Positions 1 through 64,000 of a DNA stretch of 64,000 nucleotides are shown here, piece after piece. The notes beneath the pieces are model-generated. The model was not told where the DNA came from, did not search any database, and saw only the letters and a program-made list of their open reading frames with translations. The stretch is from an uncultured Porphyromonadaceae bacterium. Lineage in GTDB: Bacteria > Bacteroidota > Bacteroidia > Bacteroidales > Muribaculaceae. Positions within the stretch are counted from its first letter, which is position 1. Each line of letters starts with the position of its first letter. The DNA lies in the NCBI GenBank assembly GCA_948467675.1, contig CAOKFI010000008.1:1-64000 (forward strand), given 5' to 3'. Made by a program: the position numbers and the translations under genes.

Positions 1-61
1 TTCCTGATCCGGTAAGGGCGAACCTCTTTTTGGCACCGGAATTAGTCTTAATCTTGGGCAT
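1..61 (-). CDS. rpmI: 50S ribosomal protein L35, N-terminal part (runs off window)
   Basis: The minus strand from the ATG at 61-59 reads MPKIKTNSGAKKRFALTGSG, the conserved opening of bacterial L35, a small basic protein of the large ribosomal subunit. Only about 20 codons lie inside the window. It follows infC on the same strand, as in the widespread thrS-infC-rpmI-rplT cluster, so rplT is expected just outside. The family match is by eye but the N-terminus is highly characteristic. Confidence 0.93.
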   Translation of the reverse strand, partial: MPKIKTNSGAKKRFALTGSG

Positions 62-142
62 TTGTTTGTGTTACTTTATTTGTTTATAATTTCCGGAGGC
101 TTGCATCATCACGTGACGCGGTGCCGAACCGGGATTCAATGC

Positions 143-736
143 TTACTTTTTCTTCGGTGTCAGCATGATTATCATGCGCTTGCCTTCAAGCACTGGCATC
201 TGCTCCACCTTTCCATATTCCTCAAGATCGTTGGCGAATCTCAACAACAGGACTTCGCCTTGTTCCTTAAACAGGATTGAACGACCTTTAAAGAATACAT
301 AGGCCTTGACTTTCGCTCCTTCCTGAAGGAAACCGACAGCATGCTTCAGTTTGAAGTTATAGTCATGGTCGTCGGTCTGAGGTCCGAACCGGATCTCCTT
401 GACCACAACCTTTGTCGATTTGGCTTTCTGCTCTTTCTGACGCTTTTTCTGCTGATACAGGAATTTCTGATAATCGATGATCTTGCATACAGGCGGTTCA
501 GCTGTCGGCGAAATCTCAACCAGATCCAGATCCTGCTCTTCAGCCATTTTAAGAGCTTCGTGGATAGAGTATATGCCCTGCTCCACATTTTCGCCTACGA
601 GACGAACCTCGCGGGCGCGGATACGCTCGTTGATGGCATGCTGCTCCTTAGAGTTGCGATCCTGAGGACCACGACGCATCGGATTGGGACCTCGGTTTAC
701 GGGCCGCGGCCCGTGGAAGAATGGTTTTTTCTCCAT
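143..736 (-). CDS. infC: translation initiation factor IF-3
   Basis: The 197-residue protein is IF-3, which binds the 30S subunit, keeps it from joining 50S too early and checks the start codon and initiator tRNA. The N domain is marked by [20 protein letters not shown] (about residues 36-55) and the linker by [19 protein letters not shown]. The C domain carries [20 protein letters not shown]. It is slightly longer than typical IF-3 (about 170-180) because of an N-terminal Arg/Pro/Gly-rich extension before residue 30. The start is an ATG rather than the AUU used by E. coli for autocontrol. It begins 9 bases after thrS and is followed by rpmI, so it is almost surely cotranscribed. Confidence 0.97.
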
Positions 737-745
737 TAATTGGGG

Positions 746-2683
746 TTATTGATTGATCATTTCGCTGACCTCATTGGTCAAATCGCGTGCAAAGGTAGCA
801 ATTTTCATCGTTCCTTTATCACCTTCTCCTTGTTTTCTTACTGAAATTTCACCATTTTCGGCTTCTTTTTCACCTACAATGAGCAAATAAGGTATACGTT
901 TCATCTCGTTGTCACGGATTTTACGTCCTATTTTCTCGTTGCGGTCGTCGACGATAGCGCGAATGTCGCTGGCGGCAAGTTCCTTTGCCACGCTGTATGC
1001 ATAGTCGTTGTATTTCTCGCTGATCGGAAGCACTACCGCCTGGTCGGGAGCGAGCCACAACGGGAATCGGCCGGCAGTGTGCTCAAGCAGTACCGCAACA
1101 AACCGCTCCATCGAGCCGAACGGGGCACGGTGTATCATCACCGGACGATGCTTCTGGTTGTCGGCACCGGTATACTCGAGCTGGAACCGCTCCGGGAGGT
1201 TGTAGTCGACCTGTATGGTGCCAAGTTGCCAGCGGCGTCCGAGAGCGTCCTTGACCATAAAGTCGAGTTTCGGACCATAGAAAGCGGCCTCTCCAAGTTC
1301 CGTACGGGCTTTCAATCCCTTTTCGGCACATGCTTCGATTATAGCCTGCTCTGCCAGATGCCAGTTTTCGTCGCTACCGATATATTTCTCTTTTTTGGCG
1401 GGATCACGCAACGATATCTGAGCCTCGAAGTTTTCAAATTTGAGAGCCTTGAAGATGTAGAATATGATATCCATAACCTTCAGGAACTCGTCCTTGATCT
1501 GGTCGGGAGCACAATATATATGGGCATCGTCCTGCGTAAATCCGCGCACTCGCGTCAGTCCGTGAAGCTCACCGCTCTGCTCGTAACGGTATACTGTGCC
1601 GAATTCGGCCAGACGCAACGGCAATTCACGGTAGCTGCGTGGAAATGCCTTGAATATCTCGCAGTGATGAGGACAGTTCATCGGTTTGAGCAGGTATTCC
1701 TCGCCTTCTTCGGGTGTATGTATCGGCTGGAATGAATCTTTACCGTACTTGGCATAGTGTCCTGATGTGACATAAAGATTCTTGTTGCCTATATGAGGGG
1801 TTATCACCTGCTGATAGCCGTATTGTTTCTGGATCTTGCGGAGGAACTGCTCGAGGCGGTCGCGCAGAGCGGCGCCTTTCGGCAGCCACAACGGCAGACC
1901 GGCACCCACATTGGCAGAGAATGCGAACAGCTCCATCTCCTTGCCGAGCTTGCGGTGATCGCGTTTCTTGGCTTCTTCGAGCAGCACGAGATACTCGTCG
2001 AGCATCTTCTTTTTCGGAAAGCTGATTCCGTATACGCGCACGAGCTGGTTGCGTTTCTCGTCGCCTCGCCAGTATGCGCCGGCGAGCGACATTACCTTGA
2101 CGGCTTTGATCGGTGCTGTCGATGGCAAATGCGGACCACGGCACAGATCAGTGAAAGCGCCCTGTGTATATGTGGTGATATGACCGTCTTCAAGTTCGCT
2201 GATGAGTTCGCATTTGTACTCCTCGCCACGCTCGCCGAACGCTTTCAGCGCGTCGGCCTTGGAGATCTCGGCACGGACTATGGCTTCCTTGCGCTGTACG
2301 AGTTCCATCATCTTTTTCTCGATGGCCGGGAAATCGGCAGCTGTTATAGAATGTCCGTTGGGGTCGATATCGTAATAGAAACCGTTTTCGATAGCCGGAC
2401 CGATGCCGAACCGGACTCCGGGGAAAAGTTCCTGAAGAGCCTCGGCAAGCAAATGCGCCGAACTATGCCAGAAAGCATGCTTGCCTTCCGGATCGTCCCA
2501 TTTGAAAAGGCGGAGTGTTGCGTCTGACTCAATGGGACGTGTCAGATCCCACTCCTGATCGTTGACTGCAGCAGCGAGTACATCCTGCGCCAGACGGGGG
2601 CTTATGCTCTCAGCTATCTGCAATGGGGTGACACCTGCATCGAACTGCTTTACGCCACCATCGGGAAAAGTAATATTTATCAT
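746..2683 (-). CDS. thrS: threonine--tRNA ligase
   Basis: The 645-residue class II synthetase charges tRNA-Thr with threonine. It has the full bacterial architecture: an N-terminal TGS domain (about 1-62), an editing domain with HSSAH at 73-77 and CRGPH further on, a catalytic core with [10 protein letters not shown] (zinc cysteine, near residue 335), and a C-terminal HGTP anticodon-binding domain from about residue 545. Length is normal. It is first in a thrS-infC-rpmI operon. A hairpin with a threonine-anticodon-like loop lies 28-45 bases upstream of its ATG and may be an autoregulatory operator; that regulatory role is inference. Confidence 0.98.
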
Positions 2684-2710
2684 TTGGATTCCAATATGTT
2701 ATACAACTAT

Positions 2711-2728
2711 CCGGGTTACAAATCCCGG
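2711..2728 (-). promoter_or_regulatory. thrS leader hairpin with tRNA-Thr anticodon-like loop
   Basis: In the thrS leader the RNA folds as CCGGG-AUUUGUAA-CCCGG. The loop contains UU-UGU-AA, the pattern of a tRNA-Thr(UGU) anticodon loop (U33, anticodon, A37, A38). It sits 28-45 bases before the start codon. In E. coli ThrRS represses its own mRNA by binding anticodon-arm mimics in the leader at a similar distance. The loop here has eight bases rather than seven, so the mimicry is only suggestive. Confidence 0.4.
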
Positions 2729-2746
2729 CCTTGTGCAAATCAGCGA

Positions 2747-2754
2747 CAAAGATA
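2747..2754 (-). promoter_or_regulatory. probable thrS promoter, -7 element
   Basis: The minus strand reads TATCTTTG, a match to the Bacteroidetes TAnnTTTG element, about 64 bases before the thrS start. No clear -33 TTTG is seen at the right distance. Transcription from here would include the leader hairpin at 2711-2728. Confidence 0.5.
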
Positions 2755-2764
2755 ATGATAAAAT

Positions 2765-2808
2765 CCGAAAAACAGATGCGGGTCACCCACATTTTGAGCG
2801 ACCCGCAT
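2765..2808 (-). terminator. terminator after the beta-galactosidase gene
   Basis: A perfect 9-bp stem (ATGCGGGTC with GACCCGCAT, 2776-2784 and 2800-2808) is followed on the minus strand by CTGTTTTTC. It lies about 35 bases past the stop of the GH2 gene and just upstream of the thrS promoter element, separating the two units. Confidence 0.75.
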
Positions 2809-2840
2809 TATCTTCAGAATCTTACTGACCGGATTCAGGA

Positions 2841-5936
<3,096 letters not shown>

Positions 5937-5947
5937 TTATAAGTTAA

Positions 5948-5955
5948 CAAATTTA
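5948..5955 (-). promoter_or_regulatory. probable promoter of the GH2 gene, -7 element
   Basis: The minus strand reads TAAATTTG, about 33 bases before the GH2 start codon. No good -33 element is visible at 19-21 bases. Confidence 0.45.
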
Positions 5956-6052
5956 CGCTATTCTCATTTTAATATACTCACATTATCGGCCAAATTCCCC
6001 AGCAGTAACATTTTTTAACCATATATACCTGTACTCCTCATCCATTCTGCGA

Positions 6053-6083
6053 TTTCCCGCCAAGCAGATTTGTTGTATATTTG
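6053..6083 (+). promoter_or_regulatory. probable nfo promoter
   Basis: TTTC (6053-6056), a 19-base gap and TATATTTG (6076-6083) fit the Bacteroidetes promoter, with one mismatch in the -33 element. It lies 33 bases before the nfo start. Confidence 0.6.
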
Positions 6084-6115
6084 CAGTTATTATAATTTAT
6101 GCGTAAATCCCGACT

Positions 6116-6970
6116 ATGAAACTTATCGGCGCCCATGTATCCGTGGAAAACGGCGTTAGCCAGGCTCCTGTCAATGCCCATAATATCGGAGCCAGAGCAT
6201 TTGCCCTGTTCACCCGCAATCCGTCGCGATGGCGATCCGAGCCTCTTACCGACGCAGATATCGAGGCATTCAAAACCAACTGCGGACTGTACGGATACAC
6301 TCCGGCACAGATACTGCCGCACGACAGCTATCTGATCAACCTCGGCGCCGCTGACAAGAAGAAACTGTTTCTGTCGCGCCAGGCTTTTCTCGACGAAATG
6401 CAGCGTTGCGAGCAACTCGGTCTGAGCATGCTCAACTTCCACCCGGGCAGCCACCTCAACATGATGTCAGCCGACGAGTGTCTTGATCTGATAGCATCGT
6501 CGATAAACCACACCCTCGACAAGACTTCAGGCGTGAAAGCCGTGATCGAGAACACAGCCGGACAAGGATCGAACCTCGGCTACACCTTCGAACAGATAGC
6601 CCGCATCATAGACCATGTGGAAGACAAATCGCGCGTAGGCGTATGCGTTGACTCCTGCCATGCGTTCGCTGCCGGCTATGACCTGGCTTCGCCCGATGGC
6701 TATGAAGCCGCATGGCGATCTTTTGACGAAACCATAGGCCTGGACTACCTGTGTGCGATGCACATCAACGACAGCAAAAAGGGACTTTCCTCGCATGTCG
6801 ACAGACATGAGAGCATGGGACAGGGCGCTATCGGCCGTCTGTTTTTCGAAATGCTGATGGCCGACCCGCGCATGGATAGCATCCCTCTGATCCTCGAGAC
6901 GCCCGACGAGTCGTTATGGGCGCAGGAGATACGCGAATTATATGCCATGACCAAAGATCATATTCAGTAG
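6116..6970 (+). CDS. nfo: endonuclease IV, AP endonuclease
   Basis: The 284-residue protein is a zinc-dependent endonuclease IV that cuts 5' of abasic sites in base excision repair. It opens with [13 protein letters not shown] and carries the zinc-ligand motifs [26 protein letters not shown] and [23 protein letters not shown] in the expected order for the AP2 TIM-barrel family. Length is typical (about 280). It has its own promoter and is followed after 57 bases by the MFS transporter gene on the same strand. Confidence 0.96.
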
Positions 6971-7027
6971 AGATTTCATAAAATACTTACATTACACATA
7001 TAAATCTTAACCAACATTCGTCTTTAC

Positions 7028-8677
7028 ATGAAAAAGAAACCTGATTTAAGTTTCTGGAAGCTCTGGAATCTCAGTTTCGGTTTTTTCGGAGTCCAGATCG
7101 CCTACGCTTTACAGAGCAGCAACGTATCGCGTATATTCGCCACGCTCGGCGCCGACCCTCACGACCTCAGCTACTTCTGGATCCTTCCGCCCCTGATGGG
7201 TCTGCTCGTACAACCGGTTGTAGGTTCGCTCAGTGACCGCACATGGAACCGTTTCGGGCGGCGTCTCCCCTATCTGATAGCGGGAGCAGTAGTGGCCGTA
7301 ATTGTAATGTGCATGCTTCCAAATGCCGGCAGTTTCGGGCTCGCCGTATCCTCGGCCATTCTCATGGGCCTGATCGCCCTGATGCTGCTCGACACATCAA
7401 TAAACATGGCTATGCAGCCTTTCAAAATGCTGGTGGGCGACATGGTCAATGAAAAACAGAAAGGTCTCGCCTACTCGATCCAGAGTTTTCTATGCAACGC
7501 AGGAAGCATAGTCGGATTCGTATTCCCGTTTCTTCTCACCTGGATAGGACTCAAAAACACCGCCGCAGAAGGCGTGGTGCCTCAGACGGTTATCTTCTCT
7601 TTTTATATAGGAGCCGCCATACTGCTGCTATGCATGATATATTCGCTAATAAAAATCAAAGAATGGCCACCGGCTCTGTATGCCGAGTATAACGGAGGCG
7701 CCGACCTGTCCGCCCCTGTCGACAAAAAAGACAAACCGGGCATGATACGCCTGCTCATAAACGCCCCCAAGACATTCTGGACAGTCGGCCTGGTACAATT
7801 TTTCTGCTGGTTCTCATTCCTGTTCATGTGGACATACACCAATGGAACGATTGCCAAGAACGCATTCGACTGCCCTTCGACAGAATCTGTCAAAGGTATA
7901 ACCGTAAATAATCCCGATGGCTCACACCGTACTTATGATGCCAATTATATCCTGCTACCCGACTCCACTGTAGTCATAGCCAAAGGCAAACTCATGACCC
8001 GGTTAGATTCTGATGCGACCGAACTCATTCTGGCCGGAATCATGACCCATGATCCGCACACCGGCGAACTTGTCATCGAAGAATCCGAACATCTGCACAT
8101 CGCAGATCCCAACGCCATATCGTTCCACACTGTAGTGGAGCTCAATACCGATTCGGAAGAATACAATGAGGCCGGCAACTGGGTAGGAATCCTGTTTGCA
8201 GTACAGGCTATAGGATCTGTCCTGTGGGCTATCGTGCTGCCAATGTTCCGAAACCGCAAGTTCTCCTACGCATTGAGTCTCATACTCGGCGGCATCGGCT
8301 TCGTTTCGACTGCATTCATCACCGACCAGTATCTGCTGTTCGTATCGTTCGCACTGATCGGATGCGCATGGGCTGCAATGCTCGCATGGCCGTTCACGAT
8401 CCTCACCAACTCGCTCCACAAAGGCAATATCGGCACATATCTCGGCCTGTTCAACTGCACAATCACAATACCGCAGATCATAGGAGCGCTGGCAGGCGGA
8501 TGGATCCTGACACTGATCGGCAATCCCGACGAGGTGGCACCACAGGCCACCATGATGGCAATAGCCGGCATAAGCCTTGTCATCGGTGCGGCTTGCGTAT
8601 CGTTTATCCGCGAACATCCGACAGAGGCAGGCGAGGCTCCATCGCCGAAAGCTACTCCGGCTGAAGCCGACGAATAA
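7028..8677 (+). CDS. MFS sugar transporter, SLC45/GPH-like, with a long loop insertion
   Basis: The 549-residue membrane protein resembles the MFS branch that includes SLC45 and bacterial disaccharide symporters. Signs are [21 protein letters not shown] in the first helix, [23 protein letters not shown] in the loop 2-3 region and twelve predicted helices. Between the seventh and eighth helices (about residues 280-387) sits a hydrophilic, Asp/Thr-rich stretch of about 105 residues; by topology it would face the periplasm. Substrate is unknown; a maltose- or glucoside-type sugar is the usual guess for the family. The HAD phosphatase gene starts 13 bases downstream. Confidence 0.85.
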
Positions 8678-8690
8678 AAACACTATCAGC

Positions 8691-9287
8691 ATGACCGACA
8701 AACAACGAACCATCGCCGTATTCGATTTCGACGGAACGATCACTGACCGCGACAGTTTCGGCAGTTTCGTAAAAGCGGTCAAAGGCACTCCCCGATTCTG
8801 TCTTGGCATCTGCATGCAGATGCCAAGACTTGTCGGTTATAAACTCGGCATCATCAGAAACGACAAGGCCAAAGAAGCATTGTTCGGCACATATTTCCGT
8901 GGAATGGGCATGAACGAGTTCAGACGCGCCGGTGAGCGTTTCGCTGATTCTATAGACCGCAGGCTGCGCCCCGACACCATGACGAAACTCAACTGGCATC
9001 TGAGTATGGGACACGACGTGTATATAGTGACCGCAAGCATGCCGCAATGGATAAGACCTTGGGCTACCGCCTACGGCATATCCGATGTGATCGGAACAGA
9101 ACCTGAGACTGACAGTTCAGGAGTTCTTACCGGCCGTTTCGCTACGCCCAACTGCTACGGACCGGAAAAAGTACGTCGCTTCATACAGGCCGAACCGAAC
9201 CGCAGCAGTTACCGCCTTATAGCATACGGAGATAGCGAAGGGGACCGCGAGATGCTCGACGAAGCCGATGAATCCCATTTGGTATAA
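8691..9287 (+). CDS. HAD-IB family phosphatase
   Basis: The 198-residue protein belongs to the HAD-IB (SerB-like) hydrolases. The nucleophile motif is VFDFDGTITDRDS near residue 10, motif II is IVTAS near residue 105 and motif IV is AYGDSEGDREML near the C-terminus. The ATG at 8691, 13 bases after the transporter stop, gives the family's normal start; an upstream in-frame extension into the transporter gene is not credible. Members dephosphorylate phosphoserine or other small phosphate esters; the substrate here is unknown. Its last 79 bases overlap the lipoprotein gene on the opposite strand. Confidence 0.88.
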   Translation: MTDKQRTIAVFDFDGTITDRDSFGSFVKAVKGTPRFCLGICMQMPRLVGYKLGIIRNDKAKEALFGTYFRGMGMNEFRRAGERFADSIDRRLRPDTMTKLNWHLSMGHDVYIVTASMPQWIRPWATAYGISDVIGTEPETDSSGVLTGRFATPNCYGPEKVRRFIQAEPNRSSYRLIAYGDSEGDREMLDEADESHLV

Positions 9288-9703
9288 GTGATCTTATCGG
9301 TCGATATATTGTATACGAGATCCGAATCAAACATTGTCAGCCGGTACACACGGGCATCGCGTGCCACAGCGTATACTCCAGCCACAGACTCCGTCTCAAG
9401 CAAATACCTGTACAATGTAACCGGCATTTCATTCTCTATGAATATCCGAGGGAGTGTGACGCCATTGCCGTTCAGGCTCTGCCACGCATCAGGCACGCTG
9501 AACACTATCGACGCACCGTCTTTTATATCAACATAATAGCCTGATGAATTATCATAATACGATTCGATCACAGCACCGGGATAATAATGCGAGACAAAAC
9601 GCTGTATACTGTCAGGCATAGACTTCCATTCCTCACTATTACACCCTGACAACATGACCGGCAGACACGACAGCACAATTATTGCATACCAGAACGATCT
9701 CAT
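9209..9703 (-). CDS. hypothetical lipoprotein, PepSY-like
   Basis: The 164-residue protein begins with a lipoprotein signal (about residues 1-20, lipobox LSGC), so it is probably anchored in the outer membrane. The body contains IQRFVSHYYPGAVIESYYDN and a second beta-rich repeat. This resembles the PepSY-like putative beta-lactamase-inhibitor family (DUF2874) common in Bacteroidales. The final 25 or so residues (Ser/Arg-rich) come from reading antisense through the end of the HAD gene, and the natural C-terminus may have been replaced. Function unknown. Confidence 0.7.
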   Translation of the reverse strand: MRSFWYAIIVLSCLPVMLSGCNSEEWKSMPDSIQRFVSHYYPGAVIESYYDNSSGYYVDIKDGASIVFSVPDAWQSLNGNGVTLPRIFIENEMPVTLYRYLLETESVAGVYAVARDARVYRLTMFDSDLVYNISTDKITYTKWDSSASSSISRSPSLSPYAIRR

Positions 9704-9776
9704 AATCCAATGAATTTACAGTGATAACCTTATAACGTCTTGACCCGGACTCCGGTTTTACCGCCAGACTGGCATG

Positions 9777-10124
9777 TCAGCGACGCAAGGCGTCAAGAGC
9801 TTTCAGCATCGAGTGCAGGATATTACGTGCATGCTGCAGGCGTGCTATGGTCTGGTAACGTCTGATCACCCCCTCCGGATTAGCTTTAAGCTGAGCCTTG
9901 GCAGCATCGAGCTTCAATCCTTTCTCCTTGATAAGATATTTAAGCATCTGCACGGCCTCCAGATCGGCAGGAGTATAAAACCGTGTGCCCCCGTCGTTTC
10001 TCTTAGGGTGCAGATACCCTGGGAACTGCGCCTCCCAGAACCTCAATGTCGACAGCGGAAGTCCGGTAAGCTCCGACACTTCGCGAATCTTGTAGTATTT
10101 CTTCTGAAACCGATTGTCATCCAT
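9777..10124 (-). CDS. MerR family transcriptional regulator
   Basis: The 115-residue protein has a MerR-type winged helix at about residues 10-75: KIREVSELTGLPLSTLRFWE, then TRFYTPADLEAVQMLKYLI. A short helical tail follows, with no cysteine cluster or large ligand domain, so the signal sensed is unknown. Bacteroidales carry a conserved small MerR protein of this size, often beside an M23 peptidase gene. Here it lies 18 bases downstream of one on the same strand, so the two are probably cotranscribed. Confidence 0.9.
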   Translation of the reverse strand: MDDNRFQKKYYKIREVSELTGLPLSTLRFWEAQFPGYLHPKRNDGGTRFYTPADLEAVQMLKYLIKEKGLKLDAAKAQLKANPEGVIRRYQTIARLQHARNILHSMLKALDALRR

Positions 10125-10142
10125 AACGAATATACCGCTGAA

Positions 10143-11129
10143 TCAATCCATCACATGCCCGGCATTTTCGGCCAACTGCAGCATCTCATTATACTGTTCG
10201 GGTGTCAGATCGTAAAAATAGAAATTGACCGGATTCTGAGGGACACCGTTATAACGCACTTCATAATGCAGATGATATCCGGTCGACTTTCCTGTATTAC
10301 CCACATTACCTATCAGATCGCCGCGTTTCACTTTCTGTCCCGGCCGTACGTGCATATTGCTGAGATGTGCATACCGGGTCACATAATTATATCCATGGTT
10401 CAGCTCTATCATATATCCGTAGCCGCTGTTCCACTCTGCCGACAGGACAGTAGCATCGCCGGTAGCATATACCGGAGTCCCTTTGTCGGCGGCAAAATCC
10501 ATCCCTTCATGAAATTTGCCGGTACCGTAAACCGGATCACGCCTGTAACCGTAGCCGGAAGCCATCTGCTTCATGTCCTTTTCAGCGATCGGCTGTATGG
10601 CAGGGATATGCGCCAGTTTATCTTTCTGCTGTCCGGCCAGCTCACGCAGATGGTCAAACGACTTGCTCTGCACGTACAACTCCCGTTCAAGAAGGTTCAT
10701 CTTATCGGTCAGCATACCTATAAGTCTGTTGTCAGCCATAGATGTAAGCTGATTGTACCGGTCGTCCCTGTCCAGTCCGGCATAACGCTGGGCATCTGAT
10801 ATGCGCTCGGTCTGCATCATCACACGGTAGAAATTGTTGTCACGTTCGGCAATATCCTCCAATACGGCCTGAGCCACATCCAGACGTCTGTTCAGGATCT
10901 CGAGCTCAGAGCGCAGTTCCCTGTTCTCACGCTTCAGCATACGCTCATGAGGGAAATCTATCACATTATCGAGCAGCAGGAAAGCCGCACCTCCAATAAT
11001 TATGCCAACAGCAAAGTGCCGCACCACAATCCACATACGGCTCTTCCACGAAGGATATACTCTCTCGTAGCTTTCTGTGACGGAATTATAGCGATAAAAG
11101 GCTGTTTTGCCTACTGGTCCTAACCTCAT
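10143..11129 (-). CDS. M23 family peptidase, membrane-anchored LytM protein
   Basis: From the chosen ATG at 11129 the protein has 328 residues. A longer frame starts at 11159, but the later start gives the usual N-terminus with a YERVYPS motif. A single transmembrane helix (about 36-56) is followed by a long coiled coil (60-180) and a C-terminal LytM domain. The zinc motifs are complete: KFHEGMDFAADKG (H and D) and YHLHYEVRYNG (HxH). Family members cut peptidoglycan cross-links from the periplasmic side. The MerR gene follows directly. The upstream 100 bases separate it from a divergent gene. Confidence 0.92.
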   Translation of the reverse strand: MRLGPVGKTAFYRYNSVTESYERVYPSWKSRMWIVVRHFAVGIIIGGAAFLLLDNVIDFPHERMLKRENRELRSELEILNRRLDVAQAVLEDIAERDNNFYRVMMQTERISDAQRYAGLDRDDRYNQLTSMADNRLIGMLTDKMNLLERELYVQSKSFDHLRELAGQQKDKLAHIPAIQPIAEKDMKQMASGYGYRRDPVYGTGKFHEGMDFAADKGTPVYATGDATVLSAEWNSGYGYMIELNHGYNYVTRYAHLSNMHVRPGQKVKRGDLIGNVGNTGKSTGYHLHYEVRYNGVPQNPVNFYFYDLTPEQYNEMLQLAENAGHVMD

Positions 11130-11229
11130 CTGCGAATGACTTTGATGGCAAAGTAACAAAAACGGCAGAGAATTTGCAACAATGTAAAAACAAATTTGCT
11201 ATATTCGCACCATAATTAGATTTACTACG

Positions 11230-11778
11230 ATGATATTCAATTTTCGCATAGTATCCGATGAAGTAGACAACTTCAAACGGGAAATCCAGATCGATGCCGA
11301 TGCGACATTTCTGGACCTTCGCAATGCAATCTGCGACGCTGTGGGATATGACAAGAATCAGATGTGTTCATTTTTCCTATGCGACAACAACTGGGAAAAA
11401 GAACGCGAAATAACCCTCGAAGACATGGGGCTGGACGCCGATCAGGATGTGTGGCTGATGGATGAGACCATACTCAGCGACTATATAGACGACGGACAGC
11501 GTCTGATGTTCGTGTTCGACTATATGACCGACCGAGCATTCTTCATAGAGATGAAACAGACCATTACCGGACGGACACTGAAAGATCCCGTATGCACGTC
11601 ATCGATGGGAACACCTCCTCCACAGACTGTAGATATGGATGAGTTCGAAGCAAAGGTAACGGCAAAGGCGGCAACCCAGACTTCCGACGATATGGACGAG
11701 GATTTTTACGGAAGCACCGAGTTCAATGATGACGAATTCGAGGCAGCCGGCTTCGACGAAATGACATTTGACGAATAA
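11230..11778 (+). CDS. PRiA4 ORF-3-like hypothetical protein
   Basis: The 182-residue acidic protein has an N-terminal part (1-110) resembling the plasmid pRiA4b ORF-3-like domain: FNFRIVSDEVDNFKREIQID, then LRNAICDAVGYD and FFLCDNNWEKEREI. The C-terminal 50 residues are a low-complexity Asp/Glu-rich tail. No catalytic motif is visible and its function is unknown. It is monocistronic with a clear terminator. Confidence 0.75.
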   Translation: MIFNFRIVSDEVDNFKREIQIDADATFLDLRNAICDAVGYDKNQMCSFFLCDNNWEKEREITLEDMGLDADQDVWLMDETILSDYIDDGQRLMFVFDYMTDRAFFIEMKQTITGRTLKDPVCTSSMGTPPPQTVDMDEFEAKVTAKAATQTSDDMDEDFYGSTEFNDDEFEAAGFDEMTFDE

Positions 11779-11807
11779 ACGACACGAAAACAACTCAATA
11801 GTTAATG

Positions 11808-11839
11808 AAAGCATCAGGCTTATGTCCTGATGCTTTTTT
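11808..11839 (+). terminator. intrinsic terminator
   Basis: AAAGCATCAGG pairs with CCTGATGCTTT across a 7-base loop and runs into TTTTTT, 30 bases past the stop of the PRiA4-like gene. Confidence 0.9.
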
Positions 11840-11928
11840 ATAGGTGTCGGCCGCGCTGCTTTAATAATTATTAACAATCAATAGTAATTATTCCGCATAT
11901 CGACTCTGATTTTTCTGTCTGCACTTCG

Positions 11929-11936
11929 TATCTTTG
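11929..11936 (+). promoter_or_regulatory. probable promoter of the glycosidase-like gene, -7 element
   Basis: TATCTTTG lies 64 bases before the start codon. Upstream, a T-rich stretch near 11908-11918 takes the place of a strict -33 TTTG. Confidence 0.55.
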
Positions 11937-11999
11937 TCAAAATTGAACATTTACACATACCATTGCTAAAAACACTTTTCAATTATTAACCCTACCTAC

Positions 12000-14885
12000 A
12001 TGCTAAAACGCAATTTACTTTACTCAGCATTATTCCTTGCTACTGCGACAACCATGTCGGCTGAAACAGCCAAATGGACGGTCGGATCCGACACATGGGA
12101 TGTCGAGATCACAAATTCCGAAGTCTGTCCCGGTGTAAAATACACACTGGTCAACTGGGTCACCCAGCGTTCATCATCCTATCCTGGATCACGCCTCCAC
12201 GTGATCGAAGCTGATCTGACAAACCCGGATATTGCAGTAGAAAACGTAAAACCGGATGCCATGACCGGAGTCCGTTCGCTCACCAACCATGCCAAGTCAG
12301 TACACAAAGCGGGCTATCAGGTTGTAGGCGGAGCAAACGGCAATTTCTGGAGCACATCGGCCGAAGGACATATATACCAGTGTATGGGAGCCCAGCCACA
12401 TGGCGTATGCGTATCAAACGGCATAATGTACACCGATCCTAACGTAGGCAGCTTCCCGCACTGCGGAGGCCCGACAAATATCACAGGTCTGCTCGCTTTC
12501 GATGAAAACGGCAAGTGCTATCTTGACTACACTCTTCCTCAGAAAGCAAATAATGCAGAAGGCTCAGGTGTCCAGTTCGCAGCCATCAACACCCGCGACG
12601 GCAGCCGTCTGGCTCTGGATATGTGCAACCGGTTTGTGGCGTCAGGCTCCGCATCGATATTCACGCGTCAATACGGCACATCGAAAGCATTCCGTGTAGG
12701 AGATCTGACCGACACATGGACTCCCACCAAAGGGACAGGGAACTATATAGAAGTGATTCTGGACTACGCCGAAGGGGTGACAGCCATGAACTACGGCGGA
12801 TTGACCGATTACATAATCAAAGAAATACGCTTCAATCCGGAAACGATCGGTTCGCTCGGCGATCATGATCTTGCGATCGTGGGACGCAATGCTTATGCGA
12901 CCAAGCCTTATCAACAATGGAAAACAGGCGACATCATACAGCTCGACACAAAACTCAACTTCCGCAACATGGGATCGCCGGAAAAGGTGGTCAACGCCAT
13001 TTCAGGTAACGTTCTGGCCATGAAAGACGGTGTGATTGCCGCTCGTGTCAATCAGGAAGCCTACAACAAAAACATATACCCGCGTACCGTGTACGGAACA
13101 AATGCCGACGGCACCAAGCTATGGATATTCGTATGCGAGCACAATGCCGCAAGACAGAATAAATATTACGGATTCAGACTTGAGCAAATATGCATCATGG
13201 CACGCGACTACTTCGGGGTAAACAACGCCACACAGGTAGACTGCGGCGGTTCATCCCAGATGTATCTCAACGGCACCCAGGTGGCACAATCCTACGACAA
13301 CGGCGGTGTGCGCAATGTGTACAACGGTCTGTTCGTAATCTATAAAGGCGACAAGGCCACACTCAACGCCCCAGGAGCCAATGAGCCTCCGACTCCGGTG
13401 GAACCAGATCCTGACGAGGGCTGGACCGACAGCGGTGTCCGCGCACACTACGCCTACGGACTCACAGCTATGGAAAACACCGAAGTGCCGACAATATCGT
13501 ACTCTCTGACCGGAGCGGTAAAATCGGCCGAGATCGTACTGACAAACCGGGACAACGCATCGGATGTCGTGACTATAGATGCCGCTACTTCGGAGGGTGT
13601 AAACACTATGGTCATCAACGATTCACGCCTGACGCCAGGTGCTACATACGACTGGACGGTAAAGGTTAACTCATTCCCGGTTCCGGCTACAGCCCATTTC
13701 TTCCATGACGCGCCGGCTAAAAACGATGCGCGCGGAGGTGTCGGAATTGTGACGAATCCGGAAAGTACGGCGTTCGGCAAAATTATAACCTCAATGGGAT
13801 ACGCCCAGGGATTCGGACTGTACAACCAGGATCTGACAAAAGACGGTATTTATCATGCCGGAATGTCGCCGTGGGCGGCCGACAACAGATCGTCGACATT
13901 CCGAATCGCAATGCGCGAAAACAGCGTGGCATACGCATGCGATTTTTCCGACAAGGGCGCAGGATACTGGAGATTCGACCCGGAAAATCCATCGGCGACT
14001 CCTACAAATCTGATCGGTGGTGTAAACGACGGTACAGGTTGCTTCAAAATGCCGGGCAGTTCTGTCTGTGTAGGGTCAGGTGCCACCGGTATAGGATTCC
14101 AGGGGACCGGAAAGGACACCAGACTATGGGTATTTGCCGAAGACTGGCCATCTGGAAATGCCACTACCAAAATTATTCTTACCCGCTGGGACATCGGTTC
14201 GGCGGAATCGATTACCACAGCGGCGAGCGCTTCTTATCCGCAATACACCGGACAGAAAACATTTGCAAACCAGAACGGATCGATAACACCGACTCCCGAC
14301 GGAATATTCGCCGCACAGATACGAGGCAAGGGCAACAACTCGACGGGATGTCCGGGGTTCATATACACCGACGTGACCGGAAACATGCTGTATAACTCCG
14401 GAAACCACCCCAATCTGTTCAACTCATGCGCCGGATCGGTAGCCATTTCGGAAGACCTGTCGCTGTTTGCCGTAGCAGGATACAACGAAAACATAAAGAT
14501 CTTCAATGTGACATGGAACGGCAATGTACCGACATTCACCCTCCTGACTCAGGTAAACGGAACCGGACATTGCACTGACTTGCCTCAGTTGGCTTTCGAC
14601 CCCGCCGGAAACCTGTTCGCATGGCAGCGCAGCACTAACAGCAACTATTCCGGTCTATTCGGATACTCGTATAAAAATGACAATCCTACGGCATCGACAC
14701 CGGCCAAAGCAGACTATGCTATAGTCGCAGTTGATCCGGCCGGTATCGATGCCATCGGTGTTGACAATAACGCAGATCCAATCTACTACACCATTCAGGG
14801 CGTAAAAGTAGATGCCTCGAATCTGACTCCGGGAATATACATCAAAGTCACCGGTGCAAAGTCCGAAAAGGTTCTGATCAAATAA
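12000..14885 (+). CDS. secreted phosphodiester glycosidase family protein with C-terminal sorting tail
   Basis: The 961-residue protein has a signal peptide (about 1-21) and an N-terminal NAGPA-like domain (phosphodiester glycosidase family, about 40-445). The domain is marked by VVGGANGNFW and the motif TQVDCGGSSQMYLNG near residue 420. The human relative removes GlcNAc from phosphodiester-linked sugars. The C-terminal half looks beta-propeller-like or Ig-like. The last 45 residues (YYTIQGVKVDASNLTPGIY then KVLIK) match the type A sorting tails used for Por/type IX secretion. The substrate is unknown; a teichoic-like or capsular phosphodiester is possible. Confidence 0.82.
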   Translation: MLKRNLLYSALFLATATTMSAETAKWTVGSDTWDVEITNSEVCPGVKYTLVNWVTQRSSSYPGSRLHVIEADLTNPDIAVENVKPDAMTGVRSLTNHAKSVHKAGYQVVGGANGNFWSTSAEGHIYQCMGAQPHGVCVSNGIMYTDPNVGSFPHCGGPTNITGLLAFDENGKCYLDYTLPQKANNAEGSGVQFAAINTRDGSRLALDMCNRFVASGSASIFTRQYGTSKAFRVGDLTDTWTPTKGTGNYIEVILDYAEGVTAMNYGGLTDYIIKEIRFNPETIGSLGDHDLAIVGRNAYATKPYQQWKTGDIIQLDTKLNFRNMGSPEKVVNAISGNVLAMKDGVIAARVNQEAYNKNIYPRTVYGTNADGTKLWIFVCEHNAARQNKYYGFRLEQICIMARDYFGVNNATQVDCGGSSQMYLNGTQVAQSYDNGGVRNVYNGLFVIYKGDKATLNAPGANEPPTPVEPDPDEGWTDSGVRAHYAYGLTAMENTEVPTISYSLTGAVKSAEIVLTNRDNASDVVTIDAATSEGVNTMVINDSRLTPGATYDWTVKVNSFPVPATAHFFHDAPAKNDARGGVGIVTNPESTAFGKIITSMGYAQGFGLYNQDLTKDGIYHAGMSPWAADNRSSTFRIAMRENSVAYACDFSDKGAGYWRFDPENPSATPTNLIGGVNDGTGCFKMPGSSVCVGSGATGIGFQGTGKDTRLWVFAEDWPSGNATTKIILTRWDIGSAESITTAASASYPQYTGQKTFANQNGSITPTPDGIFAAQIRGKGNNSTGCPGFIYTDVTGNMLYNSGNHPNLFNSCAGSVAISEDLSLFAVAGYNENIKIFNVTWNGNVPTFTLLTQVNGTGHCTDLPQLAFDPAGNLFAWQRSTNSNYSGLFGYSYKNDNPTASTPAKADYAIVAVDPAGIDAIGVDNNADPIYYTIQGVKVDASNLTPGIYIKVTGAKSEKVLIK

Positions 14886-14911
14886 ATCAAGAAATATCCA
14901 ATAAAACAATC

Positions 14912-14960
14912 TGAACCGCCCCCCTAAATGTTTTTTGTCTAACATTTAGGGGGCGGTTCA
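14912..14960. terminator. long hairpin between convergent genes, bidirectional terminator
   Basis: GAACCGCCCCC-type arms (about 20 bp, one bulged C) flank an 8-base T-rich loop. It lies 26 bases past the glycosidase stop and 40 bases from the end of the convergent lactonase gene. Neither side has a strong U-tract beyond the stem. Confidence 0.65.
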
Positions 14961-15000
14961 ATCATACGCGGCCTGCTATCATCTCTATGTCACGGCACTG

Positions 15001-16143
15001 TCAGCTGACAAACTTCACACATACCGGTTTCGGTATCGGAATAGACCTGCCTGTATCGGTCAGAGTTCCGCTTCGAACATCGACAGAGAATAATTGTACG
15101 GCATTGCCGTCGCGGGAAGCGACGAGCATAAAGCGTCCGTCGGGTGTCAATGTAAAATTACGCGGATGCCCCAGAGTATCAGTATGGCCGACATACGAAA
15201 GTAGTCCGGTTTGCGGATCGACGCCGAACGTAGCGATACCATCATGTTTCAACCGAAGCGAGGCATACAGATGACGTCCGTCAGGCGACAGATGTATATC
15301 AGCGGCTCCGCGTGCGCCGACAGTATCGGCTGCTATATATTGCACAGGAACAAGTGTGCCGTTGTCATAACTGAGGACAGTGACAGAATCCGACAGTTCA
15401 TTTATCAGATACGTCATGTCGCCTTTCTCATTGAAAACAATATGTCTGGGACCTGACCCAGGCAGTATGTCGACCGCCTGTTCCGGCATCGACCCGACCA
15501 GACTGTCTCCAGCGGGATTTAATCCGAACTGATGAATCCTGTCGGTTCCGAGGTCATCGACCAGCATATAAAGGCTATCAGGAGTGAACGCCACACAATG
15601 CGGATGAGAATGATCCTGTCGGTCCGACATCGGTCCGAAGCCATCAAAATGTATCAGCTCACTGCGCTGGCCAAGCGATCCGCCGGCCGATATCGGGAAT
15701 ATCGCTATAGTCCCGCCATCATAGTTGGCTGTTACGGCAAAGCGCCCATCTGGACTGACCGCCACATAACATGGTGCGGCCGAACCGACCGTAACGGTGT
15801 TCAGCACTTCAGGCACTCCGGACTCCGTATCAATCCTTACCGCAGTCAAAGCCGACTGCACGGAATCACTTTCAGTAACGACATACAAGATTCCAGAATC
15901 AGATTGCGTGAAGTACGATGCATTGGCAACAGGCACGGCTCCGATATACTCAGCATTACCGGTCGCAACATCAAAACGGTAGGCACGTAACGAGGAATCG
16001 CCCGGCTCAGAATAACTCCCGACCAGAAGCATCAGACTGCGGTCATCCGACATCTCATCCATAGCTTTTTTACTTTTTTCCGTCACACAGCCCACAACCG
16101 CCATACATAAAGCCAACAGGACTGCCAGTCTTATATTTTTCAT
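15001..16143 (-). CDS. lactonase-family beta-propeller lipoprotein
   Basis: The 380-residue protein has a lipoprotein signal (lipobox VVGC near residue 19). A seven-bladed propeller of the Pgl/lactonase family (PF10282) follows, with repeats such as APCYVAVSPDGRFAVTANYDGG and HIHLSPDGR-like turns. Cytoplasmic relatives hydrolyse 6-phosphogluconolactone. This one is exported, so its substrate is probably another lactone or it binds rather than cuts. The run SHPHCVAFTPD carries the histidines conserved in the family. No partner gene indicates a pathway. Confidence 0.85.
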   Translation of the reverse strand: MKNIRLAVLLALCMAVVGCVTEKSKKAMDEMSDDRSLMLLVGSYSEPGDSSLRAYRFDVATGNAEYIGAVPVANASYFTQSDSGILYVVTESDSVQSALTAVRIDTESGVPEVLNTVTVGSAAPCYVAVSPDGRFAVTANYDGGTIAIFPISAGGSLGQRSELIHFDGFGPMSDRQDHSHPHCVAFTPDSLYMLVDDLGTDRIHQFGLNPAGDSLVGSMPEQAVDILPGSGPRHIVFNEKGDMTYLINELSDSVTVLSYDNGTLVPVQYIAADTVGARGAADIHLSPDGRHLYASLRLKHDGIATFGVDPQTGLLSYVGHTDTLGHPRNFTLTPDGRFMLVASRDGNAVQLFSVDVRSGTLTDTGRSIPIPKPVCVKFVS

Positions 16144-16165
16144 AAAATCACAGCATAATACTACG

Positions 16166-16203
16166 CTCCCGGTCCTCAGACTGGAACATCATGTGACCGG
16201 GAG
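16166..16203 (-). terminator. hairpin between two minus-strand genes
   Basis: CTCCCGGTC and GACCGGGAG form a perfect 9-bp stem around a 20-base loop, directly after the ABM-domain gene and before the lactonase gene. There is no U-tract, so it may be an attenuating or processing structure rather than a true terminator. Confidence 0.45.
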
Positions 16204-16230
16204 ACGGCATTGTACAATAATCAGCTATGG

Positions 16231-16509
16231 TCAGAAATTAAATTCCTCGAGCGTCATAGTCGCAAGCGACTGCATTACCGGAACGATCCGTTTAAAATGC
16301 TCGCTGTTCATGTGATTGTCGAGATCCTCACGCGTACGCCAGGTCTCGCATATCATCAGATGATTGTCGACTGTCAGCGAGGCAAACACATCGTATGCCA
16401 CACAACCCTTGTCGTGCAATGACAGTTCAACCAGCTCTGTGGCCGCATCAATCAGCGGCTGTTTGTTCTCGGCCTTCTCTACCAGAAGGAATACATTCAA
16501 TCTTATCAT
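16231..16509 (-). CDS. ABM-domain protein, putative quinol monooxygenase
   Basis: The 92-residue protein is a single antibiotic-biosynthesis-monooxygenase (ABM) ferredoxin-like domain. It starts IRLNVFLLVEKAENKQPLI and has CVAYDVFASLTVDNHLMICETW and HMNSEHFKRI, the family's core. Such dimeric proteins oxidise quinols or other aromatic compounds without a cofactor, or serve as small binding proteins. Length is normal. No substrate is suggested by its neighbours. Confidence 0.85.
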   Translation of the reverse strand: MIRLNVFLLVEKAENKQPLIDAATELVELSLHDKGCVAYDVFASLTVDNHLMICETWRTREDLDNHMNSEHFKRIVPVMQSLATMTLEEFNF

Positions 16510-16614
16510 ATCTGCATTCGATTAAAATAATTCAATATATACATAACAATTCACACGGCAAGACTGCAATGAAGATACATCGAAATATAACAGAGCCGGA
16601 GAAATCCATTACTG

Positions 16615-17772
16615 TCATGACACCAGCCTGCGCGTAACGCTCCATTGCCTGAGAATCCAGACTACAGCCGCTGTTACGATAAACACCGTAACAGCCGACA
16701 ATATGACCCTCGCCCAATACGGCAGTCCTGAATGCGCATACAGATCATATCCGCCGTTTTCCAATGGGAAATGTACCAGATAAATACCAAACGTCAATGG
16801 GGCAAGGAACGATACCAGCCTCGGAGTCCGTCCTTTAAGCCTCTGCATGAAAGCAAATGCCGGAAATGTCATCATAAACACATTTATCCCACAAAAAAGC
16901 CATACGACCTCAAGATAGGCATAGTCACCCGGATGATAATTCTGCACGACGACATACCCTCCAAAAGTCACAGCATAGCCGATCAGAAACATCGGTATCA
17001 GCACAGCCGCCATCTTAGCACGACTCCAGGCGAGCGGATAAGTCTTCATGTAATACGCAAGCAGCAGATATCCGACAAAACCAGAGACATAATAGAATAC
17101 GCCGAACATATTCCAGTCGCACACACCGAGCAGCCCAAAATTGCCGAACACACCTTCGTATCCGAGAAGCGGAGCTGCCATCTGGATATAAGGAAGACAC
17201 AACGATACACCCCAGATATAAAGCAGCAGTCTGATATCGGAACGTGAAGCTGTTCGCAACCAGCCATCTATCACCGGGATAACCAGATACAACCCGACGA
17301 GCATATAGAGATACCACAATGCCGTGGAATCGTAATTGAAATTGAATATCCAGCTCCACATGCGCGGAGTCAGAGCCTCTGCAGTGTACATCTCCGCACT
17401 GAGCATGGGGCTTTCAGTTGCCGGATTCACGTAATTGAAATAACAGAAGCCCATAACCGGCAGCATAACCGACCAAAAAATCAATGGCCATACCAACCGT
17501 CCGAGACGGTGACTGTAGAACAATGTCAATGACCGGTATCTATCGGCGACCGGCAGCAACAGCACACCGGTAACCATTACAAAAAGCGGCACACACGGAC
17601 GTACCAGAGACCCGATTGCCGTTCCTGTCAGAAACGCGATCCTATCGTTATCGAACTGGCCTACGAAATGATCACAGGCATGCGCCAGGACGACCAGAAA
17701 ACACGCAAGAACACGGAGTGTATCGATCCATGCGATATGTTCACGCTCTACTTTCAAACCGGATGCCATCAT
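16615..17772 (-). CDS. integral membrane acyltransferase (acyltransferase 3 family)
   Basis: The 385-residue protein has about ten transmembrane helices. The N-terminal motif is IDTLRVLACFLVVLAHA, with the family histidine, and RPCVPLFVMVTGVLLL follows, typical of WecH/OafA-like O-acyltransferases. These transfer acyl groups to sugars of surface polysaccharides. Its ATG overlaps the stop of the upstream acetyltransferase gene by four bases (ATGA), so the two are translationally coupled. Together they suggest acetylation of a surface glycan, though no glycan gene cluster is visible here. Confidence 0.88.
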   Translation of the reverse strand: MMASGLKVEREHIAWIDTLRVLACFLVVLAHACDHFVGQFDNDRIAFLTGTAIGSLVRPCVPLFVMVTGVLLLPVADRYRSLTLFYSHRLGRLVWPLIFWSVMLPVMGFCYFNYVNPATESPMLSAEMYTAEALTPRMWSWIFNFNYDSTALWYLYMLVGLYLVIPVIDGWLRTASRSDIRLLLYIWGVSLCLPYIQMAAPLLGYEGVFGNFGLLGVCDWNMFGVFYYVSGFVGYLLLAYYMKTYPLAWSRAKMAAVLIPMFLIGYAVTFGGYVVVQNYHPGDYAYLEVVWLFCGINVFMMTFPAFAFMQRLKGRTPRLVSFLAPLTFGIYLVHFPLENGGYDLYAHSGLPYWARVILSAVTVFIVTAAVVWILRQWSVTRRLVS

Positions 17773-18323
17773 ATTTTCTTAATTACTTTGCACGGATTAC
17801 CTACAGCTACCGATCCGGAGGGTATGTCTTTTGTCACCACGCTACCGGCGCCGATCACACAATTATCGCCTATAGTCACTCCCGGCAACACACAGACGTG
17901 CGCACCGATCCAGACATCATTGCCTACAGTAATCGGACGTGCGTATTCCAGACCTTTGTTCCGTTCTACTGCATCGACAGGATGTCCTGCGGTATAAAAT
18001 CCACAGTTGGGGGCAATGAAAACATTATCACCGAATGTCACCGGTGCACCATCCAAAATAACGAGATTGAAATTGGCATAAAAATTTTTGCCGACCTTGA
18101 TATTGTAGCCATAATCGCAATAAAACGGCTGTTCAATCAGAATATCGCCGCCGATCTCACCCAAAAGTTTATGCAGCAATCTATTTCTACCATCGTTATC
18201 TTTCGGACGCAGATCATTGTAGTCGCGACACATTTCCTTACATTCAAGGCGCTCGGCTATCAACTGACTGTCATAATTGGCGTCATAGATCAATCCTTGC
18301 AGCATCTTCTCTTTCTCAGTCAT
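17769..18323 (-). CDS. maltose/galactoside O-acetyltransferase family (left-handed beta-helix)
   Basis: The 184-residue protein starts MTEKEKMLQGLIYDANYD, the usual start of the Maa/LacA family. It has hexapeptide repeats ending in GNDVWIGAHVCVLPGVTIGD and GAGSVVTKDIPSGSVAVGNP. The catalytic histidine is in GFYTAGHPVDAVERN. These trimeric enzymes move acetyl from acetyl-CoA to sugar hydroxyls. The ATG at 18323 was chosen over an upstream one at 18362, because the latter lies within the promoter repeat and precedes the expected transcript start. Confidence 0.92.
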   Translation of the reverse strand: MTEKEKMLQGLIYDANYDSQLIAERLECKEMCRDYNDLRPKDNDGRNRLLHKLLGEIGGDILIEQPFYCDYGYNIKVGKNFYANFNLVILDGAPVTFGDNVFIAPNCGFYTAGHPVDAVERNKGLEYARPITVGNDVWIGAHVCVLPGVTIGDNCVIGAGSVVTKDIPSGSVAVGNPCKVIKKI

Positions 18324-18343
18324 AACATTAGCCAGTTTTAATC

Positions 18344-18382
18344 CAACGCCAAAGTTATGCAAAAATCAGAAAACGGCAAGAA
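18344..18382 (-). repeat. promoter repeat copy 1
   Basis: This 39-base stretch matches 19216-19254 at 36 positions. On the minus strand it contains a full Bacteroidetes promoter: TTG (18377-18379), 19 bases and TAACTTTG (18350-18357). It drives the acetyltransferase gene 27 bases on. The second copy stands before the Zeta-like module. Confidence 0.9.
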
Positions 18383-18417
18383 ACCCGGAAAAAGCCGATC
18401 ATATCATTGCCATTGTT

Positions 18418-18999
18418 CTATGTATGTAATGAAAATTGAAGTGCCCAACGAGGAATTTTTTCGACATAGCATTTTATCAACTCGCCATTACTCATACGAA
18501 ACAGGAGTTGAGCCTCGACATCCTCTATTGAGTTGTCGTAGACATAGAGTCGATCGACGTATGGTGCCAACGCAATGCAATTGGCTATGGACTTGTCATA
18601 GCGAGATATGATTTTGGGGATCGGGACATCGTGGCCGCCATTCAGCACACGGTTTGCGACCCGCTTCGCATTGATAGTCGGCGATTCGGTGGAAACAAAG
18701 AACAGACGAATAAAGAATCCGGCTTCCTTTGCCCTAAGAATATAGTCTACCTTGTCAGTTGCAGACATTACGGTTTCGAATATATGGCTCTTGCGTTCTG
18801 CAAGACATCTTTCACGCCATTCATTGCAGTAATTTGCAGCTCTGATCACAGAATCAGGGTCGTTCCAGTCGCCGAACACATCGCGAGCCACATTGTCGGG
18901 ATTGATATATTCAGAGTCCTCCAGCCACTCATAATGAAGAATCTTTGAGGTTACGGAAGTTTTGCCCGACCCATTAGGCTTATGCTCACTTGCGACCAT
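18418..18999 (-). CDS. Zeta-like P-loop kinase with altered N-terminus
   Basis: The 193-residue protein matches the Zeta-toxin/UDP-GlcNAc kinase-like P-loop family. It has PNGSGKTS (K13), YINPDNVARD for the catalytic aspartate, SHIFETVMS, and VNRVLNGGHDV-like and YVDRLYVYDNS motifs downstream. Family members normally start with a hydrophobic strand and GPNGSGK; here the frame opens MVASEHKPNGSGKTS. That lacks the strand and puts lysine in place of the first P-loop glycine. In-frame stops just upstream exclude a longer N-terminus in this frame. Its start overlaps the small upstream gene by 14 bases. It may be a toxin, a non-toxic kinase or an inactivated copy. Confidence 0.72.
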   Translation of the reverse strand: MVASEHKPNGSGKTSVTSKILHYEWLEDSEYINPDNVARDVFGDWNDPDSVIRAANYCNEWRERCLAERKSHIFETVMSATDKVDYILRAKEAGFFIRLFFVSTESPTINAKRVANRVLNGGHDVPIPKIISRYDKSIANCIALAPYVDRLYVYDNSIEDVEAQLLFRMSNGELIKCYVEKIPRWALQFSLHT

Positions 19000-19207
19000 T
19001 GCGAATTCTGTTCAATGTTTCTTCAACTTTAGCACGAGCCTCATGCGAAGCTGCCTCAATTCCGGCAGCCACACGCTCGGCAGCCCGGCGTGTGCTTTCG
19101 CGAGCATCTTCGGCAACCTCGCGCATAATCTGAGCCATGCGTTCATCGCCAGGCTCCTCCATCGACGTCAGCCGATAACTATTCATTTCTGCTTCCGACA
19201 TATACAT
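18986..19207 (-). CDS. small helical protein, possible partner of the Zeta-like protein
   Basis: The 73-residue protein is Glu/Arg/Ala-rich and almost wholly helical (MREVAEDARESTRRAAERV). It is predicted to be a coiled coil without membrane segments. It overlaps the Zeta-like gene by 14 bases and shares its promoter, as antitoxins often precede toxins. It could start at the internal methionine at 19201. Sequence similarity to a known antitoxin was not recognised; the role is inferred from position only. Confidence 0.6.
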   Translation of the reverse strand: MYMSEAEMNSYRLTSMEEPGDERMAQIMREVAEDARESTRRAAERVAAGIEAASHEARAKVEETLNRIRNGRK

Positions 19208-19215
19208 TTCCTATT

Positions 19216-19254
19216 CAACGCCAAAGTTATGTAAAAATCCGAGAACGGCAAGAA
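19216..19254 (-). repeat. promoter repeat copy 2
   Basis: This is the second copy of the 39-base repeat (three mismatches to 18344-18382). On the minus strand TTG (19249-19251), 19 bases and TAACTTTG (19222-19229) form a promoter for the small helical protein and Zeta-like gene. The start codon is about 15 bases from the -7 element, so the leader is very short. Confidence 0.9.
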
Positions 19255-19260
19255 CACGAT

Positions 19261-19306
19261 AAAAAAGGTGGAGTGCGATTATATTGCATCACACTCCACC
19301 TTTTTT
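19261..19306 (-). terminator. dnaK terminator
   Basis: A perfect 15-bp stem, AAAAAAGGTGGAGTG with CACTCCACCTTTTTT, surrounds a 16-base loop. On the minus strand it follows the dnaK stop by 20 bases and ends in six Ts; the A-run on the other arm means it could work in both directions. Confidence 0.93.
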
Positions 19307-19325
19307 AATTATTGCAGTGTCGAGA

Positions 19326-21239
19326 TTACTTCACTTCCTCGAAGTCGACGTCGGTCACGTGGTCGTCGCCGGAGGCGGCACCTGCTCCCGGCTGAGGACC
19401 TGCGGCACCGGCTCCCGGCTGCTGTGCGCCGGCCTGAGCCTGTGCATTGAGGATATCCTGCTGGGCTTCGCCGAACTTGGTCTCGATCTCCTTGATCGCA
19501 GGCTCGATAGCTGCGACATCCTGTGCCTTATGGGCTTCACGGAGTTTATTGAGAGCGACCTCGATTGCAGACTTCTTGTCGGCTGGAATCTTGTCGCCGA
19601 GTTCGTTGAGCTGCTTCTCGGTCTGGAAGATGATGGCATCGGCCTTGTTGAGAGTGTCGATACGCTCTTTCTCCTTGGCATCGGCAGCGGCATTGGCGGC
19701 GGCCTCATCCTTCATTCGTTTGATCTCTGCATCGGTAAGACCACTGGAAGCCTCGATACGGATGCTCTGCTCCTTGCCTGTAGCCTTATCCTTGGCCGAT
19801 ACATTGAGGATACCATTGGCATCGATCTCGAATGTAACCTCGATCTGAGGTATGCCACGGGGTGCAGGTGCGATACCGTCGAGATGGAACTTGCCGAGGG
19901 TCTTGTCGTCCTTGGCCATGGGGCGCTCGCCCTGAAGCACATGGATCTCAACCGAAGGCTGATTGTCGGCGGCTGTAGAGAATGTCTCGCTCTTACGGGT
20001 AGGTATCGTAGTGTTGGCCTCGATAAGTTTAGTCATGACACCACCAAGAGTCTCGATACCTACTGACAGAGGCACAACGTCAAGCAGCAGCACGTCTTTA
20101 ACATCGCCAGAGAGCACACCGCCCTGGATAGCGGCACCTACGGCTACTACCTCATCGGGGTTAACACCCTTCGACGGAGCCTTGCCGAAGAATTTCTCAA
20201 CGATAGCCTGAATTGCGGGGATACGGGTAGAACCACCAACGAGGATGACTTCGTCGATTTCGTTGGCTTTCAGGCCGGCATCCTCAAGAGCCTTGCGGCA
20301 CGGTTCGATAGTGGCCTGGATCAGACGATCGGCAAGCTGCTCGAATTTGGCACGGGTCAGAGTCTTTACCAGGTGTTTGGGCACACCGTTGACCGGCATG
20401 ATATAAGGCAGATTGATCTCTGTAGAAGTAGTGCTTGAAAGCTCGATCTTGGCTTTCTCGGCAGCTTCTTTCAGGCGCTGGAGAGCCATAGGATCCTGAC
20501 GGAGGTCAACGCCCTCATCTTTCTGGAACTCGTCGGCAAGCCAGTCGATGATCACATGGTCGAAGTCATCACCACCGAGGTGTGTATCGCCATTGGTTGA
20601 CTTCACTTCAAACACACCGTCGCCAAGTTCGAGAATCGAGATATCGAAAGTACCGCCACCGAGGTCGAACACAGCGATCTTCTGATCCTTGTTGCTCTTG
20701 TCAAGGCCATAGGCCAAGGCTGCGGCTGTAGGCTCATTTACGATACGTTTTACTGTAAGACCGGCGATCTCACCAGCTTCTTTAGTAGCCTGACGCTGCG
20801 AGTCATTGAAGTAGGCCGGAACCGTGATCACAGCTTCAGTCACAGCCTGGCCGAGATAATCCTCGGCTGTTTTCTTCATCTTCTGAAGAATCATGGCCGA
20901 AATCTCCTGAGGAGTATATTCACGGCCGTCGATGTCGACACGCGGAGTGTTGTTGCTTCCGCATACTACTTTATAAGGTACGCGCTCCACTTCCTTGGCT
21001 ACCTGATCGCAGGATTCGCCCATGAAACGCTTGATAGAATATATAGTACGCTTTGGATTGGTGATAGCCTGACGTTTTGCCGGATCTCCGACCTTACGCT
21101 CACCACCATCTACAAAAGCCACTACCGAGGGAGTGGTGTTACGGCCTTCACTGTTAGGAATAACGACAGGGTCGTTGCCTTCCAAAACCGAGACGCAGGA
21201 ATTTGTGGTTCCCAAGTCGATACCGATAATTTTTCCCAT
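19326..21239 (-). CDS. dnaK: molecular chaperone DnaK (Hsp70)
   Basis: The 637-residue protein is a standard DnaK. It has an ATPase domain with [17 protein letters not shown] at the N-terminus, [20 protein letters not shown] and [11 protein letters not shown]. The substrate domain holds [20 protein letters not shown], and the acidic tail ends DVDFEEVK. It folds proteins with DnaJ and GrpE, which are not next to it. A Gly/Ala/Gln-rich linker precedes the tail. It stands alone with a strong terminator; no CIRCE element is seen upstream. Confidence 0.99.
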
Positions 21240-21746
21240 AATCTTAAATGTTTTTATGTTTGTTTCTAAATATTGTTTTCTTATCTGGATACCTCTTACG
21301 TGGTTCCGGTCATCATAGAAACAAATCTTATGCCAAAAAGGTTGCTCCGAATATTAAGCCAATCTAATACAAGACTTTACAAAAATCCCGCGATCTATAC
21401 AAAAACTGACATTTCAGGTAAAGAACTGCCAGTTTTTCATATTGTCACGACATCGAGCCAGAAATTTTCGGGGAATTTACAAGCTGTTACTCTGCAAGTT
21501 ACACATCAATCAGCCACAGCAGTCCATATTGTCAGCAAAAAGCCCACATACAACAACCGGCACCACCGCCAAAATTATATATTATTAAAAACCGCGACCA
21601 CAACATGCCATCTCTGTCACCTGACAGTCATCATTCATGACAGTCGTGTTATGAACAAGATTTCATTATTCAGTATTATGCCGGAGCGTTTTTGATCCGC
21701 AGATCAAATTTACACGCTTAAAAAATACGTACACCGAATTATTTAG
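21240..21746. other. long intergenic region upstream of dnaK and mce
   Basis: About 500 AT-rich bases hold no credible gene. A 140-codon open frame at 21273-21695 lacks any family likeness and has low-complexity Thr/His/Ser content. A direct repeat TGACAGTC occurs twice near 21623 and 21640. No exact TAnnTTTG was found for dnaK; TAAGATTTG about 80 bases upstream is the nearest approach. Confidence 0.5.
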
Positions 21747-21754
21747 TATATTTG
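21747..21754 (+). promoter_or_regulatory. probable promoter of the epimerase-decarboxylase operon, -7 element
   Basis: TATATTTG lies 101 bases before the mce start. A strict -33 element is not seen. The long leader could hold regulatory structure, but none was recognised. Confidence 0.55.
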
Positions 21755-21854
21755 CACACGTAAAAGTGGTGGCAGGCTCATGCGGCTCCATCATGTTTCA
21801 ATATTTAAACAACATACTGAACAAAAGCAATTTAACAACCAAATTTATACCATC

Positions 21855-22277
21855 ATGAATATTTCCCACATCGAACACGTGGGCATAGCCGTGCCCTCTT
21901 TGGAAGAAGCTATTCCGTTTTATGAAAAGATTCTCGGTCTGAAATGCTTTGCAATTGAAGAAGTAGCCGATCAGAAAGTACGAACCGCTTTCTTCAAGGT
22001 CGGCCAGACGAAGATCGAACTGCTTGAAGGCACTTCCGAAGACAGCGCCATATCCAAGTTCATAGCCAACAACGGCGGCCGCGGCGGCATACAGCATATA
22101 GCTTTCGCCATGGAAGACGGTGTAGCCAATGCTCTTGCAGAAGCAGAAGCAAACGGTTGCCGCCTTATCGACAAAGCCCCCCGCAAAGGCGCAGAAGGTC
22201 TCAATATCGCGTTCCTGCACCCGAAATCGACCTGCGGCACACTGATCGAACTGTGCGAGGATCCCAACAAGGCCTGA
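21855..22277 (+). CDS. mce: methylmalonyl-CoA epimerase
   Basis: The 140-residue VOC-fold protein interconverts (R)- and (S)-methylmalonyl-CoA. The start at 21855 gives NISHIEHVGIAVPSLEEAIPFY, the family N-terminus with its metal-binding histidine; earlier in-frame Met codons would add an unrelated leader. Other metal and catalytic sites are in GGIQHIAFAMED and GTLIELCED. It begins an operon with the four subunits of a Na+-translocating methylmalonyl-CoA decarboxylase. That links the mutase product to propionyl-CoA formation. Confidence 0.96.
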   Translation: MNISHIEHVGIAVPSLEEAIPFYEKILGLKCFAIEEVADQKVRTAFFKVGQTKIELLEGTSEDSAISKFIANNGGRGGIQHIAFAMEDGVANALAEAEANGCRLIDKAPRKGAEGLNIAFLHPKSTCGTLIELCEDPNKA

Positions 22278-22354
22278 TCAACCACAAACAAACACAAGTA
22301 ACACCAATTCACCTATGCTCCATTATCGACAACAGGAGCTAACCACACAGATAA

Positions 22355-23908
22355 ATGAGTAATCAGCTTGACAAAGTACAGGAGCTTATTGCACTTCGCA
22401 ATGAAGCTCGCTTAGGTGGCGGAGAAAAGGCCATCCAGAAACAGCATGACAAGGGCAAATATACTGCCCGCGAGCGTATAGCCCAACTTCTCGACGAAGG
22501 TTCGTTCGAGGAAATTGACATGTTCGTGCGTCATCGCTGCACCAACTTCGGCCAAGAAAAGAAAAGTTATCTCGGCGACGGCGTAGTGACCGGCTACGGT
22601 ACAATCGACGGCCGTCTGGTATATGTATTCGCACAGGACTTCACTGTATTCGGCGGCTCACTGTCGGAGACCATGGCTCTGAAGATTTGCAAAGTCATGG
22701 ATATGGCCATGAAGATGGGTGCACCTGTCATAGGTCTCAATGACTCTGGCGGCGCACGTATCCAGGAAGGTATCAACGCACTTGCAGGATACGCCGAAAT
22801 ATTCCAGCGCAACATCATGGCATCCGGTGTGATCCCCCAGATTTCGGGCATACTCGGTCCGTGTGCCGGCGGCGCGGTATACTCCCCTGCCCTCACCGAC
22901 TTCACAGTGATGACCAAAGGCATAAGCTACATGTTCCTTACCGGCCCGAAGGTAGTAAAGACCGTTACCGGCGAGGATGTGACCCAGGAAGCCCTCGGCG
23001 GTGCCGAAGTCCACTCCACCAAGAGCGGTGTAGCCCACTTCGCAGCCGAAGACGGCGAAGAAACTTTGAAAATCATCCGCAAACTGTTCAGCTACATACC
23101 GCAGAACAATCTCGAAGAAGCTCCTTTAGTAGAGTGCACCGATCCGATCGACCGTCTTGAGGACTCACTCAACGATATCGTACCCGATCAGGCCAACAAG
23201 CCTTACGATATGTACGAAGTGATAGGAGCCATCATCGACAACGGCGAGTTCCTGGAAATACAGCGCAACTATGCCAAGAACATCATAATCGGTTTCGCCC
23301 GTTTCAACGGTCAGTCGGTAGGTATAGTGGCAAACCAGCCTAAATTCCTCGCAGGCGTGCTCGACAGCAACGCATCGCGCAAGGCAGCCCGCTTCGTACG
23401 ATTCTGCGACGCATTCAACATTCCTATCGTATCGCTTGTCGACGTACCAGGATTCCTCCCCGGCACAGGCCAGGAATACAACGGCGTGATACTTCACGGT
23501 GCGAAACTGCTCTACGCCTATGGCGAAGCTACCGTGCCCAAGGTTACTGTAACACTCCGCAAGAGCTACGGAGGCAGCCATATCGTGATGAGCTGCAAGC
23601 AGCTCCGTGGCGATATGAACTATGCATGGCCTACTGCCGAGATCGCAGTTATGGGCGGCGCCGGCGCCGTAGAGGTTCTCTACGCCCGTGAAGCCAAGGA
23701 GGCAGAAGATCCCAAGAAAGTTCTGGCAGAGAAGGAAGCAGAGTACAACAAGCTGTTCTGTAATCCGTACAATGCCGCCAAGTACGGTTACATCGATGAT
23801 GTGATAGAACCGCGCAACACACGTTTCCGCATCATCCGCGCACTCCAGCAGCTCGCCACCAAGAAAGTGACAAACCCTGCCAAGAAACATGGCAATATTC
23901 CTCTGTAA
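22355..23908 (+). CDS. mmdA: methylmalonyl-CoA decarboxylase alpha subunit (carboxyltransferase)
   Basis: The 517-residue protein is an acyl-CoA carboxyltransferase with two crotonase-fold halves. The oxyanion-loop motifs are [20 protein letters not shown] and [16 protein letters not shown] in the N half and [18 protein letters not shown] in the C half. It moves the carboxyl group from methylmalonyl-CoA to biotin on the carrier subunit. The same family includes propionyl-CoA carboxylase beta subunits. The decarboxylase call rests on the OadG- and OadB-type membrane genes following in the same operon. Confidence 0.94.
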
Positions 23909-23929
23909 TCCATTGCCATAAACAGACTT

Positions 23930-24850
23930 ATGAAACGCAAACTATTATTACTGTTCATCGCCTTGGCATCATGCGCATGCGTTGTTTCCGCACAAGGACG
24001 CCGCGGTCTGCGCATCAACGAGGTGATGGTACAGAACGACAGTAACTTCGTAGACGATTACGGCCATCATACGGCCTGGATCGAACTTTTCAACTCTACG
24101 TTCGCCCCACTCGAGATTTCAAGTGTATTCATCACCAACGATACTGTAAACACGACACTGTATCCTGTGCCGCTGGGCGATGTCAACACTGAGATCCCTG
24201 CCCGCCAGCACGTGGTATTCTGGGCCGACGGAAAGCCAAGCCGCGGTACATTCCATCTGAATTTCACCCTGACACCCGGACAGGAAAACCGTATCGCCAT
24301 ATACGACGCCGACGGCAAGACTCTGATCGATGAAGTCGTGATACCGGCCGATCTTCAGCCCAATACGACCTATGCCAGAATCGTTGACGGCGAAGGCGAA
24401 GGACCAGAAGCGTGGGAAATACGCGACGGTTCTGAAGACAAGTACATAACTCCGAGCAGCAACAACATTATCCGCGACACCAACAGCAAAGTCGATATGT
24501 TCAAGGAAATGGACGAGAATGGCTTCGGTATGACCATCATGGCCATGGCTATCGTATTCAGCGCCCTGCTCATTTTGTGTCTCTGTTTCTATGCAATCAG
24601 CAAGATAGGAGCAAAAGTCTCGAAAGCCAACAAGATGCGTGTCCATGGCGTTGTCGCGAAGGAGACTCCCAAAGAAGATCATCCGAAACATGACTCCGGC
24701 GAAGAGATCGCCGCCATAGCCATGGCACTCCACGAGCATCTGAACGCCCACGACCAGGAAGACACCGTGCTCACTATCAACAAGGTGAAACGTGCATATT
24801 CGCCCTGGAGCTCCAAGATCTACGGATTGCGCGAACTGCCCCGCCGTTAA
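23930..24850 (+). CDS. OadG-like decarboxylase subunit fused to a lamin-tail domain
   Basis: The 306-residue protein has a signal peptide (about 1-21) and a lamin-tail-type domain (about 25-150: LRINEVMVQNDSNFVDDYG, WIELFNSTFAPLEIS, RIAIYDADGKTLIDEV). One membrane helix (about 198-222) follows, then a charged cytoplasmic tail. The helix with its tail matches the OadG gamma/delta subunit, which joins the membrane and carboxyltransferase parts of sodium-pump decarboxylases. The extracytoplasmic lamin-tail part is an addition absent from OadG of proteobacteria. It lies between the alpha and biotin-carrier genes, as expected for the complex. Confidence 0.88.
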   Translation: MKRKLLLLFIALASCACVVSAQGRRGLRINEVMVQNDSNFVDDYGHHTAWIELFNSTFAPLEISSVFITNDTVNTTLYPVPLGDVNTEIPARQHVVFWADGKPSRGTFHLNFTLTPGQENRIAIYDADGKTLIDEVVIPADLQPNTTYARIVDGEGEGPEAWEIRDGSEDKYITPSSNNIIRDTNSKVDMFKEMDENGFGMTIMAMAIVFSALLILCLCFYAISKIGAKVSKANKMRVHGVVAKETPKEDHPKHDSGEEIAAIAMALHEHLNAHDQEDTVLTINKVKRAYSPWSSKIYGLRELPRR

Positions 24851-24888
24851 TCGGCCATATCAACATTCATACATCAATCTCAAAAATC

Positions 24889-25326
24889 ATGAAAGAATAT
24901 AAATATAAGATCAACGGCAACATTTACAAAGTGGCAGTGGGCGACATAGATAACAATATCGCCCAAGTCGAGGTAAACGGTACCCCATACCACGTGGAGC
25001 TTGACAAACAGAAAGCTCCCGTCACAATCGTTAACGCACCCCGTCCCTCCACAGCCCCGCGCACACAGACCGGCGAGAAAGTCATTGCAAAGCGTGTGGC
25101 TCCAACCGGAAGCGGCTATGAAGTAAAAGCCCCCCTGCCCGGTGTAGTCCTTTCAATTCCGGTAAAAGTAGGCGACACAGTCAAAGCCTCCGATACTGTA
25201 CTCGTGCTCGAGGCAATGAAAATGGAAAATGCCATTCACGCAGGCCGCGACGGTCGCATTGCGTCAGTCAATGTAAACAACGGCGATTCCGTACTCGAAG
25301 GAGCCGTACTTATAACTATAGAATAA
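24889..25326 (+). CDS. mmdC: biotin carboxyl carrier subunit of methylmalonyl-CoA decarboxylase
   Basis: The 145-residue protein ends in a biotinyl domain with LVLEAMKMENAIHAG; K111 is the biotinylated lysine. A Pro/Ala-rich linker (about 45-80) follows a short N-terminal domain. It carries the carboxyl group from the alpha subunit to the membrane beta subunit. Position between the OadG and beta-subunit genes, with gaps of 38 and 20 bases, supports the role. Confidence 0.95.
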   Translation: MKEYKYKINGNIYKVAVGDIDNNIAQVEVNGTPYHVELDKQKAPVTIVNAPRPSTAPRTQTGEKVIAKRVAPTGSGYEVKAPLPGVVLSIPVKVGDTVKASDTVLVLEAMKMENAIHAGRDGRIASVNVNNGDSVLEGAVLITIE

Positions 25327-25346
25327 ACCGATAATTCCCGACTATA

Positions 25347-26504
25347 ATGGATTTTGGCAATTTCCTACTCGACAACCTCCACCAGTTCTGGATCCTGACG
25401 GGATTTCACAACGCCACATGGGAGCATTTCGTGATGCTCGCCGTAGGTTTGTTCTTCATCTGGCTAGCCATTAAGAAGGACTTCGAGCCTATGCTGCTCG
25501 TTCCCATCGGCTTCGGTATGCTCATCGGCAATGTACCGTTCAACACCGAAGCCGGTCTTGAGATCGGTATATATGAAGAAGGATCGGTACTGAATATTCT
25601 ATACAATGGCGTCAGCGCCGGATGGTATCCTCCACTGATATTCCTCGGCATCGGTGCGATGACCGATTTCTCCTCGCTCATCGCCAATCCGAAACTCATG
25701 CTTATCGGCGCATCCGCACAGTTCGGTATATTCGGAGCTTACATGGTAGCGCTTCTCCTCGGATTCACCCCCGATCAGGCAGGCGGCATAGCCATCATCG
25801 GCGGCGCCGACGGTCCTACCGCAATCTTCCTTTCATCCAAACTGGCACCCAACCTGATGGGAGCAATCGCCGTATCGGCCTATTCCTACATGGCATTGGT
25901 TCCTGTAATCCAGCCGCCGATCATGCGCCTGCTCACCACCAAGAAAGAGCGTCTGATAAAGATGCGTCCCGCCCGTGCGGTATCGCAGAACGAGAAGATC
26001 ATATTCCCGATCGTAGGTATGCTCCTGACATGTTTCGTGGTTCCGTCCGGTCTGCCGCTTCTCGGCATGCTGTTCTTCGGCAACCTTCTGCGTGAATGCG
26101 GCGTGACTACCCGTCTGGCCAAAACCGCAAGCAACGCGCTGACTGATATCGTAACCATACTTCTGGGTATGACTGTCGGAGCATCGACTCAGGCTTCTGA
26201 GTTCCTGACCGCCGAAACTATCGGCATCTTCGCCCTCGGTTTCATGGCGTTTATCATCGCCTCCGCATCGGGCGTATGCTTTGTCAAGCTGTTCAACCTC
26301 GTACTTCCCAAATCGAAGAAGATCAACCCTCTCATAGGCAATGCCGGCGTATCGGCCGTACCTATGTCGGCACGCATCTCCAACAACCTCGGTTTGGAAT
26401 ACGATCCGAGCAACTATCTGCTCATGCATGCCATGGGGCCCAATGTATCCGGTGTAATCGGCTCTGCTGTAGCTGCCGGTGTACTCCTCGGATTCCTTGC
26501 CTAA
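25347..26504 (+). CDS. mmdB: Na+-translocating decarboxylase beta subunit
   Basis: The 385-residue integral membrane protein is the OadB/MmdB/GcdB family sodium channel-decarboxylase. It decarboxylates carboxybiotin and drives Na+ out of the cell. Typical motifs are [22 protein letters not shown], with the functional aspartate, and [19 protein letters not shown] near the C-terminus. It is the last gene of the operon and is followed by a strong terminator. With mce and the mutase this completes sodium-coupled propionate formation. Confidence 0.97.
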
Positions 26505-26519
26505 ACATTCATCAATATC

Positions 26520-26556
26520 AAGTCCGGCCACGATATCTGTGGCCGGACTTGTTTTA
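26520..26556 (+). terminator. terminator of the decarboxylase operon
   Basis: A 12-bp stem, AAGTCCGGCCAC with GTGGCCGGACTT, around a 7-base loop is followed by GTTTTAAT, 16 bases after the mmdB stop. Confidence 0.92.
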
Positions 26557-26724
26557 ATCCCTATCACGCTTCACACAGAACGCCAGGCAACGAGGACATA
26601 AATAATGTAACAAATCCGTAACATAAGCGAACATCGCGCAAGACGGTTTGTTATAACAATACTTGAACGACAAGTGCAGTCATTAGCTTAGGCTAAAATT
26701 GGTTATCGAAACGATCCCAACGTT

Positions 26725-27069
26725 ATGATTACGAAGCAAGTTATCAACACCCTCTATAAAAAATACCGTCGCAAGCCGCTTACGACCGATGAACTGGATT
26801 TTTCATTGCTGTTCGATTATGCAATCGAGAATCATGGCATTGTAATCGACGACCACAAGCTCATCATCAACAGCATATCTCCATCGTCGCCTTTCCATGC
26901 AATAGATCTCGACCGCATACATGCCATAGTAGAGTTCGACAACCGGATAGCCATAGTCCTACCGTCATCGATAATTTTTCTTAACAAATCGGACAAATCG
27001 GCTCATGTACACGTCAGAGTAGAACCGCCGTCGCTATGGGACAAGATCCGCTGGTGGTTCAAAAAATAA
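26725..27069 (+). CDS. conserved hypothetical protein
   Basis: The 114-residue soluble protein was not assigned to a family. It has a helical N-terminus (TKQVINTLYKKYRRKP), a beta-rich centre (GIVIDDHKLIINSI, RIAIVLPSSIIFLNK) and a basic aromatic end (WDKIRWWFKK) that could touch a membrane. It lies alone between the decarboxylase terminator and a symporter gene 58 bases downstream. Codon use matches its neighbours, so it is likely a real gene. Confidence 0.65.
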   Translation: MITKQVINTLYKKYRRKPLTTDELDFSLLFDYAIENHGIVIDDHKLIINSISPSSPFHAIDLDRIHAIVEFDNRIAIVLPSSIIFLNKSDKSAHVHVRVEPPSLWDKIRWWFKK

Positions 27070-27127
27070 GCACTCGGATACAACAATCATCATCACACCT
27101 TAAATCAACCATCATCAGTCATCTCCA

Positions 27128-28312
27128 GTGAAAGCTATTAAGTTCGGCCTACTTCCACAAATCATCACAGCCATAATATTCGGCATTTTGCTCGGCACGA
27201 TCACCCCTGATTGGATAACCCGTACATGCCTTACATTCAACAGCATATTCAGCCAGTTTCTTAACTTCCTGATTCCCCTCATAATACTCGGATTCGTGGC
27301 ACCGGCTATAGCCGACATAGGCAAGAGTGCCGGCAGAATGCTTATAACCACCGCCATTCTCGCCTACGGATTCACCATCCTGGCCGGCGGGCTTTCGTAT
27401 ATCGCAGGAAGCGGACTGTTTCCATCGATCATAGAGAAGACAGCAGAACTGTCTGTCGCAGAATCATCCGACGGGCTCAAACCATATTTCAACGTAGAGA
27501 TTCCATCCATCATGCCGGTCATGACAGCACTTGTGAGCGCATTTACGTTCGGCCTCGGCATAGCATATCTCAAAAGCGATATACTCAAACGCGGCTTCGA
27601 CGAATTCCGCGATATAGTAAGCATGGCTATCAGGCGCGTCATCATCCCGTTGCTCCCCTTCTATATATTAGGTATATTCCTGAACATGACATCTGCCGGA
27701 CAAGTGTGGCCGATACTCAACACTTTCGCCAGAATCATCCTTATAATATTTGCGTTGCACATATTCATATTGCTGCTACAGTTCTGCATTGCCGCACTAT
27801 GCACACGCCGCAATCCGTTGCGTCTGCTATGGACCATGATGCCGGCCTACTTCACAGCTCTCGGGACACAATCGTCGGCAGCCACCATCCCGGTCACACT
27901 GCGTCAGACCATATCCATGGGCGTAACGGAGGAGACAGCCGGTTTTGTCGTCCCGCTATGCGCGACCATACACATGTCGGGCAGCACACTAAAGATAGTG
28001 GCATGTGCACTGGCTCTGATGATCATGCAGGGGCATCCCTACGATGCAGGAATGTTCATGGGTTTCATATCCATGCTCGCCGTCACCATCATAGCGGCAC
28101 CCGGAGTCCCGGGCGGAGCCATAATGGCTTCGCTCGGACTACTGTCGTCGATGCTCGGGTTTACCGAAGCTGACAATGCCATGATGATAGCACTATATAT
28201 AGCCATGGATAGCTTCGGCACGGCATGCAACGTCACAGGCGACGGCTCCATAGCCCTCATCGTGGGCCGTATATTCCGGAGAAAGCCGGCCGCAACAGCA
28301 GTCCGGGCCTGA
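27128..28312 (+). CDS. dicarboxylate/amino acid:cation symporter (DAACS/SDF family)
   Basis: The 394-residue membrane protein belongs to the GltP/DctA-type Na+ or H+ symporters. Signature regions are QSSAATIPVTLRQTISMGVTEE with the serine-rich loop, VPLCATIHMSGSTLKI and MDSFGTACNVTGDGSIAL. Substrate residues normally lie in these segments, but aspartate, glutamate and C4-dicarboxylates cannot be told apart here. The start is GTG at 27128. A C4-acid substrate would fit a succinate/propionate-forming metabolism, which is only inference. Confidence 0.9.
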   Translation: MKAIKFGLLPQIITAIIFGILLGTITPDWITRTCLTFNSIFSQFLNFLIPLIILGFVAPAIADIGKSAGRMLITTAILAYGFTILAGGLSYIAGSGLFPSIIEKTAELSVAESSDGLKPYFNVEIPSIMPVMTALVSAFTFGLGIAYLKSDILKRGFDEFRDIVSMAIRRVIIPLLPFYILGIFLNMTSAGQVWPILNTFARIILIIFALHIFILLLQFCIAALCTRRNPLRLLWTMMPAYFTALGTQSSAATIPVTLRQTISMGVTEETAGFVVPLCATIHMSGSTLKIVACALALMIMQGHPYDAGMFMGFISMLAVTIIAAPGVPGGAIMASLGLLSSMLGFTEADNAMMIALYIAMDSFGTACNVTGDGSIALIVGRIFRRKPAATAVRA

Positions 28313-28364
28313 ATCCGGTCCGGATCGGGCTGCGGTGACAACAACTTTTTTTTGCCATTCGATG

Positions 28365-28390
28365 AATTCGGCGTAACTTTACGCCGAATT
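28365..28390 (+). terminator. possible terminator between symporter and aspS
   Basis: AATTCGGCGTAA and TTACGCCGAATT form a perfect 12-bp stem with a 2-base gap. That gap is too short for a loop, so the innermost pairs would open. No U-tract follows, so it may instead be a protein-binding palindrome just upstream of aspS. Confidence 0.45.
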
Positions 28391-28447
28391 TGATATATTA
28401 TCACCTATAATCACGAAAATCAATCATTAGACTCTATTATATCTATT

Positions 28448-30214
28448 ATGTTCAGGACTGAGACATGCGGCCAGCTTCGATTGGCCGACACCGGAAAACA
28501 TGTGACTCTCGCCGGATGGGTACAGCGCGTGCGCAAGATGGGCGGCATGACATTCGTTGATCTCCGCGACCGTTACGGTATTACACAGATCGTTTTCAAC
28601 AACGATACGGATGCCGCTTTGTGTGAGGCCGCGAATCACCTTGGCCGTGAATTTGTGATACAAGTGACCGGTACAGTTGCCGAACGCACAAGCAAAAACG
28701 CCAATCTCCCGACTGGCGATATAGAAATCATCGCAGAAACGCTCACCATACTCAACCGCTCTGAGGTTCCTCCATTCACCATCGAGGAGGATACCGACGG
28801 CGGCGACGATCTGCGCATGAAATTCCGTTACCTCGACTTGCGCCGTCCAAATGTGCGACGCAATCTCGAACTGCGCCACCGCATGACCATAGCTGTGCGC
28901 GACTATCTTGACAAACAGGGATTTCTCGAGATCGAGACTCCCATGCTCGTAGGCTCTACTCCTGAAGGCGCCCGCGACTTCGTAGTGCCGTCGCGTATGA
29001 ATCCCGGACAGTTCTACGCCCTGCCGCAATCCCCGCAGACTCTCAAACAGCTGCTTATGGTATCAGGCATGGACCGCTACTTCCAGATTGTAAAATGTTT
29101 CCGCGACGAAGACCTGCGCGCTGACCGACAGCCCGAATTCACTCAGATCGACTGCGAGATGAGCTTCGTCAATCAGGAAGATGTCATCAGCCTGTTCGAG
29201 GGCATGGCCAAGCACCTGTTCAAAGAACTGCGTGGAGTGGAGCTGACCGAACCGTTCCCCCGGATGCCGTGGGACGAAGCCATGCGCCTGTATGGAAGCG
29301 ACAAGCCAGATACCCGTTTCGGAATGACATTCGTTGAACTGATGGATATACTGAAAGGCCATGGTTTCGGAGTATTCAACAGCGCTGCCTACATTGGCGG
29401 TATATGCGTGCCCGGGGCGGCGACCTACACACGCAAACAGCTCGATCAGCTGACCGACTACGTGCGCCGTCCTCAGATCGGAGCCAAAGGCATGGTATAT
29501 GCCCGTGTCGAGGCTGACGGGACGGTAAAATCGAGTGTTGACAAATTCTATAGTCAGGAGGTTCTTCAGGAAATGAAGAAAGCCATGGATGCCAACCCTG
29601 GAGACCTCATACTCATACTCAGCGGCGACGACGCCATGAAGACCCGCAAACAGTTGTGCGAACTCCGTCTTGAGATGGGACGCCAGCTCGGTCTGCGCGA
29701 CAAGAACAAATTCTCCTGTCTCTGGGTTGTCGACTTCCCGATGTTCGAATGGAGCGAGGAAGAGGGACGCCTCATGGCCATGCACCATCCGTTCACACAC
29801 CCCAAAGACGAAGACATTCCGCTGCTCGATACCGATCCTGCCGCAGTACGCGCCGATGCCTACGATATGGTCATAAACGGCGTCGAAGTCGGAGGAGGCT
29901 CCATACGTATTCACGACAGCGCGCTACAGGCCAAGATGTTCGAGATACTCGGATTCACCCCCGAAAAAGCCCAGGAGCAGTTCGGATTCCTCATGAACGC
30001 ATTCAAATACGGCGCTCCGCCTCACGGTGGCCTCGCCTACGGTCTTGACCGCTGGGTATCGCTGTTCGCCGGCCTCGACAGCATACGCGACTGCATAGCG
30101 TTCCCGAAAAACAACAGCGGACGCGACGTAATGCTCGATGCCCCGGCTCCACTTGACCAAAAGCAGCTCGACGAACTCGAACTGGCTCTGAATCCATCGG
30201 AACAAGCCGAATAA
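28448..30214 (+). CDS. aspS: aspartate--tRNA ligase
   Basis: The 588-residue class II synthetase has the bacterial AspRS plan. It starts with an OB-fold anticodon domain (about 1-130; [26 protein letters not shown] is covered there). The catalytic core includes [34 protein letters not shown] and QIDCEMSFV, with a GAD insertion (about 290-420). The end has [13 protein letters not shown]. Length is normal. The Nif3-family gene begins 7 bases downstream, so the two are cotranscribed. Confidence 0.98.
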
Positions 30215-30220
30215 CCAGAC

Positions 30221-31315
30221 ATGCTGATAGCCGATATAATCGCGGCACTTGAAGCCAAAGCACCACGGCGACTACAGGAAGATTACGACAATTCCGGGCT
30301 TCAGATAGGCTCTCCGCTCAACGAGTGTACCGGAGTGATGCTATGTGTCGACGCTACCCCCGAGGTGATTGCCGAAGCAAAAAAGCAGGGGTGCAATCTT
30401 GTCGTGAGCCATCACCCGCTGTTTTTCAAAGGAGTGAGACAGCTCGTAGGCGCCACACCCGTGCAAGTGACAGCCATGGAGGCCATTGCCGCCGGAATTT
30501 CAGTGTACTCATGCCACACGTCGCTTGACAACGCCTACGGTGGCGTATCGTGGGTCATGGCACAGAAACTCGGCCTTACCGGAGTCAGCGTCCTTGACCC
30601 GCAATACGGGCGTCTGATGAAACTCGCCGCAATGGTTCCGGCCGATCAGGCCGAACTGGTACGTCTGGCGCTGTTCGACGCCGGAGCGGGAGCGATAGGC
30701 AACTATGACTGCTGCAGCTATTCGGTAGACGGAACCGGATCATTCCGCGCTCTGGAAGGAGCCAATCCCTATGTCGGCGAATTGCTGGACATACACCGGG
30801 AACCAGAAGTCAAAGTCGAGGTGATATTGCCGGCAGCACTGCGCAACCGCGTGGAGTCGGCCTTACGCGAAGTACATCCGTACGAGGAACCGGCCTACGA
30901 CTTCATTTCACTGGCCAACGCCTCCACTCGCGATGGCAGCGGCGTGTATGGTGTTCTTGACGAACCAGTCACTCCCGAAGACCTCATAGGCCGCGTCAAA
31001 CAGCAGTTCAATTCGCCGGTCGTACGATGCTCGCGTCTGCCAGAAGGCAAAATATCGCGCATCGCATTATGCGGCGGATCCGGATCATCACTGTTCGGCA
31101 AAGCATTGGCAAGCGGAGCCCAGGCCATGATCACAAGCGACACTAAATATCACGACTTCGTCGATTACAGCAGCTCTCTGTTCATAATCGACATAGGCCA
31201 TTATGAAAGCGAGTATTGTACAAAAGAGATTTTTTATCGCATAATTACCGAAAAATTTCCTAACTTTGCAGTCTATAATTCAGTGACTGAAAAGAATCCG
31301 ATAAATTATTTGTAA
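30221..31315 (+). CDS. Nif3-like dinuclear metal center protein
   Basis: The 364-residue protein belongs to the NIF3/YbgI/YqfO family of toroidal hexamers with two metals per subunit. The ligands are in VVSHHPLFFKG (near residue 65), SCHTSLDNAYGG and the C-terminal DIGHYESE. The extra middle part (about 125-230), as in YqfO, is a PII-like insertion. Proposed roles include GTP cyclohydrolase I-like activity and metal-dependent hydrolysis, but the cellular role is unsettled. The coding end holds a promoter element for the next gene. Confidence 0.93.
   Translation: MLIADIIAALEAKAPRRLQEDYDNSGLQIGSPLNECTGVMLCVDATPEVIAEAKKQGCNLVVSHHPLFFKGVRQLVGATPVQVTAMEAIAAGISVYSCHTSLDNAYGGVSWVMAQKLGLTGVSVLDPQYGRLMKLAAMVPADQAELVRLALFDAGAGAIGNYDCCSYSVDGTGSFRALEGANPYVGELLDIHREPEVKVEVILPAALRNRVESALREVHPYEEPAYDFISLANASTRDGSGVYGVLDEPVTPEDLIGRVKQQFNSPVVRCSRLPEGKISRIALCGGSGSSLFGKALASGAQAMITSDTKYHDFVDYSSSLFIIDIGHYESEYCTKEIFYRIITEKFPNFAVYNSVTEKNPINYL
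31261..31268 (+). promoter_or_regulatory. internal promoter element before the zinc-ribbon gene
   Basis: TAACTTTG lies inside the 3' end of the Nif3-family gene, 51 bases before the next start codon. No strict -33 element. It could let the downstream gene be expressed apart from aspS. Confidence 0.45.
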
Positions 31316-31318
31316 GCA

Positions 31319-32089
31319 ATGGCTACTGATAAGACCCAAAACGAACAATCACTAAGCGTGGAACAGCGCCTCCGTTCGCTATACGAACTCCAGACATTAC
31401 TCTCCGAAATAGACCGAATCAAAATCATCCGTGGCGAGTTGCCTCTTGAAGTCAAGGATTTGGAAGATAATATAGCAGGTCTGCATACACGCGTCGACAA
31501 CTTCCGTCAGGAAATAGAGGAACTGCGTCAGAAGTCTGTTGCCGAAAAAGAGAAAATCGCTGATTCCAAATCCAAGATAGAGCGGTACAAAGAACAGCTC
31601 GACAACGTGCGCAACAACCGCGAGTTCGACATTCTTTCCAAAGAAATCGAATTCCAGACTCTTGAAATCGAATTGAGCGAAAAGCATATCGCAGAATATG
31701 CCCGCATAATCGACGCAAAAACAGCCGAGATCGCATCGACTGAAGAATCACTTGTCGACTGCAACCACATACTCAACGAGAAGAAATCGGAACTTGAGGA
31801 AATCGTAAGCGAGACCCGTCAGGACGAAGAACGCATACGCGAGCAGGCCAAAGCAATCGAACCGCGCATTGACGCCCGCACGCTGACAGCATTCAAACGC
31901 ATCCGCAAGAACGCCCGCAACGGTCTCGGCATAGTATACATCCAGCGTAACGCATGTGGCGGATGTTTCAACCGCATCCCGCCGCAAAAACAGATGGAAA
32001 TCAAGATGCACAAGAAAATCATCGTGTGCGAATACTGCGGACGCATCATGATAGATCCCGAACTCGCCGGAGTAACTGAAGAAGCATAA
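31319..32089 (+). CDS. C4-type zinc ribbon, coiled-coil protein (DUF164/CdsZ-like)
   Basis: The 256-residue protein has a long antiparallel coiled coil (about 10-180) and a C-terminal zinc ribbon with CGGCFNRIPPQ and CEYCGRIM. This arrangement defines the DUF164/CdsZ family, whose members bind RNA or the transcription-translation machinery in several bacteria. It follows the Nif3-family gene by 3 bases, a pairing seen across Bacteroidetes. Exact function is not settled. Confidence 0.92.
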   Translation: MATDKTQNEQSLSVEQRLRSLYELQTLLSEIDRIKIIRGELPLEVKDLEDNIAGLHTRVDNFRQEIEELRQKSVAEKEKIADSKSKIERYKEQLDNVRNNREFDILSKEIEFQTLEIELSEKHIAEYARIIDAKTAEIASTEESLVDCNHILNEKKSELEEIVSETRQDEERIREQAKAIEPRIDARTLTAFKRIRKNARNGLGIVYIQRNACGGCFNRIPPQKQMEIKMHKKIIVCEYCGRIMIDPELAGVTEEA

Positions 32090-32122
32090 GACTCTACACA
32101 GAGGTTTTCACTATATTCAACA

Positions 32123-33310
32123 ATGAAGCTATTACAGACAAAATTAGCCCGCTATACAGCACCTCAGGAAGCAAAGGCTGCCGGAATATATCCATATTTC
32201 CGCGCCATATCCAGCGAACAGGATCCTGAAGTGATAATAAATGGCCGCAAGGTACTCATGTTCGGTTCAAACTGTTATACCGGACTGGTCAACCACCCAA
32301 AGATCAAGGAAGCAGCTATCAACGCCATCAAGAAATACGGTACCGGATGCGCCGGATCCCCGTTTCTCAACGGCACTCTCGACATCCACAAACAGCTTGA
32401 AGCCCGTCTGGCTGAATATGTAGGCAAAGAAGACGCCATGATATATTCGACCGGCTTCGAAGTCAATCTCGGTGTCGTGTCATGCCTTACCGGACGCGAG
32501 GACTATGTAATCTGGGACGAACAGGATCACGCATCCATCATCGAAGGCAAACGGCTGTCATTTTCCCAGTCACTCAAATACAAGCACAATGATATGGAAT
32601 CGCTTGAGAAGCAACTCCAGAAATGTGCTCCCGACAAAGTGAAACTGATCGTGACCGATGGTGTCTTCTCAATGGAAGGAGACGTAGCCAACCTGCCCGA
32701 AATCGTACGTCTTGCAAAACAATACGATGCGACAGTCATGGTTGACGAAGCCCATGGCATAGGCGTATTCGGAAAAGGCGGCCGAGGCACCTGCGACCAT
32801 TTCGGAGTGACCGACGACGTCGACCTGATCATGGGAACATTCAGCAAATCATTCGCATCGCTCGGAGGATTCATAGCCTGCGACAAGGAAATAACCAACT
32901 TCCTGCGTCACCACTCGCGCTCCTATATATTCACAGCCAGCATCACCCCGGCATCGACAGCTGCAGCCAACGCTGCGCTCGACATAATGGAAAGCGAGCC
33001 CGAACGTCAGGAACACCTGTGGGAGCTTACCAATTATGCCCTCGAAGGATTCCGCAACATGGGATGTGAGATCGGCAACACATCCACACCTATCATCCCG
33101 CTGTTTATACGCGACAATTTCAAGACATTCGCCATCACACGCGATCTGCTTGAGGAAGGTATATTCGTGAATCCCGTAGTCTCTCCGGCGGTAGCTCCGC
33201 ACGATACATTGATCCGGTTCTCTCTGATGGCAACCCATACCAAAGACCAGGTGACCACAGCGCTTGAGAAAATACAGAAAGTATTCCGCGCCCACAATAT
33301 CGTACCCTGA
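32123..33310 (+). CDS. spt: serine palmitoyltransferase (alpha-oxoamine synthase)
   Basis: The 395-residue PLP enzyme belongs to the alpha-oxoamine synthases. K242 in GTFSKSFASLGGF is the PLP lysine; VDEAHGIGVFG and GCAGSPFLNGTLDIH are other family motifs. By recall it is closest to the Bacteroides serine palmitoyltransferase (over 60 percent alike by eye), which starts sphingolipid synthesis from serine and palmitoyl-CoA. The closely related glycine C-acetyltransferase is the alternative. The match LSFSQSLKYKHNDM and the lack of a threonine dehydrogenase neighbour favour spt. Sphingolipids are abundant in Bacteroidales outer membranes. Confidence 0.88.
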   Translation: MKLLQTKLARYTAPQEAKAAGIYPYFRAISSEQDPEVIINGRKVLMFGSNCYTGLVNHPKIKEAAINAIKKYGTGCAGSPFLNGTLDIHKQLEARLAEYVGKEDAMIYSTGFEVNLGVVSCLTGREDYVIWDEQDHASIIEGKRLSFSQSLKYKHNDMESLEKQLQKCAPDKVKLIVTDGVFSMEGDVANLPEIVRLAKQYDATVMVDEAHGIGVFGKGGRGTCDHFGVTDDVDLIMGTFSKSFASLGGFIACDKEITNFLRHHSRSYIFTASITPASTAAANAALDIMESEPERQEHLWELTNYALEGFRNMGCEIGNTSTPIIPLFIRDNFKTFAITRDLLEEGIFVNPVVSPAVAPHDTLIRFSLMATHTKDQVTTALEKIQKVFRAHNIVP

Positions 33311-33335
33311 GATACCATAACCTCGATCATATATG

Positions 33336-33366
33336 CAAGAGGAGAACCCGTCGGGTTCTCCTCTTG
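33336..33366. terminator. bidirectional terminator between spt and the DUF4332 gene
   Basis: CAAGAGGAGAACCCG and CGGGTTCTCCTCTTG form a perfect 15-bp hairpin with a very tight turn. It sits 26 bases after spt and 10 bases before the end of the convergent gene. Confidence 0.88.
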
Positions 33367-33375
33367 TCGTGTTAT

Positions 33376-33783
33376 TCAATAAGTAACCACCAGCGGCAGA
33401 TCTTTGGCCTGGGCAATCATTCTTTCGAGCTCACCTACTGACGGAACCCTGTTGCACAGATTACGCTGGTCATTTACCTCAACGAGCCTTGGCTGGAGAT
33501 TGGCAGCGACACGATGACGGAATTCCTTGACCGTATCCACTCCTGCAGCTTCAAGCAGTTCGGCGAACTGTCCGGCCACACCTTTGATACGGAACAGATC
33601 CGCATGATTGGTCCACTTCAGAATCAGTTTATAGCTGATTCCGGTTTCGGCACTAAGCGCCTCACGTCCTTTTACGGTAGCGCATTTCTCAAGCAAAGCC
33701 TCGGTAGTTCCAATACCCGCAGCAGCCAGTTTATCAGCATAAACCTGTCCGACACCTTCTATTTCTGCAATTTTGTACGACAT
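33376..33783 (-). CDS. DUF4332 helix-hairpin-helix protein
   Basis: The 135-residue protein has two helix-hairpin-helix modules: IEGVGQVYADKLAAAGIGTTEALLE (start to about 30) and FRIKGVAGQFAELLEAAGVDTVKE (about 65-90). This matches the DUF4332 family, predicted to bind DNA or nucleic-acid ends non-specifically. No catalytic residues are seen. It stands alone and ends against the spt terminator. Confidence 0.85.
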   Translation of the reverse strand: MSYKIAEIEGVGQVYADKLAAAGIGTTEALLEKCATVKGREALSAETGISYKLILKWTNHADLFRIKGVAGQFAELLEAAGVDTVKEFRHRVAANLQPRLVEVNDQRNLCNRVPSVGELERMIAQAKDLPLVVTY

Positions 33784-33949
33784 AGTAATTATTTGTTGGT
33801 CATCTTATATGATAACACTGCCATATATATGCATGTTCATTCACATTGCAGGCGAATCATGACCGGAATCCGGATATGACGATACCGGACACCAGAGGTA
33901 ACGGCTCAGCCATGTTTTTGTTAAATTAATATAACAACAGATCTTTAAT

Positions 33950-33993
33950 TTTGTCAAATCAAATATTAATTCTAAATTTGTACTCAATACAAA
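33950..33993 (+). promoter_or_regulatory. promoter and candidate operator of the Fur-family gene
   Basis: TTTG (33950-33953), 19 bases and TAAATTTG (33973-33980) form a consensus promoter. Overlapping its -7 element is an inverted repeat TTTGTA-N5-TACAAA (33977-33993), and AATAC-N6-GTATT follows from 33986. AT-rich palindromes over the promoter fit autoregulation by a Fur/PerR protein. The operator role is inferred. Confidence 0.65.
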
Positions 33994-34015
33994 TAAGTAT
34001 TAAATTTAATTATAG

Positions 34016-34447
34016 ATGACCGTAACAGTTCCTGACATAACCTCGCACCTGGCTGCCCACGGCATACGTCCGTCGGCCCAACGGATAGCAATCATGCGTT
34101 ATCTTATGGAAAACCGCGTGCATCCGACGGCCGATATGATATACAATGATCTTATCGCCGACAACCCGACCCTCTCCAGAACCACGGTCTATAATACACT
34201 CTGGCTATTTGCCGACAACCATGCGGTATCGGCACTGACAATAGATCGCACCAACACTCATTTCGACTATTCGGAAAAGCCCCACGCCCACTTTCTGTGC
34301 CGGTGTTGCGGAAAAATATTCGATGTGCCTGCCATTATCAGCCCCATTGTGCAGTCATCGGCGGAACACGCCAAACTCCATGTGGAGCACATGGACATCC
34401 ACTATACAGGTCTCTGCAACGACTGTCACAGCATCAGACAAAACTAA
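34016..34447 (+). CDS. Fur/PerR family transcriptional regulator
   Basis: The 143-residue protein has the Fur winged helix (about 10-80; ISAQRIAIMRYLMENRVHPTADMIY-like, then LSRTTVYNTL). The dimer domain has FDYSEKPHAHFLCRCCG and VEHMDIHYTGLCNDC, whose cysteine pairs would hold structural zinc and whose His/Asp residues would bind the regulatory metal. Followed 45 bases on by a rubrerythrin, it is most likely a PerR-type peroxide sensor, though Fur or Zur cannot be excluded from sequence alone. Confidence 0.9.
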   Translation: MTVTVPDITSHLAAHGIRPSAQRIAIMRYLMENRVHPTADMIYNDLIADNPTLSRTTVYNTLWLFADNHAVSALTIDRTNTHFDYSEKPHAHFLCRCCGKIFDVPAIISPIVQSSAEHAKLHVEHMDIHYTGLCNDCHSIRQN

Positions 34448-34492
34448 TCGATCCCAACTAATAGATTCGTATAACACTTAAACAAAATCATT

Positions 34493-35044
34493 ATGGCAAA
34501 GAAATTCATTTGCGTAGTATGCGGTTACGTTCACGAAGGTGATTCAGCTCCCGAAAAGTGCCCGATATGCGGCGCTCCTGCAAGCAAATTCAAAGAACTC
34601 GATGAAAGCGCCGAGTTAAACTTCGTCACCGAACACGAGATCGGTGTAGCCAAAGGCTGCGACGAAGAGATGATCAAGGATCTCCTCGCTCATTTCAACG
34701 GTGAATGCGGCGAAGTAGGCATGTATCTGGCCATGTCGCGTCAGGCTGACCGCGAAGGCTATCCTGAAGTTGCCGAGGCTTTCAAGCGCTATGCTTTCGA
34801 AGAAGCTGAACACGCAGCCAAATTTGCCGAACTCCTTGGCGAATGCGTATGGGACACCAAGACAAATCTTGAGAAACGCATGGCTGCCGAAGCTGGTGCC
34901 AACGCCGACAAGATGCGCATTGCAAAACGCGCCAAAGAGCTCAACCTCGACGCCATCCACGATACCGTACACGAAATGGCTAAAGACGAAGCCCGCCATG
35001 GCCAGGGATTCCAGGGTCTTTACAACCGTTTCTTCAAAAAGTAA
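34493..35044 (+). CDS. reverse rubrerythrin (N-terminal rubredoxin domain)
   Basis: The 183-residue protein starts with a rubredoxin-type site ([10 protein letters not shown] and CPICGAP, residues 7-27). A ferritin-like di-iron four-helix bundle follows, with [24 protein letters not shown] and [10 protein letters not shown] ligands. The domain order is the reverse of classical rubrerythrin, as in the clostridial enzymes that reduce peroxide and oxygen. It is downstream of the Fur-family gene and likely under its control, protecting an anaerobe from oxygen. Confidence 0.95.
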
Positions 35045-35067
35045 TCCATAACTTCTGCTGAAACAGA

Positions 35068-35103
35068 AAGCGTGACAGAATCTTCTGCCACGCTTATTTT
35101 TTT
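35068..35103 (+). terminator. terminator after rubrerythrin
   Basis: AAGCGTG-CAGAA and TTCTG-CACGCTT arms (12 bp with one mismatch) are followed by ATTTTTTTA, 23 bases past the stop. Confidence 0.9.
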
Positions 35104-35124
35104 ATCTCCGAAAGCGGTATATTC

Positions 35125-36066
35125 CTATTTGACGCCGCGGAGATAGGCATCCGCAGGCATCCGCTTTTTTCCTGCAGGCTGGACATCGCCGAGCAGCAGC
35201 CAGCCGTCGGCACACCGCACATGCAGCTTGTTTCCGGATATATTCACAGTGCCAGGTGCAGCATCCAGCTCCAATGAATCGTGGCGCACGTCGAAGATTT
35301 TCATCACCACTGGATCACCGTCGCCTACGGCGAGTTCTGCCCATGCCGCCGGATAAGGCGAAAGACCACGCACGAGATTACGTACCGATTCCGCTGTCAG
35401 CGACCAGTCTATCCGGCATATATCCTTGAATATCTTCGGAGCCTGAGTCACTCCGCCCTCGCCCATCAGTTCAGACTGAGGCATTGGCATAAGATCGCCA
35501 GCCACAATATGGGCTATAGTATCAGCCGTAACTTCCGCACCAAGTTGCATAAGGCGGTCATGAACCGAGCCTACATTTTCATCGTCGCCGATCGGTATGC
35601 GCACCTGCTGAAGCACGTCTCCGGTATCAATCTCATGGCTGAGCATAAACGTAGTCACGCCGGTCTCCTTGTCACCGTTGATCACAGCCCAGTTGATCGG
35701 AGCGGCACCGCGGTAACGCGGCAACAGCGACGCATGCAGATTGAATGTACCTAAACGCGGCATAGCCCACACTACCTCAGGCAGCATACGGAATGCAATC
35801 ACCACAAACAGATCGGCTTCAAGAGCGCGCAGTTCGTCGATAAACTCCGGCGACCTGAGCTTTTCAGGCTGCATCAGATGCAGACCATGCGCAACAGCAT
35901 ACTGCTTTACCGCCGACTGCAACAGCTTGTGACCGCGGCCGGCCGGCTTGTCAGGAGCCGTGACCACACCTACCACATTGTATCCGTCGCGTATTATCCT
36001 GTCGAGCGATGCCACCGCAAACTCGGGAGTACCGAGAAACACGATCTTAAGTTCTTCTTTTTTCAT
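35125..36066 (-). CDS. fmt: methionyl-tRNA formyltransferase
   Basis: The 313-residue enzyme formylates Met-tRNA for initiation. The N-terminal domain has VFLGTPEFAVASLDRI at the start and HASLLPRYRGAAPINWAVING with the catalytic Asn/His/Asp set completed by LSHEIDTGDVL. The C-terminal OB-like domain is normal. It starts 3 bases after the RluA-type gene, in one operon. Peptide deformylase is not adjacent. Confidence 0.97.
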   Translation of the reverse strand: MKKEELKIVFLGTPEFAVASLDRIIRDGYNVVGVVTAPDKPAGRGHKLLQSAVKQYAVAHGLHLMQPEKLRSPEFIDELRALEADLFVVIAFRMLPEVVWAMPRLGTFNLHASLLPRYRGAAPINWAVINGDKETGVTTFMLSHEIDTGDVLQQVRIPIGDDENVGSVHDRLMQLGAEVTADTIAHIVAGDLMPMPQSELMGEGGVTQAPKIFKDICRIDWSLTAESVRNLVRGLSPYPAAWAELAVGDGDPVVMKIFDVRHDSLELDAAPGTVNISGNKLHVRCADGWLLLGDVQPAGKKRMPADAYLRGVK

Positions 36067-36069
36067 CGT

Positions 36070-36756
36070 TCACTTCGAATTATTGACTGATTCTTCGAGA
36101 GCATGCCACAGCGGATCATCCGGAACCGGCGCTGTAAGCGATATCGTCTTTCCAGACACCGGATGAACAAACTCTATATGACGCGCCATCAGCGAAATAC
36201 TTCCATCCGGATTTGAACGTTTGTCGCCATACTTCAGATCACCTTTTACCGGACATCCGATCGACGACAGCTGCACACGTATCTGGTGTTTGCGGCCGGT
36301 CATCAGGTTTACCTCCAGAAGATGATACCGCTCGCCTGAAGCGATATGACGGTATGCCAGTCTCGACTCCTTGGCTCCGGCCTTCGGAGATAGAGATGCA
36401 TAGCTTTTGTTGTTTCGCTCCACGGTCGTGATCCAATGCGTAAGTTCGGCTTGCTGCTGCGGCGGAAGATTACGGGTAATGGCCCAATAGGTCTTGTGCA
36501 CCTCTCCGTTACGGAACATGTCGTTAAGACGCGACAACGCTTTTGAGGTCTTGGCAAATACCACCAGACCGCCTACAGGACGGTCGAGACGGTGCACGAC
36601 TCCGCAGAATACATTTCCGGGCTTGGCGTACTTCTCCTTAATCCAGGCCTTGACAGTCTCGACAAGCGGAGTATCTCCGGTCTTGTCGCCCTGTACGATC
36701 TCGCCTGGAGCCTTGTTCACCACTATAATATGATTATCCTCGTAGAGTACTTCCAT
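36070..36756 (-). CDS. RluA-family rRNA/tRNA pseudouridine synthase
   Basis: The 228-residue protein holds the RluA catalytic motif GVVHRLDRPVGGLVVFAKT, with the catalytic aspartate near residue 57, and GRKHQIRVQLSSIGCPVKGDLKYG near the C-terminus. No S4 domain is present at the N-terminus, so it resembles the compact RluA/TruC-like enzymes. The exact RNA target is not known. It is first in an operon with fmt. Confidence 0.92.
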   Translation of the reverse strand: MEVLYEDNHIIVVNKAPGEIVQGDKTGDTPLVETVKAWIKEKYAKPGNVFCGVVHRLDRPVGGLVVFAKTSKALSRLNDMFRNGEVHKTYWAITRNLPPQQQAELTHWITTVERNNKSYASLSPKAGAKESRLAYRHIASGERYHLLEVNLMTGRKHQIRVQLSSIGCPVKGDLKYGDKRSNPDGSISLMARHIEFVHPVSGKTISLTAPVPDDPLWHALEESVNNSK

Positions 36757-36779
36757 CAGTTGCTTTTCAATTAATACGG

Positions 36780-36787
36780 CAAAGGTA
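36780..36787 (-). promoter_or_regulatory. probable promoter of the pseudouridine synthase-fmt operon, -7 element
   Basis: The minus strand reads TACCTTTG, 24 bases before the start codon; no clear -33 element. Confidence 0.5.
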
Positions 36788-36810
36788 CTGAAAATTCACC
36801 TAAACTCCTT

Positions 36811-37269
36811 TCATATCTGTTTGCGCAGATATATCATATCACACAGCAACACACCCTCCTCCACTATCGGATGATCGTAATTGGCTGTAAAGAATCCTGA
36901 TACGCGGTGTGATATTCCGAAGCCGCAACTGCGATAAAAAGCGACTGTCGACGGAGTTTCGCCGGTTCCGACCTGCAACATGGCAAATCCGTCAGCACGG
37001 CATATCGTCTCAACAAACTTCACCATCTTGTGCCCGTAGCCCAGCCCCCTGTAAGGTACGTCGACAGCAATATTCTTGATTTCCGCCAATCCATCGTCCT
37101 CGTCAGTAACAACACATACTGCCATTACAGCATGTCGACTGTCAGTCATCACGAACAACCGTCCGCGGTCGATATATTTTTCCACCATATCCTCCTGTTC
37201 ATCCGCCATAAGCAGAAGAGGCATATAATCTCTTTTACCGATCATGATCTCGGTGATCTCTGCACGCAT
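36811..37269 (-). CDS. GNAT family N-acetyltransferase
   Basis: The 152-residue protein has the GNAT fold. Acetyl-CoA contacts lie in IKNIAVDVPYRGLGYGHKMV (beta4 and the pyrophosphate loop), and GFGISHRVSGFF is near the C-terminus. The substrate is unknown. An upstream ATG at 37284 would add five residues, but the -7 element at 37299-37306 leaves too little room for a leader, so 37269 is preferred. Confidence 0.85.
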   Translation of the reverse strand: MRAEITEIMIGKRDYMPLLLMADEQEDMVEKYIDRGRLFVMTDSRHAVMAVCVVTDEDDGLAEIKNIAVDVPYRGLGYGHKMVKFVETICRADGFAMLQVGTGETPSTVAFYRSCGFGISHRVSGFFTANYDHPIVEEGVLLCDMIYLRKQI

Positions 37270-37298
37270 ATTCGTCGCTGACAATTAGTTTTATTCGC

Positions 37299-37306
37299 CA
37301 AAAATA
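37299..37306 (-). promoter_or_regulatory. probable promoter of the GNAT gene, -7 element
   Basis: The minus strand reads TATTTTTG, 30 bases before the chosen start. It is divergent from the element at 37328. Confidence 0.45.
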
Positions 37307-37327
37307 AGAAAAAGACAAAGATTTTCA

Positions 37328-37335
37328 TATCTTTG
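37328..37335 (+). promoter_or_regulatory. probable promoter of the DUF2851-yraN operon, -7 element
   Basis: TATCTTTG lies 30 bases before the DUF2851 start. The -33 region has no TTTG. Confidence 0.5.
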
Positions 37336-37364
37336 CCTCGATCTGCAACCGATTATATACCGCC

Positions 37365-38645
37365 ATGGAAGAACTGATGCAATATGTCTGGCAGCACAGG
37401 CTATGGCCGACAGGCGACATGCGTACTGTCGACGGCCGTCAGGTGCAGGTCATAGACCCGGGATTGATCAACCGCGATTCCGGACCGGATTTCTTCAATG
37501 CGAAAATCCGGATCGGCGGCGAAATGTGGAGCGGAAATGTAGAGATCCATGTACGCGCAAGCGACTGGCGGCGGCACAATCACCATCTCGATATGGCATA
37601 CGACTCGGTCATACTCCATGTAGTAGGCATCGACGATCTGGCAATACGACGCGCCAACGGCGAAACCATACCACAACTGCACATGCCATGCGCACCGGAT
37701 CTTACGTCACGAATAAAGAAGCTGATCGACAATCCACATGACGAACTCGCCTGTGCACGCGAGATATCCGGTATCCCGGCGATATATCTTACCGACTGGC
37801 TAAGCAGTCTGGCATATCAGCGCCTGTATTCCAAAGTAGAACGGATCCAGGATCTGCTGCGTCGGTTCAATAACGACTGGGAAGAGGTCTGTTACATCAC
37901 ATTCGCCAGAGCTCTTGGATTCGGCATCAACGGAGATCCGCTGCAACGGCTGGCGATGAGTCTGCCGTTACGGTTCATGCGCAAGCACAGCGACTCGCTC
38001 ACATCGATGGAGGCTCTGCTGTTCGGACAGGCGGGATTTCTCGACTCTGCGCCGAAAGATGATCCATACACTCGACTTCTCATTGAAGAATACGCATTCC
38101 TGTCCAACAAATTCTCACTTAGACAGCCACAGCCTCTGGGTTGGAAAATGTCACGAATGCGACCGCTCAATTTCCCGCACCGACGCATAGCGATGCTCGC
38201 AGCGGTTATGGAAGGTGGCTTCCGGATGATGAGCGATATCATCGAAGCGGAATCATCCGAAGATGCAATGTCGATATTCGACATACCACTTACAGGATAC
38301 TGGTCAAGCAGATATAACTTCGGGCCTACAGCCGGAAGAACCCTTCCGGCCATCAGCCACACATCGGCCGGAATCATGGTTATCAATGTCGTTATCCCGC
38401 TACTATATGCCTACGGGCTGGCCTATGACAACCGCAGCATGTGCGATCTCGCTATAAATATGCTGCATCAGTTGCCTCCAGAGCGAAACTCGATAGTAAA
38501 ATTATTCACTGGATCCGGTGTCCAGTGCAAGGACGCTTTTACATCGCAGGCTCTAATCGAATTGCGCCACAGCTACTGTGAAACCCGCAAGTGCCTGTAT
38601 TGCCGACTCGGACATCGTATGCTGTCGGCCAAAGTCAGACCCTGA
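37365..38645 (+). CDS. DUF2851 family protein
   Basis: The 426-residue protein fits the Bacteroidetes DUF2851 family: YVWQHRLWPTGDMRTVDGR at the start, IDPGLINRDSGPDFFNAKIRIGGEMWSGNVEIHVRASDW and YDSVILHVV. The Asp and Glu-rich motif GNVEIH with PDFFNA resembles a PD-(D/E)xK-like nuclease core, which is only a guess. Four cysteines near the end (CETRKCLYCRLGH) could bind a metal. It is followed by yraN after 15 bases. Function is unknown. Confidence 0.85.
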   Translation: MEELMQYVWQHRLWPTGDMRTVDGRQVQVIDPGLINRDSGPDFFNAKIRIGGEMWSGNVEIHVRASDWRRHNHHLDMAYDSVILHVVGIDDLAIRRANGETIPQLHMPCAPDLTSRIKKLIDNPHDELACAREISGIPAIYLTDWLSSLAYQRLYSKVERIQDLLRRFNNDWEEVCYITFARALGFGINGDPLQRLAMSLPLRFMRKHSDSLTSMEALLFGQAGFLDSAPKDDPYTRLLIEEYAFLSNKFSLRQPQPLGWKMSRMRPLNFPHRRIAMLAAVMEGGFRMMSDIIEAESSEDAMSIFDIPLTGYWSSRYNFGPTAGRTLPAISHTSAGIMVINVVIPLLYAYGLAYDNRSMCDLAINMLHQLPPERNSIVKLFTGSGVQCKDAFTSQALIELRHSYCETRKCLYCRLGHRMLSAKVRP

Positions 38646-38660
38646 CACAACCTCCGACTT

Positions 38661-39032
38661 ATGCCACGCAAAAATCAGATAGGACAATGGGGCGAGAATC
38701 TGGCATGCGACATGCTCATCGCTAAAGGCTATTCCATAATAGGCCGCAATATCCGTATAGCTCATGTTGAGGTCGATATTATGGCCATGACCGGCAACCG
38801 CGTAGCCGTAGTCGAGGTAAAAACCCGTCAGGACGGTGACTTCGACCCTACGTTTGCCATGACCACCGACAAGATCCGCCGTTTAGCAAGAGCGGGAGCC
38901 GCATACGTATGTATGAACAGGCTCCCGCATGAGATTCAGATCGATCTTGTCACCGTGGTAGGTTCTCCGGAATCAGGTCATACCGTAACACATTATCCGG
39001 ATCATTACCTCCCGCCGGCAAAACGGCGCTGA
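38661..39032 (+). CDS. YraN family protein (UPF0102), endonuclease-like
   Basis: The 123-residue protein has the YraN signature: GQWGENLACDMLIAKGYSIIGRNIR at the start and VEVDIMAMTGNRVAVVEVKTR. The latter is a PD-(D/E)xK-like active-site pattern related to Holliday-junction resolvases. Cellular role is uncertain in the family. It lies at the end of the DUF2851 operon and converges with the S8 peptidase gene. Confidence 0.93.
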   Translation: MPRKNQIGQWGENLACDMLIAKGYSIIGRNIRIAHVEVDIMAMTGNRVAVVEVKTRQDGDFDPTFAMTTDKIRRLARAGAAYVCMNRLPHEIQIDLVTVVGSPESGHTVTHYPDHYLPPAKRR

Positions 39033-39049
39033 AACGCCATCGGTCATCG

Positions 39050-41344
39050 TTATTTCACAAGTATACGCTGCGAATAGTGAGTGGTCGTGCCTTCTACCGA
39101 CAGCACATAGACACCGGATCCGAGCGCCGATGCATCGAGCGGCATGGTATCGCCCGAAGCCGAAGCCATAAGTACTGCATTACCGCTCATATTGTACAAT
39201 ACCGCCTTAAGCGATGTCTCGCCGGCCACATAGACCTCAAACGACTTCTCGCCTGTCGTAGTGACGATCAGACGCGCGTTCTGCTCCAGGGCATCCACAC
39301 CGGCATTGCCTTTCTCAAGCACCTTTTTAAGGCCGGCTATAGCGTCGAATCTGCCGGCACCCCATTGTGTAGGATTGTCAGAAACTACAGCAACAGCAGT
39401 CTCCTTTATTATCTCACGGGCCTCCTCTACGGTCAGATCAGGATTGGCCTGCTTCCAGAGAGCCATGGAACCCGTCACAACAGGACATGACATCGATGTG
39501 CCCTGCATGTCTCCGTATGCGTTGATACGGCCGTCGACAGCCTCGTACTGTGCACTGTTGGCCTTTGTGTATCGCTTGACAACATTGCCGTTAGCATCCT
39601 TGGTCGAATTGTATGAACCGTTCCAATATGGCGAACTGATAGCGGAAAGCAGGAAACTGCCGGGAGCACACACATCAGGAAGCGAACGTCCGTCGGCGAT
39701 ATCTCCGTATGACGAGAAGTCACAGATCGCATTCACTTTATTACTGTTGCGGTAAGTGCTTCCGTCGGTAGCCTTATAGGAATTACGGTTCACGTATGCA
39801 CCGACACTGATCACACTTTTGGTACATGCGAGATTATTTATCGAGCCATTGGCGGTACCGCCGGTCCATCCGGCCACTCCGCGTGAGCTTAATGTCTCGT
39901 ATCGTCCCGAACAGTATCCCCACACTTCCTGTCCGGCATTGCCCTCGACAATGAAGACCGGAATATAGCGGTATGTATTGTTTTTCAGATCATCGGTCGG
40001 TCTCGCAAAAGAATACTGAAGCATAGTCACATAACGGCCATTTGCTTCATCTACAGCAGAACCTATACCGTAATACGCTGTTGTCCAGTATTTGTTTAAG
40101 GTAGCGCTGGTATTCGACCCACCGAGCGCTTCAGCAACATTCGGCGTCGAAAAATATGTCATGCTACCATCAGTCGATTTGTCGACAGTCGCCAGCGTCT
40201 CCACAAGCGCACCGGTAGTTACGTCGGCCATGGCAATAGTCACTTTAAACGGCTGTGCCCCATTGCCCCAGAACTCGGTCGTGCCGGCAAACTCACCGAT
40301 TGAACCCAGTTCCTTAAAGCCGGTTGTAAGACTTGCCGGCTCATCGAACTTATGATGCCAGGCAATATCCATGTCGCCCTCGTTTCCGGCCGACAGACAG
40401 ATAATGGCATTCGACTTCTCCACTATCCGGTCTATTATCCGCGAGTACACATCGGTACCGTCATGCGAACCGGTATTAATACCCATCGAGCAGTTTATGA
40501 CCACAGGTTTGCCTGCCTCGAGAGCATACTCGGCTATCGCAGCAAATCCGTTGACAATAGATGCAATGCTCTGCCCACCGCATGCTATTGCTATATCCGC
40601 ATCGTATGCCATGCCGTAATATGTCGATGATCCGCCTTTGCCACCGGCTACTGTCGCGGTAGTGTGGGTACCGTGCGAGGTCTGGTTGGTATCAGTCGAA
40701 AACAGCGACAGATCTTCTATAGGCTCACCATCGGCAGTATGCGTATCGCCTGTTCCGGAATATGTCCTGATATCGATACCGTCATCATTGTCACTGTCAG
40801 TTACAAAAAACAGACGCTGTATGCGCGATGCGGAACGGTCGGCTGTCTTGAAGGCCGGATGATGCGGGTCTACGCCGATATCGTATACGCCTGCTATCAC
40901 CCCTACTCCGGTATAAACCTGATCCAGACCGAGTTTAGCATGAATCTGGTGTACTTTGGAGTTGGTGCGCGCACGGTCGTTCTTGAGATCCGGAACACGG
41001 TCGAGCTGCATGCGCTTTACGGCGGCATTGGCTGAGAATTCCTCTACCGATGCGACAGGCAATGTGACCGTGGCAAACTCATCGACCACGGTATTGACCT
41101 CAGCTCCCGCAGCCGCAAGATCTTCGGCATTATATCCCGGGGCAATCTCGACAATAGCACATATAACCGGAACTGCTCCCGCAGCTACGCTACGGGTATT
41201 CTTCAGTCCTTCCTGACCTGACAGATTCCGAGTCATACGCAGTTCGTTGAGAACCGCCCTGTCGGCCATTGTCAGCTTGCTTTGTGCCGGCGATACACTA
41301 TATACCATTCCCAATAGCGCGGCAACAAGGTAAAATTTCTTCAT
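39050..41344 (-). CDS. secreted S8 (subtilisin-like) serine peptidase with sorting tail
   Basis: From ATG 41344, which gives a proper signal peptide (about 1-20), the protein has 764 residues. The catalytic triad is D155 (VYDIGVDPHHP), H227 (SHGTHTTATVAGG) and S617 (GTSMSCPVVTG). The 390-residue gap between His and Ser is large and includes a beta-rich insertion (about 330-500). The C-terminal 75 residues (LKAVLYNMSGNAVL, then SQRILVK) form a type A sorting tail for Por secretion. It is probably a surface or secreted protease. Confidence 0.94.
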   Translation of the reverse strand: MKKFYLVAALLGMVYSVSPAQSKLTMADRAVLNELRMTRNLSGQEGLKNTRSVAAGAVPVICAIVEIAPGYNAEDLAAAGAEVNTVVDEFATVTLPVASVEEFSANAAVKRMQLDRVPDLKNDRARTNSKVHQIHAKLGLDQVYTGVGVIAGVYDIGVDPHHPAFKTADRSASRIQRLFFVTDSDNDDGIDIRTYSGTGDTHTADGEPIEDLSLFSTDTNQTSHGTHTTATVAGGKGGSSTYYGMAYDADIAIACGGQSIASIVNGFAAIAEYALEAGKPVVINCSMGINTGSHDGTDVYSRIIDRIVEKSNAIICLSAGNEGDMDIAWHHKFDEPASLTTGFKELGSIGEFAGTTEFWGNGAQPFKVTIAMADVTTGALVETLATVDKSTDGSMTYFSTPNVAEALGGSNTSATLNKYWTTAYYGIGSAVDEANGRYVTMLQYSFARPTDDLKNNTYRYIPVFIVEGNAGQEVWGYCSGRYETLSSRGVAGWTGGTANGSINNLACTKSVISVGAYVNRNSYKATDGSTYRNSNKVNAICDFSSYGDIADGRSLPDVCAPGSFLLSAISSPYWNGSYNSTKDANGNVVKRYTKANSAQYEAVDGRINAYGDMQGTSMSCPVVTGSMALWKQANPDLTVEEAREIIKETAVAVVSDNPTQWGAGRFDAIAGLKKVLEKGNAGVDALEQNARLIVTTTGEKSFEVYVAGETSLKAVLYNMSGNAVLMASASGDTMPLDASALGSGVYVLSVEGTTTHYSQRILVK

Positions 41345-41393
41345 GTTATGAATTTCCTTATGATTATGAATATAATTTGCTTTTTCCAAACTA

Positions 41394-41425
41394 CAAATTT
41401 ACAATTTGTAGGCATTATGCACCAA
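41394..41425 (-). promoter_or_regulatory. promoter of the S8 peptidase gene
   Basis: On the minus strand TTG (41423-41425), 21 bases and TAAATTTG (41394-41401) match the Bacteroidetes promoter. The leader is about 45 bases. Confidence 0.65.
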
Positions 41426-41522
41426 TCCCGAACATATTTTTAACACAAAAAAAATCATATCCGCCCTTTCGGAAAAACAGTCAACCTCCGGAATGTGTTG
41501 ATTTTTTAATAAACTCACAGTC

Positions 41523-42587
41523 ATGCAAGATCATCATTCAGCCCGGTTCTGGAACAGCGACCGCATCATGTGGCTGCTCATAGGCATCGCGCTCGGCTCA
41601 GCACTGATATGGCTGATACATTATCTCAGCAATGTGCTGCTGCCCTTTTTCGCTGCATGTTTCATAGCCTATATCCTGCAGCCGATAGTCGAATTCAACC
41701 GCAGGCTCACCCGGACCAGCGGCCGCACGCTCGCATCGATACTCACTATAATCGACATGAGCGTAATCATCTCGCTCGTCGTATATATATTCATGCCGTC
41801 GATACTCAGCGAGCTTGACCTGCTCGAGCGCATACTCCACGATGTAAGCTCCGGCAAGAGAGCCTTGTCTCCGACCAATGCGGGTATAGTCGGCTTCATC
41901 GACCGGTATTTCGATCCCGACAACATAAAAGCCCTGCTTACCGGAACACGGATCGACGATCTCCTGAGCCGCGGATCTTCATTGCTGGAGGAATCTTTCG
42001 ATATTATAATGCAGCTTCTCGGATGGCTTCTTACCCTGATATACATTCTGTTTATCCTTATCGATTATCCTCAGATATGCAACGGGTTCCGGCTCATCAT
42101 CCCCCACAAATACCGTCCGCGTCTATTGCCGGTACTATACGAAGTCACCGACAGTATGAACCGGTATTTCCGAGGACAGGGACTGGTCGCACTGTGCGCA
42201 ACCGTTTTCTACTGTACCGGATTCTCCATAATCGGGCTTCCACTTGCCATACCAATGGGAATACTTGTCGGAATCCTCTATATGATACCTTATTTCCAAT
42301 ACGTGACTCTCATACCGGTAGCAGCTATATGTTTCATCTATTCGCTCGGAGGCAATGTGGAATTTATTCCGGAGTTAGGGAAATGTGCGTTAGTATACCT
42401 GTTGAGCCAAGGTATATGCGACTATATAATCACTCCTCACGTCATGGGCAGGGAAATGGGTCTCAACCCGGCAGTGATTCTCCTGTCGCTCTCAGTATGG
42501 GGCAGCCTGCTCGGCATTATAGGCATGATAATCGCCCTGCCAGTGACTGCACTCATAATCACATATTACAGACGCTATATAAGCTGA
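41523..42587 (+). CDS. AI-2E family transporter (PerM/YhhT-like)
   Basis: The 354-residue membrane protein has the AI-2E/PerM fold. Helices at the N-terminus (LLIGIALGSALIWLIHYLSNVLLPFFAAC) are followed by a cytoplasmic segment (about 100-150) and the conserved C-terminal part with IGLPLAIPMGILVGILYMIPYF and MGREMGLNPAVILLSL. Family members have been linked to autoinducer-2 or Na+/H+ transport, but substrates are rarely proven. It stands alone on this strand. Confidence 0.9.
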   Translation: MQDHHSARFWNSDRIMWLLIGIALGSALIWLIHYLSNVLLPFFAACFIAYILQPIVEFNRRLTRTSGRTLASILTIIDMSVIISLVVYIFMPSILSELDLLERILHDVSSGKRALSPTNAGIVGFIDRYFDPDNIKALLTGTRIDDLLSRGSSLLEESFDIIMQLLGWLLTLIYILFILIDYPQICNGFRLIIPHKYRPRLLPVLYEVTDSMNRYFRGQGLVALCATVFYCTGFSIIGLPLAIPMGILVGILYMIPYFQYVTLIPVAAICFIYSLGGNVEFIPELGKCALVYLLSQGICDYIITPHVMGREMGLNPAVILLSLSVWGSLLGIIGMIIALPVTALIITYYRRYIS

Positions 42588-42612
42588 ACTTCATGACGGT
42601 CAGAACAAGGAC

Positions 42613-42644
42613 AAAAAAAATTGATTGTCATCCCGACAACCAAT
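42613..42644 (-). terminator. terminator of a candidate small RNA
   Basis: On the minus strand ATTGGTTGTC and GACAATCAAT pair over ten positions (one G-U) around a 5-base loop and run straight into eight Ts. It works only for minus-strand transcription, yet no annotated minus-strand gene ends here, because gpmI has its own terminator at 42837-42875. Confidence 0.8.
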
Positions 42645-42679
42645 CTCAGTTAACCTTAAATCTAATACCATGAAAAACA
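42613..42679 (-). ncRNA. candidate small RNA, about 65 nt
   Basis: A complete promoter (42685-42716, minus) and a U8 terminator (42613-42644) bracket only about 65 bases. No convincing open frame fits; a 23-codon frame from 42672 would read through the terminator stem. The unit sits between the AI-2E-family gene and gpmI. No known RNA family was recognised. The target, if any, is unknown. Confidence 0.5.
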
Positions 42680-42684
42680 TGATG

Positions 42685-42716
42685 CAAAGGTATAGATACG
42701 CCCTATAATCGCCAAA
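42685..42716 (-). promoter_or_regulatory. promoter of the candidate small RNA
   Basis: The minus strand reads TTTG (42713-42716), 20 bases, TACCTTTG (42685-42692), a full match in sequence and spacing to the Bacteroidetes promoter. Confidence 0.7.
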
Positions 42717-42836
42717 TAATTCTCGCAAAAAATGCGCTCATTTTAACATTTATTTCACTAAATATCCATTATTACCCTTTTTATCCGCACATTTTGTCTC
42801 GCTGATTTACCGTTTGCTGTCATTTTGCCAGAATGT

Positions 42837-42875
42837 AAAAAGGGTCTGGCAGCCTATGCGGCCAGACCCTTTTTT
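42837..42875. terminator. gpmI terminator
   Basis: AAAAAGGGTCTGGC and GCCAGACCCTTTTT form a 14-bp hairpin with A- and T-runs on both sides, so it can act in either direction. It lies 26 bases past the gpmI stop on the minus strand. Confidence 0.92.
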
Positions 42876-42900
42876 AAGTTTATTTACAATTAATGAACAA

Positions 42901-44415
42901 TCAGTCTATGAGCGCATGTCCGGTCATCTCCGAAGGCTGCGCCAGTCCCATGATCTTGAGAATGGTAGGAGCCACATCGGCGAGTTTTCCGTCAGCCACA
43001 GCCGCGTTCTTGCGCTCTGTCACATAGACACATGGCACAGGATTCAGCGAGTGTGCGGTATTGGGAGTCCCGTCGGCATTGATCGCATTGTCGGCATTGC
43101 CGTGATCGGCAATGATTATGGTCTCGTAGCCGGCGGCCTTGGCAGCCTCGACGGTATCCTTTACGCAGCGGTCAACAGCCACGACAGCTTTCTCAATAGC
43201 CTCGTAGACACCTGTGTGACCTACCATATCGCCATTGGCATAGTTCACTACAATGAAGTCGTATTCCTCCGAGCGTATAGCGTCCACCAGCTTGTCGCAG
43301 ACTTCATAAGCGCTCATCTCCGGTTTGAGATCGTATGTAGCCACCTTGGGCGATGCCACGAGTATACGCTCCTCTCCTTCGTATGGAGCCTCACGTCCGC
43401 CGTTGAAGAAGAATGTCACATGGGCATACTTCTCGGTCTCGGCTATGTGGAGCTGCTTCTTGTCGAGCGACGACAGGTATTCACCGAGAGTATTGTTTAC
43501 ATTTTCCTTGTCGAACAGAATATGCACACCGGTAAACGATGCGTCATACGGAGTCATGCAATAGTACTGCAGACCGGGAATAGTGTGCATGCCGGCCTCA
43601 GGCATGTCATGCTGGGTCAGCACCACCGTCAGCTCCTTGGCGCGGTCATTGCGGTAGTTGAAGAATATCACCACGTCATCCTCCTTGACAGTGCCGTCCA
43701 CAGCCGCATTCACGATAGGTTTGATGAACTCGTCGGTCACATCGGCGTCATAGCTTGCCTGCACTGCCGCCGGAAGATCGGTAGCCTTCTCCCCCTCGCC
43801 GTTGACCAGCAGGTCGTAGGCTACTTTCACACGTTCCCAGCGCTTGTCACGGTCCATGGCGTAATAACGGCCTACGATCGACGCTATGACTCCTGCCGAT
43901 GTGGCGCAGTGAGCCTCGATCTGCTCGATAAATCCCTTGCCGCTGCGCGGGTCGGTGTCACGGCCATCCATGAAACAGTGGATATAGACCTTATCGAGTC
44001 CGTAGTGTTTCGCTATGTCGCACAGAGCAAACAGGTGGTCGAGCGACGAGTGAACACCTCCGTTGGAGGTCAGACCCATCAGATGAAGACCTTTGCCGCT
44101 CTTCTTAGCATATTCAAACGCATTCTTGATTTCGGGATTCTCCAGTATGGTTCCATCCTGACATGCCTTGTTGATCTTTACAAGATCCTGATAAACGACA
44201 CGTCCGGCACCGATATTAAGGTGACCGACCTCTGAATTACCCATCTGTCCGTCGGGCAGACCGACGTTCTCGCCCGAAGCCTGCAGCTGTGAGTGAGGAT
44301 ATGTAGCCATCAGATAATCCCAGTAAGGGGTCGGAGTCGACGAGATCACATCGCCCTTGCCGTGGTTGCCTATTCCCCAGCCGTCCAGAATCATAAGGAG
44401 TGCTTTTTTTCCCAT
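42901..44415 (-). CDS. gpmI: 2,3-bisphosphoglycerate-independent phosphoglycerate mutase
   Basis: The 504-residue enzyme interconverts 3- and 2-phosphoglycerate in glycolysis with two Mn ions. S61 in [17 protein letters not shown] is the phosphorylated serine; ILDGWGIG at the start and [10 protein letters not shown] near residue 445 supply metal ligands. [14 protein letters not shown] is also conserved. Length is normal. It has its own promoter element and terminator. Confidence 0.98.
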
Positions 44416-44458
44416 ATAAGTTCGTATTGGTTAATTGATAATCTTTTTTCTAACGGTG

Positions 44459-44466
44459 CAAAAGTA
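44459..44466 (-). promoter_or_regulatory. probable gpmI promoter, -7 element
   Basis: The minus strand reads TACTTTTG, 44 bases before the gpmI start; no -33 TTTG at the right distance. Confidence 0.5.
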
Positions 44467-44507
44467 CATATAAAAAATCTTTTTACGCGATTTTATCCCT
44501 AAATAAT

Positions 44508-44538
44508 TTGGATAAAACGGGAAGAGTTCTTATCTTTG
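44508..44538 (+). promoter_or_regulatory. tRNA-Met promoter
   Basis: TTTG (44508-44511), 19 bases and TATCTTTG (44531-44538) match the consensus exactly, 18 bases before the tRNA. Confidence 0.8.
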
Positions 44539-44556
44539 CACTCGCAAAACAGCAAT

Positions 44557-44630
44557 GGCGGGATAGCTCAGTTGGTTAGAGCGTCGGATTCATAACCCGG
44601 AGGTCTCGAGTTCAATTCTCGATCCCGCTA
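44557..44630 (+). tRNA. tRNA-Met (CAT)
   Basis: A 74-base cloverleaf has GGCGGGA/TCCCGCT acceptor arms, a GCTC/GAGC D-stem, anticodon loop TTCATAA and a TCGAG/CTCGA T-stem; CCA is not encoded. The C11-G24 pair and paired 1-72 position argue against the initiator. Elongator Met is most likely; tRNA-Ile with a lysidine-modified CAT anticodon is the alternative. Position 1-72 is a G-U wobble and 31-39 an A-C mismatch. Confidence 0.9.
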
Positions 44631-44633
44631 CTC

Positions 44634-44670
44634 AAAAAGAGCGCGACTTCATTCATGTCGCGCTCTTTTT
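44634..44670 (+). terminator. tRNA-Met terminator
   Basis: AAAAAGAGCGCGAC and GTCGCGCTCTTTTT pair over 14 bp around a 9-base loop, directly after the tRNA. Confidence 0.93.
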
Positions 44671-44774
44671 GCTATGTGCCTTACCTCCGCAGTGCCCCTC
44701 AGAAACAAAACACAGGCACGGAACCGCTGTCCGGATCCGTGCCTGCCGTATTATTCCGCGATAGAGCGACAGTC

Positions 44775-46640
44775 TTATTCCGCAACTGCGTCGAGCAGTG
44801 TTTTCTTAAACAGACCGTGATCGCGCAGGTCGGGGCGGCCCGTAGCATTGCCCTTCCGATCCACCAATATATAATAAGGTATACCGTCCACATCGAACCG
44901 CTCGCGTATGGCACCGATCTGGTCGGCATTCAGACGGTAATGAAGTCCCTTGACCGACGGTATCTGCGACGCGTAGGTGGCCATTGGCGATGACTCGTCG
45001 GCAAGATATATCCAGACAATATCATCGGAACTCAGGTCGCCTGACTTCTCCGGCTCGTTTGCTTTCAGCGCACGCTGACACGGGCCGCACCATGTATTCC
45101 ACAGATCGACCATCACCACCTTGCCGCGATGAGGAGCCACGATCGCGTCAAACACCTTGTCGTCAGCCACCTCAGGAGCGGCCAGAATCATCGCTGAACT
45201 CGCATTCATCACACGGTTCATATCATTGACACGCGTCTCTATAGCCTTGGCATAGAAGGGATCAGACAAGCCGCGCAGTGTATCCATATCAGCATCGGTA
45301 ACCGCCAGATCCGACGCCTTTTCCATCATGCCTGAATATACCCGCATATCACGCACGAGCGGCGCCGATATCATACCGGCGTCAGAACTGCGCGTAGCCA
45401 TACGCATACTGCCGGTTCCGGACGCCATCAGCAAACGCGGATCATTGAAGTCAGCCACAGCCTCGATCTTTGCCATCAGCTCCGGAGTGATCACCACATT
45501 GATCGAGTCGAACTCCGGAGGCATCCATCCGTTACGTGCGCTATATGTATACCCTAAAAGAAATGCGCTGTTGGTTGCGGCTGTAAGAAGATCGGCGCGA
45601 AGCGACATTTCGGCAGCCTCGCGCGCCATCACCGGCAGTCCGGCCGCCTCGATAGTATCCAGTTCGGCCCGATAGCACCCTATTATATAGTCCACATACT
45701 CCCCGCCGTCAAAATGATAGTCGCCGAAACGCCCCGACAGCATATCCATTCCGAACGACTTACCGTCTATCGAATGTATCGCCTTGTTGAGATCCGCATA
45801 GCTGCCATTGTCCCACACGCTGGGAAGATGTCCGTCGTCCTCCTTGCGCGCACGCAGGAACCAGTCGCCGTTGCGGCGGCAATCGACATACACATCCACC
45901 GTCTCTCCGGGAGCAAGCCATACCAACGCCCGCGGCAGCGACACATCCCCCGCCGAACGGAGACGCAACATCGAAGTGCCACAAAGATTAAGATGCAGGA
46001 CAGCGGTGCCGTCAGAAGCAACTCTTGCTTCAAAACCGTCACTCGTCGGCCCGGCGTATGAATTGACCATATATTCCAGCTTGTCGCCCATCGACGGACG
46101 ATAGCCGAGAAGATGCACGTTCACAGTAGTGCTGTCGACCGCCATTATCGGCTGCGGCATCGGACCATCCATAGCCACACGGCCGAGATCCTTAGGCAGT
46201 CCGGCAGGCTTCGACCGGTAATCGGCCATCCCGGTCACGTCTATGCCCCACAGTTTCCAGCCGTCTCCTTCCATAAAGTCGATCGACTTAGTCTTCGCAG
46301 GAATCGGACCGAACACAAGATCGAAAGCCATTTTGGCGGAATCCGGCATCGTTGTTTGCACTCCTGGCTCTATTCCAATAGCAGATACCAGAGGATATTC
46401 CACACCATTGGCCACTATACGGCTTCCAGGATCTATCGAGATCCACTGTCCGGGAGTGTGATTGACCTGGCACCGCAATATCGTGGAACTGTCGGTCATC
46501 TCTACCTGCGGAATCTGCAGAAAATAGTTGTTGGAACTTTCTATCGCCGGATTATCTATAATCCGCTCCCTCTGCGGTCCGCATGCCGCGGCCAGAACAG
46601 CCGCCGATACCACCGCGCTCCATAAAATAGCTTTTCTCAT
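44775..46640 (-). CDS. lipoprotein with C-terminal TlpA-like thioredoxin domain
   Basis: The 621-residue protein has a lipoprotein signal (lipobox LAAAC near residue 20) and a large beta-rich and helical N-terminal part of unknown family (about 25-480). The C-terminal thioredoxin fold has the redox site TWCGPC near residue 525 and a cis-proline region GIPYYILVDRKG. Bacteroidales have many such periplasm-facing TlpA-like oxidoreductases, several linked to redox stress or gut fitness. It has no operon partner. Confidence 0.88.
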   Translation of the reverse strand: MRKAILWSAVVSAAVLAAACGPQRERIIDNPAIESSNNYFLQIPQVEMTDSSTILRCQVNHTPGQWISIDPGSRIVANGVEYPLVSAIGIEPGVQTTMPDSAKMAFDLVFGPIPAKTKSIDFMEGDGWKLWGIDVTGMADYRSKPAGLPKDLGRVAMDGPMPQPIMAVDSTTVNVHLLGYRPSMGDKLEYMVNSYAGPTSDGFEARVASDGTAVLHLNLCGTSMLRLRSAGDVSLPRALVWLAPGETVDVYVDCRRNGDWFLRARKEDDGHLPSVWDNGSYADLNKAIHSIDGKSFGMDMLSGRFGDYHFDGGEYVDYIIGCYRAELDTIEAAGLPVMAREAAEMSLRADLLTAATNSAFLLGYTYSARNGWMPPEFDSINVVITPELMAKIEAVADFNDPRLLMASGTGSMRMATRSSDAGMISAPLVRDMRVYSGMMEKASDLAVTDADMDTLRGLSDPFYAKAIETRVNDMNRVMNASSAMILAAPEVADDKVFDAIVAPHRGKVVMVDLWNTWCGPCQRALKANEPEKSGDLSSDDIVWIYLADESSPMATYASQIPSVKGLHYRLNADQIGAIRERFDVDGIPYYILVDRKGNATGRPDLRDHGLFKKTLLDAVAE

Positions 46641-46684
46641 AACAATAGTTTAATTACGTGGAACCTATTATATTCATACAGCCA

Positions 46685-46692
46685 CAAATATA
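46685..46692 (-). promoter_or_regulatory. probable promoter of the TlpA-like lipoprotein gene, -7 element
   Basis: The minus strand reads TATATTTG, 45 bases before the start codon. No -33 element at standard spacing. Confidence 0.5.
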
Positions 46693-46768
46693 TAAATTCG
46701 CATATAACCAATCAGGGCCACAAACGTTAAATCCAGTTAACAATATATGAGATACTAAATATTGGGAG

Positions 46769-46776
46769 TATTTTTG
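46769..46776 (+). promoter_or_regulatory. promoter element of a candidate non-coding RNA
   Basis: TATTTTTG matches TAnnTTTG. No gene follows for 350 bases, but structured sequence and a strong terminator do. The -33 position lacks TTTG. Confidence 0.5.
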
Positions 46777-46782
46777 TCATGC

Positions 46783-47099
46783 AAAACCGTCGATCGTAGT
46801 CTCATGCAACGACCACGGTGGGGAAGTTACATTATCTTGGCAATACAGCCACCGGCATTATGCCACAAGTGGAGGTAAATAATGGTACGGCTCACTTCCC
46901 CTCTATCGATTAGACCCTGACATATATCTCTGCATCCCGTCTCGCAGAACAGTTATCACCGGCAGTGTCGGCCTGCAAGGCCATGCACATGACGATGTTT
47001 ATTGTTTGCCCGAGAAGAGATTGTATGTTGCCCAAATTATTCGCATATATTTTTCATATCAGCCTTACGGCCACCGGATCCGGTTGCTGTAAGGCTTTT
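46783..47099 (+). ncRNA. candidate structured RNA, about 315 nt
   Basis: The stretch between a -7 element (46769-46776) and a strong terminator (47061-47099) has no credible open frame. Bases 46820-46901 fold into a long arm: GGGGAAGT-TAC-ATTAT pairs with ATAAT-GTA-ACTTCCCC (16 bp with two 3'-side bulges). It is capped by CCAC/GTGG and a GGCA-TTA-TGCC hairpin. It does not show the signatures of tmRNA, RNase P RNA, SRP RNA or the cobalamin, TPP or FMN riboswitches. A 6S-like regulatory RNA is possible but not shown. Confidence 0.5.
47061..47099 (+). terminator. terminator of the candidate structured RNA
   Basis: AGCCTTACGGC and GCTGTAAGGCT (11 bp, one G-U) enclose ACCGG-AT-CCGGT, so the stem nearly doubles in length, and TTTTG follows. 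No protein gene ends just upstream. Confidence 0.85.
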
Positions 47100-47125
47100 G
47101 TCATTCTCACGTAATTTATCAGCAT

Positions 47126-47248
47126 ATGAAGAGGCCGATCATTCCATTACTCAATATCCTTACTGCCCCAAACGTAGCCGCCGCGGCTTTAGATGAGTTC
47201 ACGTATAAGGGCGTAACCTACATTATCCCGACAGCCTATATATCATAG
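47126..47248 (+). pseudogene. 40-codon stub of a secreted protein gene
   Basis: The short frame encodes 40 residues beginning MKRPIIPLLNILTAPNVAAA, then ALDEFTYKGVTYIIP. A basic start, hydrophobic stretch and Ala run resemble a signal peptide, and FTYKGVTYII resembles the start of the mature part of BspA-like leucine-rich-repeat proteins. It stops after 40 codons and nothing similar follows. It may be a gene remnant or a genuine tiny protein; evidence is weak. Confidence 0.35.
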
Positions 47249-47299
47249 CCGGTAAAAAAAGTACTCATACGCTGATACTATATCCACTCACACACAGAG

Positions 47300-47332
47300 A
47301 ACGGGCCGGAACACTTGCAGTTCCGACCCGTT
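47300..47332. terminator. hairpin downstream of the DUF6249-like gene
   Basis: AACGGG-N2-GGAAC and GTTCC-N2-CCCGTT form an 11-bp stem with a 2x2 internal loop. It lies 20 bases after the minus-strand membrane protein gene. The minus-strand side continues TCTCTGTGTG, so the U-tract is weak. Confidence 0.6.
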
Positions 47333-47353
47333 GCTGTTGTATGGGGATCACGG

Positions 47354-47764
47354 TTATTGCTTGCGTAAGCGGATCTCGACAAAAAATGCAGTCAGCAGAC
47401 CGAGTCCGCCGCCGAGCAACGAGCATGCGGCATATACCACTTCAATAGCATCATTCAGAATACGATTGTAACCGTTGGCATACATAGATTCAACATTGAT
47501 ATAGCTGATAAGGTACGCTGCCAGCAGACCAAGTCCTAAACCGCATATGATAGCACCCCAGCGCAGACTCACAAAGCGGGAGTCGGACGATCCTGAATTC
47601 ACACCGGGTATCTCACTTGGCATATCGCCGGATTTCGGCAACGACTCTATTTTCTCAATCAGCATGATGCGCTCGCGGCGACACGCATACAACTGAAGTA
47701 TTTTGTAGAAAAAATAACATAATGTGCCGACAATAATCGGACCGACGAGAAAATCCATGTTCAT
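47354..47764 (-). CDS. small membrane protein, DUF6249-like, divergent from the sigma factor
   Basis: The 136-residue protein has an N-terminal helix (about 4-22), a cytoplasmic segment with RRERIMLIEKIESLP, and two further helices (about 70-90 and 108-130). This matches the DUF6249-like proteins that accompany ECF sigma genes in Bacteroidetes. It is transcribed away from the sigma gene from an identical ECF-type promoter (47818-47846), so it is almost certainly a target of that sigma factor. Translation could also begin at the Met two codons on. Biochemical role unknown. Confidence 0.8.
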   Translation of the reverse strand: MNMDFLVGPIIVGTLCYFFYKILQLYACRRERIMLIEKIESLPKSGDMPSEIPGVNSGSSDSRFVSLRWGAIICGLGLGLLAAYLISYINVESMYANGYNRILNDAIEVVYAACSLLGGGLGLLTAFFVEIRLRKQ

Positions 47765-47817
47765 ATCAAATAAAGTTTTTTAGGTTTATAATATTGTTTT
47801 TGTTTCTTTGTATCCGT

Positions 47818-47846
47818 TTAGACGCATACCGCACGCTACGGTTACA
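47818..47846 (-). promoter_or_regulatory. ECF-type promoter for the DUF6249-like gene
   Basis: The minus strand reads TGTAACC, 13 bases, TGCGTCTAA. It has the form of an ECF promoter (AAC-type -35 and CGTC -10) and no TAnnTTTG. The same motif with the same spacing faces the other way at 47871-47899. Confidence 0.75.
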
Positions 47847-47870
47847 ATCTTTACAAAAATTTTTATACGG

Positions 47871-47899
47871 TGTAACCAAAACGGCAATCTTGCGTCTAA
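47871..47899 (+). promoter_or_regulatory. ECF-type promoter for the sigma factor gene (autoregulation)
   Basis: TGTAACC, 13 bases and TGCGTCTAA are identical in both elements and spacing to the divergent promoter at 47818-47846. The ATG at 47915 lies 15 bases past the -10, which favours it over the GTG at 47903. Confidence 0.75.
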
Positions 47900-47914
47900 C
47901 CGGTGTATAACGAC

Positions 47915-48463
47915 ATGGAGCATACCGATTCTCATATAATAGCACAAGTACTGGCCGGACATACCCACCACTTCGACACTTTGGTGGAGCGGTATAGCCG
48001 GCAAATATTTGCTCTGGTCGTGAGAATAGCCGACTCGCCTGAAGATGCCGAGGAGATAACACACGATGTATTTATCAAGGCCTTCAAGCACCTGGTTCGC
48101 TTCAACGGCACAAGCTCATTTGCAACATGGCTGTACCGCATAGCCTATAATACCGCCATATCGGCCACACGACGCCACCGACCCGAGATACGGTTTTCCG
48201 ACGAACAGCTTGCAGCCATATCCGACACCAAAATCGACGACGCACTCGACGATCCCACCGAACAGAGAATAGCTCTACTGCACCAGGCGCTGGACATGCT
48301 GCCGCCCGACGACAAAGCCCTCGTAACTCTATATTACATGGAGGATCATCCCATATCGGAAATAGCCTCGATCACAGGACTGACTGTATCGAACGTAAAG
48401 ATCCGCCTTATGCGCACCCGTAAGAAATTATACCTACTAATGACACGACTCGATGAAACATAA
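47915..48463 (+). CDS. ECF RNA polymerase sigma factor
   Basis: The 182-residue sigma-70 family factor has region 2 (HHFDTLVERYSRQIFALVVRI, DAEEITHDVFIKAFKHL, FATWLYRIAYNTAI) and region 4 (LPPDDKALVTLYYMEDHPISEIASITGLTVSNVKIRLMRTRKKL). It lacks regions 1.1 and 3, which defines the ECF group. ATG 47915 is chosen because a GTG at 47903 falls almost at the predicted transcript start. Its own upstream promoter looks self-recognised. The next gene overlaps its end by 11 bases and likely encodes the controlling partner. Confidence 0.95.
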   Translation: MEHTDSHIIAQVLAGHTHHFDTLVERYSRQIFALVVRIADSPEDAEEITHDVFIKAFKHLVRFNGTSSFATWLYRIAYNTAISATRRHRPEIRFSDEQLAAISDTKIDDALDDPTEQRIALLHQALDMLPPDDKALVTLYYMEDHPISEIASITGLTVSNVKIRLMRTRKKLYLLMTRLDET

Positions 48464-48845
48464 TACTGATACACCCCGACACGACTGCAATCTGCGCAAC
48501 GCGCTCAAAGCCATTCCGGAGCCCGAACCACGGCTGCCGTCAAACTTCACATGGCGCACCATGCAGTCAGTCTACACCGTCGACCTACAGCAGAAGCGTC
48601 GGCGCAGACTCGCCATACGCATCGCAGGCATCGCCGCCTGCTCCGTAGCGGCCATAGGCGCGATCGGACTCGGAATCTGGCTGGCAGCACCATCCGTAAC
48701 CGCATCAATGGGAGACCTCGTTGCCGACATACACTCGGCCACAGGATCTACATCGCCGGTACTCTGGGCTACAGCCACATCCGCACTGATACTGATCGGA
48801 GCAGAGCGACTGCTGCACTACACATATTCCCACCGCAAACATTAA
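48453..48845 (+). CDS. small membrane protein, probable anti-sigma factor
   Basis: The 130-residue protein has a charged cytoplasmic N-terminus (1-45, with PEPEPRLPSNFTWRTMQ), two hydrophobic helices (about 54-78 and 100-120) and a short basic tail. Its start overlaps the sigma gene by 11 bases, which implies translational coupling, as with sigma/anti-sigma pairs. No zinc-binding HxxxCxxC motif is present, so it would be a non-ZAS type. Role is inferred from position and topology. Confidence 0.7.
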   Translation: MKHNTDTPRHDCNLRNALKAIPEPEPRLPSNFTWRTMQSVYTVDLQQKRRRRLAIRIAGIAACSVAAIGAIGLGIWLAAPSVTASMGDLVADIHSATGSTSPVLWATATSALILIGAERLLHYTYSHRKH

Positions 48846-48871
48846 AAGACAATTTCATTTTTACAACAAAA

Positions 48872-48910
48872 AGAGACCGCGCCAGTAGTGGCGCGGTCTC
48901 TGCATTTTTT
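48872..48910. terminator. terminator after the sigma module
   Basis: AGAGACCGCGCCA and TGGCGCGGTCTCT form a perfect 13-bp stem with a 4-base loop, then GCATTTTTT. It also faces the end of the convergent OmpA-like gene, for which an A-rich flank gives a U-run. Confidence 0.92.
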
Positions 48911-48929
48911 ATCGTCAGAAAACTATATC

Positions 48930-50129
48930 TTAGTTCTCCGAGAAGATTACTATACGGTTCCAGTTGTTGGTCGAGTAAGGCTGGACATCGCTGCCTTCTG
49001 CATCGATAGTCAGGCGATCCTTGGCGATACCGTATTTGTCGACGAGGATCTGCTGAACAGCCTCGGCACGACGCTTGGAGAGATTCATATTATACTTGGA
49101 AGTACCGGTCTTCTTGTCGGCATAACCCTTGATCACGATCTTGGAGTCGGGATTGGCCTTCATCCACTCGGCGATGTTGTATACATTTACCATTTCGGTA
49201 TCGGTCACACGGGCTGAGTTGATAGTGAAGCGTACTGTCGAGAAGAGCGGAGCTGCTACCTCGGGACAATCCTTTACAGGAGCCACTTCGGGACAGGGAA
49301 GCTGGGCTTCGGCTGCTGCCAGACGGTTGCCGCAGTTGGCCAGCTCGCCACGGAGATCATTGACCTGACCGTTGAGATTGTTGATGTATGCCAGATAAGG
49401 AGTCGGATCGTAGGTCTTGAACGACTTGCCGCCGAAATTGAAAGTAAGACCGCCGATCACACTGGCATTGATATCGACAGGACGGCCGTATGCACAGTTG
49501 TTGAAATTGTCGCCGAAGAACTGAGCGCGTCCCTCAGCAAAGAAGTCGACATATTTGCAAAGACGCAGACGGAGTTGCAGACCGGCAGATACAGGAAGTG
49601 TCCACTGATTGTGCTTCACACCGTGACGTCCGTCGATATTCGACATTTTGGAGTCGAAATCCCATGTAAACGCACCGCCGAGCCCGATGAAAGGAACGAT
49701 ACTGAACACACGGTTGGTGTTTACGCCGCCTATAGAGTTGAACATATCCCACATGAAATCAACATTGGCTGATGCATACTTCGCACGATCCATACCGAAA
49801 TCTTCCCAGTGTATGGCACCATAGAGACCGCTGATACGCCATCCTAAATACGGAGAAATCCACTTGCCTACACCAAGATTATAGGCGGCAGTCATGTGAC
49901 GGGATTTGCGGCCTTCTACCTTGTTGGATTCGACAAAAGGCATGTTGAAACCTGCACCGAGCTGAAGGAACCAGCCGTCGCGCCAGGTGTTGTAGTAATG
50001 CGGAGTGGTGTCGAACTCTGTAAGATTCAGACTCTCTTCTACAACGACAGCCTCCTGTGCTTTAGCATCGTTTGCGGCAAACAGCATTCCGCCACAAGCA
50101 GCAAGTGTCAAAAAGATACTTGTTTTCAT
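48930..50129 (-). CDS. OmpA family outer-membrane protein
   Basis: The 399-residue protein has a signal peptide (1-24) and an N-terminal beta-barrel region (about 45-235, rich in aromatic strands, WFLQLGAGFNMPF and YLGWRISGLYGAIHW). A short coiled linker (LNGQVNDLRGELANC) leads to a C-terminal OmpA domain. That domain has VIKGYADKKTGTSKYNMNLSKRRAEAV, with the Asp and Arg that bind diaminopimelate of peptidoglycan. It is an abundant-type porin anchoring the outer membrane. Two cysteines in the linker (NCGNRLAAAEAQLPC) could form a disulfide. Confidence 0.95.
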   Translation of the reverse strand: MKTSIFLTLAACGGMLFAANDAKAQEAVVVEESLNLTEFDTTPHYYNTWRDGWFLQLGAGFNMPFVESNKVEGRKSRHMTAAYNLGVGKWISPYLGWRISGLYGAIHWEDFGMDRAKYASANVDFMWDMFNSIGGVNTNRVFSIVPFIGLGGAFTWDFDSKMSNIDGRHGVKHNQWTLPVSAGLQLRLRLCKYVDFFAEGRAQFFGDNFNNCAYGRPVDINASVIGGLTFNFGGKSFKTYDPTPYLAYINNLNGQVNDLRGELANCGNRLAAAEAQLPCPEVAPVKDCPEVAAPLFSTVRFTINSARVTDTEMVNVYNIAEWMKANPDSKIVIKGYADKKTGTSKYNMNLSKRRAEAVQQILVDKYGIAKDRLTIDAEGSDVQPYSTNNWNRIVIFSEN

Positions 50130-50449
50130 TCTCTTTAAATTTTTAAATTAGACAAATCGTTTAAACCCAAATTTTAGTGTTAGTGATAAATCCGGCACTT
50201 GTCTTACGGCACCCGTCATATATCGGACCGCTTTGTTTTTCAGTACCGATTTAATAACATAATAAAAGTTTATTTTGTTCAAAAAATATGGACAGACACA
50301 CTGCGCCGGGTCATACGATATGGCACACAACTATGCATCAGGCATCATCTTGCGAATTATTTACTATATTTGGTTCACATAATTGGCTCCGCCACCGCGA
50401 ACCGCCCTTTGGGCGACATCCGCTATTATGTTTCATCGAATATTCTGCG
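50130..50449. other. intergenic region between the OmpA-like gene and a divergent M23-like gene
   Basis: About 320 AT-rich bases hold no gene. TATATTTG at 50365-50372 is a possible extra plus-strand promoter element, and CGCCC-TTT-GGGCG (50403-50415) is a small hairpin. The upstream extension of the M23-like frame into this region has no protein-like composition. No exact TAnnTTTG was found for the OmpA-like gene. Confidence 0.5.
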
Positions 50450-50457
50450 TATATTTG
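50450..50457 (+). promoter_or_regulatory. promoter element of the M23-like gene
   Basis: TATATTTG lies 26 bases before the ATG at 50483. A TATG 19 bases upstream may stand in for the -33 element. It argues against starting at 50288. Confidence 0.6.
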
Positions 50458-50482
50458 CAGGATAAAGCCACAACCGGTGAAA

Positions 50483-51340
50483 ATGAAGTCTGAAAAAATA
50501 CATCGACAGGACAAACGGCAACGGATAACCATACCGCGCCGGTATCGGCTCTCGTTCACCAACGAGAACTCGCTTCACACGGTCTGGACCGTCAGCATGT
50601 CAAGACTGAAGGCCTGGATGCTCGCCCTGCTCGTCATAGCCGGAGCGGCATGCATAGCCGCAACGGTGATAGTAGCCACTCCGCTGAGATCGTTGCTGCC
50701 GGGCTATCTCGGCGCGGAACAGCGGCAGACACACATTATTAATAATATGAGGGTGGATTCGATGGCTACCGCTATCGAGATCAACAGCGCATATATCGAA
50801 AACCTGACAGCGATTCTGACCGGCGATCTCGACTCGGTGACACCGGACTTCACATCGATGAACCGCACTCTCCCCGACACCCTCGCAGAGGCGACGGAGG
50901 TCGAAAAGAATTTTATCCGCCAGTGGGAAGAACGGGAACGCTACAACCTCCGCGTGCTCACACCTCTTGCCGCTGAAAGCATGGTGTTCGGCACTCCTGT
51001 TTCCGGAGCCTCCGTTGATTCGCTGTATACAGAACCCTCTGTAACACTGTCGCTGAACGCACGCCGCAACGCGCCCATGGCATCGGTCTATTCCGGCACC
51101 GTGGTCGATTGCACATATTCGCCCGAGGACGGAATCGGCATCACCATACAGCACCCTAACGATTTCATATCGCATTATTCCGGAATGAGCGAATCTTTCG
51201 TGTCGAAAGGCGACAAAGTGCGCACCGGACAGAACATAGGTCTTATCAACAGTTCGGGATCAGCGCCGGCACGAAAAGCCACCCTTGAGATGTGGCACAA
51301 AGGGTCGTCCATAAACCCGTTGGATTATATAGATTTTTGA
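50483..51340 (+). CDS. LytM/M23-like protein lacking catalytic residues
   Basis: From ATG 50483 the protein has 285 residues: a basic cytoplasmic start, one membrane helix (about 43-66), a coiled region and a C-terminal LytM fold. In that fold the strand pattern and GDKVRTGQNIGLINSSGS remain. The HxxxD motif is absent (the aligned place reads LNARRNAPMASVYSGTV) and the final HxH is replaced in ARKATLEMWHKGS. It is therefore probably a non-enzymatic activator or scaffold like EnvC or NlpD. It lies directly before dxr and rseP. Confidence 0.85.
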   Translation: MKSEKIHRQDKRQRITIPRRYRLSFTNENSLHTVWTVSMSRLKAWMLALLVIAGAACIAATVIVATPLRSLLPGYLGAEQRQTHIINNMRVDSMATAIEINSAYIENLTAILTGDLDSVTPDFTSMNRTLPDTLAEATEVEKNFIRQWEERERYNLRVLTPLAAESMVFGTPVSGASVDSLYTEPSVTLSLNARRNAPMASVYSGTVVDCTYSPEDGIGITIQHPNDFISHYSGMSESFVSKGDKVRTGQNIGLINSSGSAPARKATLEMWHKGSSINPLDYIDF

Positions 51341-51350
51341 GTTAATTTTG
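51319..51350 (+). promoter_or_regulatory. dxr promoter
   Basis: GTTG (51319-51322), 20 bases and TAATTTTG (51343-51350) straddle the stop codon of the M23-like gene and lie 42 bases before the dxr start. Confidence 0.65.
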
Positions 51351-51391
51351 CAAAGAAGTTGCCTATCGGCATCAGCAGCTTTATAAACACA

Positions 51392-52576
51392 ATGACCAAT
51401 CACGTGGAAACACGAAAACGAATAGCCATACTCGGCTCTACCGGTTCCATAGGAACCCAGACCCTCGACATAATAGCCGAGCATCCGGACCGGTTCAAGG
51501 CTGAGATACTTATAGCCGGTTCTAATGTAGAACGGCTTATAGAGCAGTGCGAACGATTCCGTCCGTCCATAGCCATCATAGCCCACGAACGCCACTACCC
51601 TGCCCTTAAAGCCGCTCTGGAGCATACCGGCATAGAAGCGGCAGCCGGACATGAGGCGATACTCGCGGCAATGAGACACCCCGGTGTCGACACTGTGGTC
51701 ACAGCCACAGTGGGCTACAGCGGTCTGGCTCCGACCATAGCCGCAATCGAATCAGGCAAAGAGATCGCACTGGCCAACAAAGAGACCCTTGTCGTGGCAG
51801 GCGAGCTGGTATCACGCCTTCTTCAGACTTCGAAATCACGTATCATACCTGTCGATTCCGAGCATTCAGCCATATACCAGTGTCTGAGCGGAGAGCGCGC
51901 CGAAAGCGTAAAAAAACTGATCATAACAGCATCCGGCGGCCCGTTCCGCACATTCTCCATGCGCGACCTCGAGCAGGTTACTGTCAGAGATGCCCTGCAT
52001 CACCCCAACTGGGCCATGGGCGCTAAAATCACCATCGACTCAGCCACCATGCTCAACAAGGCGTTCGAGATAATCGAGGCGCATTGGCTGTTCGGAGTAG
52101 AGGCTGATCGGATCGAGGCGGTAGTACACCCGCAGTCCATAGTCCATTCCATGGTGGAGTTCATCGACGGAGCCGTCAAAGCCCAGCTCGGACTTCCCGA
52201 CATGCATGTCCCTATCCGCTATGCGCTCGGCGAAGCCTCGCGTCTGCCATCGTCGCTGCCCGGAATGACGCTGACCGACTATGCATCGCTGACATTCGAG
52301 AAGCCCGACACCGACAAGTTCCCGTGTCTGAATCTTGCATATCACGCACTATCGAGAATGGGCAATACCGCATGCGTGATCAACGCCGCCAATGAAGTCG
52401 CAGTGGCGGCATTTCTCAACGAACGCATAAACTTCCTCGACATATACCGCCTCATCACCGAAGCACTCGACAGAATGCCGTTCATCGCCACTCCTACCTA
52501 CGATGACTATGTGGCCACCAACATAGAGGCACGCGCATATACCGAGTCGTTAATCAAATCTCTTGCTGCAAATTAA
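51392..52576 (+). CDS. dxr: 1-deoxy-D-xylulose 5-phosphate reductoisomerase
   Basis: The 394-residue enzyme makes 2-C-methylerythritol 4-phosphate from DXP with NADPH, the second step of the MEP isoprenoid pathway. It has RIAILGSTGSIGTQTLDI at the NADPH site, ALANKETLVVAG, PVDSEHSAIYQCL with metal ligands and HPNWAMGAKITIDSATMLNK. The ATG at 51392 is preferred over a TTG at 51359, since the promoter lies just upstream. The stop overlaps the rseP start by one base (TAATG), so the two are coupled. Confidence 0.98.
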   Translation: MTNHVETRKRIAILGSTGSIGTQTLDIIAEHPDRFKAEILIAGSNVERLIEQCERFRPSIAIIAHERHYPALKAALEHTGIEAAAGHEAILAAMRHPGVDTVVTATVGYSGLAPTIAAIESGKEIALANKETLVVAGELVSRLLQTSKSRIIPVDSEHSAIYQCLSGERAESVKKLIITASGGPFRTFSMRDLEQVTVRDALHHPNWAMGAKITIDSATMLNKAFEIIEAHWLFGVEADRIEAVVHPQSIVHSMVEFIDGAVKAQLGLPDMHVPIRYALGEASRLPSSLPGMTLTDYASLTFEKPDTDKFPCLNLAYHALSRMGNTACVINAANEVAVAAFLNERINFLDIYRLITEALDRMPFIATPTYDDYVATNIEARAYTESLIKSLAAN

Positions 52577-54012
52577 TGGAAATAATTCTCATAAAAGCGG
52601 GTCAGCTCATTGCAGCTCTCGCACTTCTCATAATAGTACACGAGTTCGGACATTTCATATTCGCCCGTATATTCGGAATCAAAGTCGACAAATTCTATCT
52701 GTTCTTCAACCCTAAATTCAGTCTGGTCAGATACAATCCGCGGACAAACAGACTCAGCTTCTTTGTGAAACAGGGCGACGAGGAGACAAAGGCTCCGGAT
52801 AAAGCAGCCGTGACACTCACCGTAGGAAAGCCGCATACAGCTACCGGCAGCGGCAAGACCTCATGGCGCGACACCATCTACGGTATCGGCTGGATACCTC
52901 TCGGTGGATATTGCGCCATCAACGGCATGATCGATGAAACCAACCAGAAACTGAGCGACGACCCGAATCCGTGGGAGTTCCGCACCAAACCTGCATGGCA
53001 GCGGCTGCTCGTAATGACCGGAGGCGTACTGTTCAACTTCATACTCGCCATAATCATATATTCCGGAATAGCATTCTACTGGGGAGAAAAAACCGTCAGA
53101 TTCAAAGATGCCTACGCCGGATTCGAATATGTGCCTGCCGCTTTGAATGCCGGATTCCAGAACGGCGACATTCCGCTTGCAGCCGACGGCACCTGTATAG
53201 ACGGCACCGAGCAGGACGCCGCTTTGCGCCTGGCCGAGGCTAAATGCGTCACTGTACTCCGCAACGGCACCGACACAGTAGCCATCCAGCTGCCTGACGA
53301 TTTTATATTCCGTCTCAATGACGACAAAGGATTCTTTGCATTCCGTCTGCCTGTACAGGTAGCAGAACTCATGCCCGGAGAACCGGCCGCCAAAGCCGGA
53401 CTTGAAGCAGGCGACCGTATCATCGGTGTCGGCGACAGCATCACACCGTCATTCACCGAATTTACCGCAGCGCTCAAGGCTTATGCCGGCAAGACAGTCG
53501 ACCTCACTGTCATACGCGACGGACAAGAGACACGATGCACTGTCACACCCACCGACGGCGGCAAGATAGGAATAGGCCTGTCAAAACTCACCGACGTGTA
53601 TCCTGTGGTCATGACACAGTACTCGCTGCTGGAATCCATACCAAAAGGATGGGAAATAGGCACTACGACACTGGGCAACTATATCAGCTCGATGAAACAT
53701 GTGTTCAGCAAAGAGGGTGCAAAAAGCCTCGGCGGTTTCGGATCGCTCGGAAACATATTTCCGGGACACTGGGACTGGCTGTCGTTCTGGTATGCCGCCG
53801 CTTTTCTGTCGGTAGTGCTTGCTTTCATGAACATCATACCTATACCGGCGCTCGACGGCGGCCATGTCATATTCCTGCTTTACGAGATCGTGGCGCGCCG
53901 CAAACCGAGCGAACAGTTCATGATATACGCACAGTACTGCGGCATGTCATTTCTCCTGCTTCTGCTGCTGTATGCCAATGCCAACGACATATACAGATAC
54001 TTCATCAAGTAA
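52576..54012 (+). CDS. rseP: RIP metalloprotease (site-2 protease family)
   Basis: The 478-residue membrane protease has HEFGH at 22-26 in its first helix and PALDGGH (L426-D427-G428) in its last, which together bind zinc. PDZ-type sequence (MPGEPAAKAGLEAGDRIIGVGD) lies between them, and MTGGVLFNFILAIII is the second helix. It cuts substrates inside the membrane, typically anti-sigma factors. An extra hydrophilic stretch follows the first helix (about 55-100). Coupled translation with dxr is the common Bacteroidetes arrangement. The ECF module 4 kb away is a possible but unproven client. Confidence 0.95.
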   Translation: MEIILIKAGQLIAALALLIIVHEFGHFIFARIFGIKVDKFYLFFNPKFSLVRYNPRTNRLSFFVKQGDEETKAPDKAAVTLTVGKPHTATGSGKTSWRDTIYGIGWIPLGGYCAINGMIDETNQKLSDDPNPWEFRTKPAWQRLLVMTGGVLFNFILAIIIYSGIAFYWGEKTVRFKDAYAGFEYVPAALNAGFQNGDIPLAADGTCIDGTEQDAALRLAEAKCVTVLRNGTDTVAIQLPDDFIFRLNDDKGFFAFRLPVQVAELMPGEPAAKAGLEAGDRIIGVGDSITPSFTEFTAALKAYAGKTVDLTVIRDGQETRCTVTPTDGGKIGIGLSKLTDVYPVVMTQYSLLESIPKGWEIGTTTLGNYISSMKHVFSKEGAKSLGGFGSLGNIFPGHWDWLSFWYAAAFLSVVLAFMNIIPIPALDGGHVIFLLYEIVARRKPSEQFMIYAQYCGMSFLLLLLLYANANDIYRYFIK

Positions 54013-54025
54013 ACCCGACCGCTAA

Positions 54026-55210
54026 ATGGATTATAAGACAATACGGCTCAAGAAAGGTAAAGAGGAATCACTTGGAAGATTCCATCCATGGGTATTTTCC
54101 GGCGCTATAGCCGATCTTCCCGACGGGATCGAGGAGGGCGACATCGTGGCCGTGTCGGATCATTCCGGACACCATATAGGATTAGGCCACTACCAGATAG
54201 GCAGCATAGCTGTCAGAATGCTGACATTCGGCGACGAGCCTGTCGACGACACATTCTACACATCAAGACTGAAAGCCGCATTCCGTCTGCGTCAGGCTCT
54301 CGGGCTGCTGCGTCCAGACAATAACGCATACCGACTCGTACACGGCGAAGGCGATTTCCTTCCGGGACTCGTGGTAGACGTATACGGCACTACCGCCGTA
54401 CTTCAGGCTCATTCCCCAGGCATGCACTTCAGCCGCGATGTGATAGCCCGTGCGCTCACCGGTATCGATGGTGCCGGAATCGAAAACGTCTATTATAAAT
54501 CAGAGACCACCCTGCCCTACAAAGCCCGTCTCGATCCGCAAAACGATTATATCATAGGCTCATACTCCACCGATGTAGCAAAAGAGAACGGTCTGAAATT
54601 CCACGTAGACTGGCTGAAAGGACAAAAGACAGGCTTCTTTGTGGATCAGCGCGACAACCGCATGCTGCTCCAGCAGTATGCATCCGGACGTTCGGTACTC
54701 AACATGTTCTGTTACACCGGCGGATTCTCGGTATATGCAATGCGTGGAGACGCCCTTAAAGTACATTCTGTCGACAGTTCGGCCAAGGCCATAACCCTGA
54801 CCCGCGCCAATGTAGAGCTGAACTTCCCCGGAGACCAGCGTCACGAAGCATTCGCGGAAGATGCGTTCAAGTATCTCAGTGCCGCGAAAAAAGACATCTA
54901 CGACCTCATAATTCTCGATCCTCCGGCATTCGCCAAACACCGCAGCGCTCTGCGCAACGCACTCATCGGATACCGTAGGCTTAATGCCCGCGCATTCGAG
55001 CTGATAGCACCCGGCGGCATCCTGTTCACGTTTTCCTGCTCGCAGGCCGTATCGCGCGAACAGTTCCGTCTGGCTGTATTCTCGGCTGCCGCGCAGAGTG
55101 GCCGCCGCGTCAGAATACTCCATCAGCTGACACAGCCAGCCGATCACCCGATCAACATATACCACCCTGAAGGCGAATACCTCAAAGGACTTATACTTTA
55201 CGTAGAATAA
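54026..55210 (+). CDS. class I SAM-dependent rRNA methyltransferase (RlmI-like)
   Basis: The 394-residue protein has an N-terminal PUA domain (about 1-70; KKGKEESLGRFHPWVFSGAI) and a C-terminal Rossmann methyltransferase. The latter shows GFFVDQRDNRMLL, VLNMFCYTGGFSVYA (SAM loop), HSVDSSAKAI and LIILDPPAFAKH (NPPY-type motif). The build matches RlmI, which makes m5C in 23S rRNA. A cysteine following the motif (FSCSQAVS) fits the m5C mechanism. It is 13 bases after rseP in the same direction. Confidence 0.93.
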   Translation: MDYKTIRLKKGKEESLGRFHPWVFSGAIADLPDGIEEGDIVAVSDHSGHHIGLGHYQIGSIAVRMLTFGDEPVDDTFYTSRLKAAFRLRQALGLLRPDNNAYRLVHGEGDFLPGLVVDVYGTTAVLQAHSPGMHFSRDVIARALTGIDGAGIENVYYKSETTLPYKARLDPQNDYIIGSYSTDVAKENGLKFHVDWLKGQKTGFFVDQRDNRMLLQQYASGRSVLNMFCYTGGFSVYAMRGDALKVHSVDSSAKAITLTRANVELNFPGDQRHEAFAEDAFKYLSAAKKDIYDLIILDPPAFAKHRSALRNALIGYRRLNARAFELIAPGGILFTFSCSQAVSREQFRLAVFSAAAQSGRRVRILHQLTQPADHPINIYHPEGEYLKGLILYVE

Positions 55211-55236
55211 TTAAATCTAACTTCAGTTATAACCCC

Positions 55237-57258
55237 ATGTCATTTATCAACCGTATAATACCTGCCGCCGCCATGGCCTTAGTATTTACAACATCGTGCA
55301 ACAACGCCACGACACCGGAAGAATCCGGATTCGACTACACGGTGGACCGCTTCGCCGATATAGAAGTGCTCCGCTATCAGGTACCTGGATTCGAACAGCT
55401 GTCGCTCGACCAGAAAAAACTTATCTACCATCTGACCGAAGCCGCCATCACCGGCCGCGACATACTGTGGGATCAGAACTGCCGCTACAATCTGCCAATA
55501 CGCCAGATGCTCGAGGCTGTCTACACCTCATATGACGGCGACCGCGATGACTCTCAATTCAAGGCATTCGAGAAATATCTCAAACAGGTGGAATTCGCCA
55601 ACGGCATACACCATCACTATTCGATGGACAAATTCACACCGGAATTCACTCAGGAGTTTCTTGCCGCAGAGGTCGACAAACTGCCTGCCGACGTTCAGCC
55701 GTCGGATCGCGAGATGCTTTTCAAAGTCATATTCGATCCGTCGTTTATGGCCAAACGGGTCAATCAGGCGGAAGGTGCCGATCTCGTAGCCACATCGGCA
55801 TGCAATTTCTACGAAGGCGTCACTCAGCAGGAAGTCGAGGACTACTATGCCGCAGTCAAGGACACTACAGACCTCACTCCTATCTCATACGGTCTGAACT
55901 CCCGCCTTGTCAAAGGTGCCGACGGCAAAATCGCAGAGGACACCTACAAAATCGGCGGACGCTATTCCGCAGCTATAGAAAAGATCGTAGGCCACCTCAA
56001 CGAAGCCGCCAAATATGCTGAAAACGAAACTCAGCGCAAGACCATCGACAAGCTCATCGAATATTACACAACAGGCGATCTGAAAACATTCGACGAATAC
56101 TCCATAAACTGGGTAGGAGACACCGCATCACAGGTCGATTTCATCAACGGATTCATTGAAAGCTACGGAGACCCGTTAGGTATGCGCGGCTCATGGGAGT
56201 CTATTGTAAATTTCAAGAACCAGGAGGCATCGCACCGCACAGAAGTGATATCCGACAACGCACAGTGGTTCGAGAACAACTCCCCTATCGATCCCCGCTT
56301 CCGCAAGCCTGAGGTAAAAGGAGTATCAGCCAAAGTAATCACAGCAGCGATACTTGCCGGTGACGCATATCCCGCGACCCCTATCGGCATCAATCTACCC
56401 AACGCCAACTGGATACGCGCCGCCCACGGCTCCAAGTCCGTCACGATCGAGAATATAACCGACGCATACGACAAGGCCGCTCACGGCAACGGTTTCAACG
56501 AGGAATTCGTAATCGATCAGCCGACCCGCGAACTGATGGACAAATATCTGTTCATTACCGACAATCTCCATACCGATCTCCACGAATGTCTCGGCCACGG
56601 TTCGGGACAGCTCCTCCCTGGAGTCGATCCCGACGCTCTTAAAGCCCACGGTTCGACGCTGGAAGAAGCCCGCGCCGATCTGTTCGCGCTATATTACCTG
56701 GCCGATCCCAAACTGATCGAACTCGGCCTGCTCGATAGCTCCGACGCATACAAGGCCGAATACTACAAATACATGCTCAACGGTCTGATGACCCAGCTCA
56801 TGCGCATAGAACCGGGAAAAGACGTGGAAGAAGCCCACATGCGCAACCGCAAGCTCATAGCCGAATGGGCATTCGAGCATGGCAAAGACGCCAATGTGGT
56901 TGAAATGATAACACGTGACGGCAAGACTTTCATCCAGATCAACGACTATGAGGCTCTGCGCGGTCTGTTCGGGCAATTGCTCAGCGAGATACAGCGCATC
57001 AAGAGCGAAGGCGACTATACCGCCGGACGTGATCTCGTGGAAAAATACGCTGTAAAAGTCGATCCTCAGCTCCACAAAGAGGTCCTCGACCGGTATGCCG
57101 CTCTCGACATCGCCCCCTACAAGGGATTTGTCAATCCGGTATATACTCCAGTAACCGGATCCGATGGCGAGATCACCGATATCACGGTATCATACAGCGA
57201 GGATTACCTGCCCCAGGTACTCCGCTATTCGAAAGAGTATTCAACATTAGTAAAGTAA
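55237..57258 (+). CDS. dipeptidyl-peptidase III family (M49) lipoprotein
   Basis: The 673-residue protein has a lipoprotein signal (lipobox TTSC near residue 22) and the M49 zinc site HECLGH at 449-454 with EEARAD at 476-481. It would remove dipeptides from peptide N-termini at the cell surface or in the periplasm. Bacteroides homologues have been shown to be zinc dipeptidyl peptidases. Length is usual for the family (about 650-700). It ends the dxr-rseP-methyltransferase stretch. Confidence 0.94.
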   Translation: MSFINRIIPAAAMALVFTTSCNNATTPEESGFDYTVDRFADIEVLRYQVPGFEQLSLDQKKLIYHLTEAAITGRDILWDQNCRYNLPIRQMLEAVYTSYDGDRDDSQFKAFEKYLKQVEFANGIHHHYSMDKFTPEFTQEFLAAEVDKLPADVQPSDREMLFKVIFDPSFMAKRVNQAEGADLVATSACNFYEGVTQQEVEDYYAAVKDTTDLTPISYGLNSRLVKGADGKIAEDTYKIGGRYSAAIEKIVGHLNEAAKYAENETQRKTIDKLIEYYTTGDLKTFDEYSINWVGDTASQVDFINGFIESYGDPLGMRGSWESIVNFKNQEASHRTEVISDNAQWFENNSPIDPRFRKPEVKGVSAKVITAAILAGDAYPATPIGINLPNANWIRAAHGSKSVTIENITDAYDKAAHGNGFNEEFVIDQPTRELMDKYLFITDNLHTDLHECLGHGSGQLLPGVDPDALKAHGSTLEEARADLFALYYLADPKLIELGLLDSSDAYKAEYYKYMLNGLMTQLMRIEPGKDVEEAHMRNRKLIAEWAFEHGKDANVVEMITRDGKTFIQINDYEALRGLFGQLLSEIQRIKSEGDYTAGRDLVEKYAVKVDPQLHKEVLDRYAALDIAPYKGFVNPVYTPVTGSDGEITDITVSYSEDYLPQVLRYSKEYSTLVK

Positions 57259-57268
57259 TACGACAGAT

Positions 57269-57299
57269 TTTGCCGTATTTAAGGCGTTTGCTATCTTTG
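57269..57299 (+). promoter_or_regulatory. mutAB promoter
   Basis: TTTG (57269-57272), 19 bases and TATCTTTG (57292-57299) match the Bacteroidetes consensus exactly, 36 bases before mutA. Confidence 0.8.
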
Positions 57300-57334
57300 T
57301 GACAGAAAGAAAACCATAAAATATTTTAATACCA

Positions 57335-59203
57335 ATGGCAGAAAAGAAAGAAAAACTGTTCGAAATGTTCCCGCCGGTAACTACCGAGGAATGGCGCGCC
57401 AAGGTCGATGCCGACCTTAAAGGCGTACCGTTCGAGAAGAAACTGGTGTGGCGCACGAACGAAGGATTCAATGTCAACCCCATGTACCGCAAAGAGGACA
57501 TTGAAAACCTGAAAACCACAAACTCACTTCCGGGCGAATACCCCTACCTGCGCGGTACACGTACCGACAACGACTGGCTCGTACGCCAGGAGATCATAGC
57601 CGATACTCCTGCCGCCGCCAATGAAAAGGCACTCGAAGTGCTGACCAAAGGCGTGACCTCGCTGGGCTTCTGCGTGGCAGAAGCCGCCGACGTGGCTATC
57701 CTGCTGAAGGGCATCGACCTGTCGAAGACTGAGATCAATCTCACATGCTGTCCCCGCAAGGCTATCGAAGTAGCCAAAGCGCTTGTGACATGCGTGAAAG
57801 AAGCCGGAGCCGCCGATACATTCCGCGGATCGGTCGACTACAACCCGCTGCGCCGCACTCTGCGCCACGGCGGCGAGGCACCCGCTGCCGCCGACATCGC
57901 CGCTTCGGCCAAAGAATTGCTCGCCGCAGTAGCCGAAGTCAAGAATCTCCGTGTTCTCGCTGTAGATTCTGTGATGTTCAACAACGCAGGCGCCTACATC
58001 TATCAGGAACTCGGCTACGCCCTCGCCTGGGGCGCAGAATGGCTCACCATGCTTACCGATGCCGGTGTCGACGCCACAACCGTAGGCTGCCGCATCAAAT
58101 TCAACATGGGTATCTCGTCGAACTACTTCATGGAACTCGCCAAGTTCCGCGCAGCCCGAATGCTATGGGCGCAGATCGTCGAGCAATACAAGCCCGAATG
58201 CAAGTGCGCATGCAAGATGGCCGTTCACGCTTCGACCTCGAAGTTCAACCAGACCATCTACGACGCACACGTGAACCTGCTCCGCAGCCAGACCGAATCC
58301 ATGTCGGCAGCGCTCGCCGGTGTCGACTCCATCACAGTGACACCTTTCGACGCCCCGTACAAGACTCCCGATGACTTCTCGGAGCGCATAGCCCGCAACC
58401 AGCAGTACCTGCTCAAGGAAGAAAGCCATCTCGACAAGGTCGTAGACCCCGCCGGAGGATCATACTACGTGGAGACACTTACCGCATCGATCGCAGCCGA
58501 GGCATGGAAGCTGATGCTTGCAGTCGAAGCCGCAGGCGGTTTCCTCGCCGAAGTCAATGCCGGTTCGGTACAGGCTGCAGTCAACGCATCGTGCGAGAAG
58601 CGTCATGCCGATATGGCTCGCCGCAAAGAGATTCTGCTCGGAACCAACCAGTATCCCAACTTCAACGAAATGGCCGCCGACAAGATCGAAGCTACAGGAT
58701 GTGCCTGCGGCTGCGGATCGCACAAAGAGGAACCGAAAGACAACGGAGGCCTCTCGACCCGCCGTCAGGCCAGCGACTTCGAGGAGCTGCGTCTTGCTAC
58801 AGAGCATGCCGCCAACCGCCCGAAAGTGTTCATGCTCACTATCGGCAATCTGGCCATGCGTCTGGCCCGCTCGCAGTTCTCAGCCAACTTCTTCGGATGT
58901 GCCGGCTATGAGATCATCGACAACCTCGGCTTCAAGACGGTCAAGGAAGGCATAGATGCCGCCATGGAGAAACAGGCCGACATCGTAGTGCTCTGCTCGA
59001 GCGACGACGAATACGCAGAACTCGCGCCCGAAGCGTTCAAGGAACTCGACAGACGCGCTCAGTTCGTTGTGGCCGGCGCTCCGGCATGCACCGACGACCT
59101 CCGTGCCATCGGTATCGAGAACTTCATCCACGTGCGTTCCAATGTGCTGGAAACTCTCCAGGCATTCAACGCCAAACTTCTTAAACCTAACACCGAAAAG
59201 TAA
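57335..59203 (+). CDS. mutA: methylmalonyl-CoA mutase small (beta) subunit
   Basis: The 622-residue protein is the non-catalytic partner of MutB in the heterodimeric mutase that rearranges succinyl-CoA to methylmalonyl-CoA. It has the degenerate TIM barrel ([35 protein letters not shown]) and a C-terminal cobalamin-like domain without the DxHxxG motif. Two cysteine clusters are unusual: C289/C291/C293 and C456/C458/C460, the latter followed by GSH. It carries a strong promoter, and mutB overlaps its stop by one base. Confidence 0.95.
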
Positions 59204-61298
59204 TGCGCCCGGATTTTTCAACCATAAATATCACAGCCGACGCTTTCAGCGACAAGCAGTCGGCAACACCTGTGGCCGGTGAAGAATGGATCACCCCGGA
59301 ACTCATACCGGTAAAACCCGTCTACACCAAAGATGACCTTCAGGGAATGGAGCACCTCGACTACGTGGCCGGTATGCCCCCCTTCCTCCGCGGTCCTTAC
59401 AGCGGCATGTACGCCATGCGTCCATGGACCATACGTCAGTATGCCGGCTTCTCGACAGCAGCCGAATCAAACGCTTTCTACCGCCGCAATCTCGCGTCGG
59501 GTCAGAAAGGTCTGTCAGTGGCATTCGACCTTGCCACACACCGCGGCTACGATGCCGACCACGAACGCGTGGTAGGCGACGTTGGCAAGGCCGGTGTGTC
59601 GATCTGCTCTCTTGAAGACATGAAGGTTCTGTTCGACGGCATTCCCTTGAACAAAATGTCGGTTTCGATGACCATGAACGGTGCCGTACTTCCGGTACTC
59701 GCCTTCTACATCAACGCCGGTCTCGAACAGGGAGCCAAGCTCGAAGAGATGGCAGGTACCATCCAGAACGATATCCTCAAAGAGTTCATGGTGCGTAACA
59801 CCTACATCTACCCGCCGGAATTCTCTATGCGTATAATCGCCGACATATTTGAGTACACCTCGCAGAATATGCCCAAGTTCAACTCCATATCGATCTCCGG
59901 CTACCACATGCAGGAGGCAGGCGCTACCTGCGATATCGAGCTGGCCTACACTCTGGCCGACGGCCTCGAATATCTCCGCGCCGGTGTCAACGCCGGTATG
60001 GACATCGATGCGTTCGCGCCGCGTCTGTCGTTCTTCTGGGCTATCGGCATGAACTTCTTCATGGAGATCGCCAGTTCAATCCCAAGAACCCCAAATCGCT
60101 CGCACTCCGCACCCACTCGCAGACATCGGGCTGGTCGCTCACCGAGCAGGATCCGTTCAACAATGTGGGCCGTACATGTATCGAAGCCATGGGCGCCGCT
60201 CTCGGCCACACCCAGTCGCTCCATACCAACGCCCTCGACGAGGCTATAGCGCTTCCCACCGACTTCTCTGCACGTATCGCCCGCAACACTCAGATCTACA
60301 TTCAGGAGGAGACCTACATCACCAAAGAGATCGACCCCTGGGCAGGTTCATACTATATCGAGTCGCTCACTCAGGAGATCGCTCACCGCGCATGGGAGCA
60401 CATCCAGGAGATCGAGAAACTCGGCGGCATGGCCAAGGCTATAGAGACCGGTCTGCCCAAGCTCCGCATCGAGGAGGCTTCGGCACGCACACAGGCCCGC
60501 ATCGACTCCGGCCGTCAGACTATTGTCGGTATCAACAAGTACCGCCTCGACCACGAAGATCCCATCGATATCCTTGAGATCGACAACACCGAGGTTCGCA
60601 AGGAGCAGATCGAACGTCTCAACGACGTGAAGGCTCACCGCGACGAAGCCGCAGTGAAGAAAGCACTCGAAGCCATCACCGAATGTGTCCGCACCAAAGA
60701 GGGCAACCTCCTCGACCTCGCAGTCAAGGCAGCTGCCGTACGTGCCACACTTGGAGAGATATCCGATGCCTGCGAAGAAGTAGTAGGCCGTTATAAAGCT
60801 GTAATCAGAACTATATCAGGCGTGTATTCAAGCGAAACCAAACAGGATCCGGACTTCCAGAAAGCACAGCAGATGTGTGAGGAGTTCGCCAAACGCGAGG
60901 GCCGTCAGCCCCGTATCATGATAGCCAAGATGGGCCAGGACGGTCACGACCGCGGCGCCAAAGTCGTAGCCACCGGCTATGCCGACTGCGGCTTCGATGT
61001 AGACATGGGTCCGCTGTTCCAGACTCCAGCCGAAGCTGCCCGCCAGGCCGTTGAAAACGACGTCCACATCCTTGGCGTGTCATCGCTTGCCGCAGGTCAC
61101 AAGACCTTGATCCCGCAGGTGATCGAAGAGCTGAAGAAACTCGGCCGCGAGGATATCATGGTGACTGCCGGCGGTGTGATCCCCGCCCAGGACTACGACT
61201 TCCTCTACCGTGCAGGCGTAGCAGCCATCTTCGGCCCCGGTACACGCATCCCTGTATCTGCCATCAAGATGCTCGAGCTTCTGACTCCCGAGGAATAA
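59203..61298 (+). pseudogene. mutB: methylmalonyl-CoA mutase large subunit, frameshifted by a small deletion
   Basis: The first frame (59203 to about 60072) matches MutB through GMNFFMEIA, then turns to unrelated Arg/Ser-rich sequence and stops at 60249. The correct sequence resumes in another frame at FNPKNPKS (from about 60075) and runs to 61298. It includes THSQTSGW and the B12 motif [11 protein letters not shown]. MutA and family memory predict about 15 residues (AKMRAARMLW-like) between these points; only two bases remain, implying loss of about 43 bases. Restored, the gene would encode about 712 residues, the normal length. Either a true null allele or an assembly error. Confidence 0.93.
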
Positions 61299-61331
61299 TC
61301 TCCTCTCAAGGCATCTTCCCTACCCTATAAC

Positions 61332-61368
61332 ATCAGGGATAGACCGGTGAATTCGGTCTATCCCTGAT
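61332..61368 (+). terminator. terminator after mutB
   Basis: ATCAGGGATAGACCG and CGGTCTATCCCTGAT form a perfect 15-bp stem with a 7-base loop, followed by TCATTTTCC, 34 bases after the stop. Confidence 0.88.
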
Positions 61369-61380
61369 TCATTTTCCGGA

Positions 61381-61753
61381 GAGCGCTCCGTCTGACATTT
61401 TCCCATCGTCAAGGCTCTCAATGCCGAACCGTCCGTGAAATATACCGCATGCTGTTTGCTTAAGCGAGAACAACGTTGCGTTAGCCGCTGTGGTAGCGCA
61501 TCTCCGAGGCGCATGAACTGAGGTTCCGGAAATACCCCATGCGTCGTCGCTACGCTCGCATGGGGTTTAACATATCGCGCCTCTCCGAGGCGGCGCACCC
61601 GACGGCATAATAGTCCCGGAATGTAGAATATTGACTCAGACCCGAAAACAACCAATTTTGCAGTAAATACAAGGATCATATCTTTACTCCGACAAAAGAG
61701 GATGCCGGAGTTATCGTTATGACACCTGTAGAGTCAAGGAATAAACGGAATCG
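61381..61753. other. intergenic region after mutB
   Basis: About 370 bases hold no gene. The first part (61440-61620) is GC-rich and repetitive, annotated separately; the rest up to 61753 is ordinary sequence with nothing recognised. Confidence 0.5.
61496..61592. repeat. intergenic repeat element with hairpins
   Basis: GCGCATCTCCGAGGCG (61496-61511) recurs as GCGCCTCTCCGAGGCG (61577-61592), each a small hairpin. Between them ACCCCATGCG and CGCATGGGGT (61534-61566) form a 10-bp stem over GTCGCTACG-type loop sequence. TTCCGGAA and a near copy flank them. The arrangement is like REP or BIME-type intergenic elements. Copy number elsewhere cannot be seen from here. Confidence 0.6.
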
Positions 61754-61785
61754 GTTGGATGATACGTGAAGTTTTGGTATTTTTG
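61754..61785 (+). promoter_or_regulatory. promoter of the FAD oxidoreductase gene
   Basis: GTTG (61754-61757), 20 bases and TATTTTTG (61778-61785), 24 bases before the start codon. Confidence 0.65.
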
Positions 61786-61808
61786 CGAGCATTTCAAAAT
61801 CAATTGAT

Positions 61809-63110
61809 ATGGAAACAATCGAGATAAGCAAGCAAGTGCCGGTACGCGGGAAATACGATGTGATAGTGGCCGGTGCAGGACCTGCCGGAATATGTGCAGC
61901 AGTGGCAGCTGCCCGCCAAGGGGCAAAGGTGGCTCTGACTGAGCGTTACGGCGTGGTAGGCGGCAATCTGACTGCTGGATATGTAGGCCCGATCCTCGGA
62001 ATGGTCAGCAGCGGTACCATGCGCGATGAGCTTGTGAAACTCCTGGGAGTGCCTGACAACGATATGATCGGCATCACAGGCAAAGCCCACAACATAGAGG
62101 ATGCCAAACGGGTGCTGGCTGAATTCGTAGACCATGACAACATCGACGTGTATCTGCAATCGTCGGTAAGCGACGTCATCATGGAGGGAAACCGTGTGTG
62201 CGGTATCGTGATTTCGACCAACGAGGGAGCAATGGCTCTTACAGCACCTGTGACCATCGACGCCACCGGCGATGCTGTGGTGGCATTTCTGGCTGGAGCC
62301 GATATCGAGAAAGGACGCGATGACGGACTGATGCAGCCTGTGACACTGGAATTCACGATAGACGGTGTCGATGAAAACCGTGGCGTGATATGCATCGGCG
62401 ATGTGGACGATGTGAAACTCGGTGAGGAGCGTTTCCTGGACTTCTGCAAACGATGCGCCGACAAAGGCATGCTGCCGCCGGAACTGGCTGCTGTACGTCT
62501 GCATCCGACTACCCGCAAAGGCGAACGCCAGGTGAACACGACCCAGGCCAACGGCGTGGACATAACATGCGTGGAGCATATATTCCCGGCTGATCTGAAA
62601 CTGCGCAAACAGATAAAACTGCTTGTAGACTTTCTGCGCGCCAATATACCGGGCTACGAAAACTGCCGCTGCATAGCGAGTGGAACCACCACAGGCGTAC
62701 GCGAGACACGCCGTGTGATGGGCGACTATGTGGTAACCGCCGAAGAACTGGCCGAAGGCAAACGTTTCCCTGACGCAATTGTGCACAAAGCCGAATTCAT
62801 AGTCGACATACACAATCCGGCAGGTGCCGGCCAGGCCGAGGAACACATACAGTACTGCAAACCCTACGACCTGCCCTACCGCTGCTTCACACCGCGAGGC
62901 ATAGAGGGTCTGTACACGGCCGGACGCTGCATATCAGGTACACACCGCGCCCATGCCTCATACCGGGTGATGTCGATATGCATGGCTATGGGCGAAGCCA
63001 CAGGCATAGCGGCAGCCATGTGCGCCAGATCAGGCTGTAACCCGAGAAACCTCGACGTAGCCGCTCTGCAGCAGACTATGACAGCCCAAGGCATAGAGCT
63101 GTTCGACTAA
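61809..63110 (+). CDS. FAD-dependent oxidoreductase (FAD_oxidored family)
   Basis: The 433-residue flavoprotein starts with a Rossmann GxGxxG motif, VIVAGAGPAGICAAVAAARQG (residues 18-38), then ERYGVVGGNLTAGYVGP. The C-terminal FAD motif is GIEGLYTAGRCISGTHRAHASYRVM. No signal peptide is present. It belongs to PF12831, whose members include putative sugar or hydroxy-acid dehydrogenases; substrate unknown. It is monocistronic with its own promoter and hairpin. Confidence 0.88.
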   Translation: METIEISKQVPVRGKYDVIVAGAGPAGICAAVAAARQGAKVALTERYGVVGGNLTAGYVGPILGMVSSGTMRDELVKLLGVPDNDMIGITGKAHNIEDAKRVLAEFVDHDNIDVYLQSSVSDVIMEGNRVCGIVISTNEGAMALTAPVTIDATGDAVVAFLAGADIEKGRDDGLMQPVTLEFTIDGVDENRGVICIGDVDDVKLGEERFLDFCKRCADKGMLPPELAAVRLHPTTRKGERQVNTTQANGVDITCVEHIFPADLKLRKQIKLLVDFLRANIPGYENCRCIASGTTTGVRETRRVMGDYVVTAEELAEGKRFPDAIVHKAEFIVDIHNPAGAGQAEEHIQYCKPYDLPYRCFTPRGIEGLYTAGRCISGTHRAHASYRVMSICMAMGEATGIAAAMCARSGCNPRNLDVAALQQTMTAQGIELFD

Positions 63111-63132
63111 AAGAAGATTTCGCAGTCCAAAT

Positions 63133-63167
63133 ATCGCGGAGCCGGCATATCCGACCGGCTCCGCGAT
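63133..63167 (+). terminator. hairpin after the FAD oxidoreductase gene
   Basis: ATCGCGGAGCCGG and CCGGCTCCGCGAT form a perfect 13-bp stem with a 9-base loop; only GTCATATAT follows, so the U-tract is weak. Confidence 0.7.
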
Positions 63168-63194
63168 GTCATATATACAGACCCATAAAGCGAT

Positions 63195-63226
63195 ATTGCA
63201 CAGGCTGTACGGATTGCATATTTTTG
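63195..63226 (+). promoter_or_regulatory. ogt promoter
   Basis: ATTG (63195-63198), 20 bases and TATTTTTG (63219-63226), 25 bases before the ogt start. Confidence 0.6.
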
Positions 63227-63250
63227 CATTAATCGATCATACAATCTCCT

Positions 63251-63754
63251 ATGGATTTCATATACCACTACCGGTCGCCTCTTGGCGATATGACAATGGC
63301 AAGCAACGGCACCGCACTCACCGGTGTGTGGTTCGACCATCAGAAACACTACGCGTCGACCGTCGGCAAAGACGCAACACTACGGAAATTACCGGTGTTC
63401 GAGATGACAGAACAGTGGCTAAATGGATATTTCAGAGGGATTGTCCCTGATTTCACACCTCCTCTGGAAATACGCGGGACAACGTTCCGCCGCGATGTAT
63501 GGAGCGTTATTCAGGAAATACCATACGGACAAACCACGACATATAAAGAAATAGCCTCCCGTATAGCTGCAAAACATGGTCTGCGGTCAATGTCGGCACA
63601 AGCCGTAGGTGGAGCTGTAGGCCACAACCCGTTAGTCATTATCATCCCGTGTCACCGGGTGGTAGGATCAGACGGCTCTCTCACAGGATACGCCGGAGGG
63701 ACTACGCTCAAATCCAAGCTGCTCGCACTGGAACAAAGCCGCACCGCACTATAA
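63251..63754 (+). CDS. ogt: methylated-DNA--protein-cysteine S-methyltransferase
   Basis: The 167-residue protein repairs O6-methylguanine by moving the methyl group to its own cysteine, C134 in IIPCHRVVGSDG. The helix-turn-helix is marked by FRRDVWSVIQEIPYGQTTTYKEIA and VGGAVGHNPL. Like Ogt it lacks the N-terminal Ada domain; PCHRV confirms the family. It is a suicide enzyme acting in the cytoplasm on DNA. It converges with tRNA-Arg on the other strand. Confidence 0.95.
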   Translation: MDFIYHYRSPLGDMTMASNGTALTGVWFDHQKHYASTVGKDATLRKLPVFEMTEQWLNGYFRGIVPDFTPPLEIRGTTFRRDVWSVIQEIPYGQTTTYKEIASRIAAKHGLRSMSAQAVGGAVGHNPLVIIIPCHRVVGSDGSLTGYAGGTTLKSKLLALEQSRTAL

Positions 63755-63794
63755 AAAACAGAGATCCGGCCACCTTATGACAAGGAGCCGGATC
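63752..63794 (-). terminator. tRNA-Arg terminator
   Basis: GATCCGGC and GCCGGATC pair over 8 bp; on the minus strand the stem is followed by TCTGTTTTTTAT, just after the tRNA. Confidence 0.85.
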
Positions 63795-63804
63795 ACGACA
63801 CTTG

Positions 63805-63876
63805 TACGCCCGTGGGGAGTCGAACCCCAATCGTTGGAACCGGAATCCAATATTCTATCCATTGAACTACGGGCGC
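63805..63876 (-). tRNA. tRNA-Arg (CCG)
   Basis: A 72-base cloverleaf on the minus strand: acceptor GCGCCCG/CGGGCGT, anticodon stem-loop TTGGA-TTCCGGT-TCCAA with anticodon CCG, and T-arm TGGGG-TTCGACT-CCCCA. The 3' base is A and CCA is not encoded. It reads the CGG codon. Confidence 0.95.
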
Positions 63877-63891
63877 GAGTGAATTGCGGTG

Positions 63892-63923
63892 CAAATGTAT
63901 GGAACTTTTAGTAAATTTGCAAA
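63892..63923 (-). promoter_or_regulatory. tRNA-Arg promoter
   Basis: On the minus strand TTTG (63920-63923), 20 bases and TACATTTG (63892-63899), 15 bases before the tRNA. It overlaps a plus-strand TAAATTTG (63912-63919) that probably serves ung. Confidence 0.75.
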
Positions 63924-63953
63924 AGATTTGACCCCAGATTATCGACTCGACCA

Positions 63954-64000
63954 ATGAATGTCAGAATAGAACCCTCCTGGAACCGGGCATTAGCCAAAGT
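63954..64000 (+). CDS. ung: uracil-DNA glycosylase, N-terminal part (runs off window)
   Basis: Only about 15 codons are inside the window: MNVRIEPSWNRALAK. This resembles the start of Bacteroidales family 1 uracil-DNA glycosylases (MNVxIExSW). The match is short, so the name is tentative. A TAAATTTG element stands 35 bases upstream. Confidence 0.55.
   Translation, partial: MNVRIEPSWNRALAK

Follow-up and report, generated by a model that had tools for sequence, protein, structure and literature searches.

A conserved back-to-back pair of predicted ECF promoters between a Bacteroidales sigma factor gene and a DUF6249 membrane protein gene

Introduction

Bacteroidota dominate the gut and encode dozens of ECF sigma factors, but to our knowledge few of these sigma factors have a known target motif. 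In Bacillus subtilis, the membrane-stress ECF sigma factor sigma-W (sigma-W/RsiW) is autoregulated and its regulon contains a phage-shock protein and an SppA-type peptidase. Among proteins of solved structure, SigW is also the closest in sequence to the sigma factor described here, and the promoters are of the same AAC/CGT type. The Bacteroidales regulon differs from that of sigma-W in its divergent twin promoter and in its use of PspC/LiaF-type and DUF6249 proteins, and, unlike RsiW, the small 130-aa membrane protein encoded next to the sigma factor shows no match to known anti-sigma families in Pfam, NCBIfam or the PDB. The Psp and Lia systems (PMC11237479) offer a partial parallel, seen in relatives, where genes for PspC and LiaI-LiaF-like domains lie behind the motif; control, however, would rest with an ECF sigma factor and not with PspF or LiaRS. 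The Psp survey contains neither DUF6249 nor ECF and makes no more than a brief mention of a linked sigma factor (PMC11237479).

Two systems from Bacteroidota were also compared. EcfO-Reo of Bacteroides and Phocaeicola (PMC9308784, PMC13114119) likewise combines an ECF sigma factor and a membrane-bound anti-sigma factor with a role in envelope stress, but Reo reaches the outer membrane with a beta-barrel, whereas the partner here has 130 amino acids, and an identity of the two systems was rejected on this difference in size. CirY-CirZ of Phocaeicola vulgatus is a self-activating ECF sigma/anti-sigma pair with the Spy chaperone encoded downstream (PMC13114119). In contrast, there is no spy gene in the DNA analysed here or at the orthologous locus of P. 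vulgatus, and the P. vulgatus module has a DUF6249 gene on its other side; identity with CirYZ was therefore rejected on gene context. A description of the regulon was not found in the open literature searched. The same literature yielded nothing joining the PspC domain, ECF, sigma and Bacteroidetes, and DUF6249 appeared only in work on an unrelated subject.

Results

The locus lies in a 64,000-nt stretch of DNA from an uncultured Muribaculaceae bacterium (contig CAOKFI010000008.1, positions 1 to 64,000), which we refer to as the window. Its features are as follows:

47354-47764, minus strand: 136-aa DUF6249 membrane protein with three predicted membrane helices (Pfam PF19762, hydropathy, model)
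47818-47846, minus strand: predicted ECF promoter of the DUF6249 gene; exact motif, with a counterpart in most orthologous loci
47818-47826, minus strand: -10 element TGCGTCTAA of the DUF6249-side promoter
47840-47846, minus strand: -35 element TGTAACC of the DUF6249-side promoter
47847-47870, no strand: A/T-rich 24-bp spacer between both -35 elements; its length varies elsewhere
47871-47899, plus strand: predicted ECF promoter of the sigma operon; exact motif, kept in orthologues
47871-47877, plus strand: -35 element TGTAACC of the sigma-side promoter
47891-47899, plus strand: -10 element TGCGTCTAA of the sigma-side promoter
47915-48463, plus strand: 182-aa ECF sigma factor with regions 2 and 4 (Pfam Sigma70_r2, r4_2)
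48453-48845, plus strand: putative membrane-bound anti-sigma factor of 130 aa, whose gene shares 11 bp with the end of the sigma gene, including its stop codon

A first-pass annotation of this DNA had described one motif running in both directions between the ECF sigma gene and the divergent DUF6249-like gene. Two exact copies of TGTAACC-N13-TGCGTCTAA indeed stand there. They are the only ones in the window, in which no further copies were found with up to three mismatches (mean of 0.26 in dinucleotide shuffles of the window at the same tolerance). The ECF promoter layout proposed for them was confirmed, as AAC-N16-CGTC is present on both strands, in agreement with an ECF-type promoter (-35 AAC, spacer of 16-17 bases, -10 CGT). 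The idea of a symmetric 82-base unit held for its length (29+24+29 bp) and for the equal spacing within both arms. The symmetry is, however, limited to the motifs: the sigma gene has a leader of 15 nt and the DUF6249 gene one of 53 nt, and the gap between the arms, 24 bp here, ranges from 14 to 354 bp in other genomes. The spacer and flank sequences of the two arms are unrelated, whereas the motif bases are identical.

The full-genome scan suggested at first pass recovered the twin and no other exact copy: in the 2.58 Mb genome (99.9% complete), TGTAACC-N13-TGCGTCTAA occurs twice, back to back, against a chance expectation of about 0.001 for exact 16-base matches. The shorter pattern TGTAACC-N14..16-CGTC gave three matches, namely the twin and one site apparently within a coding region. 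With two mismatches allowed, there were 8 matches versus 39 for a reversed control pattern, and thus no sign of a wider set of sites at this stringency. A convincing third site was not found in these pattern-matching scans, which may miss degenerate sites.

Conservation of the arrangement was seen at several taxonomic levels. Among 198 genomes of the same family, close relatives of the sigma factor (E 1e-36 or better) are encoded at eleven loci, including that of the window, and at all eleven the divergent motif pair lies between the sigma and the DUF6249 gene. A scan of named genomes added loci in P. vulgatus, P. coprophilus, Bacteroides bouchesdurhonensis, Sunxiuqinia, Lentimicrobium and Flavobacteriia, the motif spacer being one base longer in the last. 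Most of the first forty loci have both the divergent pair and the divergent DUF6249 gene. Some loci are without one arm or without the DUF6249 gene, partly through contig ends; overall, the divergent DUF6249 gene is present in 36 of 51 orthologous loci, with some of the others cut by contig ends. The intergenic region, whose comparison in related genomes had been proposed as a check, has kept the divergent pair at most of the loci read, across Bacteroidales and in Flavobacteriia.

When 393 Bacteroidales genomes were scanned, at least 150 motif sites were found in 129 genomes, whereas the reversed control pattern gave 64 sites, spread over 58 genomes. Across 16 sigma-bearing genomes, TGTAACC-N15..16-CGTCWWA occurs about twice per genome, usually as the pair, and the control pattern once in total. 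Among the 150 sites listed, 48 form 24 divergent pairs; none are convergent and one is tandem. Of the solo sites, 80 were fetched, and just 2 of these fall within open reading frames of 150 aa or more, as opposed to 29 of 30 control sites (Fisher p about 4e-23).

Motif and sigma factor also occur together. A sigma orthologue, defined by matches of at least 187 bits to a profile of orthologous sigma factors, is encoded in 24 of 25 motif-positive genomes (the 25th has a fragment) and in 3 of 30 motif-negative, nearly complete genomes. The corresponding Fisher p of about 3e-11 is a guide only, since the genomes are related and were hand-picked from the scan table, and the profile, which includes sigma genes found via the motif, favours the motif-positive genomes somewhat. 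In some genomes, for example G376, G401 and G485, the sigma gene and the DUF6249 gene are found on separate contigs and each has its own motif, which indicates that the motif is more than a by-product of common intergenic DNA. Conservation, co-occurrence, position before genes and these separated-gene loci all support the twin motifs as promoters of this sigma factor, and we are confident that the 82-bp unit represents two back-to-back promoters read by it. Autoregulation and control of the membrane protein, both predicted in the first-pass annotation, can be strongly inferred from the same four tests, making the DUF6249 gene a predicted target of the adjoining sigma factor.

The consensus of AAC at -35 and CGTC at -10 is common to many ECF sigma factors, and unrelated genes follow some of the TGTAACT...CGTCTAA sites, so that a paralogue could read some of the sites. 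The motifs might even be ECF promoters whose main reader is another of the cell's ECF sigma factors, the window's genome offering eleven ECF-like matches; close paralogous motifs with a 17-base spacer moreover stand before a second DUF6249-ECF locus in genomes G046, G066 and G083. We consider this improbable, as the presence of the motif tracks the orthologue of the window sigma factor, and as the motif stands before this sigma gene phylum-wide. Less probable still is that the inverted arms together form the binding site of a dimeric repressor or activator. A dimeric operator was rejected because the length of the gap is free and single copies exist, which stand in one orientation at fixed distances before separate genes, and AAC-N16-CGTC is in addition the layout of an ECF promoter. 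Chance similarity or a recent duplication of intergenic DNA, which the mere two copies in this genome would allow, is contradicted by the unrelated spacers and flanks around identical motif bases and by the recurrence of the arrangement in distant families, and we give it next to no weight.

The sigma factor contains regions 2 and 4 without regions 1 and 3 (PF04542, PF08281; TIGR02937, 105 bits), as is typical of the ECF type. According to the alignment of orthologues, it starts at the ATG at 47915 rather than at the GTG at 47903, which leaves 15 nt between the -10 element and the start codon. The stretch separating motif and start codon has a median length of 8 bases in 18 sigma genes, with 16 of them at 5-10 bases; it is 23 bases for PspC genes and about 41 bases for DUF6249 genes. 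At ECF promoters, transcription begins shortly after the -10 element, within a few bases. From this and the short median distance to the start codon, the sigma mRNA should be nearly leaderless, a predicted feature that would be conserved across families. In Flavobacterium psychrophilum, leaderless mRNAs make up only 5.5% (PMC9723704).

The 130-aa protein is encoded directly after the sigma factor and has the layout of an anti-sigma factor, with a cytoplasmic N-terminus and a membrane helix near residues 57-75. Its structure model contains long helices at residues 34-78 and 102-128, and a homologous small membrane protein gene is found 3' of the sigma gene in most orthologous loci.

The DUF6249 protein matches PF19762 marginally, with 33.1 bits at a cut-off of 33, but relatives encoded at the same position align well with it, and E31-R32 and the helix glycines are kept in the aligned family. 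Its structure model consists of three long helices (pLDDT 74). We considered a PspB/PspC-like fold for this model; a search of the PDB gave no fold match with E up to 0.001, and a sequence match bearing on the fold was not found either.

The motif had further been put forward as a tool to find the regulon. It serves this purpose mainly in relatives, whereas in the window's own genome it leads to the twin only. In a Pfam search of 78 genes behind solo sites, DUF6249 was found 25 times, sigma region 2 18 times and PspC 17 times, and LiaI-LiaF-like TM domains matched 17 members of the set. The remainder includes six outer-membrane efflux proteins (OEP, TolC-like), three MacB/FtsX proteins, two S49 peptidases (SppA type) and single matches to domains such as the ABC ATPase and DUF2807. 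PspC is not encoded in the window's genome, and the motif was absent upstream of Bacteroides and Phocaeicola PspC genes at all five loci that could be read, out of 18 fetched. In Flavobacterium columnare, expression of 21 genes rose when sppA was deleted, and these include tolC, macA and two macB genes as well as genes for an ECF sigma factor and an ABC ATPase (PMC13236525). This set fits the regulon described here, a match in gene content in which the F. columnare ECF sigma factor is not equated with the orthologue of the window sigma factor. Genes for outer-membrane proteins that contain a carboxypeptidase-like regulatory domain follow the motif, or a near copy of it, at three loci in three genera (L154, NC_009614 1539904 in P. 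vulgatus; L176; L062); these proteins are possible lineage-specific members of the regulon.

Discussion

Based on these findings, we propose that the small membrane protein, whose gene overlaps that of the sigma factor, probably keeps the sigma factor at the inner membrane in the resting cell. An envelope signal would free the sigma factor, and RNA polymerase carrying it would read TGTAACC-N15-CGTC(T/A)(A/T)A in both directions, thereby raising the expression of its own operon and of the DUF6249 protein. In many Bacteroidales, the same element would also drive genes for PspC/LiaF-type, TolC-type, MacB/FtsX and SppA proteins, and judging from these targets, the most likely role of the response is to protect the inner membrane and the secretion path, a function in which the DUF6249 protein may share. 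In the lineage of the window, the recognisable regulon would have shrunk to the twin.

DUF6249 is the most constant partner of the sigma factor. One might speculate, although we hold it to be less likely than not, that this sigma factor controls an order- to phylum-wide, so far undescribed membrane-stress regulon in which the DUF6249 protein acts as a feedback part or sensor and not only as an effector. If so, the sigma factor, the putative anti-sigma factor and the DUF6249 protein would form a closed circuit in the window's lineage.

With this, one Bacteroidota ECF sigma factor gains a candidate motif, together with a conserved arrangement of its promoters and a regulon open to direct testing. 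Along with PspC and SppA, the domain of unknown function DUF6249 is thereby linked to membrane stress. The locus may also provide a case of regulon shrinkage, from a wide regulon in some Bacteroidales to the sigma factor's own intergenic region in the lineage of the window, and the predicted near-leaderless sigma mRNA offers a second testable feature shared across families.

A number of related loci and motifs were noted along the way. The second DUF6249-ECF locus in the window's genome (L217, C12:31289-32160) has a different layout, with all genes on one strand in the order of a longer DUF6249 protein (226 aa), an ECF sigma factor and a small membrane protein. Many DUF6249 genes of Muribaculaceae-like relatives adjoin ECF sigma genes in the same way. 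Operons with a long DUF6249 gene in one genus (L157, G083 C3:4118; G046 C322:2896; G066 C151:341) are preceded by a related motif with a 17-base spacer, which suggests that a paralogous sigma factor may read a sister motif, and at L159 (G066 C4:18466) a 17-base-spacer motif precedes a gene for a YccF-like small inner-membrane protein. A looser 17-base-spacer pattern was not enriched over its control in a class-wide scan, in which 6 of 20 fetched sites precede DUF6249-like genes and 1 of 20 a sigma gene. Another sister motif, TGTAACTTTTT...GCGTCTAA, was found in several genera (L040, L048, L054, L055, L057, L058 and L065) before genes for ABC transporter ATPases and small secreted proteins and is probably the target of another ECF sigma factor.

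RseP-type site-2 proteases can cleave anti-sigma factors, and a gene for such a protease, assigned by eye, lies at 52576-54012, after a dxr-like gene (51359-52576). Its position about 4 kb from the sigma operon may be a coincidence. At 48930-50129, a gene for an OmpA-domain outer-membrane protein lies convergent to the sigma operon.
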